A stretch of 64,000 nucleotides of DNA from an uncultured Vicinamibacterales bacterium (lineage in GTDB: Bacteria > Acidobacteriota > Vicinamibacteria > Vicinamibacterales > UBA8438), in contig OY282382.1 of assembly GCA_958295905.1 (NCBI GenBank), positions 2,690,001 to 2,754,000 on the forward strand, given 5' to 3'. Below are positions 1-64,000 of this stretch, one piece after another (the first letter of the stretch is position 1; every line of letters starts with the position of its first letter). A program made the position numbers and the translations under genes. Below the pieces are notes generated by a model. That model was not told the origin of the DNA. It made no database searches and saw nothing but the letters and a program-made list of their open reading frames with translations.

Positions 1-585
1 CCGGACCGGACGGCGATTGACCACGCCCGCGCCGGCGGGAACAGCGACGGCTGCCGCTTTCTGGCGGCGGACGTCCTGGATCTCGCCCTGCCGCCGGCCA
101 GCTTCGATCTGGTCGTTTTTTCGCGTTCGATGTGATGACTGCCCCAGGAGAGCGTCGGTGACGCTCTGCGCAAGGTGGCCGGCTGGCTGCGCCCCGACGG
201 GCGCCTGGTCAGCATGCAGCCGATCGGCCGGCCGATTCCCTTCCAGGTCCGCCGGGCCGGTCGCATCGAGCCGGTGGGCGTGGTGTACGCCACCGACGCC
301 GGCCAACGGGACATGCGGTCGTCCCGACAGGCGCTCGCCGCATCGATTCGGGCCGGCATGTTCGCGCCTCGGGCCGAGCTCTCGCGGGTGCTGGAGTTCC
401 ATTACCACAGCGAGGACGATTGGAACGAGTTTCTGAAGAGACCGCGGACGGGCGCCGTCGAGGCCGATCCGGACGTGCTCGCGGAGGCGCTCGCGGCGCT
501 GCCGCGGGAGGACGCGGTGATCGTGGCGCTGGAGGAGACCCTCTTCAATGCCTGCGATCGCGTCGGCAGGAGCATCCCACGCTGA
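1..585 (+). CDS. Partial class I SAM-dependent methyltransferase with two adjacent in-frame UGA codons
   Basis: The 5' end lies outside the window. Frame 1 reads as the C-terminal two thirds of a Rossmann-fold methyltransferase: an acidic motif (FLAADVLDLALPPASFDLVV), then FSRSM, two consecutive TGA codons at 133-138, and LPQESVGDALRKVAGWLRPDGRL, which is the usual post-motif segment before the conserved 'LRPGG' turn. The frame stays open and protein-like for 149 more codons. From memory, relatives carry one or two Cys at this spot (SWSLCC-like). Directly after the UGAs, 149-167 can form an 8-bp hairpin with a GGU loop, 18-21 nt from the UGAs, which is SECIS-like geometry. It is therefore either a selenoprotein or a doubly nonsense-mutated pseudogene. 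If the UGAs are not read, GTG175 could start a fragment. The stop (583-585) sits at the edge of repeat A1. Confidence 0.6.
149..167 (+). promoter_or_regulatory. SECIS-like hairpin just downstream of tandem UGA
   Basis: AGAGCGTC (149-156) pairs perfectly with GACGCTCT (160-167), leaving the three-base loop GGT (157-159). The loop begins 21 nt after the first UGA and 18 nt after the second. A short stem with G in the first loop positions at this distance matches what is known of bacterial SECIS elements. It lies inside the coding frame, as bacterial SECIS elements do. Function is inferred; the stem could be chance in GC-rich DNA. Confidence 0.4.
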
Positions 586-738
586 CTGCGCGTGACGGTT
601 CGCCCCCGATTCGAGGGGTCGCTACCGTCTTGCCGACCGGCCGGCGCCGCGTGAGACCCACGATGCCGCACGTCCGGAGCCCCGGGACCCGCTACGATTC
701 CGCCTGCGCACGGCGGTGGCGGAGCGTGGGATGACCCT
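568..738. mobile_element. Family A miniature inverted-repeat element, copy A1
   Basis: A 171-bp unit bounded by imperfect 16-bp inverted repeats: left AGGAGCATCCCACGCT, right AGCGTGGGATGACCCT (14 of 16 paired). A second copy with the same internal sequence is at 22239-22400. No transposase gene lies inside, so it is MITE-like. The left end overlaps the last codons and the stop of the methyltransferase frame. Confidence 0.7.
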
Positions 739-840
739 GGCGCGCCGGCGGCTTGGGGGACGAGAGGGCGGACCCGCGATAGACTGAGCGCGGGTCGTCC
801 GTCCGCGCGAGTCGCTGTCGCGTGGAGGCGGGACGGAGGA

Positions 841-1034
841 GTCTGCGCCGTAGGTAGAACGGTGCTGGCTAACTCCTGGGGGGCTGGTTGGGCGGCAAGC
901 GCAGCCGTCGGCAACGATGGCCGGGCCGGGAAGACGACAATAGCCCGGCGGGCCGCGCCGCGCTGTCGCCGGGAGCTTTGGTTGGGCGGCCAGCGGAGCC
1001 GCAGGGCCAGGAGCCTGCGCCGCAGACGGCTGGA
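841..1034. repeat. Family B repeat (two degenerate units)
   Basis: Starts with GTCTGCGCCGTAG and carries two GGTTGGGCGGC-type cores, a GCCGGGCCGGGAAG stretch and a closing CCTGCGCCGCAGAC. The same modules recur at 20261, 22401, 53221, 55735 and, inverted, 61537. The interval between the methyltransferase frame and the cyclase gene (586-1093) contains essentially only this and element A1. Confidence 0.6.
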
Positions 1035-1093
1035 GTTCGGTTCGGCGGCGGAGCGCCGTGGGGCGCCGGTTGCCGGGCGGGGAGGCGAGACAG

Positions 1094-2080
1094 ATGATCC
1101 GAAGCAGAAGCACGGGCGGTTGGTTCGCGGCGGCCACGATGCTGGCGGCCCTGGTGGCGGCGCCGGCCGCGGGGCAGGACGGGCCGGGTCCGCACGACGA
1201 GGCGGAGTTCGACGCGCTGTTCGAGGAGGTCAAGAACTGGGGCCGCTGGGGCGCGGACGATGAGCTGGGGACGGCGAACCTGATCACCGAGGAGAAGCGC
1301 CGGCAGGCCCTCGCGTTGGCGACGCGCGGCCGGACGGTGTCGCTGTCGCACAACCCGATGCCCGGCGTCGCCCCCGACAACCCCGACTCGGCGTTCAACC
1401 ACACCATGGCGGAGACGCTGCGGTCGGACACCATCGAGTTCTCCTACCACGGCTACGGCGTCAGTCACATCGATGCGCTGTGCCACTTCCTGCACAAGGG
1501 GATGATGTACAACGGTCTCCCCGCCAATACGAGTTCGGCCGAGGAGGGCTGCGTCAAGCTCGGCATCGACAATCTGAAGGACGGCATCGTCACCCGCGGC
1601 GTGCTGCTCGACATCCCCCGCCTCAAGGGGGTCGACTACCTCGACCCGGGGACGCCCATCTACACCGAGGACGTCGAGGCGTGGCTCGATCAGGCGGGGG
1701 TGACCATGCAGCCGGGCGACGCCGTCTTCCTCAGGACGGGCCGCTGGGCCCGCCGCGCCGACGTGGGGCCGTGGCAGCTCTCGGGCAACTCGGCCGGCAT
1801 CCACGCGTCGGTCATCCGCTGGGTGCGCGGAGAGGATGTGGCCCTGTGGGGCAGCGACGCCGCCACCGACGTGCAGCCGTCGGGGGTCGACGGGGTCCCG
1901 CTGCCGCTGCACACCCTGCTGATCGCCGGTCTTGGGACCAACATCTTCGACAACATGGACCTCGAGGCCCTGGCCGAGGCGGCGGCGGAGGAGGGGCGCT
2001 GGGAGTTCCTGATCGCGGCCGGACCCATTCCGGTGACCGGCGGCACCGGCTCGCCCCTGAACGTGATCGCGGTGTTCTAG
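1094..2080 (+). CDS. Secreted cyclase family protein (kynurenine formamidase-like)
   Basis: 328 aa. Residues 1-28 form a signal peptide (MIRSRSTGG, hydrophobic core, ending APAAGQD). The mature part matches the cyclase family (PF04199), which includes metal-dependent kynurenine formamidases and isatin hydrolases. The metal-binding signature H-x-D-x-x-x-H is seen as H125, D127, H131 (SHIDALCH), and the 'DAVFLRTG' and 'GVDGVPLPLHTLLI' segments are also typical. Start ATG1094 is chosen because it follows a GGAGGCGAG ribosome site and gives a clean signal peptide; an upstream ATG at 1058 would add a charged tail from repeat DNA. The substrate cannot be told from sequence. Likely periplasmic or exported. 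Confidence 0.85.
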   Translation: MIRSRSTGGWFAAATMLAALVAAPAAGQDGPGPHDEAEFDALFEEVKNWGRWGADDELGTANLITEEKRRQALALATRGRTVSLSHNPMPGVAPDNPDSAFNHTMAETLRSDTIEFSYHGYGVSHIDALCHFLHKGMMYNGLPANTSSAEEGCVKLGIDNLKDGIVTRGVLLDIPRLKGVDYLDPGTPIYTEDVEAWLDQAGVTMQPGDAVFLRTGRWARRADVGPWQLSGNSAGIHASVIRWVRGEDVALWGSDAATDVQPSGVDGVPLPLHTLLIAGLGTNIFDNMDLEALAEAAAEEGRWEFLIAAGPIPVTGGTGSPLNVIAVF

Positions 2081-2099
2081 ATTCTGGCGGCCGGTGGTG

Positions 2100-2165
2100 A
2101 AACCCGCGTCGCACCGAGAGCGGCGCGGGCACCGGCCAGCGGGCTGAAGAGCGCCCGTGCCTGAT
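2100..2165. repeat. Family C GC-rich palindromic repeat, copy C1
   Basis: Contains the core GCGGGCTGAAGAGCGCCCG preceded by a GCGGGCACCGGCC-type stretch. The core can fold as a small hairpin (CGGGC/GCCCG). It recurs at 4796-4893 and, inverted, at 59324-59400, always between genes. Confidence 0.55.
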
Positions 2166-2288
2166 AAGGCGCGGGGAAGGCGCACCCGATGCCCGCCGAC
2201 AGTCTGCCTTTGGCAGAGCCGGCAGAAGTCCGGTAGAGCGCATGAAGGATCACGAGACACATTCGGGAAGGGGTGGAGAACGGTTCCC

Positions 2289-2663
2289 ATGAAGGCCTAT
2301 CTCCTTGCGCATAGTCAGGCGTGCACGCCTCGGCAGGTGCAACACCTGCTCAACGACACGGAGGCCGTTGCGACGTGGGTGACCCCGTTTCCGTTTGCGG
2401 CCATTCTCGTTTCCAGCCTCAGTGTGAACGACCTCGCCGCCGTTCTTCGGGATCGGCTGCCAAGTGTGTGGTTCATGGTGACGGAACTCAGAGGCGATTC
2501 AGTCCAGGGATGGTTGCCGAGGGAGCTCTGGGACTACGTGAACAATCCGTCCCAGGCATGGTCGCGGCAACTCTTCGCAGGATTGGGAACGCCACGTCTG
2601 GGACAACCGCCACCCGCGTCGCCGTCCGCGGGCGGGTTGTTCGGCCCTCCCCAAGGCACGTGA
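2289..2663 (+). CDS. Hypothetical protein, 124 aa
   Basis: The reading frame opens at ATG2289 (MKAYLLAHSQACTPRQVQ) after a GGGGTGGAG ribosome site. No signal peptide or membrane segment. The N-terminal 90 residues look globular, alternating hydrophobic strands and helices (AAILVSSLSVNDLAAVLRDR, VWFMVTEL); the tail is Pro/Gly-rich and low in complexity. I do not recognise the family. It is an isolated gene in the same direction as its neighbours, with codon use like theirs. Confidence 0.6.
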   Translation: MKAYLLAHSQACTPRQVQHLLNDTEAVATWVTPFPFAAILVSSLSVNDLAAVLRDRLPSVWFMVTELRGDSVQGWLPRELWDYVNNPSQAWSRQLFAGLGTPRLGQPPPASPSAGGLFGPPQGT

Positions 2664-2723
2664 GTGAGCCCGCCGGTCGACGGGGGGGCTCGTGGTACCC
2701 GGAGCGATAGAGTCGAGGAAACG

Positions 2724-4778
2724 ATGAGAAGGACATCGATCGCCTGTTTCGGTGTCGCGGCCGCCCTGGCCGGCGGGGCCGCCTACGGCCAGGGCGTGCC
2801 GCTGGATGTGCGCGACGTGCGGCCCGGTCCGGCGACGGTGACCGAGGTCGAGGACGGGGTGGCGGTGGAGTGGCCGGACGAGGCCGGCCGGACGTGGCGG
2901 GCGGCGTTCTCGCTCGATCCCGACCGGCCCCTCGTCGAGTCGATCTCGGTGGACGGCGTCGCCGTGGTGTCCGCGGTGCGGCCGTTCTACCAGGTCGAGA
3001 CCGGTACGCGGCGGCGGGGGTGGAACGCCTTCTTCGACTTTCCGCCCAGCCATCCCGACGGCACCCGGCACGCCCAGGGGGTGTTCCGGCTGCGCGCGGC
3101 GGCCGCCCGCACCGTCGGCGAGCGGGTCGAGCTGACGTTCGACGGGCTGCGCATGGGGGTGTTCGAGGGGGCGATCGTCTACACCGTCTATCCCGGCAGC
3201 CGTCTCGTCCACCAGGAGGCGGTCGCCTCCACCGACGCCGCCGACGTCGCGTACTACTACGACGGCGGCTGGGAGATGGACGCCGCCGCCGACCGGACGC
3301 CCGGCGGCAACATGCGGACCCGGGTGAGTTGGTACGACACCGCCGGCGCCCTGCGGCACGACGTCTCGACCGGTTTCGACCCGGAACGGAAGCCCGTGCA
3401 GGTACGCTACCGAACCCTCGCGGCGTCCACCGCCGGCGGCAGCGTCGCGGTCTTCCCCGCGCCGCACCAATACTTCTTTCCCCGCGACTTCACGTCGAAC
3501 CTGGGACACGTCTGGCACCGTTCGTGGCGGGGGCGGGTCTCGCTCGGCATCCGGCAGATTCGCGACACCAACTGGCGCTTCTATCCGTGGATGAACGCCC
3601 CCCCGGGGGAGACCCAGCGGATGTCGGTGTTCTTCCTGCTGTCCGACGGGGCGGCGGAGGGCGCCCTCGACGACGTCCTGGCGTTCACGAACCGCGACCG
3701 GTTCCGCCCCCTCGACGGCTACAAGACCCTGAGCACCCACTGGCATCTCGCCTATACGATGCAGGCGCTGGAGCACGGGTTCGACTGGACGCCGCCGTTC
3801 AAGCCGGTCCTGAAGGCGATGGGGGTCGACGCGTCGATCATCATGGACTTCCACGGCGACGGCCACCCGCGCGATCTGACCGACCGGCGGCTCGACGAGC
3901 TCGACGCCTACTTCCGCGCCCTGCGCGCCCAGTCCGAGCCCGACTTCCTGCTGATTCCCAGCGAAGAGGCGAACGTGCACTTCGGCGGGCACTGGGCGCT
4001 CATCTTCCCGCGGCCGGTCTACTGGTTCATGGACCGGCCCGAGGGGGGCGCGTTCGAGACGACCCACCCCCGGTACGGCGCCGTCTACAGCACCGCCGAC
4101 GCGGCCGAGCTGCTCGAGCTGGTGCGGCGGGAGGGCGGCGTCATGTACCAGACCCATCCCCGGACGAAGGGCTCGACCGGCTTCCCGGACCGGATCGCCG
4201 GGACCGAGCACTTTCGCGACCCCGCCTATCTCGGCGCCGGGTGGAAGGCGATGCCCGCCGACCTCTCGTCGCCGCGGCTGGGGGAGCGGTCGTTGAACCT
4301 GCTCGACGACCTGAGCGCGCAGGGGCTGCGGAAACGCATCTTCGGCGAGGTCGACGTGTTCCAGTTCGACGCGACGCACGAGCTGTACGCGCACATGAAC
4401 ATCAACTACGTGCGGCTTGACGAGCTGCCGCCGTTCGACCGCTGGGGCGAGGCGGTCGAGCCGCTGGCGCGGGGCGACTTCTTCACCACCACCGGCGAGG
4501 TGCTGCTGCCCGAGGTGGACTTCTCGGCCTCGACCGACGATCTCCTCGACGTCTGGATGGAGGTGGACTGGACGTTCCCCCTGCGGTTCGCGGAGATCGT
4601 GTGGGGCGACGAAGCCGGCGGCACGCACCGCGAGGTCACCCCGTTGTCGCGGACGCGGCCTTTCGGCGCCGGTTCGATCGCGCTCCGCATTGAGGCCGTC
4701 GGGTGGACGTGGGCGCGGGCCGCGGTCTGGGACGTGGCCGGCAACGGCGCGTTCGTCAACCCGACCTGGCGGGAGTGA
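2724..4778 (+). CDS. Secreted PHP/CehA-like metal-dependent hydrolase
   Basis: 684 aa with an N-terminal signal peptide (MRRTSIACFG to AYGQG). The N-terminal half is beta-rich and unassigned. The C-terminal half carries clustered histidines and acids typical of PHP-type metallohydrolases: LSTHWHLAYT, MDFHGDGHPRD, IPSEEANVHFGGHW, MYQTHPRTKG and a late DATHELYAHMN. This suggests a polymetal active site acting outside the cytoplasm on an unknown ester or phosphoester. ATG2724 is chosen as the start (GAGGAA upstream, signal peptide); the frame opens earlier at 2664 without a plausible signal. The family call is by motif pattern only. The gene stands alone between the hypothetical gene and the PSCyt1 gene. 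Confidence 0.65.
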   Translation: MRRTSIACFGVAAALAGGAAYGQGVPLDVRDVRPGPATVTEVEDGVAVEWPDEAGRTWRAAFSLDPDRPLVESISVDGVAVVSAVRPFYQVETGTRRRGWNAFFDFPPSHPDGTRHAQGVFRLRAAAARTVGERVELTFDGLRMGVFEGAIVYTVYPGSRLVHQEAVASTDAADVAYYYDGGWEMDAAADRTPGGNMRTRVSWYDTAGALRHDVSTGFDPERKPVQVRYRTLAASTAGGSVAVFPAPHQYFFPRDFTSNLGHVWHRSWRGRVSLGIRQIRDTNWRFYPWMNAPPGETQRMSVFFLLSDGAAEGALDDVLAFTNRDRFRPLDGYKTLSTHWHLAYTMQALEHGFDWTPPFKPVLKAMGVDASIIMDFHGDGHPRDLTDRRLDELDAYFRALRAQSEPDFLLIPSEEANVHFGGHWALIFPRPVYWFMDRPEGGAFETTHPRYGAVYSTADAAELLELVRREGGVMYQTHPRTKGSTGFPDRIAGTEHFRDPAYLGAGWKAMPADLSSPRLGERSLNLLDDLSAQGLRKRIFGEVDVFQFDATHELYAHMNINYVRLDELPPFDRWGEAVEPLARGDFFTTTGEVLLPEVDFSASTDDLLDVWMEVDWTFPLRFAEIVWGDEAGGTHREVTPLSRTRPFGAGSIALRIEAVGWTWARAAVWDVAGNGAFVNPTWRE

Positions 4779-4795
4779 ACCGTTCCCGGCGGCGT

Positions 4796-4893
4796 GCGCC
4801 GCGTCGCGGGCGGGCCGGGCACCGGCCGCACCGGCCGCACCGGGAGCGGCGGGGGCGCCGGCGGGCTGAAGAGCGCCCGCGGGCAGAGAACGA
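4796..4893. repeat. Family C palindromic repeat, copy C2
   Basis: Same core as C1 (GCGGGCTGAAGAGCGCCCG) preceded by a longer GC-rich run containing a tandem CACCGGCCG duplication. It fills most of the gap between the two secreted-protein genes. Confidence 0.55.
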
Positions 4894-4998
4894 TGAGCCG
4901 CGACCGCGCGGGCTGTTCGAGGCCGGCAGGGGGGTTGCGCGAAATGCTATGCTGTAGCGGCATTTACGAGTCTTGAACGTCAGGTTGGAGGAATGTCG

Positions 4999-7617
4999 AT
5001 GCGGCGAACGACCATGTTGCTCGGGCTGACGGTCGGGGTGTTTCTGGCGGGCGCGTCCGGCGGCTCCGTCGCCGAGGCGCAGACGGGAGCCGAGGTCACC
5101 TTCACCGACCACATCCGGCCCATCTTCGAACGAAGCTGCTGGAACTGCCACGGCGAGGCGTCCCAGCTCTCCGGGCTGGATCTGCGGTCGCGGGAGGCCG
5201 CCGTCGAAGGCGGGACCCGCGGGCCGGCCCTGGTGCCGGGCCGCGCCGACGAGAGCCGCATCTACCGGGTGCTGGCCGGTCTCGACGACCCGCCGATGCC
5301 CATGGCCGGCGACCCCCTCAGCGACGCGGAGCTCTCGGCCATCCGCACCTGGATCGACGACGGCGCCCACTGGGACGCGGCCGGCGCCACGAGCGCCGAC
5401 GCCGCCTTGGCCGCGCTCGAGAACACCATGCTGCCGGAAGGGGCGCGCGACTACTGGGCGTTCCGGCTGCCGGCCAAGGCGGCGGTGCCCGCCTCGAAGG
5501 TCTACGACCATCCCGTCGACCGCTTCCTCGACGCGGCGCGCCGCGGGGCCGGGGTGAAGGCGGGGCCGCAGGCCGACCCCTTGACCCGCCTGCGCCGGGC
5601 CTATCTGGACCTCACCGGGCTGCCCCCGACCCCCGGGCAGGTCGAGGAGTTCCTGGCCGACACCGGGCGGGGGGCCTGGGAGCGGTTGATCGACCGCCTG
5701 CTCGACTCGCCGCACTACGGCGAGCGCTGGGGCCGGCACTGGATGGACGTGGCCCGCTACGCCGACTCGACGGGGTTCGAGCAGGACTACCGCCGCGAAA
5801 ACGCGTGGCGGTACCGCGACTACGTCATCAACGCCTTCAACCAGGACAAGCCCTACAACCAGTTCCTGCGCGAGCAGATCGCCGGCGACGAACTCGACCA
5901 CGTCACCGACGAGACCCGCATCGCCACCGGGTTCCTGCGGGCGGGGCCGCGGGTGGACTTCCGCGAGAAGGACAACCCCGAGCGGCGGCACGACTACCTG
6001 GACGACGTGCTGGCGACCCTGGGGCGCGGCGTCCTCGGCATGACCGTGCACTGCGCGCGGTGCCACGACCACAAGTTCGACCCGATCCTGCAGAAGGACT
6101 ACTACAGCCTGCAGGCGTCGATCTTCGGCTATGTCGAGATCGACTATCCGCTGCTCGATCGGGCCGACGCGGCCGAGTACCGCGGGAAAAACGCGGCCAT
6201 CGACGCCCAGCAGCAGCCGCTGCGGGACGAGATCGCCGAGATCGAGGCCCCCCACCGCGAGCGCCTGCGCCTGGAGCTGATCAAGGAGGACTTCCCCGAG
6301 AACGTCCAGCAGGCGGCGATGAAGCCGGAGGACGAGCGGACCGCCGGCGAACAGTTGCTGGCCGCCCAGGTGCTGTCGATCAATCCGCCCCGGCGGCGGG
6401 TCGTCGAGGCCCTGTCCGAGGAGGAGGGCGACCGCTGGAGCAAGCTGACGGCGGCGGTGGAGGCCCTCGAGGCCCTGCGGCCGCCGGAGCCGCCGATGGC
6501 GGAAATCGTCACCGACGGCGACTACCGGTTCGCCCCGGACGGTCCCGGCGACGAGGTCATCGGGTGCCCCGAGTGCCGCATCCTGCCCGACGAGCCGGGG
6601 TCGTTCCTCTACGAGGAGGGGGGACCGGCCTACGAGGCGCCGCCCAACTACTTCCTGATTCGCGGCGACCCGTTCAGCCCGGGGTCGCCGATGTCGCCCG
6701 GGTTCCTGACCGTGGCCACCTACGGTGCCCCGCCGATCGAGCTGCCGCGGCCGGACGGGCGCACGTCGGGCCGCCGGCTCGCGCTCGCCGAGTGGATCGC
6801 GTCGCGCGACAACCCGCTGACGGCGCGGGTCATGGTGAACCGCATCTGGCACCACCACTTCGGCCGGGGCATCGTGCGCACCCTCGACAACCTCGGCCGG
6901 ATGGGGGACGAGCCCACCCACCCCGCGCTGCTCGACTGGCTGGCCGTCGAGTTCATGGACCGCGGCTGGAGCGTCAAGGAGATGCACCGGCTGCTGATGA
7001 CCTCCGAGGCCTATCAGATGGCGTCGGCCCACGAGGACGCCGGCAGCCGCGCGGCCGACCCCGAAAACCGGCTGCTGTGGCAGTACCGCCCGCAGCGCCT
7101 GGAGGCCGAGGCCCTGCGCGACGCGATCATGACGGTGAGCGGCGGCATCGACCTCACGGTGGGCGGTCCGCCGGTCTTCCCCCATGTATCCGAGGACCTT
7201 CTCCTGGCGGCGAGGAACGGCTATTGGGACAACCAGCCGGACGGCCCCGAGGTCTGGCGGCGCAGCGTCTACGTCTACCGGCGCCGGTCGCTCGGCTTCC
7301 CGTTCTTCGAGACCTTCGACCTGCCCGACCAGAACCAGACGGCGGCGGCCCGCAACGTGTCGACGGTGGCCACGCAGGCCCTGACCCTGATGAACAACGA
7401 GTTCGTGCTGAACCAGGCCCGGCTTTTCGCGGAGCGGCTGGAGCGGGCCGCGCCCGGCGACGTCGACCGGCAGGTCGACCTCGCCTATCGAATCGCCCTG
7501 ACCCGGCCGCCGACGGCTGGAGAGGCGGAGATTGCCAGGAACCTCGCGTCCTCGCAGTCGCTCGTCGACCTGACCCACGTGATGCTCAACCTGAACGAGT
7601 TTCTGTACCTGAGATAG
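4999..7617 (+). CDS. PSCyt1 (DUF1549/DUF1553) cytochrome c-like exported protein
   Basis: 872 aa. Signal peptide about residues 1-28, then a planctomycete-type cytochrome c domain with heme motif CWNCH (47-51), then DUF1549 (starting near HPVDRFLDAARR, with DLTGLPPTPGQVEEF and HYGERWGRHWMDVARYADS) and C-terminal DUF1553 (NPLTARVMVNRIWHHHFGRGIV; ALTLMNNEFV). The second ATG (4999) sits 7 nt after GGAGG and is preferred over ATG4993, only 1 nt away. It is followed after 15 nt by the DUF1501 gene, the standard pairing for this family in Planctomycetes and Acidobacteria. Thought to act in the periplasm on polymers or in electron transfer; the exact reaction is not established. Confidence 0.92.
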   Translation: MRRTTMLLGLTVGVFLAGASGGSVAEAQTGAEVTFTDHIRPIFERSCWNCHGEASQLSGLDLRSREAAVEGGTRGPALVPGRADESRIYRVLAGLDDPPMPMAGDPLSDAELSAIRTWIDDGAHWDAAGATSADAALAALENTMLPEGARDYWAFRLPAKAAVPASKVYDHPVDRFLDAARRGAGVKAGPQADPLTRLRRAYLDLTGLPPTPGQVEEFLADTGRGAWERLIDRLLDSPHYGERWGRHWMDVARYADSTGFEQDYRRENAWRYRDYVINAFNQDKPYNQFLREQIAGDELDHVTDETRIATGFLRAGPRVDFREKDNPERRHDYLDDVLATLGRGVLGMTVHCARCHDHKFDPILQKDYYSLQASIFGYVEIDYPLLDRADAAEYRGKNAAIDAQQQPLRDEIAEIEAPHRERLRLELIKEDFPENVQQAAMKPEDERTAGEQLLAAQVLSINPPRRRVVEALSEEEGDRWSKLTAAVEALEALRPPEPPMAEIVTDGDYRFAPDGPGDEVIGCPECRILPDEPGSFLYEEGGPAYEAPPNYFLIRGDPFSPGSPMSPGFLTVATYGAPPIELPRPDGRTSGRRLALAEWIASRDNPLTARVMVNRIWHHHFGRGIVRTLDNLGRMGDEPTHPALLDWLAVEFMDRGWSVKEMHRLLMTSEAYQMASAHEDAGSRAADPENRLLWQYRPQRLEAEALRDAIMTVSGGIDLTVGGPPVFPHVSEDLLLAARNGYWDNQPDGPEVWRRSVYVYRRRSLGFPFFETFDLPDQNQTAAARNVSTVATQALTLMNNEFVLNQARLFAERLERAAPGDVDRQVDLAYRIALTRPPTAGEAEIARNLASSQSLVDLTHVMLNLNEFLYLR

Positions 7618-7632
7618 CCTGAGGTGGCAACG

Positions 7633-9099
7633 ATGCACGATCACCATCATCACCATTGCCGGAAGCGGACGTTCTGGGATCGCCGCAACTTCCTGTTCCA
7701 GTCGGGCGGCGGCATCGCGGGGCTGGCCCTCGCCCACATGCTCGACCGCGAGGGGGTGCTCGCGGCGCCCGCGGACGGCTGCGGCGACCCGATTCCCGGG
7801 AACCCCTTCGCCCCCAGGGCCCCCCACTTCGAGCCGCGCGCGACCGCGGTGATCTCGCTGTTCATGAGCGGCGGGGTCAGCCAGGTCGACACGTTCGACC
7901 CGAAGCCCGCCCTCACGAAGTACGCGGGCCAGCCGATGGCCGAGTCGGTGGTGGTGCGGCAGGGCCACCCGGGTCCCCTCATGCCGAGCCCGTTCGAGTT
8001 CCACCGCCACGGCGAGAGCGGCATCGAGGTGTCGGAGATCTTCCCCCACCTCGCCAAGAAGGTCGACGAGATGGCGTTCATCCGGTCGCTCTACGGCCGG
8101 TCGAACGACCACATCCAGGCGACCTACGAGATGCAGAGCGGCCAGATCCGGATGGGGTTCCCCGCCGTCGGCTCGTGGGTGACCTACGGGCTTGGGTCGG
8201 AGAGCGCCAGCCTGCCCGCGTTCGTGGTCATGAACGACTACCGCGGCGGCCCCCTCGGCGGCCCCAACGACTGGAGCGCCGGTTTCATGCCCGCGGCCTA
8301 TCAGGGCACGCTGTTCCGCGCCGTCGGCGACCCCATCGTCGACCTGCAGCCTCCCGAGGGGATGACGGTCGAGCAGCAGCGGGCGCGGCTCGACACGCTG
8401 GCCAGGCTCAACGAGATGGACATGGCCCGCAACCCCGGCAACTCCGAGCTCGCGGCCCGCATCTCGTCCTACGAGCTCGCGTACCGCATGCAGGGCTGCG
8501 CGCCCGAGGCGGTCGACACGTCGAGCGAGTCCGAGGCCATGAAGAAGCTCTACGGCCTCGACAATGCGCTCACCGAGCCGTTCGGGCGCCAGTGCCTGAT
8601 GGCGCGCCGCCTCGTCGAGCGCGGCGTCCGCTTCGTGCAACTGTTCCACGGTGGGCTCGGCGTGCAGAACACCGACACCTGGGACGCCCACAGCAACCTG
8701 AAGGAGAACCATACCCAGCACGCGGCCGAGACCGACCAGCCGATCGCCGGGCTGCTGACCGACCTGAAGGCCCGCGGCATGCTCGACTCGACCCTCATCG
8801 TGTGGCACGCCGAGTTCGGCCGGATGCCGATCTCGCAGCGCGGCGTCGGCCGCGACCACAACCCCGGCGCCATGACCGGCTGGATGGCCGGCGCCGGCAT
8901 CCAGGGCGGCCAAGTCGTCGGGGCCAGCGACGAGTTCGGCTACAAGGCCGAGCAGCAGCGGGTGTCGCCGCACGACCTGCACGCGACGATGCTGCACCTG
9001 CTGGGCATGGACCACACGAAGCTGACCTACCGCTACAACGGACGCGACATGCGGCTGACCGACGTGCACGGCACGCTGATCCCGCAGATCGTGGCGTAG
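7633..9099 (+). CDS. DUF1501 (sulfatase-fold) exported protein
   Basis: 488 aa, second gene of the PSCyt1-DUF1501 pair. The N-terminus has a natural His-rich stretch (HDHHHHHC) and a twin-arginine-like signal (DRRNFLFQSGGGIAGLALAHML). Features of DUF1501, a relative of alkaline phosphatase/sulfatase folds, follow: FMSGGVSQVDTFDPKP, SLYGRSNDH, LFHGG, TLIVWHAEFGRMP and GRDHNPGAMTGWMAG. ATG7633 follows TGAGGTGG; a GTG at 7624 in the same frame is inside that ribosome site and is rejected. The gene is closed by a strong terminator at 9132. Confidence 0.92.
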   Translation: MHDHHHHHCRKRTFWDRRNFLFQSGGGIAGLALAHMLDREGVLAAPADGCGDPIPGNPFAPRAPHFEPRATAVISLFMSGGVSQVDTFDPKPALTKYAGQPMAESVVVRQGHPGPLMPSPFEFHRHGESGIEVSEIFPHLAKKVDEMAFIRSLYGRSNDHIQATYEMQSGQIRMGFPAVGSWVTYGLGSESASLPAFVVMNDYRGGPLGGPNDWSAGFMPAAYQGTLFRAVGDPIVDLQPPEGMTVEQQRARLDTLARLNEMDMARNPGNSELAARISSYELAYRMQGCAPEAVDTSSESEAMKKLYGLDNALTEPFGRQCLMARRLVERGVRFVQLFHGGLGVQNTDTWDAHSNLKENHTQHAAETDQPIAGLLTDLKARGMLDSTLIVWHAEFGRMPISQRGVGRDHNPGAMTGWMAGAGIQGGQVVGASDEFGYKAEQQRVSPHDLHATMLHLLGMDHTKLTYRYNGRDMRLTDVHGTLIPQIVA

Positions 9100-9131
9100 T
9101 AGCGGAGCCGTTTCGGTACGAGCGCGCTTCA

Positions 9132-9178
9132 GGGCACGAGCCGCGGCCTGCAAGGGGTCGTGGCCGTGCCCTTTTTTT
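9132..9178 (+). terminator. Rho-independent terminator after the PSCyt1-DUF1501 operon
   Basis: GGGCACG (9132-9138) pairs with CGTGCCC (9165-9171), extended inward by GCCGCG/CGTGGC, followed by seven T residues. It lies 33 nt past the DUF1501 stop. Confidence 0.9.
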
Positions 9179-9340
9179 GCCAGCCGACCGCGCCGGAGAA
9201 GCGTGGGGATCGAGCGCTACCGTGCCGTTGCCCGCACTCGACTCGGGTCAATCGGTCCGCCGTCGGCGGCCGATACGGAAGAAACGGCGGTCACGGGCGA
9301 GTTCTCTTCACTACTGTCGATAGGGCCGGGCCTGCACGGC

Positions 9341-9450
9341 CAATCACCCAGGGATGGGCCTTCGGTGTCGTGATGCCGGCCAGCCGGCCGAATTCCCTGA
9401 GCAGCACCGTCTTCAATCACCCAGGGATGGGCCTTCGGTGTCGTGATGCC
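9341..9450. repeat. Two exact 37-nt direct repeats separated by 36 nt
   Basis: Positions 9341-9377 and 9414-9450 are identical (beginning CAATCACCCAGGGATGGGCC). The intervening 36 nt is unrelated. The second copy contains the stop codon and last codons of the minus-strand gene at 9417. No third copy is seen at the expected distance on either side. Confidence 0.85.
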
Positions 9451-9941
9451 TGTAGCGCACGTTGCAGCCCCCGATCGAACTCAGGCAGGCGCTTCGGCGC
9501 AAACCGCTCCACGTCTCGTCGCCAGCGGATGGCCTCAGTAGCAAGCGCAACCTCCGCGTCCCGGCGGTCATCCGGGAGTATGTCGGGACTCATGATTGTG
9601 TATGCCAAGTCAGCTACGAATCGAAACCGGCGACCGCGGCTGGCGGCCATCTTGTCGAGCCACCTACGCGTGGTGGCCTCTTTGTGTCCCAGAAGTCGGT
9701 CTGAGTCGATCTGGCCCGAGCGCGCCTGCCGGAGCACCCGCTTCCGCAGCGATTCCGCCACTGGCACCGCTGGTGGATGTGCACGTCTGGCGTTGTCTGG
9801 TTCATTGCCTCCGACTCTTGTGTTGTGCCCCCCCTTGATCCCCCGGCGTTGGAGCCGGCCCCGACGACGTTGCTCGAACGTAGGCCGGCCGCTCACCGGT
9901 GCGTCAGACGGTGCATTGCTGCGGGCACGTCGTATCTTCAT
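9417..9941 (-). CDS. Hypothetical protein, 174 aa (accessory island)
   Basis: ATG at 9941 is preceded by a near-perfect GGAGGTGA ribosome site about 10 nt upstream, the best argument that this is a gene. The first 60 residues are basic and low in complexity. The remainder looks helical and globular: AESLRKRVLRQARSGQIDSD, RRWLDKMAASRGRRFRFVAD, YTIMSPDILPDDRRDAEVAL. I do not recognise a family. There is no signal or membrane segment. The 3' end overlaps one copy of a 37-nt duplication, so the last residues may have been replaced by repeat sequence. The reading on the opposite strand is compositionally implausible. Confidence 0.45.
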   Translation of the reverse strand: MKIRRARSNAPSDAPVSGRPTFEQRRRGRLQRRGIKGGHNTRVGGNEPDNARRAHPPAVPVAESLRKRVLRQARSGQIDSDRLLGHKEATTRRWLDKMAASRGRRFRFVADLAYTIMSPDILPDDRRDAEVALATEAIRWRRDVERFAPKRLPEFDRGLQRALQASRHRRPIPG

Positions 9942-10013
9942 TTTCAAATGCTCACCTCCCGGTGACTTGAGCCTGAACGGGCAAGGGTACCGACCCGATT
10001 CGTGTAGAGTCAA

Positions 10014-10331
10014 GGGGAGGCGTGTGTAGCCAGTAGGGGTCGTGGCTCATCCGATGCTTTCGCAACCGGGACGCAGACCGATTCCCGTGGGCACGTTTTT
10101 CCCTCCGCTTTCCGAACCTGGGCGGGGCCGATTCCCTGCACCGAGCTCTCCAGTGGATCATGCGGCTCGGACACGGGTTCCCGGCTCACGACCAGCGGGC
10201 AGGTCTCCTCGTTAGACTCCTTGAGCGGCCGGGATCTTAATTAGCCTCCAGGTCCGTGGAATCGTTCGAACGGGATCTTCGTTCGAACGAGTTCGTACCC
10301 TGACTGTGGAGCGCTGGCGGACGAGGCTCCG
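10014..10331. other. Gap without recognisable gene
   Basis: About 320 nt between two small minus-strand frames. Apart from the paired 10-bp palindromes at 10263-10289 I see no coding signal, RNA gene or repeat of the families found elsewhere. Confidence 0.5.
10263..10289. promoter_or_regulatory. Two copies of palindrome CGTTCGAACG, 17 bp centre to centre
   Basis: CGTTCGAACG occurs at 10263-10272 and 10280-10289, and TTCG repeats again just after. Spaced identical palindromes can be operator half-sites for a dimeric repressor. No promoter is obvious nearby, so this is only suggestive. Confidence 0.25.
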
Positions 10332-10475
10332 TCATGAAGAAGCCTCGCCATCCTTCTTCGGCACCGGCGATCGCACCTGCACCCCGTTGGGGAATCGCGC
10401 CTTTGGAAGGATCGTGATCCTGTCCCCCGCCCTCACGGCGACTTTGAGGATCGTGCTTTCGTGTGCTGTCTCCAT
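10332..10475 (-). CDS. Possible small protein, 47 aa
   Basis: Starts at ATG10475 (METAHESTILKVAVRAGD) with a weak AGGGAC site; it could also begin at 10523. The middle (ILKVAVRAGDRITILPKARF) reads like a small beta-barrel strand pair, and the tail is charged. No family recognised. It sits in the lower-GC accessory island. Length alone cannot distinguish it from chance. Confidence 0.3.
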   Translation of the reverse strand: METAHESTILKVAVRAGDRITILPKARFPNGVQVRSPVPKKDGEASS

Positions 10476-10682
10476 CACTTGCGTCCCTGCGCCGGCTGCT
10501 GGCGCAACTTGGTGACTGGACATCGGGCTGCGACGCGGGCCGGCCCGAGGACACGACCCGGCGCCGCGCAGGCGCTTGGTCCAGCCCCCGCGCGGCGGCT
10601 GAGCTGAGCACGCTGAAGCTGTGCGTCGGCGGGTACAACAGCTTCAGGAAACTCTGATACTCCGAATGCGAGGCACCTTCAG

Positions 10683-11411
10683 ATGCTGGAATACGTCACA
10701 GATCGCGCGGTCTTCGTCGGGGTCCTCGTGACGACCCTCACGGCGGTCGCAGCCGTGGGCGCACTGGTGGTCCAGATGATAATCCATAGGTCGAGCCTGT
10801 CGGTGTTCTTCGGGAAGACGGCTAAGACGTCGCGGGGGCGTCGGTGGTTTAACGGAACGATGTTGATCCTTGCCGGGATGATATGGGCGGGGCTCCTTTG
10901 CGCGCACTCATGTTCGGGGCCAGCACCGGGCGCCGGAGCGGAACTGGGGGAGCTGCTGCTGACACAACTTGAACATTACGAGTACCCAGATGGACCCCTA
11001 TTGAGCACCAATGAAGGCCTATTGTCGGAACGCAAGTCGAAGACCAGAGCATGGCTCAGGGCGACAGGAGACGTATCCTTCATTCTGACTGGAATCACCA
11101 TAACTCATTCCCCTGGAAACGCCTCGAGCGTTCAATCAGGCACAGTAGTGCCGGACGAGCAATACACGTATGGTTTCGAATACGGCAAAGAGGTGACTAG
11201 AGCCCTTGATCCACCGCTTCGAATCGTTCCCGGCGACCCGGTGATGTTCGAGCTTTCGCTAGTGCCGGCGGATTTCTTCCCTGCTATAGGCGGCGCTGTT
11301 TCTGTGGTTCTCAGGTACCGCTCAGACGACGAGCGGCAGGCAAGGGGCACGCTGGAGCTACGCGAGACGTCGGATGAAACTGGAAGGGATGCAAGAATAG
11401 GCGTCCCTTGA
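10683..11411 (+). CDS. Hypothetical membrane protein, 242 aa
   Basis: Two hydrophobic segments near the N-terminus (about residues 10-34, FVGVLVTTLTAVAAVGALVV, and 58-75, MLILAGMIWAGLLCAH) followed by a soluble, beta-rich domain of about 165 residues, presumably outside the membrane. The coding stretch has visibly lower GC and more A/T-ending codons than the core genes, which suggests horizontal acquisition. It is followed after 40 nt by a 66-aa gene in the same direction. No family recognised; orphan of the accessory island. Confidence 0.6.
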   Translation: MLEYVTDRAVFVGVLVTTLTAVAAVGALVVQMIIHRSSLSVFFGKTAKTSRGRRWFNGTMLILAGMIWAGLLCAHSCSGPAPGAGAELGELLLTQLEHYEYPDGPLLSTNEGLLSERKSKTRAWLRATGDVSFILTGITITHSPGNASSVQSGTVVPDEQYTYGFEYGKEVTRALDPPLRIVPGDPVMFELSLVPADFFPAIGGAVSVVLRYRSDDERQARGTLELRETSDETGRDARIGVP

Positions 11412-11451
11412 ACCCGGCGGTCCGGCCGCGACCGGACCTGATGGAGGACAC

Positions 11452-11652
11452 ATGTCACTCGACTCCTTCAAGCTGCGCCTCAACACGGAGGTGAAGTCCC
11501 AACCCTCGTACACAGAGCAAACGCCGGGCGAGACCTACGTCCGGCTCACCCAGACGTTCCTCAACCGGTACTTCCAAGGAAAGCGGCCGGCCGAGCTAGT
11601 GGTGGTCGTGAGCAACCCCGAGCCTCCGGAAGAGTCCGGCGGGCGACGTTGA
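11452..11652 (+). CDS. Small hypothetical protein, 66 aa
   Basis: Good ribosome site (GATGGAGG, 5 nt before ATG11452). The protein MSLDSFKLRLNTEVKSQPSY... is hydrophilic with a short beta segment (AELVVVVSNPEPPEE) and basic end. It has no signal or membrane segment. It is probably co-transcribed with the membrane protein upstream, whose lower GC it shares. I do not recognise it. Confidence 0.5.
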   Translation: MSLDSFKLRLNTEVKSQPSYTEQTPGETYVRLTQTFLNRYFQGKRPAELVVVVSNPEPPEESGGRR

Positions 11653-11859
11653 GAATCATGGTGGCTCGGAATGGCGCCGGTGTAGGACACCTACTTGGTG
11701 CCAAGTCTGCGAAGGCCAGCGAGGTCTCACAGAAACCAGACGAAAATCTTGCGCGGGAGCTGGAGCGCCAGCGGAGAGTACGAGCGGCGACCGGATCTCT
11801 GGCAGGGAGTTCGTAGAGCAAGCGCCCACCCCAGTCGAGGGTTTAGTTAGGGGCTAGAA

Positions 11860-11958
11860 GTCTGCGCCGCAGGAAAAATCAGCCCTCACATATAGATAGT
11901 GGAGTTGAAGGTCTGCAACTACTATACAGCGTCTAATCGTGCCCAAATCGTTCCGCAG
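11860..11958 (+). mobile_element. Family D MITE, copy D1 (right end eroded)
   Basis: Begins GTCTGCGCCGCAGG and contains the internal blocks GGAGTTGAAGGTCTGC and GTCTAATCGTGCCCAAATCG shared with D2 (57512-57621, inverted) and D3 (61430-61536). The right terminal inverted repeat is degenerate here. The rest of 11653-12473 has no convincing gene. Confidence 0.65.
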
Positions 11959-12312
11959 GAAATTATGGCTCTCCTCAAACGAGTGTGGGTAGGGGCGGCA
12001 CCGATCAGCGGGTCGGCGAGGGGTGCCGGCGGCGCAGGCGGCCTCGGGATTGAGCGGTCATGGTGTTCACCTGATCCGGCGGCGGACGGGCGGACAAGTG
12101 GCGGGTCGGGTCGGAGCGGAGTAGCTCTGGGCCGGCCGGCGTGTCAACGCGCTGCGCGCGTCCTCCGCTGCGCTGCGGCCCTGCGGGTGACACACCGGCC
12201 GTCCCGCCGCTCAGACAGCAGTTATGGGCCGGCCTGGACGGGGCGTCCCGGCCGTCCACGACGACGCGGCAGGCGCGACGACCGGCGGTTGGGGATAGGT
12301 GCCGGCTGATTG

Positions 12313-12363
12313 GCCCAACGGCCGCCCCGGGGCCCGGCGCCGGCCTGGGGACACCCGTTGGGC
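12313..12363. repeat. Long perfect inverted repeat upstream of the transposase remnant
   Basis: GCCCAACGG (12313-12321) pairs with CCGTTGGGC (12355-12363) around a very GC-rich interior, making a strong hairpin about 110 nt upstream of the transposase start. It could be a transcription barrier that shields a mobile element, or a leftover structure. No T-run follows. Confidence 0.4.
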
Positions 12364-12473
12364 GCGGGGCCGGGGCCGCGTGCGTCGTCTCGTTCTGCCG
12401 AAGCGGTTGCAAACGCAGGGGCTTCCTGGTCTCATGGGTGTGCACCACCACGACCCGCGAGGAGGAGAGCCCC

Positions 12474-13699
12474 ATGCGTCTGACTACGCTACTACGGCGG
12501 CTGTTGGGTGTCACGTAGATGTACGTCAAGCGGGTGGAGATGGCCGCCGACGGCCCGTTGACGGTGTCGGTGGAGCCGTCGTGGCGGCGTTCCCGGTGCG
12601 GAACGTGCGGGGGGCGGGCGCCGCGGTATGACCGGCGGCCGGTTCGGGAGTGGCGGCATCTGTCGTGGGGCCGGATGGCGGCGTGGCTGCAGTACGCGCC
12701 GTGGCGGGTGTCGTGCCCGCGTTGCGGGGTGAAGGTGGAGCAGGTGCCGTGGGCGGGCGGCGGCAGCGTGTTCACGTCGGGGTTCGAGGAGTTGGCGGCG
12801 TATCCGGCGCAGGTGATGGACCGGACGGCGGTGAGCCGCCTGCTGGGGATATCATGGTGGCGATGGGCAACATCGTGGGAACGGGTGGTGGCGCGGCGGC
12901 TGGACGGGGCTCGGTTCGGCAAGCTGAAGCGAATCGGCATCGACGAGTTCAGCTACCGGAAGCGTCACCGGTATCTGACGCTCGTGGTTGACCATGACAC
13001 GCGTCGGGTGGTGTGGGCCGGGAAGGGTCGCAGCGCGGAGACGTTGGGGGCCTTCTTCAAGCAGTTGGGACCGGGCCGGTGCGCGCGGATCGAGTTGGTG
13101 ACGGCGGACTTGGCGTCGAGCTGGCGGAAGGCGTTGGCGGCTTGGGTTCCGCATGCGCGGGTGGTGTTCGACCGATTCACGTTGAGCGGCTTGCGTCGGA
13201 TGCGGTTGACGAGGTGCGGCGTTCGGAGCAGCGGCGCCTGGACCCGGCGGATGCGAAGGCGCTGAAGGGGACGCGTTATGCGTTGCTGAAGCACCCGGAG
13301 CGGCTGAAGCCCGGCGAGGCCCGGCGTCTGGAGACGTTGCGTCGTGAGAACCGGGCGCTGGACCGGGCCTACGAACTGAAGGAGTATCTGGCGACGATCC
13401 TGGGTCAGGCGACGCCCGGGGATGCGCCGGAGCTGCCGGAGGAGTGGCTGGAGTGGGCTGCGCGGTCCCGCTTGGCGCCGTTCGTGAAGCTGGGGCGCAC
13501 GATTCGGAAACACGCGGAAGGCATCCTGGCGTATCTGGACACCCGGATGACGAACGGTCCGGTAGAGGGTATCAACAACAAGCTGCGTGTGATTGCGCGG
13601 CGCGCGTACGGTTTCCACTCGGCCGGTGCGCTCATCTCGATGCTGTTCCTGTGCTGCGGAGGCATCGAACTGGCGCCGCCCCTGCCCACACGCATTTGA
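12474..13699 (+). pseudogene. Decayed ISL3-family transposase (amber stop plus frameshift)
   Basis: ATG12474 follows GAGGAGGAGAG and reads MRLTTLLRRLLGVT, a typical ISL3 N-terminus, then hits TAG (12516-12518). The frame continues with MYVKRVEM..., a two-pair Cys zinc finger (RCGTCGG ... CPRCG), a DDE-type core (IGIDEFSYRKRHRYLTLVVDHD; VTADLASSW), and breaks at about 13178, where one C appears to be missing (FDRF/HVERLASDAVDEV). It resumes in the next frame through the family C-terminus (NGPVEGINNKLRVIARRAYGF). Intact it would be about 408 aa. Weak inverted similarity between about 12424 and 13722 may mark the ends. Inactive as read, unless the lesions are sequencing errors. Confidence 0.85.
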
Positions 13700-13970
13700 G
13701 GAGATTCAGAAACAACCGAGGACACGGAAGACGACGTCGTGTTCGCGTGCTTCGACCTTAACCTGCGCCAGGCAGCGAGAGCGGTAGGCCTCGAGACGAG
13801 GCCGGAATGAGGGGCCCCACGCATCAGAGCGCTCGGCCATCCGCTGATGCCCGAGGTCGTGGCCCGCGGCGGCGAGGGCGTCTGATGGACCATAAAATCA
13901 GGCCTCGACCCTCCCGCGGCGGGTTCCGGTCATCGTCTCTTCCTGCGCAGTTCGCTCCGAGGCGATTCAC

Positions 13971-14102
13971 CTAGTGGTTCGTCACGTCATAAGTTTCGGA
14001 CAGGCGGACTTGGGTCGAACGACGTATTTCTTCTGTATAGCACTCTTGCGGTTCGGGGTGAGTGCCCCGGCGGTCCTATTTTTAGTCGTGGCGATGCGCT
14101 AG
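13971..14102. mobile_element. Family E MITE, copy E1 (CTAG ends)
   Basis: A 132-bp unit beginning CTAGTGGTTCGTCACG and ending GTCGTGGCGATGCGCTAG; the ends are imperfect inverted repeats with CTAG termini. A 133-bp copy with the same internal order (AAGTTTCGGACAG, ACGACGTATTTCTTCTG, TTTTTAGTCGTGGCGATGC) is at 61298-61430. It encodes nothing. The rest of 13700-14130 shows no gene. Confidence 0.75.
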
Positions 14103-14130
14103 AGGCCGGGAGCGCGATCGTCCGGCCGCG

Positions 14131-14622
14131 TCAGATACCGGTGGCCGACCCGAGGCCCATCGCGCGGCGCCAGGCTGCGATCTGGCCGATGTGGCTTCCC
14201 TCGTGCGAGGTCATGACGAACGCGGCGTAGTCGCCGAGGGTGGGGAAGGTCCGCCGCCGGCGTTCGTCGGGGAACGGGGCCGCGAAGACGGCGGGATCGA
14301 CCGACTCGACGGCATCGGCGACGCGCGCGTGCTGCGCGGCCAGCTCGTCGAGAATCCGGTCCCGGCCGGGGAAGTCGGCGGCGGCGCCGCTCGGGACGCC
14401 GCCCGCGCCGAACGTCTCCGACCAGCCGGCCGGCAGGGTCGACGCCAGCCCCAGCCGCCGTGCGAAGCCGTCGGACGAGAGCGCGAGATGCCCAAGGATC
14501 CAGGCGGGGTGATTGACGACGCCGTGCGGCTGCCGAACCATCTGCTCGTCCGAGAGGTCCCGCACCATCACCCGGCTGCGGTCGAGGTTGAACTGGTACG
14601 CGAAGAGAAGGTGTCGAAGCAT
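14131..14622 (-). CDS. DinB-superfamily protein
   Basis: 163 aa from ATG14622, which has AGGAAAAAGCG upstream. A four-helix DinB-like fold is indicated by the N-terminal HLLFAYQFNLDRSRVMVRDL, the NHPAWILGHLALSSDGFARRLG metal-site helix and the C-terminal HEGSHIGQIAAWRRAMGL helix. Three histidines (one in NHPAWILGHL and two in SHEGSH) are at the usual metal-binding positions. Members include thiol transferases and metal-dependent hydrolases (bacillithiol transferases among them), which fits a genome carrying bshC, but the substrate is not determined. Monocistronic. Confidence 0.85.
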   Translation of the reverse strand: MLRHLLFAYQFNLDRSRVMVRDLSDEQMVRQPHGVVNHPAWILGHLALSSDGFARRLGLASTLPAGWSETFGAGGVPSGAAADFPGRDRILDELAAQHARVADAVESVDPAVFAAPFPDERRRRTFPTLGDYAAFVMTSHEGSHIGQIAAWRRAMGLGSATGI

Positions 14623-14850
14623 CGCTTTTTCCTGGTCAGGTTCTGCGCCGGCCGGTGCAACCCTGTCGGCCGCGGGCACATTCTACCGGAAGCCGGCAGG
14701 CCGGTTCGGCTTTCCGGACCGGGATCGCCGGGCATGCGTGGTTGGAAGCGGTCCCCGGGTCTGGTCGCCGCTGATGTTCTGTGCGGAAGTGCCGCCCGGG
14801 GGGGAGGGTTCCACCCCCGGGCGGCATGAGGCGCCCGGCCGCGCACGCGC

Positions 14851-15318
14851 CTACGAGACGCTCTCGACCGCCACCTCACCGGCCGGCGCGGCGGTTCCGA
14901 TCACGATCCGCCGCGGCTTGGCGGTCTCGGCGAGCGGCAGCGCCAGTTCGAGCATCCCGTGCTCGTAGCGGGCGCTGACCTTCTCGGCGTCGACCTTGGC
15001 CGGCAGGGTGAACGAGCGCTCGAATCGGCCGTACCGGAGCTCCGTGGAGTAGCCGCGGCCGTTGGTCTCGGTGCGCGTCCGCTCCCCCGAAATGGTCAGG
15101 CTGTTGCCGTGCAGGTCGACGTGGACCTGGCTCGGGTCGATCCCCGGCAGGGCCATTCGCACCTTCCAGCCGTCTTCGCCGGTGCCGACCTCGGTGGCCG
15201 GCGTCCAGGCCGGTCCCGCCGCCGGTGCCTCGCCGACGTAGCGGCCGAACACCCGGTCCATTTCCCGATGCAGGGTGCCGAGCTCCTCGAACGGGTTCCA
15301 ACGCGTCATGCTCAACAT
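14851..15318 (-). CDS. Small heat shock protein Hsp20/alpha-crystallin
   Basis: 155 aa holdase chaperone. Start ATG15318 lies 6 nt after GGAGGAA; another in-frame ATG follows three codons later. The N-terminal RWNPFEELGTLHREMDRVF segment is typical of bacterial class A sHSPs. The alpha-crystallin domain spans about residues 38-140 with GIDPSQVHVDLHGNSLTISGER, YGRFERSFTLPAKVDAEKV and YEHGMLELALPLAE. The C-terminal I-x-I anchor appears as RRIVIG. Upstream DNA is an AT-rich island (15440-15500), likely its promoter and operator. Confidence 0.95.
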   Translation of the reverse strand: MLSMTRWNPFEELGTLHREMDRVFGRYVGEAPAAGPAWTPATEVGTGEDGWKVRMALPGIDPSQVHVDLHGNSLTISGERTRTETNGRGYSTELRYGRFERSFTLPAKVDAEKVSARYEHGMLELALPLAETAKPRRIVIGTAAPAGEVAVESVS

Positions 15319-15439
15319 GGTGGTTCCTCCTGTCTCCTCTGGTGGTTGTTCGCTGAATCCTCTTGAAGTGTCGTTCCGTGCTCACAGAGGGCCTCCGGTG
15401 CGGATGTCCGCGACGACCCCGTTCCCTCTGTTTCGATCA

Positions 15440-15500
15440 GCATGCTATCAACTTATATATTACAAGTCAAGTAATATGATTATTATTAACGCATATATTG
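15440..15500 (-). promoter_or_regulatory. AT-rich palindromic promoter region of the Hsp20 gene
   Basis: A roughly 60-bp AT-rich block in otherwise about 70% GC DNA, 120-180 bp upstream of the Hsp20 start. It contains the perfect inverted repeat ATATTAC/GTAATAT with a 7-bp spacer and, on the minus strand, a TTGACT -35-like hexamer. It does not match CIRCE. The location suggests a heat-shock promoter with an operator; which regulator binds is not known. Confidence 0.5.
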
Positions 15501-15752
15501 ATGAGACGAGCGCTCAACGCGAAAAGTTCATCGATCCCGCCGCGATTTCCCCCGGGTTCATGTCGTGGAGAGCGGGTGGTCGGGCGAAGGCGACGGCGTC
15601 GGCCGAGAGCTTGGCGGTCTCCGCAGGGCGCATCGACGATCGGCCGCCGGCCGTCGGCACGTCATCGGTTGCGGGCGGCACGACAATTCCAGGACCTGCC
15701 GGGGAGACCGCGGCTCCGGGTGCACGTCAAGAAAGTGAGACGGCGCCGTTGG

Positions 15753-15858
15753 GGTATCCGGCGCGGGCGGCCCCGAGGCGCCCCAGCCGGGCGCCCTCGA
15801 CCCGTCACCTCAGGGCGCCGCCGGAGGTATCCGGCGCGGGCGGCCCCGAGGCGCCCCA
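15753..15858. repeat. 33-bp direct repeat pair in a gene-free gap
   Basis: Positions 15753-15785 and 15826-15858 are identical (start GGTATCCGGCGCGGGCGGCC), 73 bp apart. The whole interval 15500-16244 has no gene that I can support. Confidence 0.7.
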
Positions 15859-16080
15859 TCGCGTCGAAGCCCGAAAGGCCCGTTCTCCGGACCGGGAACG
15901 GGATCGGAATCGCCAATCCGGCAGCGACCGGGCGGTCGTCTCACCAATCCGACGCGCACGCCGCGGCTCGTCGTCTTTGCGGGGTCCACGGCGACTGTCG
16001 TACCATGCACGCGGTTCTCGCTCGGGGGATTCGCGAATCCGGCCCGCGGCGCGCCGCGGCAGCCTGACGAGCGCGTGGCC

Positions 16081-16195
16081 GTGCGGCCGCACGGGCGGAG
16101 CCGGAATTCCGGGTGGCAGGTGTCGGTGCTGTAGGCTGGTATCTGGAGGGCGGTGCGGCCGCACGGGCGGAGTCGGAATCCCGGGGTGGCGGAGA
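16081..16195. repeat. Direct repeat pair upstream of the HDAC-like gene
   Basis: GTGCGGCCGCACGGGCGGAG begins at 16081 and again at 16153, each followed by a CGGAAT(T/C)CCGGG-type palindrome. GTGCGGCCGCAC is itself a palindrome. Possibly a short dispersed element; it directly precedes the gene at 16245. Confidence 0.6.
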
Positions 16196-16244
16196 GATGC
16201 GGCACCCCGCCGGCGCCGGCGGATGGCGGCGGAAAGGGGCTCCC

Positions 16245-17267
16245 ATGATCCTGATCGGCGGCGACCGTTTCATCGAGCATCAGCCGCCGGCCGGCCATCC
16301 TGAGCGGCCGGCCCGCGCCGAGGTCATGGCCGCGGTGGCCCGGCGGTGGGTCGAGGCGGGCGGCGCATTGACCCCGCCGCGGGCCGCCTCCCGCGGCGAA
16401 CTGGTGCGGGTGCATCGCCCCGCGTACGTCGACCGCATCGCGGACACCGCCGGGCGGCGGCTGCGGCTCGACCCCGATACGTATACGTCGGATACGTCGT
16501 ACGAGGTGGCGCTGCTGGCGGCCGGCGCGGTGGTGGCCTCCGTCGAGGCGACCCTGGAGCAGGGGGCCCCGGCCATGGCCCTGGTTCGTCCGCCGGGCCA
16601 TCACGCAGAGGCGGATCGGGCCATGGGTTTCTGTCTGTTCAACAGCGTCGCGGTGGCGGCGGCGGCGGCGCGCGCGGCGGGGATCGAGCGGGTCGCGGTC
16701 ATCGACTACGACGTGCATCACGGGAACGGTACCCAGTGGATGTTCTACGACGATCCCGCGGTGCTGTACGTCTCGCTTCACCAGTACCCCTTCTATCCGG
16801 GGACGGGAGCGGTCGACGACGTCGGCCGCGCCGAGGGGCTCGGGCGCACCCTGAACGTGCCGCTCGAAGCCGGTGCCGGCGACGCCGACTACGACCGGGC
16901 GATGCGCGGGCTCGTCGTGCCGGTGGTCACCGCGTTCGCCCCCGATCTGATTCTGCTGTCCGCCGGCTTCGACGCCCACGCGCGTGATCCGCTGGGCGGC
17001 ATGCGGGTGTCGACCGGGGGCTACGACGCCATGACCGACCACGTCCACCGTCTCGCCGCGCGCTGTTGCCGCGGCCGGCTGGCTGCGGTCACCGAAGGCG
17101 GGTACGATCTGACCGCGCTCGAAGCCTGCCTCGATTCGACGCTGGCCCGTCTCTCCGCCGGACCGCCGGCGCCGTCGGCGGTCATCACCGGGGACACGAG
17201 CCGGGCGGACCGGGTGATTCCCGCGGTGCGGCAGGCCCTCGCCCCGTACTGGCCCGAGCTGCGCTGA
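16245..17267 (+). CDS. Histone deacetylase family protein (AcuC/HdaH-like deacetylase)
   Basis: 340 aa zinc amidohydrolase of the arginase/deacetylase fold. Diagnostic segments: RPPGHHAEADRAMGFCLFNSVAVAA with the two active-site histidines (H119, H120), the metal ligands D156 and H158 in DYDVHHGNGTQW, and the later SAGFDAHARDPLGGMRVSTGGY. Length fits the bacterial family. Start ATG16245 follows GGAAAGGGG. Likely cytoplasmic, removing acetyl groups from small polyamines or protein lysines; the true substrate is open. It is alone, between two repeat-rich gaps. Confidence 0.92.
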   Translation: MILIGGDRFIEHQPPAGHPERPARAEVMAAVARRWVEAGGALTPPRAASRGELVRVHRPAYVDRIADTAGRRLRLDPDTYTSDTSYEVALLAAGAVVASVEATLEQGAPAMALVRPPGHHAEADRAMGFCLFNSVAVAAAAARAAGIERVAVIDYDVHHGNGTQWMFYDDPAVLYVSLHQYPFYPGTGAVDDVGRAEGLGRTLNVPLEAGAGDADYDRAMRGLVVPVVTAFAPDLILLSAGFDAHARDPLGGMRVSTGGYDAMTDHVHRLAARCCRGRLAAVTEGGYDLTALEACLDSTLARLSAGPPAPSAVITGDTSRADRVIPAVRQALAPYWPELR

Positions 17268-17284
17268 CCTTCCCGCTCGAGTGA

Positions 17285-17560
17285 TCTGCACCCGGCCGGA
17301 AATCGTCGTCTCCGGCACCGCTTTCCGTCCCATCAACCCGTTTGGCGTCCCCGCCGCGCCGCGGCGCGGACTCCGGCCCGGCACCGTCGGCTTGCTGAGA
17401 GCTGAGGTGGAACCGCGCGTGGCGCCGAGACCGGCGGGGCGTCCGCGCGCAAGGCGCGGCGGGGAGCATATCGGGGTGGCAGGTATCCGCGGAACGCCGC
17501 TCCGCGGAGCAACGCAGTCCACGCGGGATGCATCGCCGGTCGAATACGGCGGGGCCTTCA
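17285..17560. repeat. Mosaic of repeat fragments before leuS
   Basis: CGGAAATCGTCGTCTCCGGC at about 17296 resembles an inverted family B core. Further on, GGATGCATCGCCGGTCGA (about 17525) recurs at about 54608. No gene is supported in 17268-17672; the leuS promoter should lie near the end of this stretch. Confidence 0.4.
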
Positions 17561-17672
17561 CCGCGGGCTGCGGGTGGTCTGCGCCGCGTCCGGCGCCGCC
17601 GGCTTGGTATAATCCGGTCGAGCAGCCCGTATCCGCACGGGTCCAACCCCCTATCCGATCAAGTTGCATACC

Positions 17673-20231
17673 GTGTCCGACTACGATCCGCAGGCCATCG
17701 AGAAGAAGTGGCAGCGGCGCTGGGCCGATGCGCGCGCCTTCGAGGCGGCCGAAGCGCCGGGGCGCCCGAAGTACTACTGCCTCGTCATGTTCGCCTATCC
17801 GTCGGGGCACGCGCACGTCGGACACGTCCGCAACTACATGATCGGGGACGTCATTGCCCGCATGAAGCGGATGCGGGGGTTCAACGTCCTGCATCCGTTC
17901 GGCTGGGACGCCTTCGGTCTTCCCGCCGAGAACGCCGCCATCAAGAACCGGTCGCACCCCGAGACCTGGACCCTCGACAACATCGCCCACATGAAGGGGC
18001 AGTTGCAGCGCCTCGGCATCAGCTATGCCTGGGATCGCGAGTTCGCGACCTGCGAGGCCGGCTACTACCGGTGGAACCAGTGGCTGTTCCTGCGGATGTT
18101 CGAGCGCGGCCTGGCCTACCGGCGCCGGTCGACGGTCAACTGGTGCCCCGGCTGCGCCACCGTGCTGGCCAACGAGCAGGTGGTCGAAGGGGGGTGCTGG
18201 CGCTGCGGATCGGGGGTCGAGGCGAGGGATCTCGAGCAGTGGTTCCTGCGCATCACCGAGTATGCCGACGGGCTGCTCGACGGCATCGAGCGGCTCGAAG
18301 AGTGGCCCGCCAAGGTGCTGACGATGCAGCGGAACTGGATTGGGCGCTCCGAGGGGGCGCTGGTCCGGTTCCCGGTCGAGTCCGCGGGGTCCGAGGCGGG
18401 GGACGCGGTCGAGATTGAGGTCTTCACGACCCGCATCGACACCATCTTCGGGGCGACGTTCGTCCTGCTGGCGCCGGAGCATCCGCTCGTGTCCCGCTTT
18501 GCCGATCAGGCGCCGGACGCGGCCGGGTTCCACCGGCAGGTGCAGCAGTTTCGGGCGCTGGACCGGACCGACCGCCTGACCGGCGCGGTCGAGAAGGAGG
18601 GCTTCGACACCGGGCGCCGGTGCATCAACCCGTTCACCGGCCGGCCCGTGCCGATCTGGGTCGCCAACTTCGTCCTGGCCGAGTACGGCACGGGGGCGGT
18701 CATGGCGGTGCCCGCCCACGACCAGCGGGACTTCGAGTTCGCGCGCAAGTACGGCCTTCCCGTCGAGGTCGTGATCCAGCCCGAGGAGGCGGCCGGCGGC
18801 GAGCCCCTCGAGGGGACGACCCTGGACGCCGCCTACGCGGGGCCGGGGGTGCTGGCGCGCTCCGGCGAGTTCACCGGGCGGTCCACCGCCGACGCCCCGG
18901 CGGAGATGGCGCGGGCGGCCGAGCGGCGCGGAATCGGGCGCCCCGCGGTGCAGTTCCGGCTCAAGGACTGGGGCATCTCGCGGCAGCGCTACTGGGGCAC
19001 GCCGATTCCCATCATCCACTGCGGCGCCTGCGGTCTGCAGCCGGTGCCGGACGAGGACCTGCCGGTCGAGCTGCCGAAGGCGGCCGAGTTCAGCGGGCGG
19101 GGCGATTCACCCCTGGCGCAGATTCCCGAGTTCGTCAATACCACCTGTCCGTCGTGCCGGGGTCCCGCGCGCCGCGAGACCGACACGATGGACACGTTCG
19201 TGGACTCGTCCTGGTACTTCTACCGCTACTGCGATCCGGCCAACGACGATCGGGCGTTCGACCCCGAAAAGGTGCGCTACTGGGGGCCGGTCGACTTCTA
19301 TATCGGCGGCGTCGAGCACGCCATCCTGCATCTGATCTACTCCCGGTTCTTCTGCCGGGTTTTCAGGGACCTTGGGATGGTCGACCACGACGAGCCGTTC
19401 ACGCGGCTGTTGACGCAGGGGATGGTGCTGCGCAACGGGGCGGTGATGTCGAAGTCGAAGGGCAACGTCGTCGACCCCGATCAGATGATCGTCCGCTACG
19501 GGGCCGACGCCCTGCGGCTCTACGAGATGTTCGTCGCGCCGCCCGAGAAGGAGATCGAGTGGACCGACTCCGGTCTGGAAGGGAGCTTCCGCTTCCTGGC
19601 CCGGGTGTGGCGCCTCGTGACCCGGGTCTCTCCCGGGCTGGCGGCCGTTCCCGGGGACGGCGTCGCGGGCGCCGTGCTCGACCCGGCGCATCGCGCCCTG
19701 CGGCGCAAGACGCACGAGACGATTCGGCGGGTCTCGGGGGACCTGGATCCCCGGGCCCATCTGAATACCGCGGTCTCCGCCCTCATGGAGCTGGTGAACG
19801 AGCTGTACGCGTTCTGCGATCGGCACGGGGTGAGGGTGGGGGCGCCCGACGCCGGGGCCGGGGCCGAGGCCCTGCCGGCGGGGACCGGCGCCGTGCTCCG
19901 GGAAGCGATCGAGGCCCTGGTCCTGATGCTCTCGCCCTTCACGCCGCACCTGTGCGAGGAGCTGTGGGGAAAGCTCGGGCGCACCGGGGGGCTCCGCGCC
20001 GCCGCGTGGCCGGAGTACGACCCGGCGGCGGCTAGAGCCGACGAGGTCGTGGTGCCGGTGCAGGTGAACGGGAAACTGCGCGCCCGTCTGACGGTCGCGG
20101 CCGACGCCGCCGAGGAGGACCTGCGGGAGGCGGCGCTGGCCGAGTCGGCGGTTCGGTCGCATACGGCCGGGCGGACCATCGTCCGGGTCGTGCTGGTGCG
20201 CGGCAAGCTCGTGAACGTCGTGGTCCGGTGA
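17673..20231 (+). CDS. leuS: Leucine--tRNA ligase
   Basis: 852 aa from GTG17673 (an in-frame TTG lies at 17664). Charges tRNA-Leu. HIGH-type motif HVGH in [16 protein letters not shown] near residue 50; zinc-knuckle Cys pairs (WCPGCATV ... CWRCG); an editing (CP1) domain with the conserved T-rich start, [27 protein letters not shown] motif as [12 protein letters not shown]; and a C-terminal anticodon-binding and ubiquitin-like domain ending [11 protein letters not shown]. Length is normal for bacterial LeuRS. Family B repeat DNA follows 30 nt after the stop. Confidence 0.98.
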
Positions 20232-20260
20232 CGACGGGTGCGGCGGGGCGGCGGGGCGGG

Positions 20261-20377
20261 AGTCTGCGCCGTAGGTAGATCGGCGCCGACCCCGTGCGGG
20301 AGGCGCCGGCTCGTCGAGATTGGCTGGGCGCCAAGCGGAGCCGTCAAGGCGACGGTTGGGGCCGGGGAGGCTGCGCA
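20261..20377. repeat. Family B repeat between leuS and lptE
   Basis: Starts AGTCTGCGCCGTAGGTAG, nearly identical to the start at 841, then GATTGGCTGGGCGCC and GGCCGGGGAGGCTGCGC. The right end supplies the GGGGAGG that serves as ribosome site for the lipoprotein gene at 20378. Confidence 0.6.
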
Positions 20378-20923
20378 ATGACGGGACGGGTGCTCTCGCG
20401 TTGTCTCGGACTGCTGGGGGTGGCGGCGCTGAGCTGCGGGTGCGGCTACGCGCTGGCGGGGCAGGGGACGTTCCTGCCCGACTACATCCAGACGATCGGC
20501 GTGCCGATGTTCGAGAACAACACCGCGGTGTTCGAAATCGAGCAGACTCTGACTCGGCAAGTGCGCACCGAGTTCATCGGACGCGGGCGATACCGGGTGA
20601 TCGCGGCCGAGACCGGCGTGGACGCCCGGCTTACCGGCACCATCTCCCGCGTGACCGTCGCCCCCGCGTCGTTCACCGCCCAGCAGCAGGCGTCACGGTA
20701 CATCTTCACGGTTCAAGCAGCGCTGGAGTTCCGTGATCTCACGACCGACGAGGTGCTCTGGGAGAACCGATCGCTCTCCTTCAGCGACGAGTACGACGTG
20801 GCCTCGGCGACCGGCGGGCCGATCGACGCGAACCGCTTCTTCGGCCAGCAGTCGAACGCCGTCCAGCGGGTGGCCCGCGATTTCGCCCGTACCGTGGTCA
20901 GCTCGATACTCGAGGCGTTCTGA
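20378..20923 (+). CDS. lptE: LptE-like LPS-assembly lipoprotein
   Basis: 181 aa. Signal with lipobox-like LSCGCGYALAG (Cys about residue 19-21), then FLPDYIQTIGVPMFENNTAVFEIEQTLTRQVRTEFIGRGRYRV, the typical start of LptE/RlpB: 'GYxLxG', 'IxxIxVPxFxNxT', 'lExxLTxxl'. It would anchor in the outer membrane and act with LptD to insert LPS. Position before holA is the common arrangement. It implies a diderm organism. The start follows repeat DNA that provides the GGGGAGG site. Confidence 0.88.
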   Translation: MTGRVLSRCLGLLGVAALSCGCGYALAGQGTFLPDYIQTIGVPMFENNTAVFEIEQTLTRQVRTEFIGRGRYRVIAAETGVDARLTGTISRVTVAPASFTAQQQASRYIFTVQAALEFRDLTTDEVLWENRSLSFSDEYDVASATGGPIDANRFFGQQSNAVQRVARDFARTVVSSILEAF

Positions 20924-20944
20924 CGGGCCGGCGGTCCACTGCCC

Positions 20945-21865
20945 ATGTCCGCCGTCACCCCCGGCGCGGCCCTGAAGCAGATCGCCGCCGGCGACTTGGC
21001 CCCGGTGTATCTCGTCCTGGGCGATGACGATATCGAGAAGGCCGAGCTCGCCGATGCGTTCGAGCAGGTCGTCGACGAGGGCCTGCGGGCGTTCAACGTA
21101 GAGCGGATCGACGGGGCGGAGGCCACGCTTCGACAGGTCGTCGCGGCCGCCGCGGCCCTGCCGATGATGGCGGCCCGTCGCATCGTCATCGTGCGCCGGG
21201 CCGAGCGCTGTCTGGCGCCCAAGCGCGAGAGCCGGGCGACCGCCGCGGACCTCGCGGCGTTCGAGGAGTATCTCGCCGATCCGTACCCGCATGCGGTTCT
21301 GGTTCTGGTGGCGGCCGGCCTCGACCGGCGGCGCCGGACCACCGCGCGCCTGCTGGAGGCGGCCACGCAGGTGACCGGCGACGTGCTGGCCTCCGTACCC
21401 GAGGCGGAGCGCTGGGTCCGGCGCCGCGTGTCGGCCGCGGGCCGGTCTATCGAGCCGGCGGCGGCGCGCTTCGTGGCGGCGCGGGCCGGACCCGATTTGC
21501 CCCGGTTGCGGGGCGAGGTCGAGCGGCTGTTGCTGTTTGTCGGCGACGAGCCGGCGGTCCGCCTGGACGACGCCAGAATGGTGGCGGGACCGGCGGCGGC
21601 CCACGACGACTGGGCGGTGGCCCGGGCGATCGAGCGGGGGCAGACGGCGTCGGCCCTGAAGGAGCTGGCCCTGATTATGGAGTCGGGTGCGGCGCCCTAC
21701 CTGGTGCTGGGACAACTGGCGTGGGTGGTGAGGACGAAGATGCCGAACCACCGCATCGCCGGGGCGGTGGAGTCTCTCTACCGCACGGACCTCGACATCA
21801 AGAGCTCCGTCGGCGACCCCCGGGTGCTCCTGGAGCGGCTCGTCCTGGAGCTCTGCGACGGGTGA
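20945..21865 (+). CDS. holA: DNA polymerase III delta subunit (clamp loader)
   Basis: 306 aa. Contains the delta signature start APVYLVLGDDDIEKAELADAF, AFNVERIDGAEA, LPMMAARRIVIVRRAE and the C-terminal collar part GRDLPRL-like (GPDLPRLRGEVERLL) plus LGQLAWVVRTK. It opens the beta sliding clamp within the clamp loader. Starts 21 nt after lptE and likely shares its transcript. It converges with rpsT, a frequent neighbour. Confidence 0.93.
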   Translation: MSAVTPGAALKQIAAGDLAPVYLVLGDDDIEKAELADAFEQVVDEGLRAFNVERIDGAEATLRQVVAAAAALPMMAARRIVIVRRAERCLAPKRESRATAADLAAFEEYLADPYPHAVLVLVAAGLDRRRRTTARLLEAATQVTGDVLASVPEAERWVRRRVSAAGRSIEPAAARFVAARAGPDLPRLRGEVERLLLFVGDEPAVRLDDARMVAGPAAAHDDWAVARAIERGQTASALKELALIMESGAAPYLVLGQLAWVVRTKMPNHRIAGAVESLYRTDLDIKSSVGDPRVLLERLVLELCDG

Positions 21866-21889
21866 CCGTTCAGACCAGGCGTCTGCCGG

Positions 21890-22156
21890 TTATTCCGCCG
21901 CCGCGGCGAGACGCCGGGCGAGCCGGGACTTGTATCGGGCGGCGGTGTTGTCGTGGATGACCCCCTTGGCGGCAATCCGGTCGATCAGCGACGCCGTGCC
22001 GCTGAGGGCCGAGCGCGCTGCGGTGACGTCGCCCTGATCGATGGACGATCGCAGGGACTTGAGGGCTCCGCGCAGCCGGGTTCGCAACGCACGGTTCCGG
22101 GCGCGCCGCACGAGATCCTGCCGGTGCGCCTTCATCGTATGCTTGTGATTGGCCAA
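21890..22156 (-). CDS. rpsT: 30S ribosomal protein S20
   Basis: 88 aa: starts with ANHKHTMKAHRQDLVRRARNRALRTRLRGALKSL and ends AARYKSRLARRLAAAAE, all typical of S20, which binds 16S rRNA helices 9 and 44. The start is TTG (22156-22154): the family begins M-A-N-x-K, no ATG or GTG is in frame at that point, and GGAAAGGAATGAG lies just upstream. A rare start on S20 is known in some bacteria and may hold expression down. Convergent with holA. Confidence 0.95.
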   Translation of the reverse strand: MANHKHTMKAHRQDLVRRARNRALRTRLRGALKSLRSSIDQGDVTAARSALSGTASLIDRIAAKGVIHDNTAARYKSRLARRLAAAAE

Positions 22157-22238
22157 GTCGTGCTCATTCCTTTCCGTTTTGAGGCGGCCGAGCCAAACAG
22201 TATAGCATCGACGGGGGACTCTGCACGTTGGGAACGGC

Positions 22239-22400
22239 AGGAGCATCCCACGCTGACGGCGCGTGACGGCTCGCCCCCCGATTCGAGGTCTTGCCGACCG
22301 GCCGGCGCCGCGTGAGACCCACGATTTCCGCCCGTCCGGAGCTCCAGGACCCGCCACGATGCTGCCTGCGCACGGCGGTGGCGGAGCGTGGGATGGTCCT
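22239..22400. mobile_element. Family A MITE, copy A2
   Basis: 162 bp, ends AGGAGCATCCCACGCT and AGCGTGGGATGGTCCT (15 of 16 paired as inverted repeats). Internal sequence matches copy A1 (568-738) with about a 9-bp length difference. Confidence 0.75.
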
Positions 22401-22590
22401 GTGGGAACGGCGCCGCATCCTGAGGCGGCGCCGAGTTCCGGCAGGGTTGGTTGGGCGGCCATCGGACCGTGAAAAAATCCCCGCGAGGTCGGGCGGCAGC
22501 GTCAGCCGAGTCCCGGCAACGGTTGGTTGGGCGGCGAATCGGTGCCGCCGGCGCCGATTTCCGGGCGAGGGGCCTGCGCGGTGGCGGTAG
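22401..22590. repeat. Family B repeat (two units) next to A2
   Basis: Two GGTTGGTTGGGCGGC cores (about 22446 and 22522), the second followed by GCCGGCGCCGATTTCCGGGC and GGGCCTGCGC. Together with A2 it fills the 460 nt between rpsT and the S4 gene, with no gene seen. Confidence 0.6.
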
Positions 22591-22619
22591 ACCGCCGACG
22601 GGACCGCAAGGTCGCGCTA

Positions 22620-23063
22620 CTACCGGTGCTTGAGCCGCCGCAGCGCGCGGCGCTCGCGCGCGTCCGGGCCTTTCGCTCCGATCGGCCGGGCCGGTGGGCC
22701 GGGGTCGCGGCCCAGGCGGCGCATCTCCCGCTCGGTTTCGGTGAGCGGCGGGGTGACGTCCTCGTACAGGGTTCTCGCGGCGGCTTTGGGAAGATGCTGC
22801 TCGGCCAGCAATCGCACGACGACGAGCTGTTTCCGGCCCCGGGGGCGGGTGATCGCCAGCCGGTCGCCGGGCTGGACCGTCCGGTGCGGCTTCGCGCGCT
22901 GGGCGTTCACGTCGACCTTGCCCCCGCGGCAGGCTCGCTGGGCTTCGGAACGGGTCTTGAACAGGCAGGCGACGTCCAGCCAGACATCGAGCCGGACCCG
23001 GCCCGGCGTCTCGTGCCGGCGGGCCGGGTCGCCGCCGCCGAGGGCGGGCGCGGGTGGGGGCAT
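22620..23063 (-). CDS. S4-domain RNA-binding protein (Hsp15/RqcP-like)
   Basis: 147 aa. The S4 domain covers about residues 22-85: RLDVWLDVACLFKTRSEAQRACRGGKVDVNAQRAKPHRTVQPGDRL is the classic S4 layout. The C-terminal tail is charged with an RR-rich end (RERRALRRLKHR). Hsp15/RqcP proteins bind stalled 50S-peptidyl-tRNA complexes. ATG23063 lies 20 nt after the alaS stop, so it is likely the last gene of recX-alaS-S4. AlaRS and RqcP-like factors both touch alanine-tailing quality control in other bacteria, so the pairing may be meaningful, but that is inference. Confidence 0.85.
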   Translation of the reverse strand: MPPPAPALGGGDPARRHETPGRVRLDVWLDVACLFKTRSEAQRACRGGKVDVNAQRAKPHRTVQPGDRLAITRPRGRKQLVVVRLLAEQHLPKAAARTLYEDVTPPLTETEREMRRLGRDPGPPARPIGAKGPDARERRALRRLKHR

Positions 23064-23083
23064 TCGGAGGTCCTCGCCGGGGT

Positions 23084-25795
23084 CTACGCGGCGGACTCCC
23101 GGCCGAGCATCCGGCTGACGACGCGCCGGCTCTCGGTCAGGAGCGCGTCTATCCGGGCCGGTTCCCGCCCCCCCGCCTCGGCGAAATCGGGGCGGCCGCC
23201 GCCCCCGCCGCCGACGATCGGCGCGATCGCCTTGACCACCTTGCCGGCGTGCACCTGGTCGGTGAGGTCCTTGCTCACCGAGACGATCAGGGCGACCTTG
23301 CCGTCGTTCTCGGAGGCGAGCAGCACCACGCCGCGCCCCAGGCGGTCGCGCAGCGTGTCGGCGAGACCGCGCAGCGCCGCCTTTTCGAGACCGGCGACCC
23401 GCCGGGCGATGAACCGGGCATCGCCGATGGACACCGCATCGTCTCGCGGCGATTCCCCGGACCCGCCGAGCGCGGTCCTCATCTTCAACTGATCGAGCTC
23501 GCGGGCGAGCCGTCTGGCCTCGGCCTGCAACCGCCTGACGGTGTCCACCGCCCGGTCTCCGGAGACCCCCAGGGCCGCGAGGACGTCGGCGGCCGCCCTG
23601 CGCTGGGTCTGCACGTGGGTGACGGCGGCCTCGCCGGTGACCGCTTCGATGCGGCGCACGCCGGCGGCGACGCCGGTCTCCTGGGTCACCGCGAACAGTC
23701 CGATGTCCCCGGTGGCCCGGCAGTGGGTGCCGCCGCACAGCTCCATGCTGACGCCCGGCACCGAGACCACCCGCACCGAGTCGCCGTACTTCTCGCCGAA
23801 CAGGGCCATGGCGCCGGCCTCGATGGCGTCCTGGGTCGCCCGGGTCTCGGTCTCCACCGGGTGGTTCGCGCAGACTCCGGCGTTGACCTCCCGTTCGATC
23901 GCGTCGAGCGTCTCGGGGCTGACCGGTCCGCCGTGGGCGAAGTCGAACCGGAGCCGGTCCGGCGCGACCAGCGAGCCCGCCTGCTTGACGTGCGCGCCGA
24001 GATGTTCGCGGAGCGCCGCGTGCAGCAGGTGGGTGGCGGTGTGATTCCGCCGGATGGCGTCCCGGCGGTTCCGGTTCACTCCCGCGGTCACCCGATCGCC
24101 CGCCCGGAGGCAGCCCCGCGTGACCTGCGCGCGATGCGCGCGCGGGGCGCCGGGGGCGATGCGCTCCACGCCGTCGACCTCGACCACCGCGGCGCCGCCT
24201 TCCGCGGTCATCTGTCCGGTGTCCGAGACCTGTCCGCCCGCTTCGAGGTAGAACGGCGTCCGATCGAGGACCACGTACCCCGACGCCCCGGTGCCGAGCG
24301 CGGCGACCGCGGTGCGCTCCTCGTCGAACATCCCCAGGACCGTCGCCCCGTCGACCCGGGTGGCCGCGTACCCCTCGAACCGGTCGGGCGCGGCCAGGAT
24401 CGACGCGCGCCCGGCGTCGGACTCGAACGTGAACCCGACCGTCTCGGCCGCCCCGAACCGCGTCTTCGCCCGCGACTGACTGCGCTGGGATTCCAGGCGC
24501 CGCTCGAATCCGCTGCGGTCGACGGTCGCCTCCCGCTCGCCGGCCAGCTCCTCGATGAAGTCCAGGGGCAGTCCGTAGGTGTCGTACAGACGAAAGATCT
24601 CCTCGCCGGTCAGCGTGCCGCCGTCGGCCCTCGAGAGCGCGGATTCGAGCCGGGGCAGGCCGTCCGTCAGGACCGCGTCGAATCGATCTTCCTCGGCTCG
24701 GACCACAGAGGTGATCGTCTCCTGCGCGGCGCGGAGCTCGGGATACGCGTCACCCATCCCGTCGGCGACGACGTCGACGAGGCGATGCAGGAACGGCCGG
24801 GTCATGCCCAGCTTCTTCCCGTGCCGCATCGCGCGGCGCATGATCTTGCGCAGCACGTAGCCGCGCCATTCGTTGGAGGGCATGACGCCGTCGGCGATCA
24901 GAAAGGTCATGGCCCGCAGATGATCGGCGACGACCCGCATCGAGACGTCGTCCGGTCCCGCCGCGCCTCCGGGCGCCAGCGGGCCGTAGACGCGTCCGGT
25001 CTGCCCGCCGATGGCGTGCAGGAGCGGGGCGAACAGGTCGGTGTCGTAGTTCGAGGCCTTCTGCTGGACGATGGCGACAATCCGCTCGAGCCCCATGCCG
25101 GTGTCGATGGACGCGGCCGGGAGCGGGGCGAGGCTGCCGCCGGCGTCGCGGTTGAACTCCATGAACACGTTGTTCCAGATCTCGACGTAGCGTTCGCAAC
25201 TGCAGTCGATCCCGCGGCACGCCGGTTCCCCGCAGGGGATGTGGTCCCCGCGGTGGTAGTGGACCTCCGAACATCGGCCGCAGGGCCCGGTGTCGCCCAT
25301 CGCCCAGAAGTTCTCCTCCAGGCCCAGCTCGACGATGCGCCGGGGCGGGACGAGGCGGCTCCAGATGGCGTGCGCCTCCTCGTCGCGGGGGATGCCCGCC
25401 CCGCCCTTGAAGACGGTGGGATGCAACCGATCCGGGGGCAGCTCCCAGACCTCGGTCAGCAGCGTCCAGGCGAACGGAATGGCGTCCTCCTTGAAGTAGT
25501 CCCCGAACGAGAAGTTCCCCAGCATCTCGAAGAAGGTGTGGTGGCGGAGGGAAGGGCCGACGTTGTCGAGATCGTTGTGCTTGCCGCTGACCCGCATGCA
25601 TTTCTGTGACGTCGCCGCCCGCTTGCAGGCGCGGCGCCCGCGGCCGAGAAAGAGGTCCTTGAACTGGTTCATGCCCGCGTTGGTGAACAGCAACGTGGGG
25701 TCGTCCGCCGGCACGAGCGACGAACTGCGGACGATCTGATGGCCCTGGCCGGCGAAGTAGTCGAGAAAGCTCCGGCGAATCGCGCTGGACGTCAT
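23084..25795 (-). CDS. alaS: Alanine--tRNA ligase
   Basis: 903 aa. N-terminal class II core (RRSFLDYFAGQGHQIVRSSSLVP; TNAGMNQFKDLFLG; GPSLRHHTFFEMLGNFSFGDYFK), editing domain with zinc ligands HTATHLLH and CGGTHC, and a C-terminal oligomerisation domain (DLTDQVHAGKVVKAIAPIVGGGGGGRPDFAEAGG). The residues CSEVHYHRGDHIPCGEPACRGIDCSC form a Cys-rich insertion. ATG25795 is 4 nt from the recX stop, so the two are translationally close. The order recX-alaS is conserved widely. Confidence 0.98.
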   Translation of the reverse strand: MTSSAIRRSFLDYFAGQGHQIVRSSSLVPADDPTLLFTNAGMNQFKDLFLGRGRRACKRAATSQKCMRVSGKHNDLDNVGPSLRHHTFFEMLGNFSFGDYFKEDAIPFAWTLLTEVWELPPDRLHPTVFKGGAGIPRDEEAHAIWSRLVPPRRIVELGLEENFWAMGDTGPCGRCSEVHYHRGDHIPCGEPACRGIDCSCERYVEIWNNVFMEFNRDAGGSLAPLPAASIDTGMGLERIVAIVQQKASNYDTDLFAPLLHAIGGQTGRVYGPLAPGGAAGPDDVSMRVVADHLRAMTFLIADGVMPSNEWRGYVLRKIMRRAMRHGKKLGMTRPFLHRLVDVVADGMGDAYPELRAAQETITSVVRAEEDRFDAVLTDGLPRLESALSRADGGTLTGEEIFRLYDTYGLPLDFIEELAGEREATVDRSGFERRLESQRSQSRAKTRFGAAETVGFTFESDAGRASILAAPDRFEGYAATRVDGATVLGMFDEERTAVAALGTGASGYVVLDRTPFYLEAGGQVSDTGQMTAEGGAAVVEVDGVERIAPGAPRAHRAQVTRGCLRAGDRVTAGVNRNRRDAIRRNHTATHLLHAALREHLGAHVKQAGSLVAPDRLRFDFAHGGPVSPETLDAIEREVNAGVCANHPVETETRATQDAIEAGAMALFGEKYGDSVRVVSVPGVSMELCGGTHCRATGDIGLFAVTQETGVAAGVRRIEAVTGEAAVTHVQTQRRAAADVLAALGVSGDRAVDTVRRLQAEARRLARELDQLKMRTALGGSGESPRDDAVSIGDARFIARRVAGLEKAALRGLADTLRDRLGRGVVLLASENDGKVALIVSVSKDLTDQVHAGKVVKAIAPIVGGGGGGRPDFAEAGGREPARIDALLTESRRVVSRMLGRESAA

Positions 25796-25799
25796 GCGG

Positions 25800-26285
25800 C
25801 TATTCTTCCACAAAAGCGGCGTCCCCTTCGGTCCGCGCGAGCAGGGCGGCGGTCACCTCGTCGCCCGGAAACCCCTGGCGGAGCAGGGCCCGATGCAGCC
25901 GCCGGAACTCGGCCCGCGTGCGGATGGGACCTTCCACCCGTTTGGCGATCGCGCGTTCGAGCACCGCGCCTTCGTCGACCTCGTCGAAGACCGCGGCCAG
26001 AGCCCGGCTGGCGACCGGTGGATCGATGCCGAGCGCGTGCAGTTCCCGGCGCGCGCGGTGTCTGCCGCGGAGCTTGACCTCGACCGCCCGGCGTGCATGG
26101 TCGACGGCGACCCGCGTGTCGTCGAGGAGCCCGGCGGCGGTCAGCCGGGTGATGGCGCGTTCGATTTCGTCGGCGGGAAGCTCGCGTCGAAGCAGACGCC
26201 CGCGGAGCCGGGCCGTCGAGAGGTCGCGGCCGGCGAGGATCCGCAGGGCAACGTCATGGCTGCTGTCGCGCCGACCCGGGGCCAC
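25800..26285 (-). CDS. recX: Regulatory protein RecX
   Basis: 161 aa, GTG start at 26285. Three-helix repeats of the RecX family: ALRILAGRDLSTARLRGRLLRRELPADEIERAITRLTAAGLLDDTRVA, then ARRAVEVKLRGRHRARRELHALGI and a third C-terminal repeat. RecX caps RecA filaments. No recA lies in the window, and the usual recA-recX pair is broken, but recX-alaS adjacency is kept. Confidence 0.9.
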   Translation of the reverse strand: MAPGRRDSSHDVALRILAGRDLSTARLRGRLLRRELPADEIERAITRLTAAGLLDDTRVAVDHARRAVEVKLRGRHRARRELHALGIDPPVASRALAAVFDEVDEGAVLERAIAKRVEGPIRTRAEFRRLHRALLRQGFPGDEVTAALLARTEGDAAFVEE

Positions 26286-26387
26286 TGGTGTCGCTCCGCC
26301 TCACGAGCCTCCGGCACCCCGGCCCGCGCCCGGCCGCAGGCAGCCCGCGGCCGGGCGCGGAGCGTCCGGGACGGCGCATGCCCGCGG

Positions 26388-27344
26388 TCAGGAAGTGCCC
26401 ACGGCGGCGACCGCTTCGGCTACCGAGTACACCGGGGTCAGCCAGTCGTGGGTATCGGTGACGCGGCCGTTGACGATGTCGAAGAACCGGCGCTGAATGG
26501 CCGTGGTGACCGGGCCGCGGGCGCCGTCCCCGATCGTGATCTTGTCGATGCTCCGGATCGGCGAGATCTCCGCGGCGGTGCCGGTGAAGAAGACCTCGTC
26601 GGCGACGTACAGCATTTCGCGCGGCACGGGCTGCTCGACGACCGGCGTCCCGAGGTCGCGGGCGAGCGTGATGACCACGTCCCGCGTGATGCCCGGGAGC
26701 ACCGACCCCCCCATCGGCGGCGTGAAGATGACGCCGTCGCGAATCACGAAGATGTTCTGGCCGCTGCCCTCGCTGACCAAGCCGGATGGATCGAGGGCGA
26801 TCGCCTCGTCATAGCCGTTCAGCGTGGCTTCCATCTTGATCAGTTGCGAGTTGGCGTAGTTGGCGGTGGACTTGGCCATCGCCGGGAACGTGTTCGGGGC
26901 CGGCCGCGACCACGAGCTGACCTGGACGTCCACCCCTTTCTCCAGGGCGTCCTCTCCCAGATAGGCTCCCCACTCCCAGACGAGAATGGCCGCCTCGACG
27001 GGGCACGTGAACGGATTGACGCCCAGGCTGTGGTAGCCCCGGTAGAGCAGCGGGCGGATGTAGCACGCGGCGTAGCCGTTCACCCGGATTGTCTCGAGCA
27101 CCGCCTCGCGGAAGTCGGACCGGTCCATCTCCGGCGTCATCCGGTACACCTTCGCCGAGTCGTAGAAGCGGCGCAGGTGGGCGTCGAGCCGGAAGATGAC
27201 CGATCCCCCCGGCGTGTCGTAGCTCCGGATGCCTTCGAACACGCCGCTTCCGTAGTGGACGACGTGAGAGCCGACATGGATCTTCGCGTCCGCCCAATCC
27301 ACGAAACCGCCGTTCATCCAGATCCTGCCGCTGCCAAAGCTCAT
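26388..27344 (-). CDS. ilvE: Branched-chain amino acid aminotransferase
   Basis: 318 aa PLP class IV aminotransferase making Leu, Ile and Val from their keto acids. Seen: RIWMNGGFVDWADAKIHVGSHVVHYGSGVFEGIRSY, the substrate-site GYHSLGVNPF, the PLP lysine in AKSTANYANSQL, DPSGLVSEGSGQNIFVIRDG and LPGITRDVVITLARDLG. ATG27344 gives the usual N-terminus; ATG27374, 10 codons upstream, is an alternative. Alone between recX and the kinase gene. Confidence 0.93.
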   Translation of the reverse strand: MSFGSGRIWMNGGFVDWADAKIHVGSHVVHYGSGVFEGIRSYDTPGGSVIFRLDAHLRRFYDSAKVYRMTPEMDRSDFREAVLETIRVNGYAACYIRPLLYRGYHSLGVNPFTCPVEAAILVWEWGAYLGEDALEKGVDVQVSSWSRPAPNTFPAMAKSTANYANSQLIKMEATLNGYDEAIALDPSGLVSEGSGQNIFVIRDGVIFTPPMGGSVLPGITRDVVITLARDLGTPVVEQPVPREMLYVADEVFFTGTAAEISPIRSIDKITIGDGARGPVTTAIQRRFFDIVNGRVTDTHDWLTPVYSVAEAVAAVGTS

Positions 27345-27499
27345 TGCGAAAGCCCGCCCATACGGTTGCCGCATCAGATACTTGCGCTTATCTTTCAGTG
27401 TAGTGTTCGGGTCCACCGGGGCGCAACAACAATTACCGCTCCCGGCGGCTGGAATCCCGCGTTCCCCGGGACGTCGGGCATCGCCGGCGCATCCCGATA

Positions 27500-28468
27500 C
27501 TACTGGCGTTCGCGGCAGAAGGGACAGCGACTGGCGCGGGCGGGCAGCGGCTTGTTGCAGTACCAGCAAAAGGCGGCCGGCGTCGCGCGGGGGTGGCGCG
27601 GCGTGCGGCCGGCCCGCGGGGCGGCCACGGGGCCCTTCGGTTGGGAGGGGCGGGCCGGCGGGTCGCGTCGCGTGGTTCGGATGTTGTCGAGGTCTCCGAG
27701 GAGCTCGGTGGTGTTCTGATACCGGTCCGCGAGTTGCGGTGCCAGGGCCTTCATCACCACGTCGTCCAGCTCCGGGGGGATGGTGCTGTTCACCAGCCCC
27801 GGCGGCTGCACCAGCTCGCCGCTGCTCAGGCGGTGGAGATCGTGCGGCCCCGGCGGTTCGTAGGGGAGCTCGCCGGTCAGCATCTGATACATGGTGATGC
27901 CGAACGAGTACAGGTCCGATGCGAAGACCGCCTCGCCCTGAAACTGCTCCGGCGCCATGTACGGCGGGCTGCCGATGACGGTGGTGCCGCGGGCCGCGAG
28001 CTCCAGAAAGCGCGACGTGCCGAAATCGGCCACCTTCAGGGTTCCCGACTCGGCGACGAGAACGTTGGACGGCCGCAGATCGCGGTGGATGATTCCCTGC
28101 CCGTGGGCGCACTCCATCGCCCTGCCGATCTGGGTCGAATAGTCGATGGCGCGATCGATGTCGAGCGCGCCGTTGGCGCCGATGACCGCTTCCAGCGTGT
28201 CGCCGCGCACGTACTCCATCACGATGAAGAAGATGTCGTCCTGCTTCTCCGCGGTGGAGATGGCGACGATGTTCGGGTGGTCGAGCGTCGCCAGGAGGCG
28301 CGGCTCCCGGAGCAGCTCGGAGAAGTTGAGGTTCTGGCGGTGGGGGACCTTCAGGGCGACCTTCTTGTTGATCCAGGTGTCTTCGGCGAGATACACCGTG
28401 CCGAATCCACCGCTGCCGATCGTGGAGAGGACCCTGTACTTCCCGAGCAGGCGATCGGAGAACAGCAT
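27500..28468 (-). CDS. Serine/threonine protein kinase with C-terminal zinc ribbon, no membrane segment
   Basis: 322 aa. Full kinase core: glycine loop IGSGGFGTVYLAE, VALKVP lysine, catalytic HRDLRPSNVLV, DFGTSRF, activation/P+1 GSPPYMAPEQFQGEAVFASDLYSFG. Followed by a Pro/Arg-rich linker (about 255-295) and a C-terminal four-Cys motif (CWYCNKPLPARASRCPFC), a rubredoxin-like knuckle. Unlike most bacterial Hanks kinases, it has no transmembrane helix or extracellular sensor, so it is probably cytosolic and the ribbon may sense metal or bind a partner. Divergent from rsmE (86 nt apart). Confidence 0.92.
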   Translation of the reverse strand: MLFSDRLLGKYRVLSTIGSGGFGTVYLAEDTWINKKVALKVPHRQNLNFSELLREPRLLATLDHPNIVAISTAEKQDDIFFIVMEYVRGDTLEAVIGANGALDIDRAIDYSTQIGRAMECAHGQGIIHRDLRPSNVLVAESGTLKVADFGTSRFLELAARGTTVIGSPPYMAPEQFQGEAVFASDLYSFGITMYQMLTGELPYEPPGPHDLHRLSSGELVQPPGLVNSTIPPELDDVVMKALAPQLADRYQNTTELLGDLDNIRTTRRDPPARPSQPKGPVAAPRAGRTPRHPRATPAAFCWYCNKPLPARASRCPFCRERQ

Positions 28469-28554
28469 GAAGGGCGGAAGTATAGCAGTCGCCGGGGCGG
28501 GCCGGCGGCGCGGGAGGCCCCGGGAGGGACGGCTCCGGGTCCTATAATCGGGCG

Positions 28555-29283
28555 GTGCCGCCCCGGTTCTTCGCGCCCGCCCTGACCGGCCTCGACGCTC
28601 CGGTCCGGTTGCCGGAGGGCGAAGCCGCGCATCTGTCGCGGGTGCTGCGGCTCGCCGCCGGTGACACCGTCGCGGTGTTCGACGGGCGGGGGGCGGAGTA
28701 TCTCGCCCGGGTGGAGCGGGTCGGGCGTGACCGCGCCGTCGTGCGCCCCTACGAGCGGGTGGCGTCCGTCTGCGAGCCGGCGGTGGCGCTGACGGTGGCT
28801 CCGGCGCTGCTGAAGGGCCGCAAGTTCGACGACGTGGTGCGGGACGCCACGATGGTCGGCGCGGCGGCGGTACAGCCCCTCACGACGGCCCGGACCCTGT
28901 CTCCGCCGCGGGACCCCGGACGGTGGTCGCGCATCGCGGTGGCTTCCGCCAAGCAGTGCCGCCGGGCGATTGTCCCCGAGGTCAGGTCTCCCTGTTCTCT
29001 CGAAGGGCTCTTCGACCGGGACCGCTCGGCGGTGCGGCTGCTGCTGGCCGAGCTGGGCGCGGCCGATGACCGCGCGGCGGGCTTCGGGGCGCTGGCGCAG
29101 GAGCCCCGGCCGGCCTCGGCGACGCTGGCCGTCGGGCCGGAGGGAGGCTGGAGCGCGGACGAGGTGCAGGCCGCGGCCGCCGCCGGGTTCCGTATCGTCA
29201 CGTTCGGCCGCCTGACCTTCCGCGCCGACGCCGTGGTCGCGTGCGTGGCCGCGATACTGCTCTACATCTGGGGCGACCTGTAG
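28555..29283 (+). CDS. rsmE: 16S rRNA (uracil1498-N3)-methyltransferase
   Basis: 242 aa SPOUT-class enzyme from GTG28555. N-terminal PUA-like part (RFFAPALTGLDAPVRLPEGEAAHLSRVLRL) and C-terminal knot with KGRKFDDVVRDATMVGAAAVQPL, SAKQCRRAIVPEV, AVGPEGGWSADEVQAA and the SAM loop FGRLTFRADAVVA. Length normal. In many genomes rsmE follows prmA; here they converge, separated by a small membrane gene. Confidence 0.93.
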   Translation: MPPRFFAPALTGLDAPVRLPEGEAAHLSRVLRLAAGDTVAVFDGRGAEYLARVERVGRDRAVVRPYERVASVCEPAVALTVAPALLKGRKFDDVVRDATMVGAAAVQPLTTARTLSPPRDPGRWSRIAVASAKQCRRAIVPEVRSPCSLEGLFDRDRSAVRLLLAELGAADDRAAGFGALAQEPRPASATLAVGPEGGWSADEVQAAAAAGFRIVTFGRLTFRADAVVACVAAILLYIWGDL

Positions 29284-29348
29284 GCGCCCGCTGCGAACCG
29301 CGACACGGCCACTCTCGGGACGCCCGTGCCAATAGGATCGTATTCATC

Positions 29349-29531
29349 ATGACACTTGCCGTCAGCCCGGACGCCAAGTGGATTCTCGGAGGGCTCGCCG
29401 CCGGCTTTGTCCTGCTCGGTACGATGATTGTCGGCGCGTTCCTGTTGCTGGACAACCGGATCGACGCCGTCGCGGTTGACGTGGCCGCCATCCGATCGAC
29501 ACTTGACGCGCACGTGGCACACGGCGGGTAG
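29349..29531 (+). CDS. Small single-pass membrane protein, 60 aa
   Basis: MTLAVSPDAKWILGG... with one strong transmembrane helix (about residues 12-34, ILGGLAAGFVLLGTMIVGAFLLL) and a short helical tail (DNRIDAVAVDVAAIRSTLDAHVAH) that may form a coiled coil. No obvious ribosome site apart from a weak AGGA 15 nt upstream. Layout is like holin- or DUF-type accessory peptides, but I cannot name it. Confidence 0.45.
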   Translation: MTLAVSPDAKWILGGLAAGFVLLGTMIVGAFLLLDNRIDAVAVDVAAIRSTLDAHVAHGG

Positions 29532-29652
29532 CGCCGAGCCCGCCTCCAGCGGGGTTTCCTGCCCGGACGACGGCCTTCCTGTCGAGCCCGCGGTCTCCCC
29601 ATGGCCCGAGCCGCCGCGGCCGTCGGCGCCTTCCCGGCCGGATACCGCCGGT

Positions 29653-30576
29653 TCATCCGCGGGACGGGACACGAAACGTCATCCCCACCCATTCGTCCTC
29701 GGCCGCCCGCCACGCCATCCGGGCATGCCCGCGGTAGGCGCCGGCGACGGCCGCTTCCTCGTCCCCGAGGATGCCGGACACGATGACGGGGCCGCCGGGC
29801 TCGGCGAGGGCCGCGACGACGGGGGCGAGGCGGATCAGGGCGGCGCCGGTCAGATTGGCGACCACGACCGACGCGCCCGCGGGCACCAGGTCCGCGATGT
29901 TCTGCCGGCGCAGCTCGACCTCGGCCGCAACGCCGTTGGCGGCGCCGGCCTCCCGGGCCGAGGCGAGGGCGTCGGGGTCGCGGTCGATGCCGGTGGCGCG
30001 GCTCGCCCCCAGCTTGACGGCGGCGATGGCCAGGATTCCCGAGCCGGTCCCCAGGTCGAGCACGTGGCGCCCGCGGAGGTCCAACTGCTGCAGTCCCAGC
30101 AGGGCGAGCCGCGTGCTCGCGTGGTGGCCGCTGCCGAAGCCGAGCGCCGGCCGGATCGTCACGACGACGTCGGCGGGGTCCGGCGCCGCGGGCGCGCACC
30201 AGGGAGGAGCGACGATGACCCGTCCGACCCGGATCGCCTCCAGGTCGGCCTGGGAGCGGGCGGCCCAGTTCTCGTCGGAGACCCGGATCGCCCGGGCGCG
30301 CACGCGGACGCCGTGGGCGGACACCACCGCCGCCAGGGCGCGGTCGCGGTCGGACGCCGATGGGAAGAACACCCGGATGTGATTCGGGGCGGGCTCGTCC
30401 AGGGCGCGTGGCTGATGGTCGTCGACCGCGACCGCAATCGCCTCCAGCCACGACAGGTCGCCGGGGTGGCCGGCGGGAACCTGGACGTCGATCGCGGGAT
30501 GGAGGTTTCCCCGGAAATCGCCGCCTTGCGGCTCCGCTCCCCGCCCCCCCGGACCCGCGCGTCTGCTCCGTTCCAC
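29653..30576 (-). CDS. prmA: Ribosomal protein L11 methyltransferase
   Basis: 307 aa from GTG30576, 11 nt after the dnaJ stop. The N-terminal L11-recognition part is followed by SAM motif I in LDLRGRHVLDLGTGSGILAIAAVKLGAS, then TGIDRDPDALASAREAGAANGV, and a catalytic VVVANLTGAALI loop. Upstream of the fold GFGSGHHASTRLALL matches the PrmA GFGTGxHxTT motif with a serine replacing threonine. It is the end of the hrcA-grpE-dnaJ operon, a common Gram-positive/Acidobacteria order. The start is uncertain. Confidence 0.85.
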   Translation of the reverse strand: MERSRRAGPGGRGAEPQGGDFRGNLHPAIDVQVPAGHPGDLSWLEAIAVAVDDHQPRALDEPAPNHIRVFFPSASDRDRALAAVVSAHGVRVRARAIRVSDENWAARSQADLEAIRVGRVIVAPPWCAPAAPDPADVVVTIRPALGFGSGHHASTRLALLGLQQLDLRGRHVLDLGTGSGILAIAAVKLGASRATGIDRDPDALASAREAGAANGVAAEVELRRQNIADLVPAGASVVVANLTGAALIRLAPVVAALAEPGGPVIVSGILGDEEAAVAGAYRGHARMAWRAAEDEWVGMTFRVPSRG

Positions 30577-30587
30577 GGGGCGGACGC

Positions 30588-31724
30588 CTATCCGAAGATG
30601 TCCTTGACGCGTTCGAAGAAGGGCCGGTCCTCGCCCTCGCCGGTCGCCATCGGGTCGAGCTCCCGCTTGGGCATCGTCTCGTCGAGGCGTTCGATCATGT
30701 CCTTCTGCTCGCGGCTCAACCGTCGGGGCACCGCCACCTTGATCCGGACGTAGAGGTCGCCGTGTCCCCGCCCGCCGACGTTGGGCATCCCTTTGCCCCG
30801 CAGGCGGAAGCGGGTGTCGGGCTGCGTGCCCTTGGGGATGTGGATGGCGGCCGAGTCGTCGAGGGTGGGCACGTGGATCTCCCCGCCCAGCGCCAGCGTG
30901 GGATAGGTCACCGGAACCTCGCACAGCAGGTCGTCGCCATCGCGGTGGAAGAACGGATGCCCGCGGACGTGGATGACGACGTACAGATCGCCGGGGGGGG
31001 CTCCCCGGCTCCCGAACTCCCCCTCACCGCTCAGCCGGAGACGCTGGGCGGTGGCGATGCCCGGAGGCACCTTCACCGTCAGCTTGCGCTCGCGGCTGAC
31101 CCGTCCCTGGCCGTGACAGGTCTGGCAGGGTTTCGCGATGACCCGGCCGATGCCGCCGCAGTGATGGCAGGTTCTGGCCACCGTGAAGAACCCCTGCTGC
31201 ATGCGGATCTGGCCGTTGCCGTGGCAGTGGGCGCACCGTTCGGGCGTGCTGCCCGGCGCGGAGCCCGAGCCGCCGCAGGTGTCGCAGGGCTCGTCCCGCG
31301 GGATCTGCAGGGTGGTCTCGGAGCCGTTCGCCGCTTCCTCGAACGAGATCTCCAGGTCGTAGCGCAGGTCGCCGCCGCGCCGGGCGCCGCCGCGCCGGGC
31401 GCCGCCCCCGAACCCGAACAGATCGCCCAGCCCGCCCAGGATGTCGCCGAAGTCGTTGAAGATGGTCGGGTCGACCCCGGCGCCGCCGCCGGACGCGCCG
31501 CTGACTCCGGCGTGGCCGAACCGGTTGTATCGGCTCCGTTTCTCGGGGTCCGCCAGCACCGAATAGGCTTCGGCGGCCTCCTTGAACCGTTCTTCGGCGG
31601 TCTTGTCCCCGGGGTTGCGGTCCGGATGATACTTGAGCGCCAGCTTGCGGTAGGCGCTCTTGATGTCCCCGTCCTCGGCGGATCGGGGGACGCCGAGAAT
31701 CTCGTAGTAGTCGCGGGTTGTCAC
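30588..31724 (-). CDS. dnaJ: Chaperone DnaJ
   Basis: 378 aa. J domain with HPD (YHPDRNPG, residues about 31-38), Gly-rich linker, then four CxxCxGxG-type zinc motifs ([32 protein letters not shown]) and the beta-rich C-terminal substrate domain. Co-chaperone of DnaK. ATG overlaps the grpE stop by four bases (ATGA at 31721-31724), so translation is coupled. dnaK is not in the window. Confidence 0.97.
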
Positions 31725-32347
31725 GCTTTCGCCACCTTGACCATCGACGGCCGGAGCAAACGTTGGCGCAACGTATACCCCCGTCTCAATTCCTCGACCA
31801 CTTCACCGTCGCGGTGGCCGTCGCTCGGCTCGTGCACCACCGCTTGGTGCAAGTTCGGGTCGAAATCGGCGCCGACCGCCTCGATGGGCGCCACGCCGCG
31901 CCTCGCCATGACGTCGAGCAACTGCTTGTGAATGATCTCGACCCCGCGGCGGTAGGCGTCTCCATCGTGCGTATCCGCGGCCAGGGCGCGCTCGAGATCG
32001 TCGATGACCGGCAACAGGTCGCCGAGCAGATCGCCGGCCGCCTGCTCGATCAACTCGCGCCGCTCGCGCTCGGTGCGCTTTCGGTAGTTGTCGAACTCGG
32101 CGGTGAGCCGCAGCAGACGATCGTAGTGCGCGTCGCGCTGGCGGGCGATCTCATCGAGCTCCGCGCCGATCGAGCCGGCGCCGTCGGCGTCGTCCGATGG
32201 CGTCTCATCCGGAGGTGGGGAAGATTCCGGTTCCGGGGCCGCATCGTCCGGCGGCTCCGGCGGCCCGGATGGCTCCGGTTGCCCGGATGGTTCCGGTTGC
32301 GCTGTTTCTGGTTCAGACGGTTCGATCTGGTGTTCGTCGGGCATCAT
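31721..32347 (-). CDS. grpE: Nucleotide exchange factor GrpE
   Basis: 208 aa. Acidic, Pro-rich N-terminal tail (residues about 1-50), long coiled coil ([34 protein letters not shown]), and the C-terminal beta domain ending near [14 protein letters not shown]-type [19 protein letters not shown] and [21 protein letters not shown]. Start overlaps the 3' end of hrcA by 35 bp. Confidence 0.97.
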
Positions 32348-33431
32348 CTGTGGGCGGGGGGGCGTGGTTCAGGAGGACCCGGCTGACCGCTTGCGAGACG
32401 CTGTCTACCGCGGCGATTGCACGCGAATAGCGCATCCTGCGGGGGCCGATCACTCCTACGGTTCCGGTCTGCTGACCGTCGAAATAGGCCGAGGCGACCA
32501 GGCTGAAGGCGTGCAGCTCGCTCTTCGCATGCTCGGAGCCGATGACCACCCGCAGTCCGTGCGCGCCGAGGTACTCACCGAGCAGCCGGACGAGCCGGTG
32601 CTTCTCCTGCATCATCGACAGCAGCGCCCGCAGCGTGTCCAACGACACCGGGCCGTCCTCGTCGGACATCTCGTCGAACAGGAACGTCGCGCCGTCGACG
32701 AACACGCTCTCCTGCGGCACCATGTCCTCGAGGGTCGAGCTGGCCAGGCGCAGCCATTGCGACAACAGCTCGTCGTAGAGCACCTGTTCCTGCCGAAGGC
32801 GCTGGATGACCAACGAGCGCACCTCGCCGATGGTGAGGCCCCGGAACTCCCGGTTGAGGTAGTTGGCCCCCTGTTCCAGTTCGCTGGGCTGCACGCGTTC
32901 GCCGATGTCCACGATCTTGTGGCAGACGAGCTCGGCCTGGGCGGTGACCATGACGAGAATGCGCGTGCCTTCCAGCGGCACGAACTCGATGTGTTCGAAC
33001 CCGGCGGTCTCGCTGGTGGGCGCGAGCACGAAACCGAGGTGATGCGAGATGCGGGACAGCTCGTGCGAGACGTTCGACAGCACGCCGTTGACGGAGCCCG
33101 CCTGCCGCAGCCGGGCTTCGACCGCCGGGGTGGAACGGGACGCGCGCCGGTGCTCGAGCAGAAAGTCGACGTAGCAGCGGTAGCCGACGTCGGTGGGAAT
33201 TCGTCCCGCCGACGTGTGCGGCTGCGAGACGTAACCGGCGTCCTCGAGGGTGGCCAGGATGTTGCGCACCGTCGCCGCGGACAATCCGAATCCGCCCTGC
33301 TCGACGAGACGCCGCGACGAGACCGGCGAGCCGCGTTCGATGTACTCCTGGATCAGCGCCGCAAGCACCCGGCGCGTCCGCTCGGGAAGATTCGAGCCGG
33401 CGAAATCAGGGGAGACCGACTGCCGAGGCAT
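32313..33431 (-). CDS. hrcA: Heat-inducible transcription repressor HrcA
   Basis: 372 aa. Winged helix at about residues 14-85 (LPERTRRVLAALIQEYIERGSPVSSRRLVEQGGFGLSAATVRNILATLEDAGYVSQPHTSAGRIPTDVGYRCYVD), then the GAF-like dimerisation domain (LSNVSHELSRISHHLGFVLAPT; IGPRRMRYSRAIAAVDSVSQAVS). It normally binds CIRCE (TTAGCACTC-N9-GAGTGCTAA) ahead of heat-shock operons. I find no CIRCE upstream of this operon or the Hsp20 gene, so the operator has diverged or the site is elsewhere. ATG33431 chosen; the frame opens earlier at 33494. Confidence 0.95.
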   Translation of the reverse strand: MPRQSVSPDFAGSNLPERTRRVLAALIQEYIERGSPVSSRRLVEQGGFGLSAATVRNILATLEDAGYVSQPHTSAGRIPTDVGYRCYVDFLLEHRRASRSTPAVEARLRQAGSVNGVLSNVSHELSRISHHLGFVLAPTSETAGFEHIEFVPLEGTRILVMVTAQAELVCHKIVDIGERVQPSELEQGANYLNREFRGLTIGEVRSLVIQRLRQEQVLYDELLSQWLRLASSTLEDMVPQESVFVDGATFLFDEMSDEDGPVSLDTLRALLSMMQEKHRLVRLLGEYLGAHGLRVVIGSEHAKSELHAFSLVASAYFDGQQTGTVGVIGPRRMRYSRAIAAVDSVSQAVSRVLLNHAPPPTDDARRTPDRTV

Positions 33432-33563
33432 CAGGATGACAGTATAGCTTGGTTTCCGAGGAGCCCGCGGCAAGGAGCCCCGCGGCTCCGCCACGAGCTG
33501 CCAGGCGCTTGCGCCGCAAGAGGTCCGCGCCGGCGAAACACCCGACCCGACCGCAAGGTCGCG

Positions 33564-34433
33564 CTAACTGCCGACCGCGACCTCGGGCCGGCGCCGGGGG
33601 GTCCAGCTCATCGACTTGGCGTCGCGGGTGCCGGCCTGCCCGGCGGCCGGGTCGATCCGGCGGTACTTTACGGCGATCAGCTCGGCGAGGATGGACACCG
33701 CGATCTCCTGCGGCGTCACCGCACCCAGGTCCAGGCCGACGGGGGAATGCACCCGGCGCACCTGTTCCGGCGGCACGCCTTCGCCCTCCAGCACCTCCGC
33801 GAGGCGGGCGACCTTGGCGCGGCTGCCGATGAGCCCGAGATAGCGGATGGGCTTCGGCGCCAGGGCCCGGAGGGCGTCGAGGTCGTGCCGGTGCCCCCGG
33901 GTCAGGATGACCGCGAAGGCATGCGCCGGGAGCGCGGCCCGATCGAGCCATTCGGGAATGGCGTCGACCACGATCTCGACGGCGTGCGGAAACCGTTCGG
34001 CGTTGGCGAACTTCTCGCGGTCGTCGATGACGTGCAGCTTGAAGCCGACCTCGTGGGCGGCCCGGGCCAGATGATACGAGACGTGCCCCGCGCCCACGAG
34101 GTAGAGCTCCGGCGCCGGCTCGAGCGGCTCGATGTACACCTCCATCTGCCCGCCGCAGATCAACCCGGACTCCTCCGCGATGTCGTCCGCCAGCTCGTAC
34201 TTGGCGATGACCGGCTGCCGGGTCTCGATGGCGGTCCGCGCCTTCCAGAACGCTTCGTTCTCGTAGCAGCCCCCGCCGATCGTGCCCACCGTGCGCCCGT
34301 CGGGGAACACCAGCATCTTCGCGCCGACCCGCTGGGGAGTGGAGCCCTGCGCCCGGATAATCGTGACGAGCGCGGCCGGTTCCCCGCGCTGCAGCGCCTC
34401 GGCGACCGCCTCGAACACGTCTTCGTTTCTCAT
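33564..34433 (-). CDS. XdhC/CoxI family protein
   Basis: 289 aa. N-terminal XdhC domain (EAVAEALQRGEPAALVTIIRAQGSTPQRVGAKMLV and GTIGGGCYE) and C-terminal Rossmann domain (ELYLVGAGHVSYHLARAAHEVGFKLHVIDDRE; RYLGLIGSRAKVARL; GLDLGAVTPQEIAVSILAEL). These proteins help sulfurate or insert molybdenum cofactor in xanthine or CO dehydrogenase-type enzymes. No molybdoenzyme gene is in the window, so the partner must lie elsewhere. Standalone, same strand as the neighbours on both sides. Confidence 0.9.
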   Translation of the reverse strand: MRNEDVFEAVAEALQRGEPAALVTIIRAQGSTPQRVGAKMLVFPDGRTVGTIGGGCYENEAFWKARTAIETRQPVIAKYELADDIAEESGLICGGQMEVYIEPLEPAPELYLVGAGHVSYHLARAAHEVGFKLHVIDDREKFANAERFPHAVEIVVDAIPEWLDRAALPAHAFAVILTRGHRHDLDALRALAPKPIRYLGLIGSRAKVARLAEVLEGEGVPPEQVRRVHSPVGLDLGAVTPQEIAVSILAELIAVKYRRIDPAAGQAGTRDAKSMSWTPRRRPEVAVGS

Positions 34434-34500
34434 GGTGACCTGTGGGTCTTCCGGCCCGGAAGGCGGCGCGCGATCCGAACCGTCGGCGGGCGGACCCCGT

Positions 34501-35535
34501 TCAGATCAGGATCCGAACGTCGTACTGCGTCTTCAACTCGTCGATGAAGGCCGCGGCTCGAGCCTGCTGCTCCTGCTGCAGCAACAGGTCGCCTATCGGA
34601 CCGCGGGCCTCCTCGAACGGCACGACGCGGTCGTCCCGCCGCTCGACCATCTGGATGACGTGAAACCCGAACGGGGTCTCGACGACATCGCTCAGCTCGC
34701 CCGGATCGAGCGCGAACAGGGCGGTCTCGAACGCCGACACCGTCTGGCCCTCGACGACGAGACCGAGATCGCCGCCGTTGGCCGCCGATCCCGGATCGTC
34801 GGAGTGCTCCCGCGCAAGGGCCTCGAAATCGGCGCCTTCCGCCGCGTCGAGACGCAGGCCCCGGGCGCGCTCCCGCGCTTCCGCCTTGTCCGGTTCGGAC
34901 GCGTCCGGACTGACGCCGATCAGGATGTGGCGCGCCCGAACCCCGCCGCGTTCGGTGAACTGCGCGGGGTGCTGGTCGTAGAACGCGCGTACGGACTCGG
35001 GCTCGATCTCGATGCCGGCGAAGACCGCCGATTCCAGGACCCGTTCGACGAGCAGGTCCCGCCGGGTCTCCTCTCTGAGAATATACAGCGATGTATTCCA
35101 ACTGTCGAGCCGGGTCTCGAAGGCCTCCTCGTTCGGGAAGCCGGAGCGAATGGTCTCGATACGGGCGTCGACCGCGGCATCGTCCACGACGATGCTTCGC
35201 CGCTCGGATTCCTGCAGCAGCAGGTGAAACGCCACGAGCCGGTCGAGCACGGCCCGGTAGACGCTGTCCCGAAACTGGGTGGGGAGGGCCTGGCCGGCCT
35301 GGATCTCGGCGCTGCGCACCGCCTGCTCGAGCTCGCCGCGCGTGATCGAGTAGGCATCGACGCTGGCGACGATCTCCGGCAGCGCGGCCGGCACCGGGTC
35401 CACCGCGTGCGGCGCCGGGGCGTCGGGCGGGGGCGCCGGCCCGCCCGGCGCCCCGGGCGGGGCCGCGCCGCAGCCGGCGGCCAGTCCGAGCACGAGCAAC
35501 CACCGCCCCCGGGACGTGGGGGATCGCCGCGTCAT
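34501..35535 (-). CDS. Parvulin-type peptidyl-prolyl isomerase lipoprotein
   Basis: 344 aa, SurA/PrsA-like. Signal with lipobox LGLAAGC (Cys about residue 22), then a SurA-N like helical domain (VDAYSITRGELEQAV; AVLDRLVAFHLLLQESERRSI) and a parvulin domain (VRARHILIGVSP; DFEALAREHSDDPGSAANGGDLGLVVEGQ; FALDPGELSDVVETPFGFHVIQMVERR). It should assist folding of exported outer-membrane proteins. Located upstream of the PBP1 gene on the same strand (102 nt). Confidence 0.92.
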   Translation of the reverse strand: MTRRSPTSRGRWLLVLGLAAGCGAAPPGAPGGPAPPPDAPAPHAVDPVPAALPEIVASVDAYSITRGELEQAVRSAEIQAGQALPTQFRDSVYRAVLDRLVAFHLLLQESERRSIVVDDAAVDARIETIRSGFPNEEAFETRLDSWNTSLYILREETRRDLLVERVLESAVFAGIEIEPESVRAFYDQHPAQFTERGGVRARHILIGVSPDASEPDKAEARERARGLRLDAAEGADFEALAREHSDDPGSAANGGDLGLVVEGQTVSAFETALFALDPGELSDVVETPFGFHVIQMVERRDDRVVPFEEARGPIGDLLLQQEQQARAAAFIDELKTQYDVRILI

Positions 35536-35637
35536 TCCTTGATTATACGTCTTGATTCACGGTCGCTCATGGTCGCCTTCCGGCGCGGTTCGGGATCGTC
35601 GCGCGCCGCGGGGGGGCTCCAGCCGTCCTGCCGCGCG

Positions 35638-37950
35638 TCAATGCTGCGGGCACCGCGCGCCGGGCTCGGCGCCCGCAGCGAAGGCTCCCGCGATCGACCG
35701 GGGGCAGCGGTGGGTGGCTCGGAGGCCGGTGTCCGCGCAGACGTCGACGAGATTGACGCGGGATGGCGGCATGAAGCCCGGCAGTGTCCGCTTGGCCAGG
35801 GCGCGGCGCATGAACGCGGTCCAGATGGGCAGGGCGGCCTCGGCCCCGGTGAGGCGCAACGGGCTGTCGTCGTCCATGCCGACCCAGACCACCGTCAGGA
35901 GGGTGGGCGTGAAGCCCGCGAACCACGCGTCGCGCAGGTCGTTCGAGGTGCCGGTCTTCCCCGCCGCGTCGTGGGCGAAGCCGTTCCGGCGGGCCGCCGC
36001 CGCGGTCCCGGTGTCGAGGGTGCTGCGCAGCATCGACGTCACGAGGAACGCGCTGTCGGCGCGGGCCACCGGCTGCGGGCGGTCCCCGGCGCGGGGGATG
36101 ACCTCCTCGCCGGCGGTGATCCGGCTGACGGCGTGCAGCGGCGCGCGGACGCCGCGGTTCGCGAGAACGGTATAGGCGGCGGCGACCTCCAGCGGGGTGC
36201 TCTCGAAGCTCCCGAGGACGATGGACGGGTAGGCGGGTGGGGTCGGGCCGCCCGAGGCGGCCGCCCAGAGACGCGCGACAGCCCCGAATCCCGCCAGCTC
36301 GCCGACCTTGACCGCGGCCACGTTGCGCGACCGGGCGAGGGCCGCGCGCGCCGTGACCGGTCCGTCGTAGACGCCGCCGTAGTTGACCGGCCGCCAGGGC
36401 CGGCCGCCGAAGCGGAACGTCGTCGGCCGGTCGTCGATCACCGAGGCGGGCGTGAATCGCATGCCCGGCTCGCGGGCCGCCCGCTCGAGGGCGGCCAAGT
36501 ATACGAACGGCTTGACCACGGACCCCGGCTGCCGGCGCGCATGCTCGGCGCGGTTGAACTGCGACTCCTGGTAGGAGCGGCCGCCGACCATGGCCCGGAT
36601 CGCGCCGCTGCGCGGGTCCACCGCCACCAGCGCGGCCTGGGGCGGGGTCTCCGGGGGGGCGCCGCGCCGGTCCGCTATCCGGTCCAACCCCTCCCGCACC
36701 GCGGCTTCCGCGAGGCGCTGCAGGTGCAGGTCCACCGTCGTCTCGATGCGCAGCGCCCGGCCGCCGCCCCGCCAGCCGTCGAGCCGGCTCTCCACCCTGG
36801 CCCGAACGAAGTCGACCAGGTACGGCGCCTCCCGGTCCGCCGTGTCGGTGACGGTGGTCAACGGCTCGCGGGCCGCGGTCATGGCGCGGTCGGGGGTCAC
36901 CAGCCCGAGGTCCACCATCGCCTGCAACACCCCGTTGCGCCGGTCCGTCGCGCGTTCCGGGTACCGGTGGGGCGCGTGGGTCTGGGGGGCGCGAATCAGG
37001 CCCGCCAGGGTCGCCGCTTCGCCGAGGGTGAGGTTCCGCAGGTCCTTGCCGAAGAGGGCCCGGGCGCCCTGGGCGACGCCGTGAATGGCGAACGATCCCC
37101 GGTGGCCGAGATAGACCTCGTTCAGATACAGCTCGAGAATGCGGGGCTTGGGCAGCCGCCGCTCGAGCAGGAGGGCGAGGGCCTGTTCCCGGAGCTTCCG
37201 CCGCACCGTCTGCTCCGGGCTCAGCAGGGTGTTCTTGATCAATTGTTGCGTGAGGGTGCTCGCCCCGACGAGGTAGCTCCGGTTGCCGGTCAGATTGGTC
37301 ACCGCGGCCCCGGCGATGCGCACCGCGTCGATACCGGGGTGCGTGAAGAACCGATGGTCCTCGGCCGCGAGTACCGCCCGCACCACGTCGTCGGGCATCT
37401 CCGCCAACGGGACGGTCCGCCTCCGCCGCCGGTCCCGGCCGTGCAGGGTCGACAGATGCGGCGCGTCCAGGACGAGGCGTTCGGCGCGCCGGCCGGGCGG
37501 CATCTCGATGGCGGTCACGTACCGGTCGGCGCCCCCGGCCGGTGCGAACCGGATCCGGGCGATTCGCCCCTCCTGCGGCCCCTCGCGTGGAATGAGGGTC
37601 AGCGCATCCGGTTCGACCGCGTACTCGCCCGCCCGCCGCGCGTGGTCGCGGCGCGCGTACCCCAGCTCGTCGAGCCGGGCGGCCAGCCCGGTGCGGTCGA
37701 TGCCGAGGCCGGGCAGGAGCTCCAACGGCGCTCCGAATACCATCGCGGGGGCCGGGGTCAGTCCTTCGGCCAGCCGCTCGTCGAGCTGTCGGGACAGCGT
37801 GCGATGGGCCAGCAGGGCGGCCGAGGCGCCCAGCAGCGCCAACGCGAGGACGGGCTTCCCGTACCGAATCCATGCCGCCGGTCGTTTCGACCGCCGCCGG
37901 CGTGGGGCTCGGCGCTTCCCCGGGGAACGAGTCGTGCGGGTGCTGCTCAC
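35638..37950 (-). CDS. Bifunctional penicillin-binding protein 1 (class A)
   Basis: 770 aa. Basic cytoplasmic tail, one membrane helix (PVLALALLGASAALLAHRTL), glycosyltransferase 51 domain (VLAAEDHRFFTHPGIDAVRIAGAA; GASTLTQQLIKNTLLSPEQTVRRKLREQ; LNEVYLGHRGSFAIHGVAQGARALFGKDL), transpeptidase domain with SxxK in QPGSVVKPFVYL, SRN in ARSRNVAAVKV and KTG in AAGKTGTSND. Polymerises and crosslinks peptidoglycan. A UB2H-like N-terminal part resembles PBP1b more than PBP1a. GTG37950 chosen; a TTG at 38022 would start inside the tandem repeat. Confidence 0.94.
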   Translation of the reverse strand: MSSTRTTRSPGKRRAPRRRRSKRPAAWIRYGKPVLALALLGASAALLAHRTLSRQLDERLAEGLTPAPAMVFGAPLELLPGLGIDRTGLAARLDELGYARRDHARRAGEYAVEPDALTLIPREGPQEGRIARIRFAPAGGADRYVTAIEMPPGRRAERLVLDAPHLSTLHGRDRRRRRTVPLAEMPDDVVRAVLAAEDHRFFTHPGIDAVRIAGAAVTNLTGNRSYLVGASTLTQQLIKNTLLSPEQTVRRKLREQALALLLERRLPKPRILELYLNEVYLGHRGSFAIHGVAQGARALFGKDLRNLTLGEAATLAGLIRAPQTHAPHRYPERATDRRNGVLQAMVDLGLVTPDRAMTAAREPLTTVTDTADREAPYLVDFVRARVESRLDGWRGGGRALRIETTVDLHLQRLAEAAVREGLDRIADRRGAPPETPPQAALVAVDPRSGAIRAMVGGRSYQESQFNRAEHARRQPGSVVKPFVYLAALERAAREPGMRFTPASVIDDRPTTFRFGGRPWRPVNYGGVYDGPVTARAALARSRNVAAVKVGELAGFGAVARLWAAASGGPTPPAYPSIVLGSFESTPLEVAAAYTVLANRGVRAPLHAVSRITAGEEVIPRAGDRPQPVARADSAFLVTSMLRSTLDTGTAAAARRNGFAHDAAGKTGTSNDLRDAWFAGFTPTLLTVVWVGMDDDSPLRLTGAEAALPIWTAFMRRALAKRTLPGFMPPSRVNLVDVCADTGLRATHRCPRSIAGAFAAGAEPGARCPQH

Positions 37951-38010
37951 GCCCTGTATATCGGATCGTGGCGCCGGCGGAATACGGGGGATGGGATGGG
38001 CGTGCTCAGC

Positions 38011-38354
38011 AGCCCGTGGCAAGACTCCGCGGCGCGCCGGAACCGGCCGGCGGTGGCGGGGGAACGGCTCGGATCGGCCGGATTTCAGCGATTTCGACCG
38101 CTGTTACGAGACGTTCCCGGGCCGAAGCCCGTGGCCAGACTCCACGGCGCGCCGGAACTGGCCGGCGGTGGCGGGGAACGGCTCGGATCGGCCGGACTTC
38201 GGCGATTTCGACCGCTGTTGCGACACGTTCTTGGGCCGAAGCCCGTGGTAAAACTTCTGCGGCGCGCCGGAACCGGCCGGCGGTGGCGGGGGAACGGCTC
38301 GGATCGGCCGGACTTCGGCGATTTTCGACCGCCGTACGACGCGTTCCGGGGCGG
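38011..38354. repeat. Triplicate tandem repeat, period about 115 bp
   Basis: Three head-to-tail units at 38011-38125, 38126-38239 and 38240-38354, each starting AGCCCGTGG and including GGCGCGCCGGAACCGGCCGG, AACGGCTCGGATCGGCCGG and TTCGACCGC. Units differ by a few substitutions. They occupy the whole gap between PBP1 and bshC, so they lie 5' of PBP1 and 3' of bshC. No gene; no promoter can be picked out. Confidence 0.85.
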
Positions 38355-38396
38355 AGTACGGCCCGGCCGCATGCAGCGCAACTTCTACGACGGCTG

Positions 38397-40046
38397 TCAG
38401 ACCGCGATCACCCAATGGCGGTTCGTATCGAGGGTCGCATCGGAGAGGAGGCGGTCGACCAGGGTGTCGCCGTACCGGTTCAGGAAGCAGACTCCCGCGA
38501 TCACCCGCTCCTGCGGGTTGCCGCGGGGGAAGATTTGCGACTGCGCCCGCGTGAACTGACGCCGGAGGGTCTGGTGTCGCCGCTTGGCGGCCTGCACGAC
38601 CTTGTGCTGCAAAGCCCCGAGGTCGCGTTCCATCCGCCCCCGCGTCGATTCGGCCGCGCCGGTCAGGGTCGGGTCGACCTCGGCCACCGCTGCCGCCACC
38701 GCCGCCATCCGCCCGCGAATCGTGTCTCCGGCGGCTTGCAGCGCCTGCTCGACGGTGGCGGGAAGCTGCGCCCCCAGCAGGCGGTTCAGCGCCGATTCGT
38801 CCTGGGGTTGCAGCGTGGCCAGGGGGATCTCGGTGCGGCGCAGGAACTTCATGACCGCCGGATCCACCAGGGTCGCGCTGAGGCGCGGCGCGAACAGCGG
38901 CATCGGCACCCCGAAATGGGCGTATACCGGCTTGAGCTGCGCCACGTACGCGAGTTCGTTGGGTCCGGCGACGTAGCAGACGGTCGGGAAGAGGCGGTCC
39001 TGGACGATGGGGCGAAGCAGGACGTTCGGGCTGAAGCTCGCGGCATCGGCGCGGAGCCGGTCGAGCCACGCCGCTCGATCCCGCGCGTCGTCCCCGGCGC
39101 GGAGCCGATCGCCGTCCATGCGGAACGCCCGCCGGTCGCCGTCCTGCAGGAACAGGGACACCCCGTTCGCGGGGGGATCGACCTGCGCGTGGAATCCCGC
39201 CTGCCGCAGGCGATCGCCCGCGGATCGGGCCAGCGACGAGCTCGTGCCGGCGCTGCGGATCTCGCGGGCGAACAGATCCGCGGCCAGCGGCTTGGCGGCC
39301 GGGTCGGCGGCGTCGAAGACCACCAGCCCGTGTTCGCCGAGCAGGCGTTCCAGCCACGTGGCGAACGCGGCCACGAGCCCGCTCCCGTTCGCGTACGCGC
39401 GGCGGAGATTCCCCAGCACCTCGGCCGTGAAATCCGTCTTCGGGAGGGCCGCGGCCAGCGCGTCGAAAGCCGGCTCGATCCCGCGGCCGAGACGTACCGC
39501 GGCGGCGGGGGTGCCGGCCCGCGCGTTGATCTCCAGGGCCACGGTCGTGAATGCCTGGTCGGCGTCGAGCACGCCGCAGGTCCGGATCTCGTCGAGATCG
39601 TGGTCTTCCGCGTCGACCCAGAAGACCGCGACCGCGGGGACGCCGAAGTCGCGCTCGACGCGTCTGGCCAGCCGGATCGCGGAGACCGCCTTCAGGAGCG
39701 TATACAACGGCCCTCCGAAGAGGCCCGCCTGCTGGCCCGTGACCACCGCGACCGACCCGGGGTCGTCGAGACCCGCGGCGGCGTCGATCGCCGCCTTCGG
39801 CGCCCCCCGGGCGCGCTGCTGGGTACGGACCATGCCGCCGATGGCGGCCGGGTGCCGGTCGGGTTGCGAGCGGGCGGCGATCGCGGCCCGCCAGGCGTCG
39901 TCGTCAGCGGGATTGCCGGCGAAGAACGGCTGAAGCGCGTCGAAATTGGCGACGTACTCGGCGGCCAGCCGCTTGATGCCGGGGAATTCCTGCAAATCGA
40001 CGGGTAGCGGGACGCTGTGGGGGGGGGGCGGGAGCTCCGAAGACAC
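38397..40046 (-). CDS. bshC: Bacillithiol biosynthesis cysteine-adding enzyme BshC
   Basis: 549 aa, GTG start at 40046. Diagnostic features: VVTGQQAGLFGGPLYTLLKAVSAIRLA (the BshC GQQxGLFxGP nucleotide-site-like loop), FWVDAEDHDLDEI, PNVLLRPIVQDRLFPTVCYVAGPNELAYVAQL and VQAAKRRHQTLRRQFTRAQ near the end. It joins Cys to GlcN-malate in bacillithiol synthesis; known in Firmicutes, Bacteroidetes and Acidobacteria. Other bsh genes are not in the window. Confidence 0.95.
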   Translation of the reverse strand: MSSELPPPPHSVPLPVDLQEFPGIKRLAAEYVANFDALQPFFAGNPADDDAWRAAIAARSQPDRHPAAIGGMVRTQQRARGAPKAAIDAAAGLDDPGSVAVVTGQQAGLFGGPLYTLLKAVSAIRLARRVERDFGVPAVAVFWVDAEDHDLDEIRTCGVLDADQAFTTVALEINARAGTPAAAVRLGRGIEPAFDALAAALPKTDFTAEVLGNLRRAYANGSGLVAAFATWLERLLGEHGLVVFDAADPAAKPLAADLFAREIRSAGTSSSLARSAGDRLRQAGFHAQVDPPANGVSLFLQDGDRRAFRMDGDRLRAGDDARDRAAWLDRLRADAASFSPNVLLRPIVQDRLFPTVCYVAGPNELAYVAQLKPVYAHFGVPMPLFAPRLSATLVDPAVMKFLRRTEIPLATLQPQDESALNRLLGAQLPATVEQALQAAGDTIRGRMAAVAAAVAEVDPTLTGAAESTRGRMERDLGALQHKVVQAAKRRHQTLRRQFTRAQSQIFPRGNPQERVIAGVCFLNRYGDTLVDRLLSDATLDTNRHWVIAV

Positions 40047-40142
40047 TGGCCTCCACTGTCGCAGAGCGGGTGCGCGGTGTCAAGCCGCTGCGGATGCGCG
40101 GGATCGTTTATCGCATTGAAAAACCGTGCACTTCCTGGTATC

Positions 40143-42707
40143 GTGCCACCGGACTTTGGAGGAACGCTCCCCCTGACACTCGGTGGTTCCGGCGCGTCTC
40201 GCGCTTCCGGTGTATTCGGTCCCTACGGCGTGATGCACCAGACGGGGAGCGGCGTCCTCGGTCCGGTGTACCGTGCGCGCCTGTCGGACAGCGACCCTCA
40301 GGATCGCGACCGCGTGTTCGCACTCAAGGCCTTTCACGTCGATCTGACCCCCGAGCAGACGATCCTCTTCGGCGACGCGCTCCAGAAGATCGTCGACGTC
40401 GGGGTTTCGCACGCGGCGGTGGTGAGTCCCGTGGGCGCCGGCGTCACCGATGAGGTGCCGTATCTCGCCTATGAGTACGTCGCGGCGGATTCGCTCGACG
40501 TCACGATGCGTCACCGTCCGCCCGCCTCCGCCGAGATCGTCCTGCCGTTCATCGTGCAGCTCGCCGAGGGGTTGGACGCCGCGCACGGGAGGGGCCTCGC
40601 CCACGGCGCTCTCCATTTGCGTGATGTGTTCGTCACGCCCGATCTGGCGCGGGTCAGCGGCTTCGGAATCGTCGCGGCGCTCGATCGGGTTGGACAGCGT
40701 GGTCCGTTGCGGCCGCCCTATGCGGCGCAGGAGCAGATTGCGGGCGCCGACTGGGGGCCGGCGGCGGACCGCTACGCGTTCGCGGCGGTGGCGTACGAGC
40801 TGCTCACCGGACGCCGGGCGGGGGCGGTCGGGAGCCGGATGGCCGAGCACCTTGAGCAGGTTCTGGATGCGGGGGCGGCCCGGCGTCTGATGCCGCTCTT
40901 CGAGACGGCGCTCGCCGAGGATCCGGGCCGCCGGCCGTCGGCGGCGGGGCGGTTCGCCGACGATTTGGCCGTCGCATTGGGGTGGACGGGCGCGGCCGGC
41001 GTCCGCCATGCGCTGGCCGGGATGGGCGCCGGAAACGCTGACGAACCGGGTAGGGGCCGGGAGCCGGGGCGCGTGGACGGCGCCGACGCCCCTCTCGGGG
41101 GCGGGCCGGCCGCCGCCGCGGTCGGAGGGACCGGAATGCGGAAACGGAAGAAGCGGACGCCGTGGAGCCGGAAGCAGTCGGACGTCGACTGGACGAAGCG
41201 GGCGCTCGATCTCAGCGCGCCGGATGAACGGCCGCCGGCGGGGGGCGGCTCCCCGCTCGAAGACGCGGACGACGACGACGACATGGAGGGTCCGGATCCG
41301 GCCGGTCCCGGCGCCGATCCGCTCGATATGGCCCTGGACGGCGGCGTTGCCCCGGACACCGGCGACGACCTGGAGTTGCGCGCCGGCGGCGATGCTCTGG
41401 CCGATGTCGCCGAGGGGCTCGACGCCGGTCTCCGGCACGGCCGGGGAGGGGCGGGCGCCGGCGATGGGGACATGGAGCCGCGGGTCGTCGACGGCTACTC
41501 GCCGATCTCCGTCGGGGATCTGGAATCCCGGGTCGAAGGCGGTGGCGCGGACCCGGCGGCGGCGGAGTCCGAGGTCGGTTCCAGGCGGGAATACGATCCG
41601 GGAGATGCTCCGAAGGCGATCCGCGGGGTGGACGAGGACGATGAACCGGAGGCCGGCGAGCCGGGCCTGCAGGCGGCCGGGGCGGACGACGCCGGCGATG
41701 TCGATGCGGCCGCCGGCGACGACGGGTTCGTTCTGGAGTCCGAGGAAGAAGAGGAAGAGGACGGATACGACTACGGCCCGGAGGACGATGTCGAGCCCGA
41801 GGATCCGGCCGGGGATATCTTCGATGGGGGCGAGAGGGATCCGGCCCGTCGGCTCCCGGTCGCTCTCGTGGCGGGGATCGGGGTTGCCGTCGTGGTGACC
41901 GCCTTCGTCATCGGGCTGGGGTGGATGAGCGGCGGCGACGATGCTCCGGCCGCCGTCGAGGAAGCGGAGGCGCCCGGGGCCGGGGGGAACCCCGGCCGCC
42001 CGTTCAGCGAGGCCGTGGTCGATGAACCGCCGCCGGAGCCGGCCGCGGTGGAGCCCATCGTCGAGCCCGAGAACGAAACGCCGAACGTCGCGCGGCCTTC
42101 GCCGGGGGGTAGGCGTCCGGTCGCCGCGCCCCGGCCGGAGCCCGCCCCGGCGGCCGCCCGGGAACCGGATCCCCCGCCGCCGGCCGCGCCCGCGGAGCAG
42201 GCGCCGGCGGTCCTGGACGGGCGCCTGCTGGTGCGATCGATGCCCCCCGGCGCCGGGGTCATCGTCAACGGCGAGTTACGCGGCACGACCCCGTTCGCGC
42301 TGGCGGATCTGCCGTACGGCCCCTATGAGGTCGAGGTGACCCTGGCCGGCTACGAGTCGCGCACCGTGACGATCGTTCTCGACGAGGACGACCCGATCGG
42401 TTCGTTCAGCGCCGATCTGACGGTCGAGCCGGCGGAACCGCCCGCGGCCCGCGCCGCGCCGGCCGGTCCGTCTCCGCGGACGGAAGTCGAGACAGGAGCC
42501 TCACTTACCGACACCCGTCCGCCGGGCGCTCCGGTTCGGCTCGCCCGGCGGTTCATCGGCGACGCGCCGACGTCGATGCCGGACCCGCTGGCCGACACCC
42601 ACCGGACCCGGTTCAGACGGGAGGGGTATCGGACCTCGACCGACACCGTACAGGTCGCCCCCACCCAGGCCCGCGCGGCCGCATCTCTTGACGACGCTGC
42701 TCGATGA
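40143..42707 (+). CDS. Membrane pseudokinase with PEGA domain
   Basis: 854 aa from GTG40143 (start tentative). Kinase-like N-terminal 270 residues keep the beta3 lysine ([10 protein letters not shown]) and hinge ([11 protein letters not shown]) but lack HRD ([15 protein letters not shown]) and DFG ([12 protein letters not shown]), so catalysis is unlikely. Then a basic patch (RKRKKRTPW), a long acidic disordered linker (about 380-570), one membrane helix ([20 protein letters not shown]), a Pro/Ala-rich stretch and a PEGA domain ([36 protein letters not shown]). Probably senses or binds something outside through PEGA. Its stop overlaps the carA start (ATGA). Confidence 0.8.
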
Positions 42708-43855
42708 ACGCGGTCCTTGCTCTCGAGAACGGAAGCTGGTACCGCGGCGCTGCGGCCGGGGCGGCCGGCGTGGCCCTGGGCGAGGTCGTGTTCAACACGA
42801 GCATGACCGGGTATCAGGAGGTGTTGACCGATCCGTCCTATGCCCGGCAGATCGTCGCCATGACCTGCCCCGAGATCGGCAACTACGGGGTCACGATCGA
42901 GGACGTCGAGTCCCGCGGTCCCCAGGTCGCCGGGTTCGCCGTCCGCGAGGTGTCGCCGATCGCGAGCAACTGGCGGTCAAGCGGGACGTTGCGCGATTAC
43001 CTGGCCGACAACGGGGTCGTGGCCATCAGCGGAATCGACACGCGCGCGTTGACCCGCGAGCTGCGTACTGCGGGAGCGATGCGCGGGGGCATCGCCACCG
43101 GCGCCGTCGACCCCGACGATCTGGTGAACCGGGCGCGCGGGGTGACGCCGATGGAAGGCAGCGATCTCGTGCGCGCGGTGACCTGCGCCGAGCCCTTCGA
43201 CTGGCCCCCGGGCTCGGGGTCGGCGGCGCCGGACGGGCTCGAGCCGGAGGGGTTTCGCCGCGCCCCGGCGCGGCCGTCGGGCCGGCGGTTCCGCATCGCC
43301 GCCTACGACTTCGGGCTGAAGCGGAACATTCTCCGCCGGCTGGCCGCCCACGGGTGCCACGTGCGGGTCTTTCCCGCGACCACTCCGGCGAGCGAGCTGC
43401 TCGCCATCGAGCCGGACGGGGTGTTTCTGAGCAACGGCCCCGGCGATCCGGCCCCGCTCGCCTACGCGGTGGCCAACGCCCGGCAGGTGATCGCGGCCGA
43501 CGTCCCGGTCTTCGGCATCTGTCTGGGGCATCAGGTCCTCGCCCTGGCCATGGGGGCGGCCACCTACAAGCTGAAGTTCGGGCACCGGGGGGCGAACCAT
43601 CCGGTCAAGCAGGTCTCCACCGGGCAGGTCGAGATCACGAGCCAGAACCACGGATTCGCGGTCGAGCCCGAGTCGCTTCCCGATGACGTCGAGGTGACCC
43701 ACCTGAACCTCTACGACGGCACCATCGAGGGGCTGCGTCACCGCCGTCGGCCGGCCTTCTGCGTGCAGTACCATCCGGAAGCTTCGCCGGGACCCCACGA
43801 TGCGGACTACTTGTTCTCCCGGTTCCTGGAGGAGATGGCGCGCCGCGCCGCCTGA
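42704..43855 (+). CDS. carA: Carbamoyl phosphate synthase small subunit
   Basis: 383 aa glutaminase subunit. N-terminal part [41 protein letters not shown]; class I amidotransferase with nucleophile Cys in [11 protein letters not shown] and His/Glu in [12 protein letters not shown]. Supplies ammonia for CarB; feeds arginine and pyrimidines. ATG overlaps the pseudokinase stop by 4 bp, indicating an unusual shared transcript. carB follows 12 nt later. Confidence 0.98.
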
Positions 43856-43867
43856 CCCCTGCTGCCC

Positions 43868-47119
<3,252 letters not shown>

Positions 47120-47592
47120 CGGCCGCCCGGCCACCCTGTCTTGCGAGCGGCGAGATCCAACGCCTGAACGCGTTTCGGGCAGATTCCGGCGCTCTTGGAA
47201 GGTGGTTGGGGACCAGGACTGCCGTGAAGCCCCGCGCAGAAGCGCGCATGTCCGCGGGTGCTCGGCGGGAAACTTCTCCGGTGGGGCGCGCGGCCCTGCG
47301 ACGAGAGTCATTGAAGGCCTCGTGGCGCAACACCGGTTCATTGCTCTGGATTTTACGATTCCGCCGATCCTGACGGCTGTCCTTTCGGTGGCGCCGGTTC
47401 GAATGGCGGCGTTCCAGCAACTGGCCGACCACCTGCCCAGCGGTTCCCGACGACGTATCTTCCGGACCACGATACCGTCCCGAACAGTCGTCGACGCGCT
47501 TGATCTATAATGCGAGTGGAGCGAGGAAGTCTGACCCCGCGCGCCGTCCGCATCCGCTCGCGTGGCGACTGGCGCGTTTTCGGTGCATTGCC
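47120..47592. other. Gap between carB and the accessory operon
   Basis: About 470 nt without a supportable gene. It contains the promoter-like site described separately. GC is lower than in carB and falls further into the next three genes, which fits an insertion boundary, but no tRNA or attachment site is visible. Confidence 0.5.
47483..47511 (+). promoter_or_regulatory. Promoter-like TATAAT ahead of the wHTH-ParA-RelA/SpoT operon
   Basis: A consensus -10 box TATAAT at 47506-47511, about 80 nt before the first ATG of the operon. At -35 only a weak AACAGT-like hexamer is seen 17 nt upstream. A perfect -10 in this GC-rich genome is conspicuous. Confidence 0.5.
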
Positions 47593-48180
47593 ATGGATGA
47601 ACCTGCACGGACGGACGAACAGAGTATCTTCAGTGAAGTTCAAAGGGTCATCAACGGCCTGATGAAGTTCGACGCGGACAGCCGGGCGAGAATCTACCGT
47701 ACCGTCGGAACGTTCTTCGGCTTCGATGGCCAGTCCGCCGGGGTGTCGCCGGGCGCCGACGGGCGGATCACCCCGGCGGGGGAGGCAGGGGAGGAACGGG
47801 AGCCGCATTTCTCGACTCGCGAGAAAATTTCACCGAAGGATTTCCTGTTTCAGAAACGGCCCGGCTCGGATGTCGATCGCGTCACGTGTATCGCTTACTA
47901 CTTGACCCATTACAGGGACACGCCTCATTTCAAGACCACCGAAATCAACCAGCTCAACACGGAGGCTGCTCAGATCAAACTGTCCAACGCGTCCAATACC
48001 GTCAGCAACGCAATGCGGCGCGGTCTGCTGGTCACGGCGGCAGGAGGCATGAAGCAGTTGTCGGCGCTGGGAGAAAAGTACGTAGAGGCTCTTCCGGACC
48101 GCGCCAGCGTGAAAACCCTTTTGTCCACGATGCGATCTCGGCGGTCCCGAAAGAGATCCGGCGGAAACAGCGCCAACTGA
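47593..48180 (+). CDS. Winged-helix-like protein, first gene of an accessory operon
   Basis: 195 aa from ATG47593. The N-terminal 45 residues are helical (SIFSEVQRVINGLMKFDADSRARIYRTVGTFFG), followed by a flexible stretch. The C-terminal half reads as a DNA-binding winged helix: DRVTCIAYYLTHYRDTPHFKTTEINQLNTEAAQIKLSNASNTVSNAMRRGLLVTAAGGMKQLSALGEKYVEAL. It has a basic tail (RSRRSRKRSGGN). I do not know the family; regulator or DNA-targeting subunit of the module is my inference. No strong ribosome site. Confidence 0.7.
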   Translation: MDEPARTDEQSIFSEVQRVINGLMKFDADSRARIYRTVGTFFGFDGQSAGVSPGADGRITPAGEAGEEREPHFSTREKISPKDFLFQKRPGSDVDRVTCIAYYLTHYRDTPHFKTTEINQLNTEAAQIKLSNASNTVSNAMRRGLLVTAAGGMKQLSALGEKYVEALPDRASVKTLLSTMRSRRSRKRSGGNSAN

Positions 48181-48212
48181 GTTGACGGGACGGGCAATCA
48201 AGAAAGATAACG

Positions 48213-49217
48213 ATGAACCGGCAACCCGTTCGCATGACGATATTCAATCACAAAGGCGGGGTCGGCAAGACTACGTTGACCGTCAACACCGCATTTGCGC
48301 TTTCCGCCGGCGGCAAGTCGGTTCTCGTGGTCGACAGCGATCCGCAGTGCAATTTGACGTCCTACTTGTTGTCCGACGACGTCGTCGATGATCTCCTCGA
48401 TCATTCCAGCGGTCCGAACGGGCGAACGATCTGGACGGCGGTGAAGCCGGTTCTGGAAAACACGGGCGTCGGCCGGCTCGTGGAACCGACCATGATCAGA
48501 GACCTCGCCCTGTTGCCGGGAGACATCCGACTCTCGGAGTTCGAGGAATTTCTGGGCGACGCATGGGCGGACAGCTTCAAGAGGCGCCTCGGCGGACTGC
48601 GCGCAACTTCGTCAATCAGCGGTCTCATAACCCGATTGCACGAACAGCGGCCGTTCGACTTCGTGCTGTACGACACCGGGCCGAACATCGGACCGCTGAA
48701 CAGGGTCCTTCTGCTCGATTCCGACTTCTTCATTGTCCCCGTCGCGTGCGATCTGTTTTCGGTACGAGCGCTCTCCACGTTGGGTCAGACCATCAAGAAA
48801 TGGATCATCGACGCCGGGACCATCGGGTCCATCGCCCCGGACAACGCCATGTCGCTGCGAAGCGAACCGAGATTTCTGGGCTACATTCCACAGCGGTTCA
48901 AGGTTTACGGCGGGTCCATGACGCGCGGGGCGAATTCGTATCTGAGAGACATCAGAAAACGTGTGCACGGAGACGTGTCGTCGGTTCTGGGAAAAATCAA
49001 CCACAATCTGATTCCCTCGAATGCGACGGATCCGGTAGTTGGAAGGGTCAAGGACTACACCACCATCGTCCAGCGGGCACAGCGTGAAGGTGTTGCGATG
49101 TGGGAATGCTCGGGGAACGACGCGGGAAAGAAATCCGCGAAGGCCGTGTTCGAGGGTATCGCATCGTACGTCATGGAAAATACGAAAGCAGAATCGGCAA
49201 GCGCAGCGCGTGGGTGA
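48213..49217 (+). CDS. ParA/MinD-type AAA-like ATPase
   Basis: 334 aa. Deviant Walker A KGGVGKTT (residues 14-21), Walker A' VLVVDSDPQCNLTSY, Walker B-like FVLYDTGPNIGPLN, and a typical RALSTLGQTIKKWI helix. The C-terminus (VVGRVKDYTTIVQRAQREGVAMWEC) matches Soj-like proteins. It starts 32 nt after the first gene and its stop is 8 nt before the RelA/SpoT gene, so all three form one operon. There is no ParB or parS nearby, so it is not a normal partition locus. ParA-like ATPases also act in defence and DNA positioning, which is the likely setting here. Confidence 0.88.
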   Translation: MNRQPVRMTIFNHKGGVGKTTLTVNTAFALSAGGKSVLVVDSDPQCNLTSYLLSDDVVDDLLDHSSGPNGRTIWTAVKPVLENTGVGRLVEPTMIRDLALLPGDIRLSEFEEFLGDAWADSFKRRLGGLRATSSISGLITRLHEQRPFDFVLYDTGPNIGPLNRVLLLDSDFFIVPVACDLFSVRALSTLGQTIKKWIIDAGTIGSIAPDNAMSLRSEPRFLGYIPQRFKVYGGSMTRGANSYLRDIRKRVHGDVSSVLGKINHNLIPSNATDPVVGRVKDYTTIVQRAQREGVAMWECSGNDAGKKSAKAVFEGIASYVMENTKAESASAARG

Positions 49218-49225
49218 GCGGACAA

Positions 49226-49951
49226 ATGCCGAGCGAATTGACGGACGGCGATCGTCGACGCATCGAAGGCGCAGTCGGCCGCTTCGTCGAAAACAGACGT
49301 TCGTTTGAAATGGTCGCCGAATCCCTGATGGATTGTCTCGCGCAGGATACGGGCTTGGCGGAGTTCATTCACTTCATCAGGCGACGCGTCAAGGACCCCG
49401 ACAGCCTGCGCAAGAAGCTCGAGAGGCGCACTTTCTCCATCGAGAGGAGGACGAAGGAGAGCGGCGTCAATGCGTCGAATCTCTTCGACAGGGTCACGGA
49501 TCTGGCCGGCGTCAGGATCATTCATCTGCACACGGAACAGTTGGGCCGCATGCATCCGCTAATCCTCGAGATTCTGGAGAGGGAAGAGTACAAGATCGAC
49601 GGTCGACCGACGGCATACTGCTGGGACGTGGAATACCGGGCCTTGTTCGAGCAGATCGGTGTCCAGCCCAGCCAGCGGCAGTCGATGTATACGACGGTCC
49701 ATTATGACGTCGTGGCGAACCAGGAGACCGGAATCAGGTGCGAGCTTCAGGTGCGGTCGCTGATGGACGAGATATGGGCCGAGGTGTCACACCGGGTCAA
49801 CTATCCGATGGACTCCCCGAGCGGGACGTGCCGGGACCAGTTGAAGGTGCTGGCTCGGTTGACGTCGGGATGCGGGAGGCTCGTGGACTCGATTTTCAAG
49901 ACGCACCATGAAGCGGTTCACCGAGTCTCGAAGGTTGGGGATCGGGGTTGA
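49226..49951 (+). CDS. RelA/SpoT-domain nucleotide pyrophosphotransferase (short, stand-alone)
   Basis: 241 aa. Synthetase-domain motifs are present and appear intact: the basic loop IRRRVKDPDSLRKKLERR (51-68), DLAGVRIIHL with D92 and R97, YTTVHYDVV (155-163, replacing the usual YxSLH) and CELQVRSLMDEIWAEVSHR (E173, Q175, R177, E186, H189). There is no HD hydrolase, TGS or ACT domain, so it can only transfer, not degrade: (p)ppGpp, or another target as in toxic small alarmone synthetases. A Cys-rich loop (YCWDVEYRALFEQIGV) replaces part of the usual linker. ATG49226 chosen (8 nt after parA stop). Confidence 0.85.
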   Translation: MPSELTDGDRRRIEGAVGRFVENRRSFEMVAESLMDCLAQDTGLAEFIHFIRRRVKDPDSLRKKLERRTFSIERRTKESGVNASNLFDRVTDLAGVRIIHLHTEQLGRMHPLILEILEREEYKIDGRPTAYCWDVEYRALFEQIGVQPSQRQSMYTTVHYDVVANQETGIRCELQVRSLMDEIWAEVSHRVNYPMDSPSGTCRDQLKVLARLTSGCGRLVDSIFKTHHEAVHRVSKVGDRG

Positions 49952-50666
49952 CGAAGATGGCCGCAGCGGTGGGAACGGGCTGCGTTCGGCCGGCGCGGCG
50001 GGCGGCCGGGCCCGCCCCCTCGTCTGGACCGTGCCGTTCCTGGCGCGGTATGGCCGGGGACCCGTAGGTTCGGATCAGGGCCCTGCCCGTACCCCTCGGC
50101 GCGAGCCGCCGGGCCGTCGGATAGCCCGCATCCCACCCGTCCGCAACCGCCGTGTCATGCCGCAGGGTTCCGATGGCCCGGGCCAGCCGCCGCCCACCGC
50201 CGGCAACCGCTGTTCCTCCCGCGCAACCCCGGTAGACCCGCAGATGGAGATCACCGCGCGGCCCGAACCCCCCGGCGCGAGCCGCGCCGGCCGACCGGCC
50301 GCAGAAGCGTCACGGCCGGTTCAGCAGCGAGGCGGTGGATGTCCCCACTCGGACCACTCGGGCACCACGGTGTCGGCATGTTGACAGAGGTGAAATGCCG
50401 TGTAGCCCCTTATCTGTGCCGTGTAACCCCTATCTGTATAGAGTTTGGAGAACCGTAGGCATCGTCGGGTCCAATCCCGGTGAGTCGAGGCTGCGGAGCA
50501 GCAGCGATATCGTGTCGGAACGCAGGCGGTAATTCGTCGAGCACGGGGTGGCGACGTACCAGCTAACTCACGAATCTGCCGCTCGGCAGACCGAGCGTCG
50601 TCGGTTTGGCGATCGAGGCGCTCGACCCGCCTGTCGGCCGTCACGGTTCTTGCACGACCCTGTCCC
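49952..50666. other. Gap between the operon and comEC
   Basis: About 715 nt without a supported gene. It contains a tandem pair of about 20-bp repeats at 50397-50437 (GCCGTGTAGCCCC... twice, each ending TATCTGT) close to TTGACA (50381-50386). This may be the remnant end of a mobile element or the right border of the insertion that carries the operon. Confidence 0.45.
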
Positions 50667-53177
50667 GTGACGGTTCCTGCGGCGTTGGCGGCGGTTCCGC
50701 TGCTGGTCAGCGCGGCGGTGGGCGCCTGGGCGCCGCTGCCGGTGGGCGGCGTGCGGGCGGCGTTGGCGGCGGTCTGGGCGCTGGCCGTGCTCGCCGTCGC
50801 GCGCGGCGCGCCGGCGCGCCGGGTGGGCGCGCTGCTGGGCGTGGGCTTTGCGCTTGGCGGGGCGGCGCTGGCCGCCGCGCACCGGGCGGCGGCCCTCGAG
50901 ACCCCGTTGAGAGCCTGGTTCGACCGGCAACCGGAGGCGGCCGGGATCGGCCGGGTCGGGCCGGTGCGGCTCGAAGGGCGGCTGCGGCGCGACGCCCGCG
51001 CCACCGACTACGGGGCCGCCTTCGAGCTGGCGGTCTCCCGCGTCGGCCCGGCCGGCGGGATGGTCCCGGCCACCGGCGGGGTCAGACTGTCCGTCGGCGG
51101 TGAGCTGTGGGCCGGGCGAATCCGGGAGTGGCGGGAGGGACGGCGGGTGCGGGTATCCGCCACGCTGCGTCCGATTCCCGCGTTTCACAATCCCGGAAGC
51201 GCCGACCAGGCGCGGCGGCAGGCGTTGCGGGGGACGGCGCTGCGGGGGTCGGTCAAGAGCGGCCTGCTCGTCGACGTGACGGCCCCCGGGCCGCGGCGGG
51301 CGGAGCTGGCGGCCTCGGCCCGCGCGGTCGTCCGGCGGGCGGTGGTTCGCACGGTGGGGCGGCACGGGGAGCAGTCGGCGGCCATCGTGACCGCGATTCT
51401 CATCGGCGACCGGGAGGGGCTCGATCCGGCGACGACTCGGCGTCTGCAGGACGGCGGCATCTATCACGTCATCGCCATCTCGGGCGGCAACATCGCCATC
51501 CTGACCGGCTGTCTGCTGTTCCTCGGACGGCTGTCGGGTCTGCGGCCCCGGTCCCGGCTCGCCGTGGTGGTGGTCTGCGTGCTGGGGTACAGCGCCCTGG
51601 TGGGCGACGAGGCGTCGGTGACCCGCGCCACGGCCGCGGCGGTGATCGTCCTCGGGGCCCGGCTGCTCGACCACCGGACGCCGCCGCTCAACGTGCTGGC
51701 GGCGACGGCCGCGGGCGTCGGGCTGGCTTCGCCGCTCGCGGTCCTGGACCCGGGATTCCTGCTGACGTTCGGCGCCACCCTCGGCATCGTGCTGGGCGCG
51801 GCCCGCGTGACGGCGGCGCTCTGGCGCGGGGGCGATCGGCCGCCGGCGTGGGCCGCGGCGCCGCTCGCCCTGTTTGCGGCGACCCTCTGCGCCGAGGCGG
51901 TGCTGCTGCCGATCGGGGCGGCCCTGTTCGGCCGCGTGAGCCTCGCCGGTCTCGTCCTCAACTTCGCCGCGATCCCGCTGATGACCCTCACCCAGGTCGC
52001 GGGGCTCGTGTCGGTGGCCCTGCTGGCGGTCCACCCGGTCCCCGCCGCCGCCGCCGGCTACGCGGCCCATCTCGCCGCGACGGGACTGGTGGAGTCCACC
52101 CGCCTGCTCGACGTCTGGCCGTGGCTGGTGTTCCGGGTGCCGCCGCCGGCGCCCCTCACCCTCGTCACCTACTACGCGGCGCTGCCGGCGCTGCTGTGGC
52201 GGGGGCGGTCGCCCCGTACCCGCGCCCTGGGGCAGGTCGTCGTGGCGGTCACCGTCGTGTGGATCGTGTCCACGCCGTGGCGCCCTCCCCTCGCCGGGCT
52301 CCCGCGCCCCGGCTGGATGCGGGTGAGCGTGCTCGATGTCGGTCAGGCCGACGCCACGCTGGTGCAGACCCCCGGCGGGGGGGCGGTCCTCGTCGATGCC
52401 GGCGGGTCGATCAGCCCGCGGTCCGATATCGGGAGCCGCGTCGTCATGCCGGCCCTGTGGTCTCTGGGCGCCCGGAAGCTGGACGCGGCGGTGCTGACGC
52501 ATGGCCATCCCGATCACGTGGGGGGTCTGCCGGCGGTGTTGCGCGACCTGCCGGCCAGGGAGGTGTGGGAGGGCGTGCCGGTCGCCGGTCATCGGGGTCT
52601 CGAGGCGCTGCGGCAGGCGGCCGACGCGGCGGGCGCGCGCTGGCGGCAGGTCGCGGCCGGGGACCGGTTCGAGCGCGGGGGCGTGTCGTTCGAGGTGCTC
52701 CATCCGCCGGTCCCCGACTGGGCGCGGGCGCGGGTGCGGAACGACGACTCGATCGTGCTCGACGTGCGGTTCGGGGACGTCGCGGTGCTGCTGCCCGGGG
52801 ACATCGGCCGGGATGTCGAGCCCCGCTTGGCGGGGGCCCTCGCTCCGGCGCCGTTTCGGGTCGTCAAGGTGCCCCACCACGGCAGCGCCGGTTCGAGTTC
52901 GCGGCGGCTGGTGTCGGCGGCCCGGGCGTGTGTCGCGGTGGTGAGCGCCGGCCGCGCGAACCCGTTCGGCCATCCCGCGCCGGCGGTGACCGCCCGCTAC
53001 CGCGAGGCCGGGGCGATGGTGCTCGAGACCGGACGCGACGGAGCCGTCGTCCTCGAGACCGACGGACGGCAGGTGGATCTGTGGACGGCGGGCGGGCGCC
53101 GTTGGCGTTACGATGCCGGCGGCGAACGATGCGCGGCGCGCGCGGTGAGCGGTCGCACGGGCCCCGCAACCCGCTGA
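50667..53177 (+). CDS. comEC: ComEC/Rec2 DNA-uptake channel
   Basis: 836 aa from GTG50667. N-terminal hydrophobic helices and an OB-like segment (VGPVRLEGRLRRDARAT), the Competence membrane domain (IVTAILIGDREGLDPATTRRLQDGGIYHVIAISGGNIAILTGCLLFLG; DEASVTRATAAAVIVLGARLL), and a C-terminal metallo-beta-lactamase domain (VSVLDVGQADATLVQTPGGGAVLVDAG; LTHGHPDHVGGLP; VPHHGS). Transports single-stranded DNA across the inner membrane in natural transformation. Ends before a repeat-rich gap. Confidence 0.94.
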   Translation: MTVPAALAAVPLLVSAAVGAWAPLPVGGVRAALAAVWALAVLAVARGAPARRVGALLGVGFALGGAALAAAHRAAALETPLRAWFDRQPEAAGIGRVGPVRLEGRLRRDARATDYGAAFELAVSRVGPAGGMVPATGGVRLSVGGELWAGRIREWREGRRVRVSATLRPIPAFHNPGSADQARRQALRGTALRGSVKSGLLVDVTAPGPRRAELAASARAVVRRAVVRTVGRHGEQSAAIVTAILIGDREGLDPATTRRLQDGGIYHVIAISGGNIAILTGCLLFLGRLSGLRPRSRLAVVVVCVLGYSALVGDEASVTRATAAAVIVLGARLLDHRTPPLNVLAATAAGVGLASPLAVLDPGFLLTFGATLGIVLGAARVTAALWRGGDRPPAWAAAPLALFAATLCAEAVLLPIGAALFGRVSLAGLVLNFAAIPLMTLTQVAGLVSVALLAVHPVPAAAAGYAAHLAATGLVESTRLLDVWPWLVFRVPPPAPLTLVTYYAALPALLWRGRSPRTRALGQVVVAVTVVWIVSTPWRPPLAGLPRPGWMRVSVLDVGQADATLVQTPGGGAVLVDAGGSISPRSDIGSRVVMPALWSLGARKLDAAVLTHGHPDHVGGLPAVLRDLPAREVWEGVPVAGHRGLEALRQAADAAGARWRQVAAGDRFERGGVSFEVLHPPVPDWARARVRNDDSIVLDVRFGDVAVLLPGDIGRDVEPRLAGALAPAPFRVVKVPHHGSAGSSSRRLVSAARACVAVVSAGRANPFGHPAPAVTARYREAGAMVLETGRDGAVVLETDGRQVDLWTAGGRRWRYDAGGERCAARAVSGRTGPATR

Positions 53178-53220
53178 CGCCCTCGCCGGAGTGCGGTTCC
53201 GCCCCCGCCTCCCGCGTTCC

Positions 53221-53410
53221 CCAGGCCAGGAGTCTGCGTCGCGGAACGGCGCCGCCTTCCGCCCGGATGCGCGGACTCCCTGGTGGGGCTGGGCGCAAAT
53301 CGGAGCTGCCGGCGACGATTTCCGGGCCGGGAGTCTGCGTCGTGGAACGGCGTTCGCCTGGAGGGTTTGGGCGGCAATCGGAGCTGCCGGCGACGACTTC
53401 CGGGCCAAAC
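53221..53410. repeat. Family B repeats (two units) downstream of comEC
   Basis: Two units each of GAGTCTGCGTCG(C/T)GGAACGGCG followed by GGGCGCAAATCGGAGCTGCC-type core and GGCGACGATTTCCGGGCC. They differ from the 55735 array by C-to-T type changes only. Confidence 0.7.
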
Positions 53411-53592
53411 TGTCAGTCCGCCGGCGACCCGCCGCCGGCGGTGTCGGTTCCGTAGCACCGATGGTCCCCGGCTGGCACATGGTCGGTCAGTCCGCCGTGG
53501 ACCCGCCGCTGGCGGTGCCCGTGTCGTTCCGCAGAACCAGGTTGAAGGCACATTGTCGGTCAGTCCGCCGGCGACCCGCCGCCGGCGGTGTC
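53411..53592. repeat. Family F: three copies of the mazG tail sequence
   Basis: GTCAGTCCGCCGGCGACCC is present at 53412 and, as GTCGGTCAGTCCGCCG, at 53482 and 53555, each followed by GCCGCCGGCGGTG. The third copy is the end of mazG itself (encoding ADTAGGGSPAD). The two extra copies lie just downstream. Confidence 0.75.
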
Positions 53593-54420
53593 GGCGGTCT
53601 TGACCGCCTGCCACTCCCGTTCGAGCTCGTCGGGCGAGGCGTCGTGCACGGTGCGGCCGCGGTCTTCCAGGCGCTGCTCGACGGCGCGGAAGCGGCGGGT
53701 GAACTTGGCGTTGGCGGTCCGGAGGGCCGACTCGGGATCGACCCGCAGCTTGCGGGCGGCGTTGGCGATGGTGAAGAGCAGATCGCCGATCTCTTCCTCG
53801 ATCGGCGCGGGGCTTCCGGCGGCGATCGCGTCGCGCAGTTCGGCGATCTCCTCATCCGCCTTGTCGATGACCTGTTCCGCCTCGTCCCAGTCGAATCCGA
53901 CGTTGGCGGCGCGCGCGCCGATGCGCGATGCCCGGAGCAGGGAAGGCAGCGCCTCGGGGATGCCGTCGAGCAGGGTGGCGCGATCGGCGGGGGCGTCGGC
54001 GCGCTCTTCGCGCTTGATCCGTTCCCACTGCCGCTTGACCTCGACGGGGGAGAGATCGCCGGCGCCGGTGCCCTCGCCGAAGACATGGGGGTGCCGCCGG
54101 ATGAGCTTGGCGGTCACCGCGTCGGCCGCATCGGCAATCGTGAAGTCGCCGTCCTCGGCGCAGATCTGGGCCACGAACACCGCTTCGAGCAGGAGGTCTC
54201 CGAGCTCTTCGCACAGGCTGGCGCGGTCGTTGCGATCCATCGCTTCGACCACTTCGTAGGCCTCCTCCAGCACGAAGGGCCGGAGCGAGGCCACCGTCTG
54301 TTCGCGGTCCCAGGCGCAGCCGCCCGGCGACCGCAGCGTGCGCATGATCTCGACGAGACGCTCGAAGCGGGCACCCGCGGTGGTGGGGGAGAGGTTTTCG
54401 GAGCAGATGGCCTTGGTCAT
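53560..54420 (-). CDS. mazG: Nucleoside triphosphate pyrophosphohydrolase MazG
   Basis: 286 aa with two MazG repeats: RLVEIMRTLRSPGGCAWDREQTVASLRPFVLEEAYEVVEAMDRNDRASLCEELGDLLLEAVF and, C-terminal, GFDWDEAEQVIDKADEEIAELRDAIAAG...EEEIGDLLFTIANAARKL, including the EExxE and GDLL metal-binding motifs. It hydrolyses NTPs and can lower (p)ppGpp-inducing stress. The last residues (TADTAGGGSPAD) come from a duplicated repeat, so the original C-terminus may have been longer. Confidence 0.93.
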   Translation of the reverse strand: MTKAICSENLSPTTAGARFERLVEIMRTLRSPGGCAWDREQTVASLRPFVLEEAYEVVEAMDRNDRASLCEELGDLLLEAVFVAQICAEDGDFTIADAADAVTAKLIRRHPHVFGEGTGAGDLSPVEVKRQWERIKREERADAPADRATLLDGIPEALPSLLRASRIGARAANVGFDWDEAEQVIDKADEEIAELRDAIAAGSPAPIEEEIGDLLFTIANAARKLRVDPESALRTANAKFTRRFRAVEQRLEDRGRTVHDASPDELEREWQAVKTADTAGGGSPAD

Positions 54421-54447
54421 ATCGTTCCCCCTACTTTACGATCACCG

Positions 54448-54556
54448 GTGAACCGCCCGCGGTGCGGTCCCGCGGCGACGGCCTGTGGTGCGACCTGGGG
54501 AACCCCCGCTCGATGTGCGGGGTGAACCGCCCGCGGTGCGGTCCCGCGGCGACGGC
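54448..54556. repeat. 36-bp direct repeat pair upstream of mazG
   Basis: GTGAACCGCCCGCGGTGCGG starts at 54448 and again at 54521 (73 bp apart). The interval also has a GGATGCATCGCCGGTCGA block shared with about 17525. No gene in 54421-54676. Confidence 0.7.
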
Positions 54557-54676
54557 CCCCGGCCGCCCGCGGCAGAACCCCGCGTCGCACCGAATCCGCC
54601 GGGGCGCAGGATGCATCGCCGGTCGAGCGCAGCGGAGCCCTCCGCCCCGGGTTGCCAGGGCTCCTGCGAGGGAACC

Positions 54677-54961
54677 ATGACCACCCCGCCGCCGGAGATA
54701 TCGTTCAACGCCCTCGTGGTGTCGCTCGCGACGTCCGCCGCCGTCCATTTCGGTGACGTCACCGACCCCGCCACCGGGCGGAAGCTCCCGCCCAATCCCG
54801 ATGCCGGGGGCAACATGCTCGACCTCCTGGCGGTTCTGGCGGAGAAGACCCGCGGGAACCTCACGCCGGACGAGGAACGGTTTCTGACCCGCGTCCTGCA
54901 GGAGCTGCGGATGCGTTTCGCGGAGGTTCGCGGGGCGGGGAACCGGCCGGTCTCCGGCTGA
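54677..54961 (+). CDS. DUF1844 domain protein
   Basis: 94 aa. MTTPPPEISFNALVVSLATSAAVHFGDV-DPATG and NMLDLLAVLAEKTRGNLTPDEERFLTRVLQELRMRFAEV match DUF1844, a small helical family common in Acidobacteria and delta-proteobacteria. Function unknown. It starts 7 nt after a GGAACC region (weak site) and its stop lies 4 nt before the MBL gene, so the two are co-transcribed. Confidence 0.85.
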   Translation: MTTPPPEISFNALVVSLATSAAVHFGDVTDPATGRKLPPNPDAGGNMLDLLAVLAEKTRGNLTPDEERFLTRVLQELRMRFAEVRGAGNRPVSG

Positions 54962-54965
54962 CGCC

Positions 54966-55745
54966 ATGCGTGTCACGTTTCTCGGGACCGGAACCTCGAC
55001 CGGCGTGCCGATGGTCGGCTGCGACTGCCTCACCTGCCGCTCGGATGATCCCCGGGACCGCCGCTGGCGGCCGTCCGTCTATATCGAGCTGGCCGATGCG
55101 ACCCGGGTCGTCGTCGACACCACCCCGGATTTTCGATCCCAGGCGCTGGCCTGCGGGCTGACCGGGGTGGACGCCATTCTGTTCACCCACCAGCACGCCG
55201 ATCACGTCATGGGACTCGACGACGTCCGTCCGTTCAATTTTCGACAACGGACGGCGATACCGTGCCTCGGCGACGCCCCGACCCTCGCGGCGCTCCGCCG
55301 GGTCTTCTCGTATGTCTGGGACCGGGCGGCGCCGCAGGGCGGAGGGCTGCCGCAGCTTCGCCTGCTGGAGGTGACCGGCCGCTTCTCGCTGGGGCGGGCC
55401 CAGGTGGTGCCGGTGCCTCTCCTGCATGGCACGCGCCCCATTCTCGGCTACCGGGTGGACGATTTCGCGTACTTGACCGATTGCAGCGAGATCCCGGAGG
55501 GTTCGTGGCCGCTGCTCGACGGCCTGAAGGTCTTGGTCCTCGATGCGCTGCGGCATCGTCCCCATCCCACCCACCTGTCGCTGAGCCGGGCGGTGGAGAC
55601 GGCCGCGCGCATCGCGGCCGGCCGGACCTACTTCACCCACATGTGCCACGACCTTCCCCACGCGGCAACCTGCGCCGCCCTGCCGCCCGGCGTGACGCTG
55701 GCCTACGACGGGCTCGTCATCGATGTTCAGGAGGCTGCGCCGTAG
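54966..55745 (+). CDS. MBL-fold metal-dependent hydrolase (PhnP-like)
   Basis: 259 aa. Starts MRVTFLGTGTSTGVPMVGCDCLTCRSDDPRDRRWRPS with a Cys cluster like PhnP's structural zinc site, then FTHQHADHVMGLDD (HxHxDH), LHG, DCSEIPE and HRPHPTHLSLSRAVETA. PhnP-like enzymes cleave cyclic phosphodiesters, but several paralogues act on other substrates. The stop codon (55743-55745) is read from the CTGCGCCGTAG end of a family B repeat, so the original C-terminus may have been different. Confidence 0.88.
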   Translation: MRVTFLGTGTSTGVPMVGCDCLTCRSDDPRDRRWRPSVYIELADATRVVVDTTPDFRSQALACGLTGVDAILFTHQHADHVMGLDDVRPFNFRQRTAIPCLGDAPTLAALRRVFSYVWDRAAPQGGGLPQLRLLEVTGRFSLGRAQVVPVPLLHGTRPILGYRVDDFAYLTDCSEIPEGSWPLLDGLKVLVLDALRHRPHPTHLSLSRAVETAARIAAGRTYFTHMCHDLPHAATCAALPPGVTLAYDGLVIDVQEAAP

Positions 55746-56005
55746 AACGGTGGAGACCCCGGCAGGGTTGGTTGGGCGGCGATCGGCGCCGGCCGGCGAC
55801 GATTTCCGGGCCGGGAGTCTGCGCCGTAGAACGACGCCGCCTCCGCCGGAGGCGCCGACTCCCTGGATGGTTGGTTGGGCGGCGATCGGCGCGGCCGGCG
55901 ACGATTTCCGGGCCGGGAGTCTGCGCCGTAGAACGGCGCGGACTGCTGGATGGTTGGTTGGGCGGCGATCGGCGCCGCCTGGCGACGATTTCCGGGCCGG
56001 GAGGC
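55735..56005. repeat. Family B tandem array, three units
   Basis: Units begin CTGCGCCGTAGAACG at 55735, 55819 and 55921 (84- and 102-bp steps), each with TTGGTTGGGCGGCGATCGGC and GGCGACGATTTCCGGGCCGG. Variable GC-rich spacers sit after each start. The first unit overlaps the end of the MBL gene. Confidence 0.9.
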
Positions 56006-56058
56006 CGCCCGCCCGTGGCGGGACTCGAGGCGGCCGCGGCACGGGCGGCGACTGACGT

Positions 56059-57048
56059 ATGATGAAGGGCTCGCCCATGCCGTACGAGACTCGACCGCGG
56101 GACCCGGTTCGGATAATTCACTTTCCGGACGACGAAGGCGCTCCCGGCTGGCGACAGCCGGTGCTGGCGCTCGGGAACTTCGACGGGGTGCACCGCGGGC
56201 ACGCCAAGATCATGCGCCAGGTGCGGCGCCGGGCCGACGAGCAGGGGGCCACGGCCGCCGCGTTGACCTTCGACCCGCACCCGTCCCGGGTGGTCCGCCC
56301 CGACAAGGCGCCGCCGCTGCTCATGACCGGTCCGCAGAAGCTGGCCGCCCTCGGGGCGGCGGGCATGGACGGCATCGCGGTCGTGCGGTTCACGCCGGAG
56401 CTGTCGCGTTGGGACCCCGAGACCTTCGTCCGCGCGGTGCTGGTGGATTGGCTGCAGGTGGCCGAGGTGTGGGTGGGGGCGAACTTCCTCTTCGGACACG
56501 ATCGGGCGGGCAACTTCTCGCGGCTGCGATCACTGGGGGCGCGCTACGGATTTCGGGCCGAGAAGATCGATCCGGTACGATACCGCGACTTCGTCGTGAG
56601 CAGCACGCGGGTCCGGCGCCTCATTGCCGAGGGCCGGGTCGACGAGGCCGGCTCGCTGCTGGGACACCACTACATGCTCGAAGGCACGATCACCCGCGGC
56701 GCCGGCCGCGGACGGGGGCTCGGCTATCCCACGGCGAACCTCGCCACCGGGAACGCCCTGTTCCCGCCCAACGGCGTCTATGCGACGGCGGTGGTGATGG
56801 AAGGCGACATCCACGCCGCGGTGACCAACGTCGGGGTGCGACCGACGTTTGGAGAGGTGCCGGCCGGGCCGGTGGTCGAGTCGCATCTGTTCGATGTCGA
56901 TCTCGACCTGTACGGGCTCGAAGTGCGCGTCGCATTCATTCGGCGTCTGCGCGGGGAGCGGTCTTTTTCGGACGGGGATGCGTTGCGGGCGCAGATTGCG
57001 CGCGATTGCGACGAGGCCCGCGGGCTGTTCCGGCGGATTTCACTGTAA
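56059..57048 (+). CDS. ribF: Bifunctional riboflavin kinase/FAD synthetase
   Basis: 329 aa. N-terminal FAD synthetase (LALGNFDGVHRGHAKIMRQ; LTFDPHPSRVV; ANFLFGHDRAGN; STRVRRLIAEGRVDEAGSLLGHHYMLEG) and C-terminal riboflavin kinase (GRGRGLGYPTANL; PPNGVYATAVV; VVESHLFDVDLDLYG). ATG56059 and ATG56062 are adjacent; either is possible. Converts riboflavin to FMN and FAD. Confidence 0.96.
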   Translation: MMKGSPMPYETRPRDPVRIIHFPDDEGAPGWRQPVLALGNFDGVHRGHAKIMRQVRRRADEQGATAAALTFDPHPSRVVRPDKAPPLLMTGPQKLAALGAAGMDGIAVVRFTPELSRWDPETFVRAVLVDWLQVAEVWVGANFLFGHDRAGNFSRLRSLGARYGFRAEKIDPVRYRDFVVSSTRVRRLIAEGRVDEAGSLLGHHYMLEGTITRGAGRGRGLGYPTANLATGNALFPPNGVYATAVVMEGDIHAAVTNVGVRPTFGEVPAGPVVESHLFDVDLDLYGLEVRVAFIRRLRGERSFSDGDALRAQIARDCDEARGLFRRISL

Positions 57049-57062
57049 AATCCCGGACAGGT

Positions 57063-57527
57063 ATGGGAAAGACCGAGCGCCCGGGCTCGACGACGTCCAT
57101 CGGGTTGAGCGTGACGTTGCCGTGCGAGGCGCGGTACCTCCCGATACTGCGTCAACTCGCTGAACGAACCGCCGACCATCTCGGCTATCGAACCACCCAT
57201 CGCAACGACGTGGTCGGCGCGATCGAGCAGGCCGTGCTCAGGGTGTTCGAACCGGGCGGCACCGCCTATACGCATGTCGAGCTGCGGCTGGCGGCGGGCG
57301 GGCGCGACATGCAGGTTCGCATTCGGTATCTCGGCGCATCCGCGCCGCGCGATGGGGCGACGATAATCGAGCAGCTCCTGTCCCGTTCCGGTCCCGACGG
57401 CGTACCGCTCGATCGGCTGCGGCGCTCGATGCGCACGGTGGTCCTGGGGCGGGGACCGGACGGCGACGGCGACTTCTGCGAGCTGACCCGAGCCCTGCCC
57501 GAAGTTTCCCGGGAGTCTGCGCCGTAG
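57063..57527 (+). CDS. RsbW-like anti-sigma/GHKL ATPase-fold protein (degenerate)
   Basis: 154 aa from ATG57063, 15 nt after ribF. SIGLSVTLPCEARYLPILRQLAERTADHLGYRTTHRNDVVGAIEQAVLRVFE resembles the first half of RsbW-type HATPases (parameters: 'LP...ylp.iR..', 'A..Ea'), but the N-box is altered and the G-box is not clear, so kinase activity is doubtful. It could be an anti-sigma factor or an orphan fold. The stop codon comes from the GTCTGCGCCGTAG start of repeat D2, so the true C-terminus may have been lost. Confidence 0.6.
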   Translation: MGKTERPGSTTSIGLSVTLPCEARYLPILRQLAERTADHLGYRTTHRNDVVGAIEQAVLRVFEPGGTAYTHVELRLAAGGRDMQVRIRYLGASAPRDGATIIEQLLSRSGPDGVPLDRLRRSMRTVVLGRGPDGDGDFCELTRALPEVSRESAP

Positions 57528-57621
57528 AACGATTTTGGGCACGATTAGACCCTGTATATAGTAGTCGTAGACTTTCGACTCCACTATATGTGGGGGGTGA
57601 TTTTCCTGCGGCACAGACTCC
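57512..57621 (-). mobile_element. Family D MITE, copy D2 (complete)
   Basis: 110 bp with 16-bp terminal inverted repeats: left GGAGTCTGCGCCGTAG, right CTGCGGCACAGACTCC (14 of 16 paired). It is inverted with respect to D1 and D3. Internally it has a second palindrome, CTATATAGTAGTCG/CGACTCCACTATATG-like. It separates the RsbW-like gene from cysS. Confidence 0.85.
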
Positions 57622-57647
57622 TGGCTGGAGTCTCCACCCCGAGGCGG

Positions 57648-59063
57648 ATGCGTCTTTATAACACCCTGACACGGCAGGAGGAGCCGTTCACGCCGTTGCG
57701 TGGCCGGACGGCGCGCATGTATACGTGCGGGCTGACCGTCTACGCGCGCGGCCACATCGGCAACTTCCGGACCTTCGTCGCCCTCGACGTGCTGAGACGA
57801 ACATTGAAGCACGTGGCCGGATTCGACGTGCGGCAGGTGATGAACTTCACCGACGTCGACGATCGGACCATCGTCGAGTCGCGGGCCGCGGCGGTCCCGC
57901 TGCGCCAATACACGGATCGGTTCATCGCCGCCTTCGGTGAAGACGCCGCGTCGCTCGGGTTGGAGTCGGTCGAAGCGTACCCCCGCGCGACCGACGAAGA
58001 GAACCTGCGGTCGATGGTCGAGATGATTCAGGCTTTGGAGAGCAACGGGCATACCTACCGCAGCGACGGATCCGTGTACTTCCGCATCGCGACGCTGCCC
58101 GCGTACGGCAAGCTGGCGCGGCTCGACCATGACGGGATGAAGCCGGGGGCCCGCGTGGACTCGGATCGCTACGACAAGGACGATGCGCGCGACTTCGTCC
58201 TCTGGAAGGCGACCACCGCCGAGGAGCCGACCTGGGACTTCGGGGTCGGGCCGGGGCGTCCGGGATGGCACATCGAGTGCTCGGCGATGGCGCATCGTCT
58301 GCTCGACGGGTCCCCCATCGACATTCACGCCGGCGGCGTCGACCTCGTGTTTCCGCATCACGAGAACGAGATCGCCCAGGCGGAAGGGGCGACCGGCCGG
58401 ACCTTCTCGCGGTTCTGGGTGCACGTCGAGCATCTGCTGCTCGACGAGGGCGCCAAGATGTCGAAGTCGCTGGGCAACGTCTTCACCGTGCCCGACGTGC
58501 TCGAACGGGGATATCGGGCCTCGGCCCTGCGCTACGCGCTGCTGTCGGTCCACTACCGGAAGCAGTTGCGGTTCACCTGGGGGGGGCTCGATCAGGCGGA
58601 AGAGGCGCTGAAGCGGATCACGGCGTGTCTCGCCCGGCTCGAGGCTCTCCGCGGCGGCGCGGCGCATGCCGAGGTCGCGGCTCGGGTCGAGACGGCGCGG
58701 CGCGATTTCGACGACCGGCTGGCGCACGACCTGAACGTGCCGGGCGGTCTCGGGGTCCTGTTCGAGCTGGTGCGGTACGTCAATACGGCGATCGACGCCG
58801 GCGAACTCGGCCGGCCCGACGTCGCGATCGTTCGGGCGGCCTTCGACGGCTTCGATCGGGTGCTGGGGGTCATTGCCCTCCGGCAGGCGGAAGAGACCCT
58901 GGCGGACGTGCCGGTCGACGAGATCGAACGATTGATTGCCGAACGGAGGGCGGCCCGCGCCCGCCGCGATTTCGCCGCGGCCGACGGCATTCGCGACGAC
59001 CTCGACGCGCGGGGCATCCTGCTCGAAGACACCCCCGCCGGTACTCGCTGGCAGCGAAAGTAG
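57648..59063 (+). CDS. cysS: Cysteine--tRNA ligase
   Basis: 471 aa. CTCGLTVY-type motif MYTCGLTVYARGHIGNFRTFVALD (HIGH variant HIGN), zinc ligand segments IECSAMA and HH-E in FPHHENEIAQAEGA, and KMSKS in GAKMSKSLGNVFTV. C-terminal DALR-like helical domain. ATG57648 (RLYNT...) has GAGGCGG just before; the frame opens at 57588 inside repeat D2. Length normal for the family. Confidence 0.97.
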   Translation: MRLYNTLTRQEEPFTPLRGRTARMYTCGLTVYARGHIGNFRTFVALDVLRRTLKHVAGFDVRQVMNFTDVDDRTIVESRAAAVPLRQYTDRFIAAFGEDAASLGLESVEAYPRATDEENLRSMVEMIQALESNGHTYRSDGSVYFRIATLPAYGKLARLDHDGMKPGARVDSDRYDKDDARDFVLWKATTAEEPTWDFGVGPGRPGWHIECSAMAHRLLDGSPIDIHAGGVDLVFPHHENEIAQAEGATGRTFSRFWVHVEHLLLDEGAKMSKSLGNVFTVPDVLERGYRASALRYALLSVHYRKQLRFTWGGLDQAEEALKRITACLARLEALRGGAAHAEVAARVETARRDFDDRLAHDLNVPGGLGVLFELVRYVNTAIDAGELGRPDVAIVRAAFDGFDRVLGVIALRQAEETLADVPVDEIERLIAERRAARARRDFAAADGIRDDLDARGILLEDTPAGTRWQRK

Positions 59064-59165
59064 TTTGGCCCGGCTCTTGCTTACCAGCTCGTGGCGAAAG
59101 TCCCCGCTGCCTTCGGGCGGCGACGCATCCCGCCTGACGGCGTCGTTCGTCGGTTGCCTATGCCC

Positions 59166-59292
59166 AACCGTCATGATCGGGGACGCCGATCACCCCGACG
59201 CCGCGGAACGTCGGGACCTGTCTCACCGGAAACCGTCATGATCGGGGACGCCGATCACCCCGACGCCGCGAAACGTCGGGACCTGTTTCACG
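59166..59292. repeat. Tandem duplication, about 64-bp unit, twice
   Basis: ACCGTCATGATCGGGGACGC recurs at about 59168 and 59233, each followed by CGATCACCCCGACGCCGCG and AACGTCGGGACCTGT. Each unit contains a GGGGACGCCGATC hairpin. Gene-free. Confidence 0.8.
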
Positions 59293-59323
59293 GCGATACG
59301 CGCCCTCCTCACGCTTGGTCGGG

Positions 59324-59400
59324 CACGGGCGTTCTTTGCCCGCGGGCGCTCTTCAGCCCGCCGGCGCCCTCGCCGCTCCCGGGGCGGCGCGGGGTTTTCG
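59324..59400. repeat. Family C palindromic repeat, copy C3 (inverted)
   Basis: Reads GGGCGCTCTTCAGCCCGCCG, the reverse complement of the C1/C2 core, with CGTTCTTTGCCCGCG in front (matching CGCGGGCAGAGAACG in C2). It is just upstream of yraN. Confidence 0.65.
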
Positions 59401-59428
59401 CCGCGGGCGGTTACGCCGTCGCCGAACG

Positions 59429-59803
59429 ATGACGAGCGCGCGCCAATCGCTCGGTCGGCACGGCGAGGATCTCGCCTGCGGCGAGTTGCGGCGCCGGGGG
59501 TACGCCATTCTCGCCCGCCGGTTCCGCACGCGCTTCGGCGAAATCGACATCATCGCGCAGGACGGCCCGACGTTGGTGTTCGTCGAGGTCAAGACCCGGC
59601 GCAGCACGGCGTTCGGCGGGCCGATGGCGGCTGTGAACGCCGCCAAGCAGCGGCGGCTCGTCAACATGGCGCGCGGCTACCTGCTCGGTCTCGGCGGCGG
59701 CGCGCCGCCGTGCCGGTTCGACGTCGTCGGGGTCACCGTCGGGGCCGGCCGGCCGCCGGTCGTCGAGGTGGTGAGCGACGCGTTCCGGGCGCATCCGCCT
59801 TGA
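59429..59803 (+). CDS. YraN/UPF0102 nuclease-fold protein
   Basis: 124 aa. SARQSLGRHGEDLACGELRRRGYAILARRFRTRFGEIDIIAQDGPTLVFVEVKTRRS shows the PD-(D/E)xK-like core E-x-D-x8-9-E-V-K of the YraN family. A Holliday-junction-resolvase-like nuclease of unknown role. ATG59429 (no clear ribosome site) chosen; the frame opens earlier at 59315. Confidence 0.9.
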   Translation: MTSARQSLGRHGEDLACGELRRRGYAILARRFRTRFGEIDIIAQDGPTLVFVEVKTRRSTAFGGPMAAVNAAKQRRLVNMARGYLLGLGGGAPPCRFDVVGVTVGAGRPPVVEVVSDAFRAHPP

Positions 59804-59852
59804 TGCCGCCCGAGCCCTGTGGTACCGTATTTTGCAGGCCGCGGCAACGCGA

Positions 59853-59927
59853 GCGGGAATAACTCAGTGGTAGAGTGCGACCTTGCCAAGGTCGAAGTCG
59901 CGGGTTCGAATCCCGTTTCCCGCTCCA
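59853..59927 (+). tRNA. tRNA-Gly (GCC)
   Basis: Cloverleaf with acceptor GCGGGAA/TTCCCGC, anticodon GCC in CTTGCCAAG, TTCGAAT T-loop, discriminator T and an encoded CCA at 59925-59927. Confidence 0.97.
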
Positions 59928-60010
59928 CTCTCCCCGCGCGATGCTCCTCGTCGCATCGCCGGGGACGGCCGGCCCGCCAGGCGGTGACGCCTGTTGATCT
60001 TCCGCCCGTC

Positions 60011-60084
<74 letters not shown>

Positions 60085-60095
60085 ATCTTTCCGGA

Positions 60096-61301
60096 ATGCG
60101 ATCATCGCTGCGAGCCTTGGGGCTCTCCGTCTATCTGCCCTCGAGCCTCATGGCGGTGGCGCAGATGGCGCTGCTGGTCGTGCTGCCGCTCTACGTGCTC
60201 GACCTCGGGCGGGGCCCTTCGGTCGCGGCCCTCGTGTTCGCCATGCGCGGCCTCGGCAGCGTGGTGGTCAACGTGCCGGCGAGCTTGTTCATCGAACGCC
60301 GCGGGCACAAGGCCGGCATGTTGCTCGGCAACGGTCTGATGGCGGCGAGTGCGCTGGTCATCGCCCAGTCCGAGTCCACCGTCATCCTCGCCCTGGCCAC
60401 GCTGCTGTTCGGGGCCGGCATGGGTGCCTGGCTGCTCGCCAGGCTGGCCTGCATCACCGGGCAGGTTCCCATCCGGCAGCGGGGGACGGCCATGGCCGGC
60501 TTGGCCGGACTGCAGCGGCTGGGCATGCTGTTGGGCCCGTTGCTGGGCGGCGTGGGGGCGGAGCAGCTCGGCTTTCGGACGGTGTTCCTCGCGATCGCCG
60601 GCGCGGCGCTGCTGACCTTGGCGCTCATCTGGAAGCTGGCGCCGGGGCCGCCGCCGGCGCGCGCGCCGGGCGGCGGGGTGAGCCCCCATCCGGGCACCCG
60701 CATGCTGACCCTGGTGCCGAGCATGCTCGGCCGTTACCGCCACATCTTCCTGGGCGCGGGCGTCTTCGCGTTCTGCGTGCAGCTCCTGCGGGAGCAGCGC
60801 CGTCTGCTGGTGGTGCTCTGGGGCACCGCCATCGGGATCGATGCGGAGGCGATCGGGCTGATCGTGAGCGGTGCCTCGGTCGTCGACATGGCGATGTTCC
60901 CCTTGGCGGGTCACGTCATGGACCATTGGGGCCGGAAGGCGGCGGGCATCGGCTGCATCGGCATCCTGGGGACCGCGATGGGGCTCCTGCCGCTGACGGG
61001 TGCCACGACGACCTATCTGTGCGTGGTCGTGCTGGCGAGCATCGGCAACGGGCTGGGAAGCGGCATCGTGCTGACCCTGGGCGCCGATCTGTCTCCGGCG
61101 GCTGAACGCAGCCGGTTCCTGGGGGTATGGCGCCTCGTGGGCGACGCCGGGGCGTTGGTCGGGCCGCTGCTGACCGCGGCGGTGGCCTCGCTGGGCGCCG
61201 CCCTGACCCTGACCTGGCTGATCGGGGTCATTGGCGCCGCGGTGCTGTGGCGGCGGGTGCCGGAGACGCTGCGGCTCGCGGTAACCGTCGCCGAAGGCTA
61301 G
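60096..61301 (+). CDS. MFS transporter (12 TM)
   Basis: 401 aa. ATG60096. Twelve predicted membrane segments in two six-helix halves; the motif A-like FIERRGHKAGMLLGNGLMAA (loop 2-3) and HVMDHWGRKAAGIGCIGILG (loop 8-9) mark the MFS family. The central loop is Pro/Gly-rich (GPPPARAPGG). Substrate unknown; a drug/efflux-type exporter is likely. The stop codon (61299-61301) lies inside the CTAG end of a family E element. Confidence 0.88.
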   Translation: MRSSLRALGLSVYLPSSLMAVAQMALLVVLPLYVLDLGRGPSVAALVFAMRGLGSVVVNVPASLFIERRGHKAGMLLGNGLMAASALVIAQSESTVILALATLLFGAGMGAWLLARLACITGQVPIRQRGTAMAGLAGLQRLGMLLGPLLGGVGAEQLGFRTVFLAIAGAALLTLALIWKLAPGPPPARAPGGGVSPHPGTRMLTLVPSMLGRYRHIFLGAGVFAFCVQLLREQRRLLVVLWGTAIGIDAEAIGLIVSGASVVDMAMFPLAGHVMDHWGRKAAGIGCIGILGTAMGLLPLTGATTTYLCVVVLASIGNGLGSGIVLTLGADLSPAAERSRFLGVWRLVGDAGALVGPLLTAAVASLGAALTLTWLIGVIGAAVLWRRVPETLRLAVTVAEG

Positions 61302-61430
61302 TGGTCCGTCACGTCATAAGTTTCGGACAGACGGATTTGGGTTGAACGACGTATTTCTTCTGCATAGGACTCTTGCGGTTCGAGGCGAGTACCCCGGCGA
61401 CCCCTGTTTTTAGTCGTGGCGATGCACTAG
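61298..61430. mobile_element. Family E MITE, copy E2 (CTAG ends)
   Basis: 133 bp, starting CTAGTGGTCCGTCACG and ending CGTGGCGATGCACTAG, an imperfect inverted-repeat pair. Internally like E1 at 13971-14102. Its left CTAG forms the stop of the MFS gene; its right CTAG abuts D3. Confidence 0.8.
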
Positions 61431-61536
61431 AGTCTGCGCCGCAGGGAAAATCAGCCCCCACATATAGTGGAGTTGAAGGTCTACGACTACTATATGCAGC
61501 GTCTAATCGTGCCCAATCGTTCCACGGCGCAGACTC
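61430..61536 (+). mobile_element. Family D MITE, copy D3
   Basis: 107 bp, ends GAGTCTGCGCCGCAG and CCACGGCGCAGACTCC. Includes the nested palindrome CATATAGT/ACTATATG and the same GTCTAATCGTGCCCAATCG block as D1. Inserted next to E2 without a gap. Confidence 0.85.
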
Positions 61537-61622
61537 CCTGGCCCGGAAATCGTCGCCTGCGGCTCCGATTGCCGCCCAACCAACCCTCCCAGGAATCCGC
61601 GCCGTTCCACGGCGCAGACTCC
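61537..61622 (-). repeat. Family B unit, inverted
   Basis: Reverse complement of a B unit: GAAATCGTCGCCTGCGGCTC, GCCGCCCAACCAACCCTCCC and the closing CGTTCCACGGCGCAGACTCC. B and D share the same terminal 16 bp, so this may be one compound unit with D3. Confidence 0.75.
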
Positions 61623-61669
61623 CCAATGACCCTGATATTCGCTCGTGGCGCCGCACTGGCCAAGTTGCC

Positions 61670-63001
61670 TCAGGGCGCTCCACGGCCGCTGCGCGCGGCC
61701 GTCAGCCGGCGCATCAGCTCGATCGTAGGCGTCGGCGCCTCGAACTCCGCTTCTTCGAGCGGCGTCCGGCCGTGGTGATCCCGGGCCTGGAAATCGGCGC
61801 CGTGGGCGGCCAGATACTCGACGATGGCATTCTCGCCAACGCGTATCGCGGCGTGCAGCGCGCTGGGCCGGCCGGCGGGGTGGACGTTCACGTCGAGCCC
61901 CAGCTCGACCAGGAGCTGCACGGCCTCCAGGCTGCGGCCGCGGGTCGCGAGCAGCACCGCGCCGGCGCCCTCGTCGGACCGCGCCGCGGGGTCCGCTCCG
62001 AGACCGAGCAGCAGCCGCAGCATGTCCACGTCGCCGGACCGGGCGGCCGTCAGAAAGGGGGTGAGGCCGCTGCTGCGGCGTGCCGCCGCCGGGGCCCAGT
62101 CGTCTCCCCGTCCGGTGCGCGCGTCCAGATCGGCCCCGCGGACGACGAGCGTCCGAACCATGTCGAGGTTGCCCTGCCGCACCGCGGCATGGAGCGGCGT
62201 GCTGCCGGTGCGGTCCCGGACGTTCACGTCGGCGCCCTGATCGAGCATCAGCCTGGTGACGGCGTCACTGCCGGCGGCGATGGCCAGCAGGAAGGCGGTG
62301 CCGCCGGCGGCGGTGGTGACGTGGGGGTCGGCCCCGGCCGCGATCAGCGCCCGCGCGCTCGCGGCGTCCCCCTGCTGGGCCGCGAACAGGATGGGCCGGA
62401 AGCCGTTGCGGGAGACCGCGTTCACGTCGGCGCCCCGCTCGACGAGGAGGCCGGCGATGGACGGATGCCCCCCGGCGATGGCCCACATCAACGGCGTCTG
62501 GCCCATGCGCGATTCGGTCACGCTCACATCGGCGCCCCGGTCGAGCAGCAGCCGCACCAGCGCCTCGTTGCCGCCGTGCACCGCGGCCAGCAACGCCGTG
62601 CCGCCGCTCCAGCGGGCGGTGTTCACGCTCGCGCCGGCATCGAGGAGCAGCCGGGCGAGCGCCAGGCTGCCGTTGGCGCAGGCCAACAGCAGCGGGGTCT
62701 CCCCGTTCTCGTCCGCCGGGTCGGGATCGGCCCCCGCGCGCAGCAGGACGGCGGCGATGCCGGCGTCGCCGCGGAACGCGGCCCACGACAGCGGGGTCGA
62801 TCCGTCGGCGCGGACGGCGTTGACGTCCGCCCCGCCCGCGACGAGCGCCCCCACCGCGGCGGCGTCGCGTCGCTGCACGGCGTCGAACAGCCGTGCGGCC
62901 GAGCCTGACGCCTGCGCGGCAGCCGCCGGCGGGCCCGTCAGCGCGAGGACGATCAGGACGGCGCCGGCGCGGTATCCCCGTAAGGTGGTCATGGTGGTCA
63001 T
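61670..63001 (-). CDS. Secreted ankyrin-repeat protein
   Basis: 443 aa with an N-terminal signal peptide (TLRGYRAGAVLIVLALTGPPAAAAQ). About eleven to twelve ankyrin units follow, e.g. ADGSTPLSWAAFRGDAGIAAVLLRAGADPD, NGETPLLLACANGSLALARLLLDAGASVN, TGSTPLHAAVRQGNLDMVRTLVVRGADLD. A looser insertion sits near GRGDDWAPAAARRSSGL. Likely a periplasmic or secreted binding scaffold. Divergent from and 67 nt away from the PSCyt3 gene; ankyrin plus PSCyt3 pairs are common in Acidobacteria. Confidence 0.92.
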   Translation of the reverse strand: MTTMTTLRGYRAGAVLIVLALTGPPAAAAQASGSAARLFDAVQRRDAAAVGALVAGGADVNAVRADGSTPLSWAAFRGDAGIAAVLLRAGADPDPADENGETPLLLACANGSLALARLLLDAGASVNTARWSGGTALLAAVHGGNEALVRLLLDRGADVSVTESRMGQTPLMWAIAGGHPSIAGLLVERGADVNAVSRNGFRPILFAAQQGDAASARALIAAGADPHVTTAAGGTAFLLAIAAGSDAVTRLMLDQGADVNVRDRTGSTPLHAAVRQGNLDMVRTLVVRGADLDARTGRGDDWAPAAARRSSGLTPFLTAARSGDVDMLRLLLGLGADPAARSDEGAGAVLLATRGRSLEAVQLLVELGLDVNVHPAGRPSALHAAIRVGENAIVEYLAAHGADFQARDHHGRTPLEEAEFEAPTPTIELMRRLTAARSGRGAP

Positions 63002-63068
63002 GATGGCGCAATGGTAAACTGCGGGCGTCGTGTCTCGCCAGAGCGCCTCTCGGCCGAGTGAGGGAACG

Positions 63069-64000
63069 GTGCGGAGCATCGCCGTCGCCGCGGTGCTGAT
63101 GCTGCTGCCGGGGACGATGACGGCGGGCGCCGCCGTTCAGGCGGTCTCCCCGGAGCGGCCCGCCCCGCCTGCGCGGTCCGTCGCATCCCCGCCGCCGGCC
63201 CAGCCGGCTCCGTCGGTCCCGCCGGGCGGCGAGCTGCTGCAGGCCACCGTCGACCGCTACTGCCTCGCGTGCCACAACGACCGGACCCGAACCGCCGGGT
63301 TGACCCTGGCCGGCGTGCGGGCGTCGGCGGTGGCGGCGCAGGCGCCGGTTCTCGAGAAGGTCCTGCGCAAGCTTCGCGCGGGGGAGATGCCTCCGGCCGG
63401 GCGGCCGGCCCCGGACCCCGGCGCGCGGGCGCAGCTCGTGGCGTGGCTCGAGACCGAGCTCGATGATGCGGCGGCCGAGCGGCCCGACCCGGGTTCGCCG
63501 GCCATTCACCGGCTGAACCGGGCCGAGTACCGCAACGCCGTTCGGGATCTGCTGGGGCTGGACCTCGACCATGCGCGCGACCTGCCGGCCGACGACTCCG
63601 GCTACGGATTCGACAACATCGGCGACGTGCTGACGGTGTCGCCGCTGCACGTCGAGAAGTACGTCAGCGCGGCGCGGCGCGTCAGCCGGCTCGCGGTCGG
63701 CACCGGCACCCCGCGTCCGGTCTTGCGGCGCTACCGCCCGGCGGGCGGGGGGGAGGAGATCGACGGACTGCCGCCCAACGAACGCGGCGGCATCCTGTTT
63801 CGGCACTACTTTCCCTTCGACGCCGAGTACACGGTTCAGGTACGGGTTCGCGGGCGCCGCGCGCCGGGCATGCCGGCCCCGAAGCTTGATGTGCGGCTCG
63901 ACGGGGCGCGCGTACGCCTGCTGGACGCCGACTTCGACACCGAAGAGGCGAACCAGGGCAGCCGCACCTTCGAGGTGCGGTTGGCGCTGGCGGCCGGCGA
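63069..64000 (+). CDS. PSCyt3/DUF1587 cytochrome c-like exported protein, 3' truncated by window
   Basis: Only the first 310 codons lie in the window. GTG63069 follows GAGTGAGGGAACG and gives a signal peptide (MRSIAVAAVLMLLPGTMTAGAA). Cytochrome c domain with heme motif CLACH, KVLRKLRAGEMPPAGRP and a Pro-rich linker, then DUF1587 (AIHRLNRAEYRNAVRDLLGLDLD...DDSGYGFDNIGDVLTVSPLHVEKY). DUF1592, DUF1588 and DUF1585 are expected beyond the window. An earlier GTG at 63030 is possible. Same functional class as the PSCyt1 gene at 4999. Confidence 0.92.
   Translation, partial: MRSIAVAAVLMLLPGTMTAGAAVQAVSPERPAPPARSVASPPPAQPAPSVPPGGELLQATVDRYCLACHNDRTRTAGLTLAGVRASAVAAQAPVLEKVLRKLRAGEMPPAGRPAPDPGARAQLVAWLETELDDAAAERPDPGSPAIHRLNRAEYRNAVRDLLGLDLDHARDLPADDSGYGFDNIGDVLTVSPLHVEKYVSAARRVSRLAVGTGTPRPVLRRYRPAGGGEEIDGLPPNERGGILFRHYFPFDAEYTVQVRVRGRRAPGMPAPKLDVRLDGARVRLLDADFDTEEANQGSRTFEVRLALAAG

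Follow-up and report, generated by a model that had tools for sequence, protein, structure and literature searches.

What do two consecutive UGA codons mean in the middle of a gene that is otherwise open to its end? The question is raised by a stretch of 64,000 nucleotides from an uncultured Vicinamibacterales bacterium, referred to as the window, whose first 585 nt (positions 1–585, forward strand, as for all features below) are the 3' part of a gene for a class I SAM methyltransferase. Direct reading of the sequence places TGA TGA at positions 133–138 in frame 1, exactly where a previous sequence-only reading had reported it within an otherwise open methyltransferase frame, and 148 sense codons follow before the frame reaches a further TGA (583–585), which acts as the ordinary terminator. 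The gene is cut by the window; in the whole genome its start ATG lies 153 nt further 5', at window coordinate –152 (G000:C1:2689848), and is directly preceded by GGAGGA. The complete gene has 245 codons, is otherwise intact, and carries the two UGAs as codons 96 (133–135) and 97 (136–138). Its class is indicated by Pfam Methyltransf_11, which matches the windowed part above its threshold (35.5 bits, cut-off 21.2), and by the family of 59 relatives described below. In the surroundings of the gene, a G+C-rich stretch (acccgcgttgcgccgagacgggcggg and similar sequences) is repeated in intergenic DNA on the upstream side (L002, about 4438–4520 and 4593–4680) and a looser copy is found on the downstream side (window, about 2095–2250).

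The answer favoured here, already proposed from the sequence alone, is that both codons specify selenocysteine (Sec) and that the gene probably encodes a bacterial selenoprotein, a class I SAM methyltransferase with adjacent Sec96-Sec97. On sequence evidence we give this reading a probability of about 0.93; it is supported by the exchange of residues at the site, by the Sec machinery of the genome and by a conserved hairpin.

A single sequence with a tandem stop would look no different if it were a sequencing error or a decaying pseudogene that had acquired two nonsense codons, and the matter was therefore examined in relatives. A protein search of 396 genomes of the same phylum gave the first four of them, with 32–41% identity and two internal TGA each, and a profile run on this genome set identified six members, including the query, which scored 222–339 bits and again had two TGA each. 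The next methyltransferase in the profile search reached 78 bits and had no TGA, a gap wide enough to delimit a discrete family. When the codons were read, all of the same-phylum members proved to have UGA-UGA at this site. At least 10 further members came from a scan of contigs of other genomes, in records named Acidobacteria, Terriglobia, Candidatus Sulfopaludibacter, Chloroflexi, Thermoflexales, Anaerolineae, Armatimonadetes and Acidimicrobiia, which are bin names of metagenome-assembled genomes and may be wrong. Finally, the phylum to which one Anaerolineae carrier belongs was searched in 350 genomes, 41 of which gave 44 matches in total, each with one or two TGA. Pooled and freed of duplicates, the family comprises 59 members, 44 of which have UGA at both codons (UU), 14 UGA followed by a Cys codon (UC), one the reverse order (CU) and none two Cys codons (CC). 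At the first position UGA is present in 58 members and Cys in one, at the second UGA in 45 and Cys in 14.

The earlier argument that two chance nonsense mutations were unlikely is borne out by these numbers, since the tandem UGA falls on the same codons in 44 members, in records of Acidobacteriota, Chloroflexota and Armatimonadota, and the other 15 combine one UGA with a Cys codon. Moreover, no in-frame TGA other than those of the site occurs within the aligned domain of any of the 59 members. The ratio dN/dS, calculated for eight close pairs, is 0.12–0.23 before the UGAs and 0.09–0.37 after them; this purifying selection past the UGAs indicates that the downstream part is functional protein, and the frame of 245 residues is intact. 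A pseudogene or an error is, in the light of these data, scarcely credible.

Some genomes hold two members of the family. In G469 two UC copies are separated by about 5 kb (L195, G469:C16, approximately 6995–7732 and 11876–12600), and in G492 a UU copy and a UC copy lie on separate contigs. The member of G107, a genome of the same order as that of the window, is a close relative of the one in a Solibacteraceae record (L022), from which the phylum of the window's organism is probably Acidobacteriota. The search of viral contigs gave a single short match, confined to residues 20–64, which is the SAM-binding region. Clustering of the neighbouring genes showed nothing in common outside one Anaerolineae clade and offered no functional clue to the substrate. 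A gene resembling uracil phosphoribosyltransferase is found within a few kb of the methyltransferase in one clade of Chloroflexota (L191, L195, L196, L197, L198, L199 and L201), which may be only shared gene order.

The sequence-only reading had expected one or two Cys in relatives at the place of the UGAs, and this was correct in part: the in-frame UGAs do align with Sec or Cys codons of homologues, in the combinations UU, UC and CU, but no Cys-Cys pair was seen, and the closest methyltransferases without Sec have His-His in the columns of the dyad. The Cys-Cys form was absent from the contig-scan matches listed, which were sought in part with a back-translated C-C pattern, and from the profile searches, a survey that is not exhaustive. 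A maximum-likelihood tree was built from the family and one His-His outgroup; it retained the site columns, in which Sec was written as C, so that UU and UC rows were identical there. On this tree the UU state requires 10 changes, at least seven of which are forced by well supported branches, and the UC state likewise 10, at least eight of them forced. Recurrent exchange between Sec and Cys at a single site is a classical mark of selenoproteins. The first Sec is kept in 14 of the 15 members that have only one, and its position looks more constrained than the second, as judged from the alignment. A first Sec that is more essential (Cys in 1/59) beside a second that may be Cys (14/59) would fit a nucleophile or ligand acting with a partner.

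The same exchange bears on the possibility that the locus makes two proteins, namely an N-terminal piece of 95 residues, terminated at the UGAs, and a C-terminal piece obtained by reinitiation, for which a GTG at position 175 provides an alternative start. In the 15 members with a single UGA (UC and CU) the other codon is Cys, never TAA or TAG, and here the full protein requires the reading of one UGA only. Furthermore, the methyltransferase fold spans the junction and the distance to the hairpin described below is fixed, which together make separate products very improbable.

If the two codons are to be read as Sec, the genome must hold the means to do so, and the search for the Sec machinery, suggested as a check by the sequence-only reading, found all four components in the genome of the window: selA (542 bits), selB (302.9 bits for its main stretch, over the cut-off), selD, and a tRNA-Sec with anticodon TCA. 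The six carriers of the same phylum all possess selA, selB and tRNA-Sec; among further carriers selA was found in nine of 10, the exception being G401 (the genome of L024), perhaps owing to the incompleteness of this metagenome-assembled genome, and selD was found in all 10 carriers tested. As selA is common in the phylum (250 of 396 genomes, 63%), its co-occurrence with the family is weak evidence when taken alone, consistent with Sec incorporation and not decisive. The selD gene itself has an internal TGA in eight of 10 carriers, none being present in the genome of the window and in G099, and the SelD with an internal TGA is probably a selenoprotein. A second tRNA-Sec-like gene (49.6 bits) accompanies the existing one in G092 (G092:C54:156723–156816).

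Readthrough of UGA would be expected equally if the codon had been reassigned throughout the genome to an ordinary amino acid, the residues then not being Sec. However, UGA terminates the methyltransferase gene, and other large frames of the window, free of internal TGA, also end at this codon; in the 59 members the residue that takes the place of UGA is Cys, never Trp or Gly, and tRNA-Sec, SelA, SelB and SelD are all present. We regard a genome-wide reassignment as extremely improbable, and reading as Sec remains the explanation of choice.

Bacterial SECIS elements are hairpins just 3' of the UGA with a G-rich apical loop, and a SECIS-like hairpin is found within the coding sequence after the UGAs, at positions 149–167. 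It consists of 8 bp, 149–156 pairing with 160–167, and of an apical loop GGU (157–159); its sequence in the family is usually GGGCAUG GUC CAUGCCC, and the G/U loops of the members read GGUCC, GGUCG, GGUUC and similar. The 8-bp hairpin with a GGU loop previously proposed to start 18–21 nt after the UGAs is indeed present, but these distances apply to the apical loop, which is 18 nt past the second UGA and 21 nt past the first, while the stem starts 10 nt past the second. Both loop distances are within the range of bacterial SECIS elements. The folding energy of the single sequence, a check proposed for positions 125–185, is not unusual (z = 0.15), and the significance of the hairpin therefore rests on the comparison among relatives, where the stem is conserved with compensatory changes. 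In an alignment of 16 diverse members, with the stem defined as columns 17–24 against 28–35 (column 1 being the first T of TGATGA), 96% of the stem cells are paired and five of the eight pairs have changed on both sides, whereas sliding the partner by 1–3 columns lowers pairing to 26–56%. Across the whole family, 57 of the 59 members form 7–8 of the eight pairs at fixed spacing. When synonymous codons were resampled from the usage of each gene, leaving the protein unchanged, members with at least seven pairs numbered 11.3 on average and 20 at most in 500 trials, against the 57 observed. In L158 a change from Ala to Thr is matched by a serine codon that went from AGC to AGT, and the stem is retained. 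Twelve relatives without Sec form at most five pairs in the register of the hairpin. In Rfam, the search of window positions 1–700 gave no SECIS family and two matches below threshold, chrB-a and Ysr224, which look like chance.

In the mechanism that we propose, SelB with Sec-tRNA would read both UGAs with the help of this single hairpin; that one hairpin may serve both codons is the simplest reading of their arrangement. Another possibility is that only one UGA is read as Sec and that the second mostly terminates translation or receives another residue, the working enzyme being a minor product with a single Sec. The UC members show that one Sec is enough in some cases, and bacterial UGA readthrough is inefficient, so that two such events in succession would compound the loss of product. 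Nevertheless, UU is the majority state (44/59) and persists in lineages far apart, where a second UGA that did nothing but reduce the yield would come at a cost; we consider a single-Sec enzyme unlikely, although it is the least improbable of the alternatives to Sec at both positions.

The family was also compared with known systems. None of the NCBIfam selenoprotein models reaches its cut-off on the tandem-UGA methyltransferase. The double selenoprotein MduS (NF045649) resembles it in having a methyltransferase domain and in carrying two Sec, but its model has 338 positions, compared with about 245 residues here, and reaches 43.2 bits on L018 against a cut-off of 380, with a best E-value of 1.9e-11 among 16 members. 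Its motif is given as CxxU in a review that credits MduS to Haft and Tolstoy, 2025 (PMC13188914); the distinction is drawn from profile score and described motif. For two MduS-like proteins without Sec, L204 (G013) and L205 (G098), the match is limited to the first 217–219 of the model's 338 positions, and Tyr-Cys is found close to where the dyad aligns. The models NF041536, NF041537 and NF047649, which describe ArsM or methyltransferase fusions, combine a SAM methyltransferase domain with Sec, but these proteins have a second domain and the Sec motif UxxG (PMC13188914), and the models score 22–29 bits on the family against cut-offs of 460–575. The best or near-best NCBIfam match is the corrinoid protein-associated methyltransferase CpaM (NF043040), which matches 16 of 16 members but only in the SAM-binding half, with 59.3 bits against a cut-off of 180, and is not described as a selenoprotein by NCBIfam. 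Consecutive Sec-Sec has been reported in the algal PDI_e, with the motif GUGUU, called by its authors the first Sec-Sec selenoprotein (PMC7539508) and the sole precedent for tandem Sec found in the literature; it is, however, an unrelated eukaryotic protein with a thioredoxin-like fold and a eukaryotic SECIS system. No UU motif was found in the table of a 2026 review, which covers 119 prokaryotic selenoprotein families and subfamilies (PMC13188914).

The protein in which the dyad is embedded has the SAM-binding motif and the fold of a class I SAM methyltransferase. The AlphaFold model, predicted with the 16-row alignment (pLDDT 92.1, pTM 0.89), shows this fold and matches many solved class I methyltransferases, closely tied and with Z up to 20. 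In the model the dyad directly follows the strand 86–92, which is beta-4, at whose edge the active-site residues of class I methyltransferases are usually located; the dyad would accordingly belong to an active-site loop. As Cys replaces Sec in the model and SAM is not bound, it is from the fold that we argue for a dyad close to the methyl group. On its function, we tentatively suggest that the vicinal selenolates hold the acceptor to which SAM donates its methyl group, either a soft substrate (metal, metalloid or chalcogen) or a thiol or selenol, a proposal that is less than an even bet. Ranked next, and a little more doubtful, is a redox switch, in which a Sec-Sec or Sec-Cys pair would gate catalysis or protect it.

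Taken further, the data lead us to favour, by a narrow measure, the view that this is the first bacterial family defined by a Sec-Sec dyad, encoded by tandem UGAs with a single SECIS, in which the dyad would be the catalytic or substrate-binding centre and no all-Cys form would be tolerated. The enzyme family is widespread in bacteria and apparently undescribed, with members in records of Acidobacteriota, Chloroflexota, Armatimonadota and Actinomycetota, and ordinary gene calling would split or truncate all of its genes. Tandem Sec is very rare and is here the majority state, from which it appears that one SECIS can support two successive readings of UGA. That no Cys-Cys forms were found suggests that the chemistry needs selenium, and the recurrent changes from U-U to U-C constitute a natural experiment on the role of each Sec.
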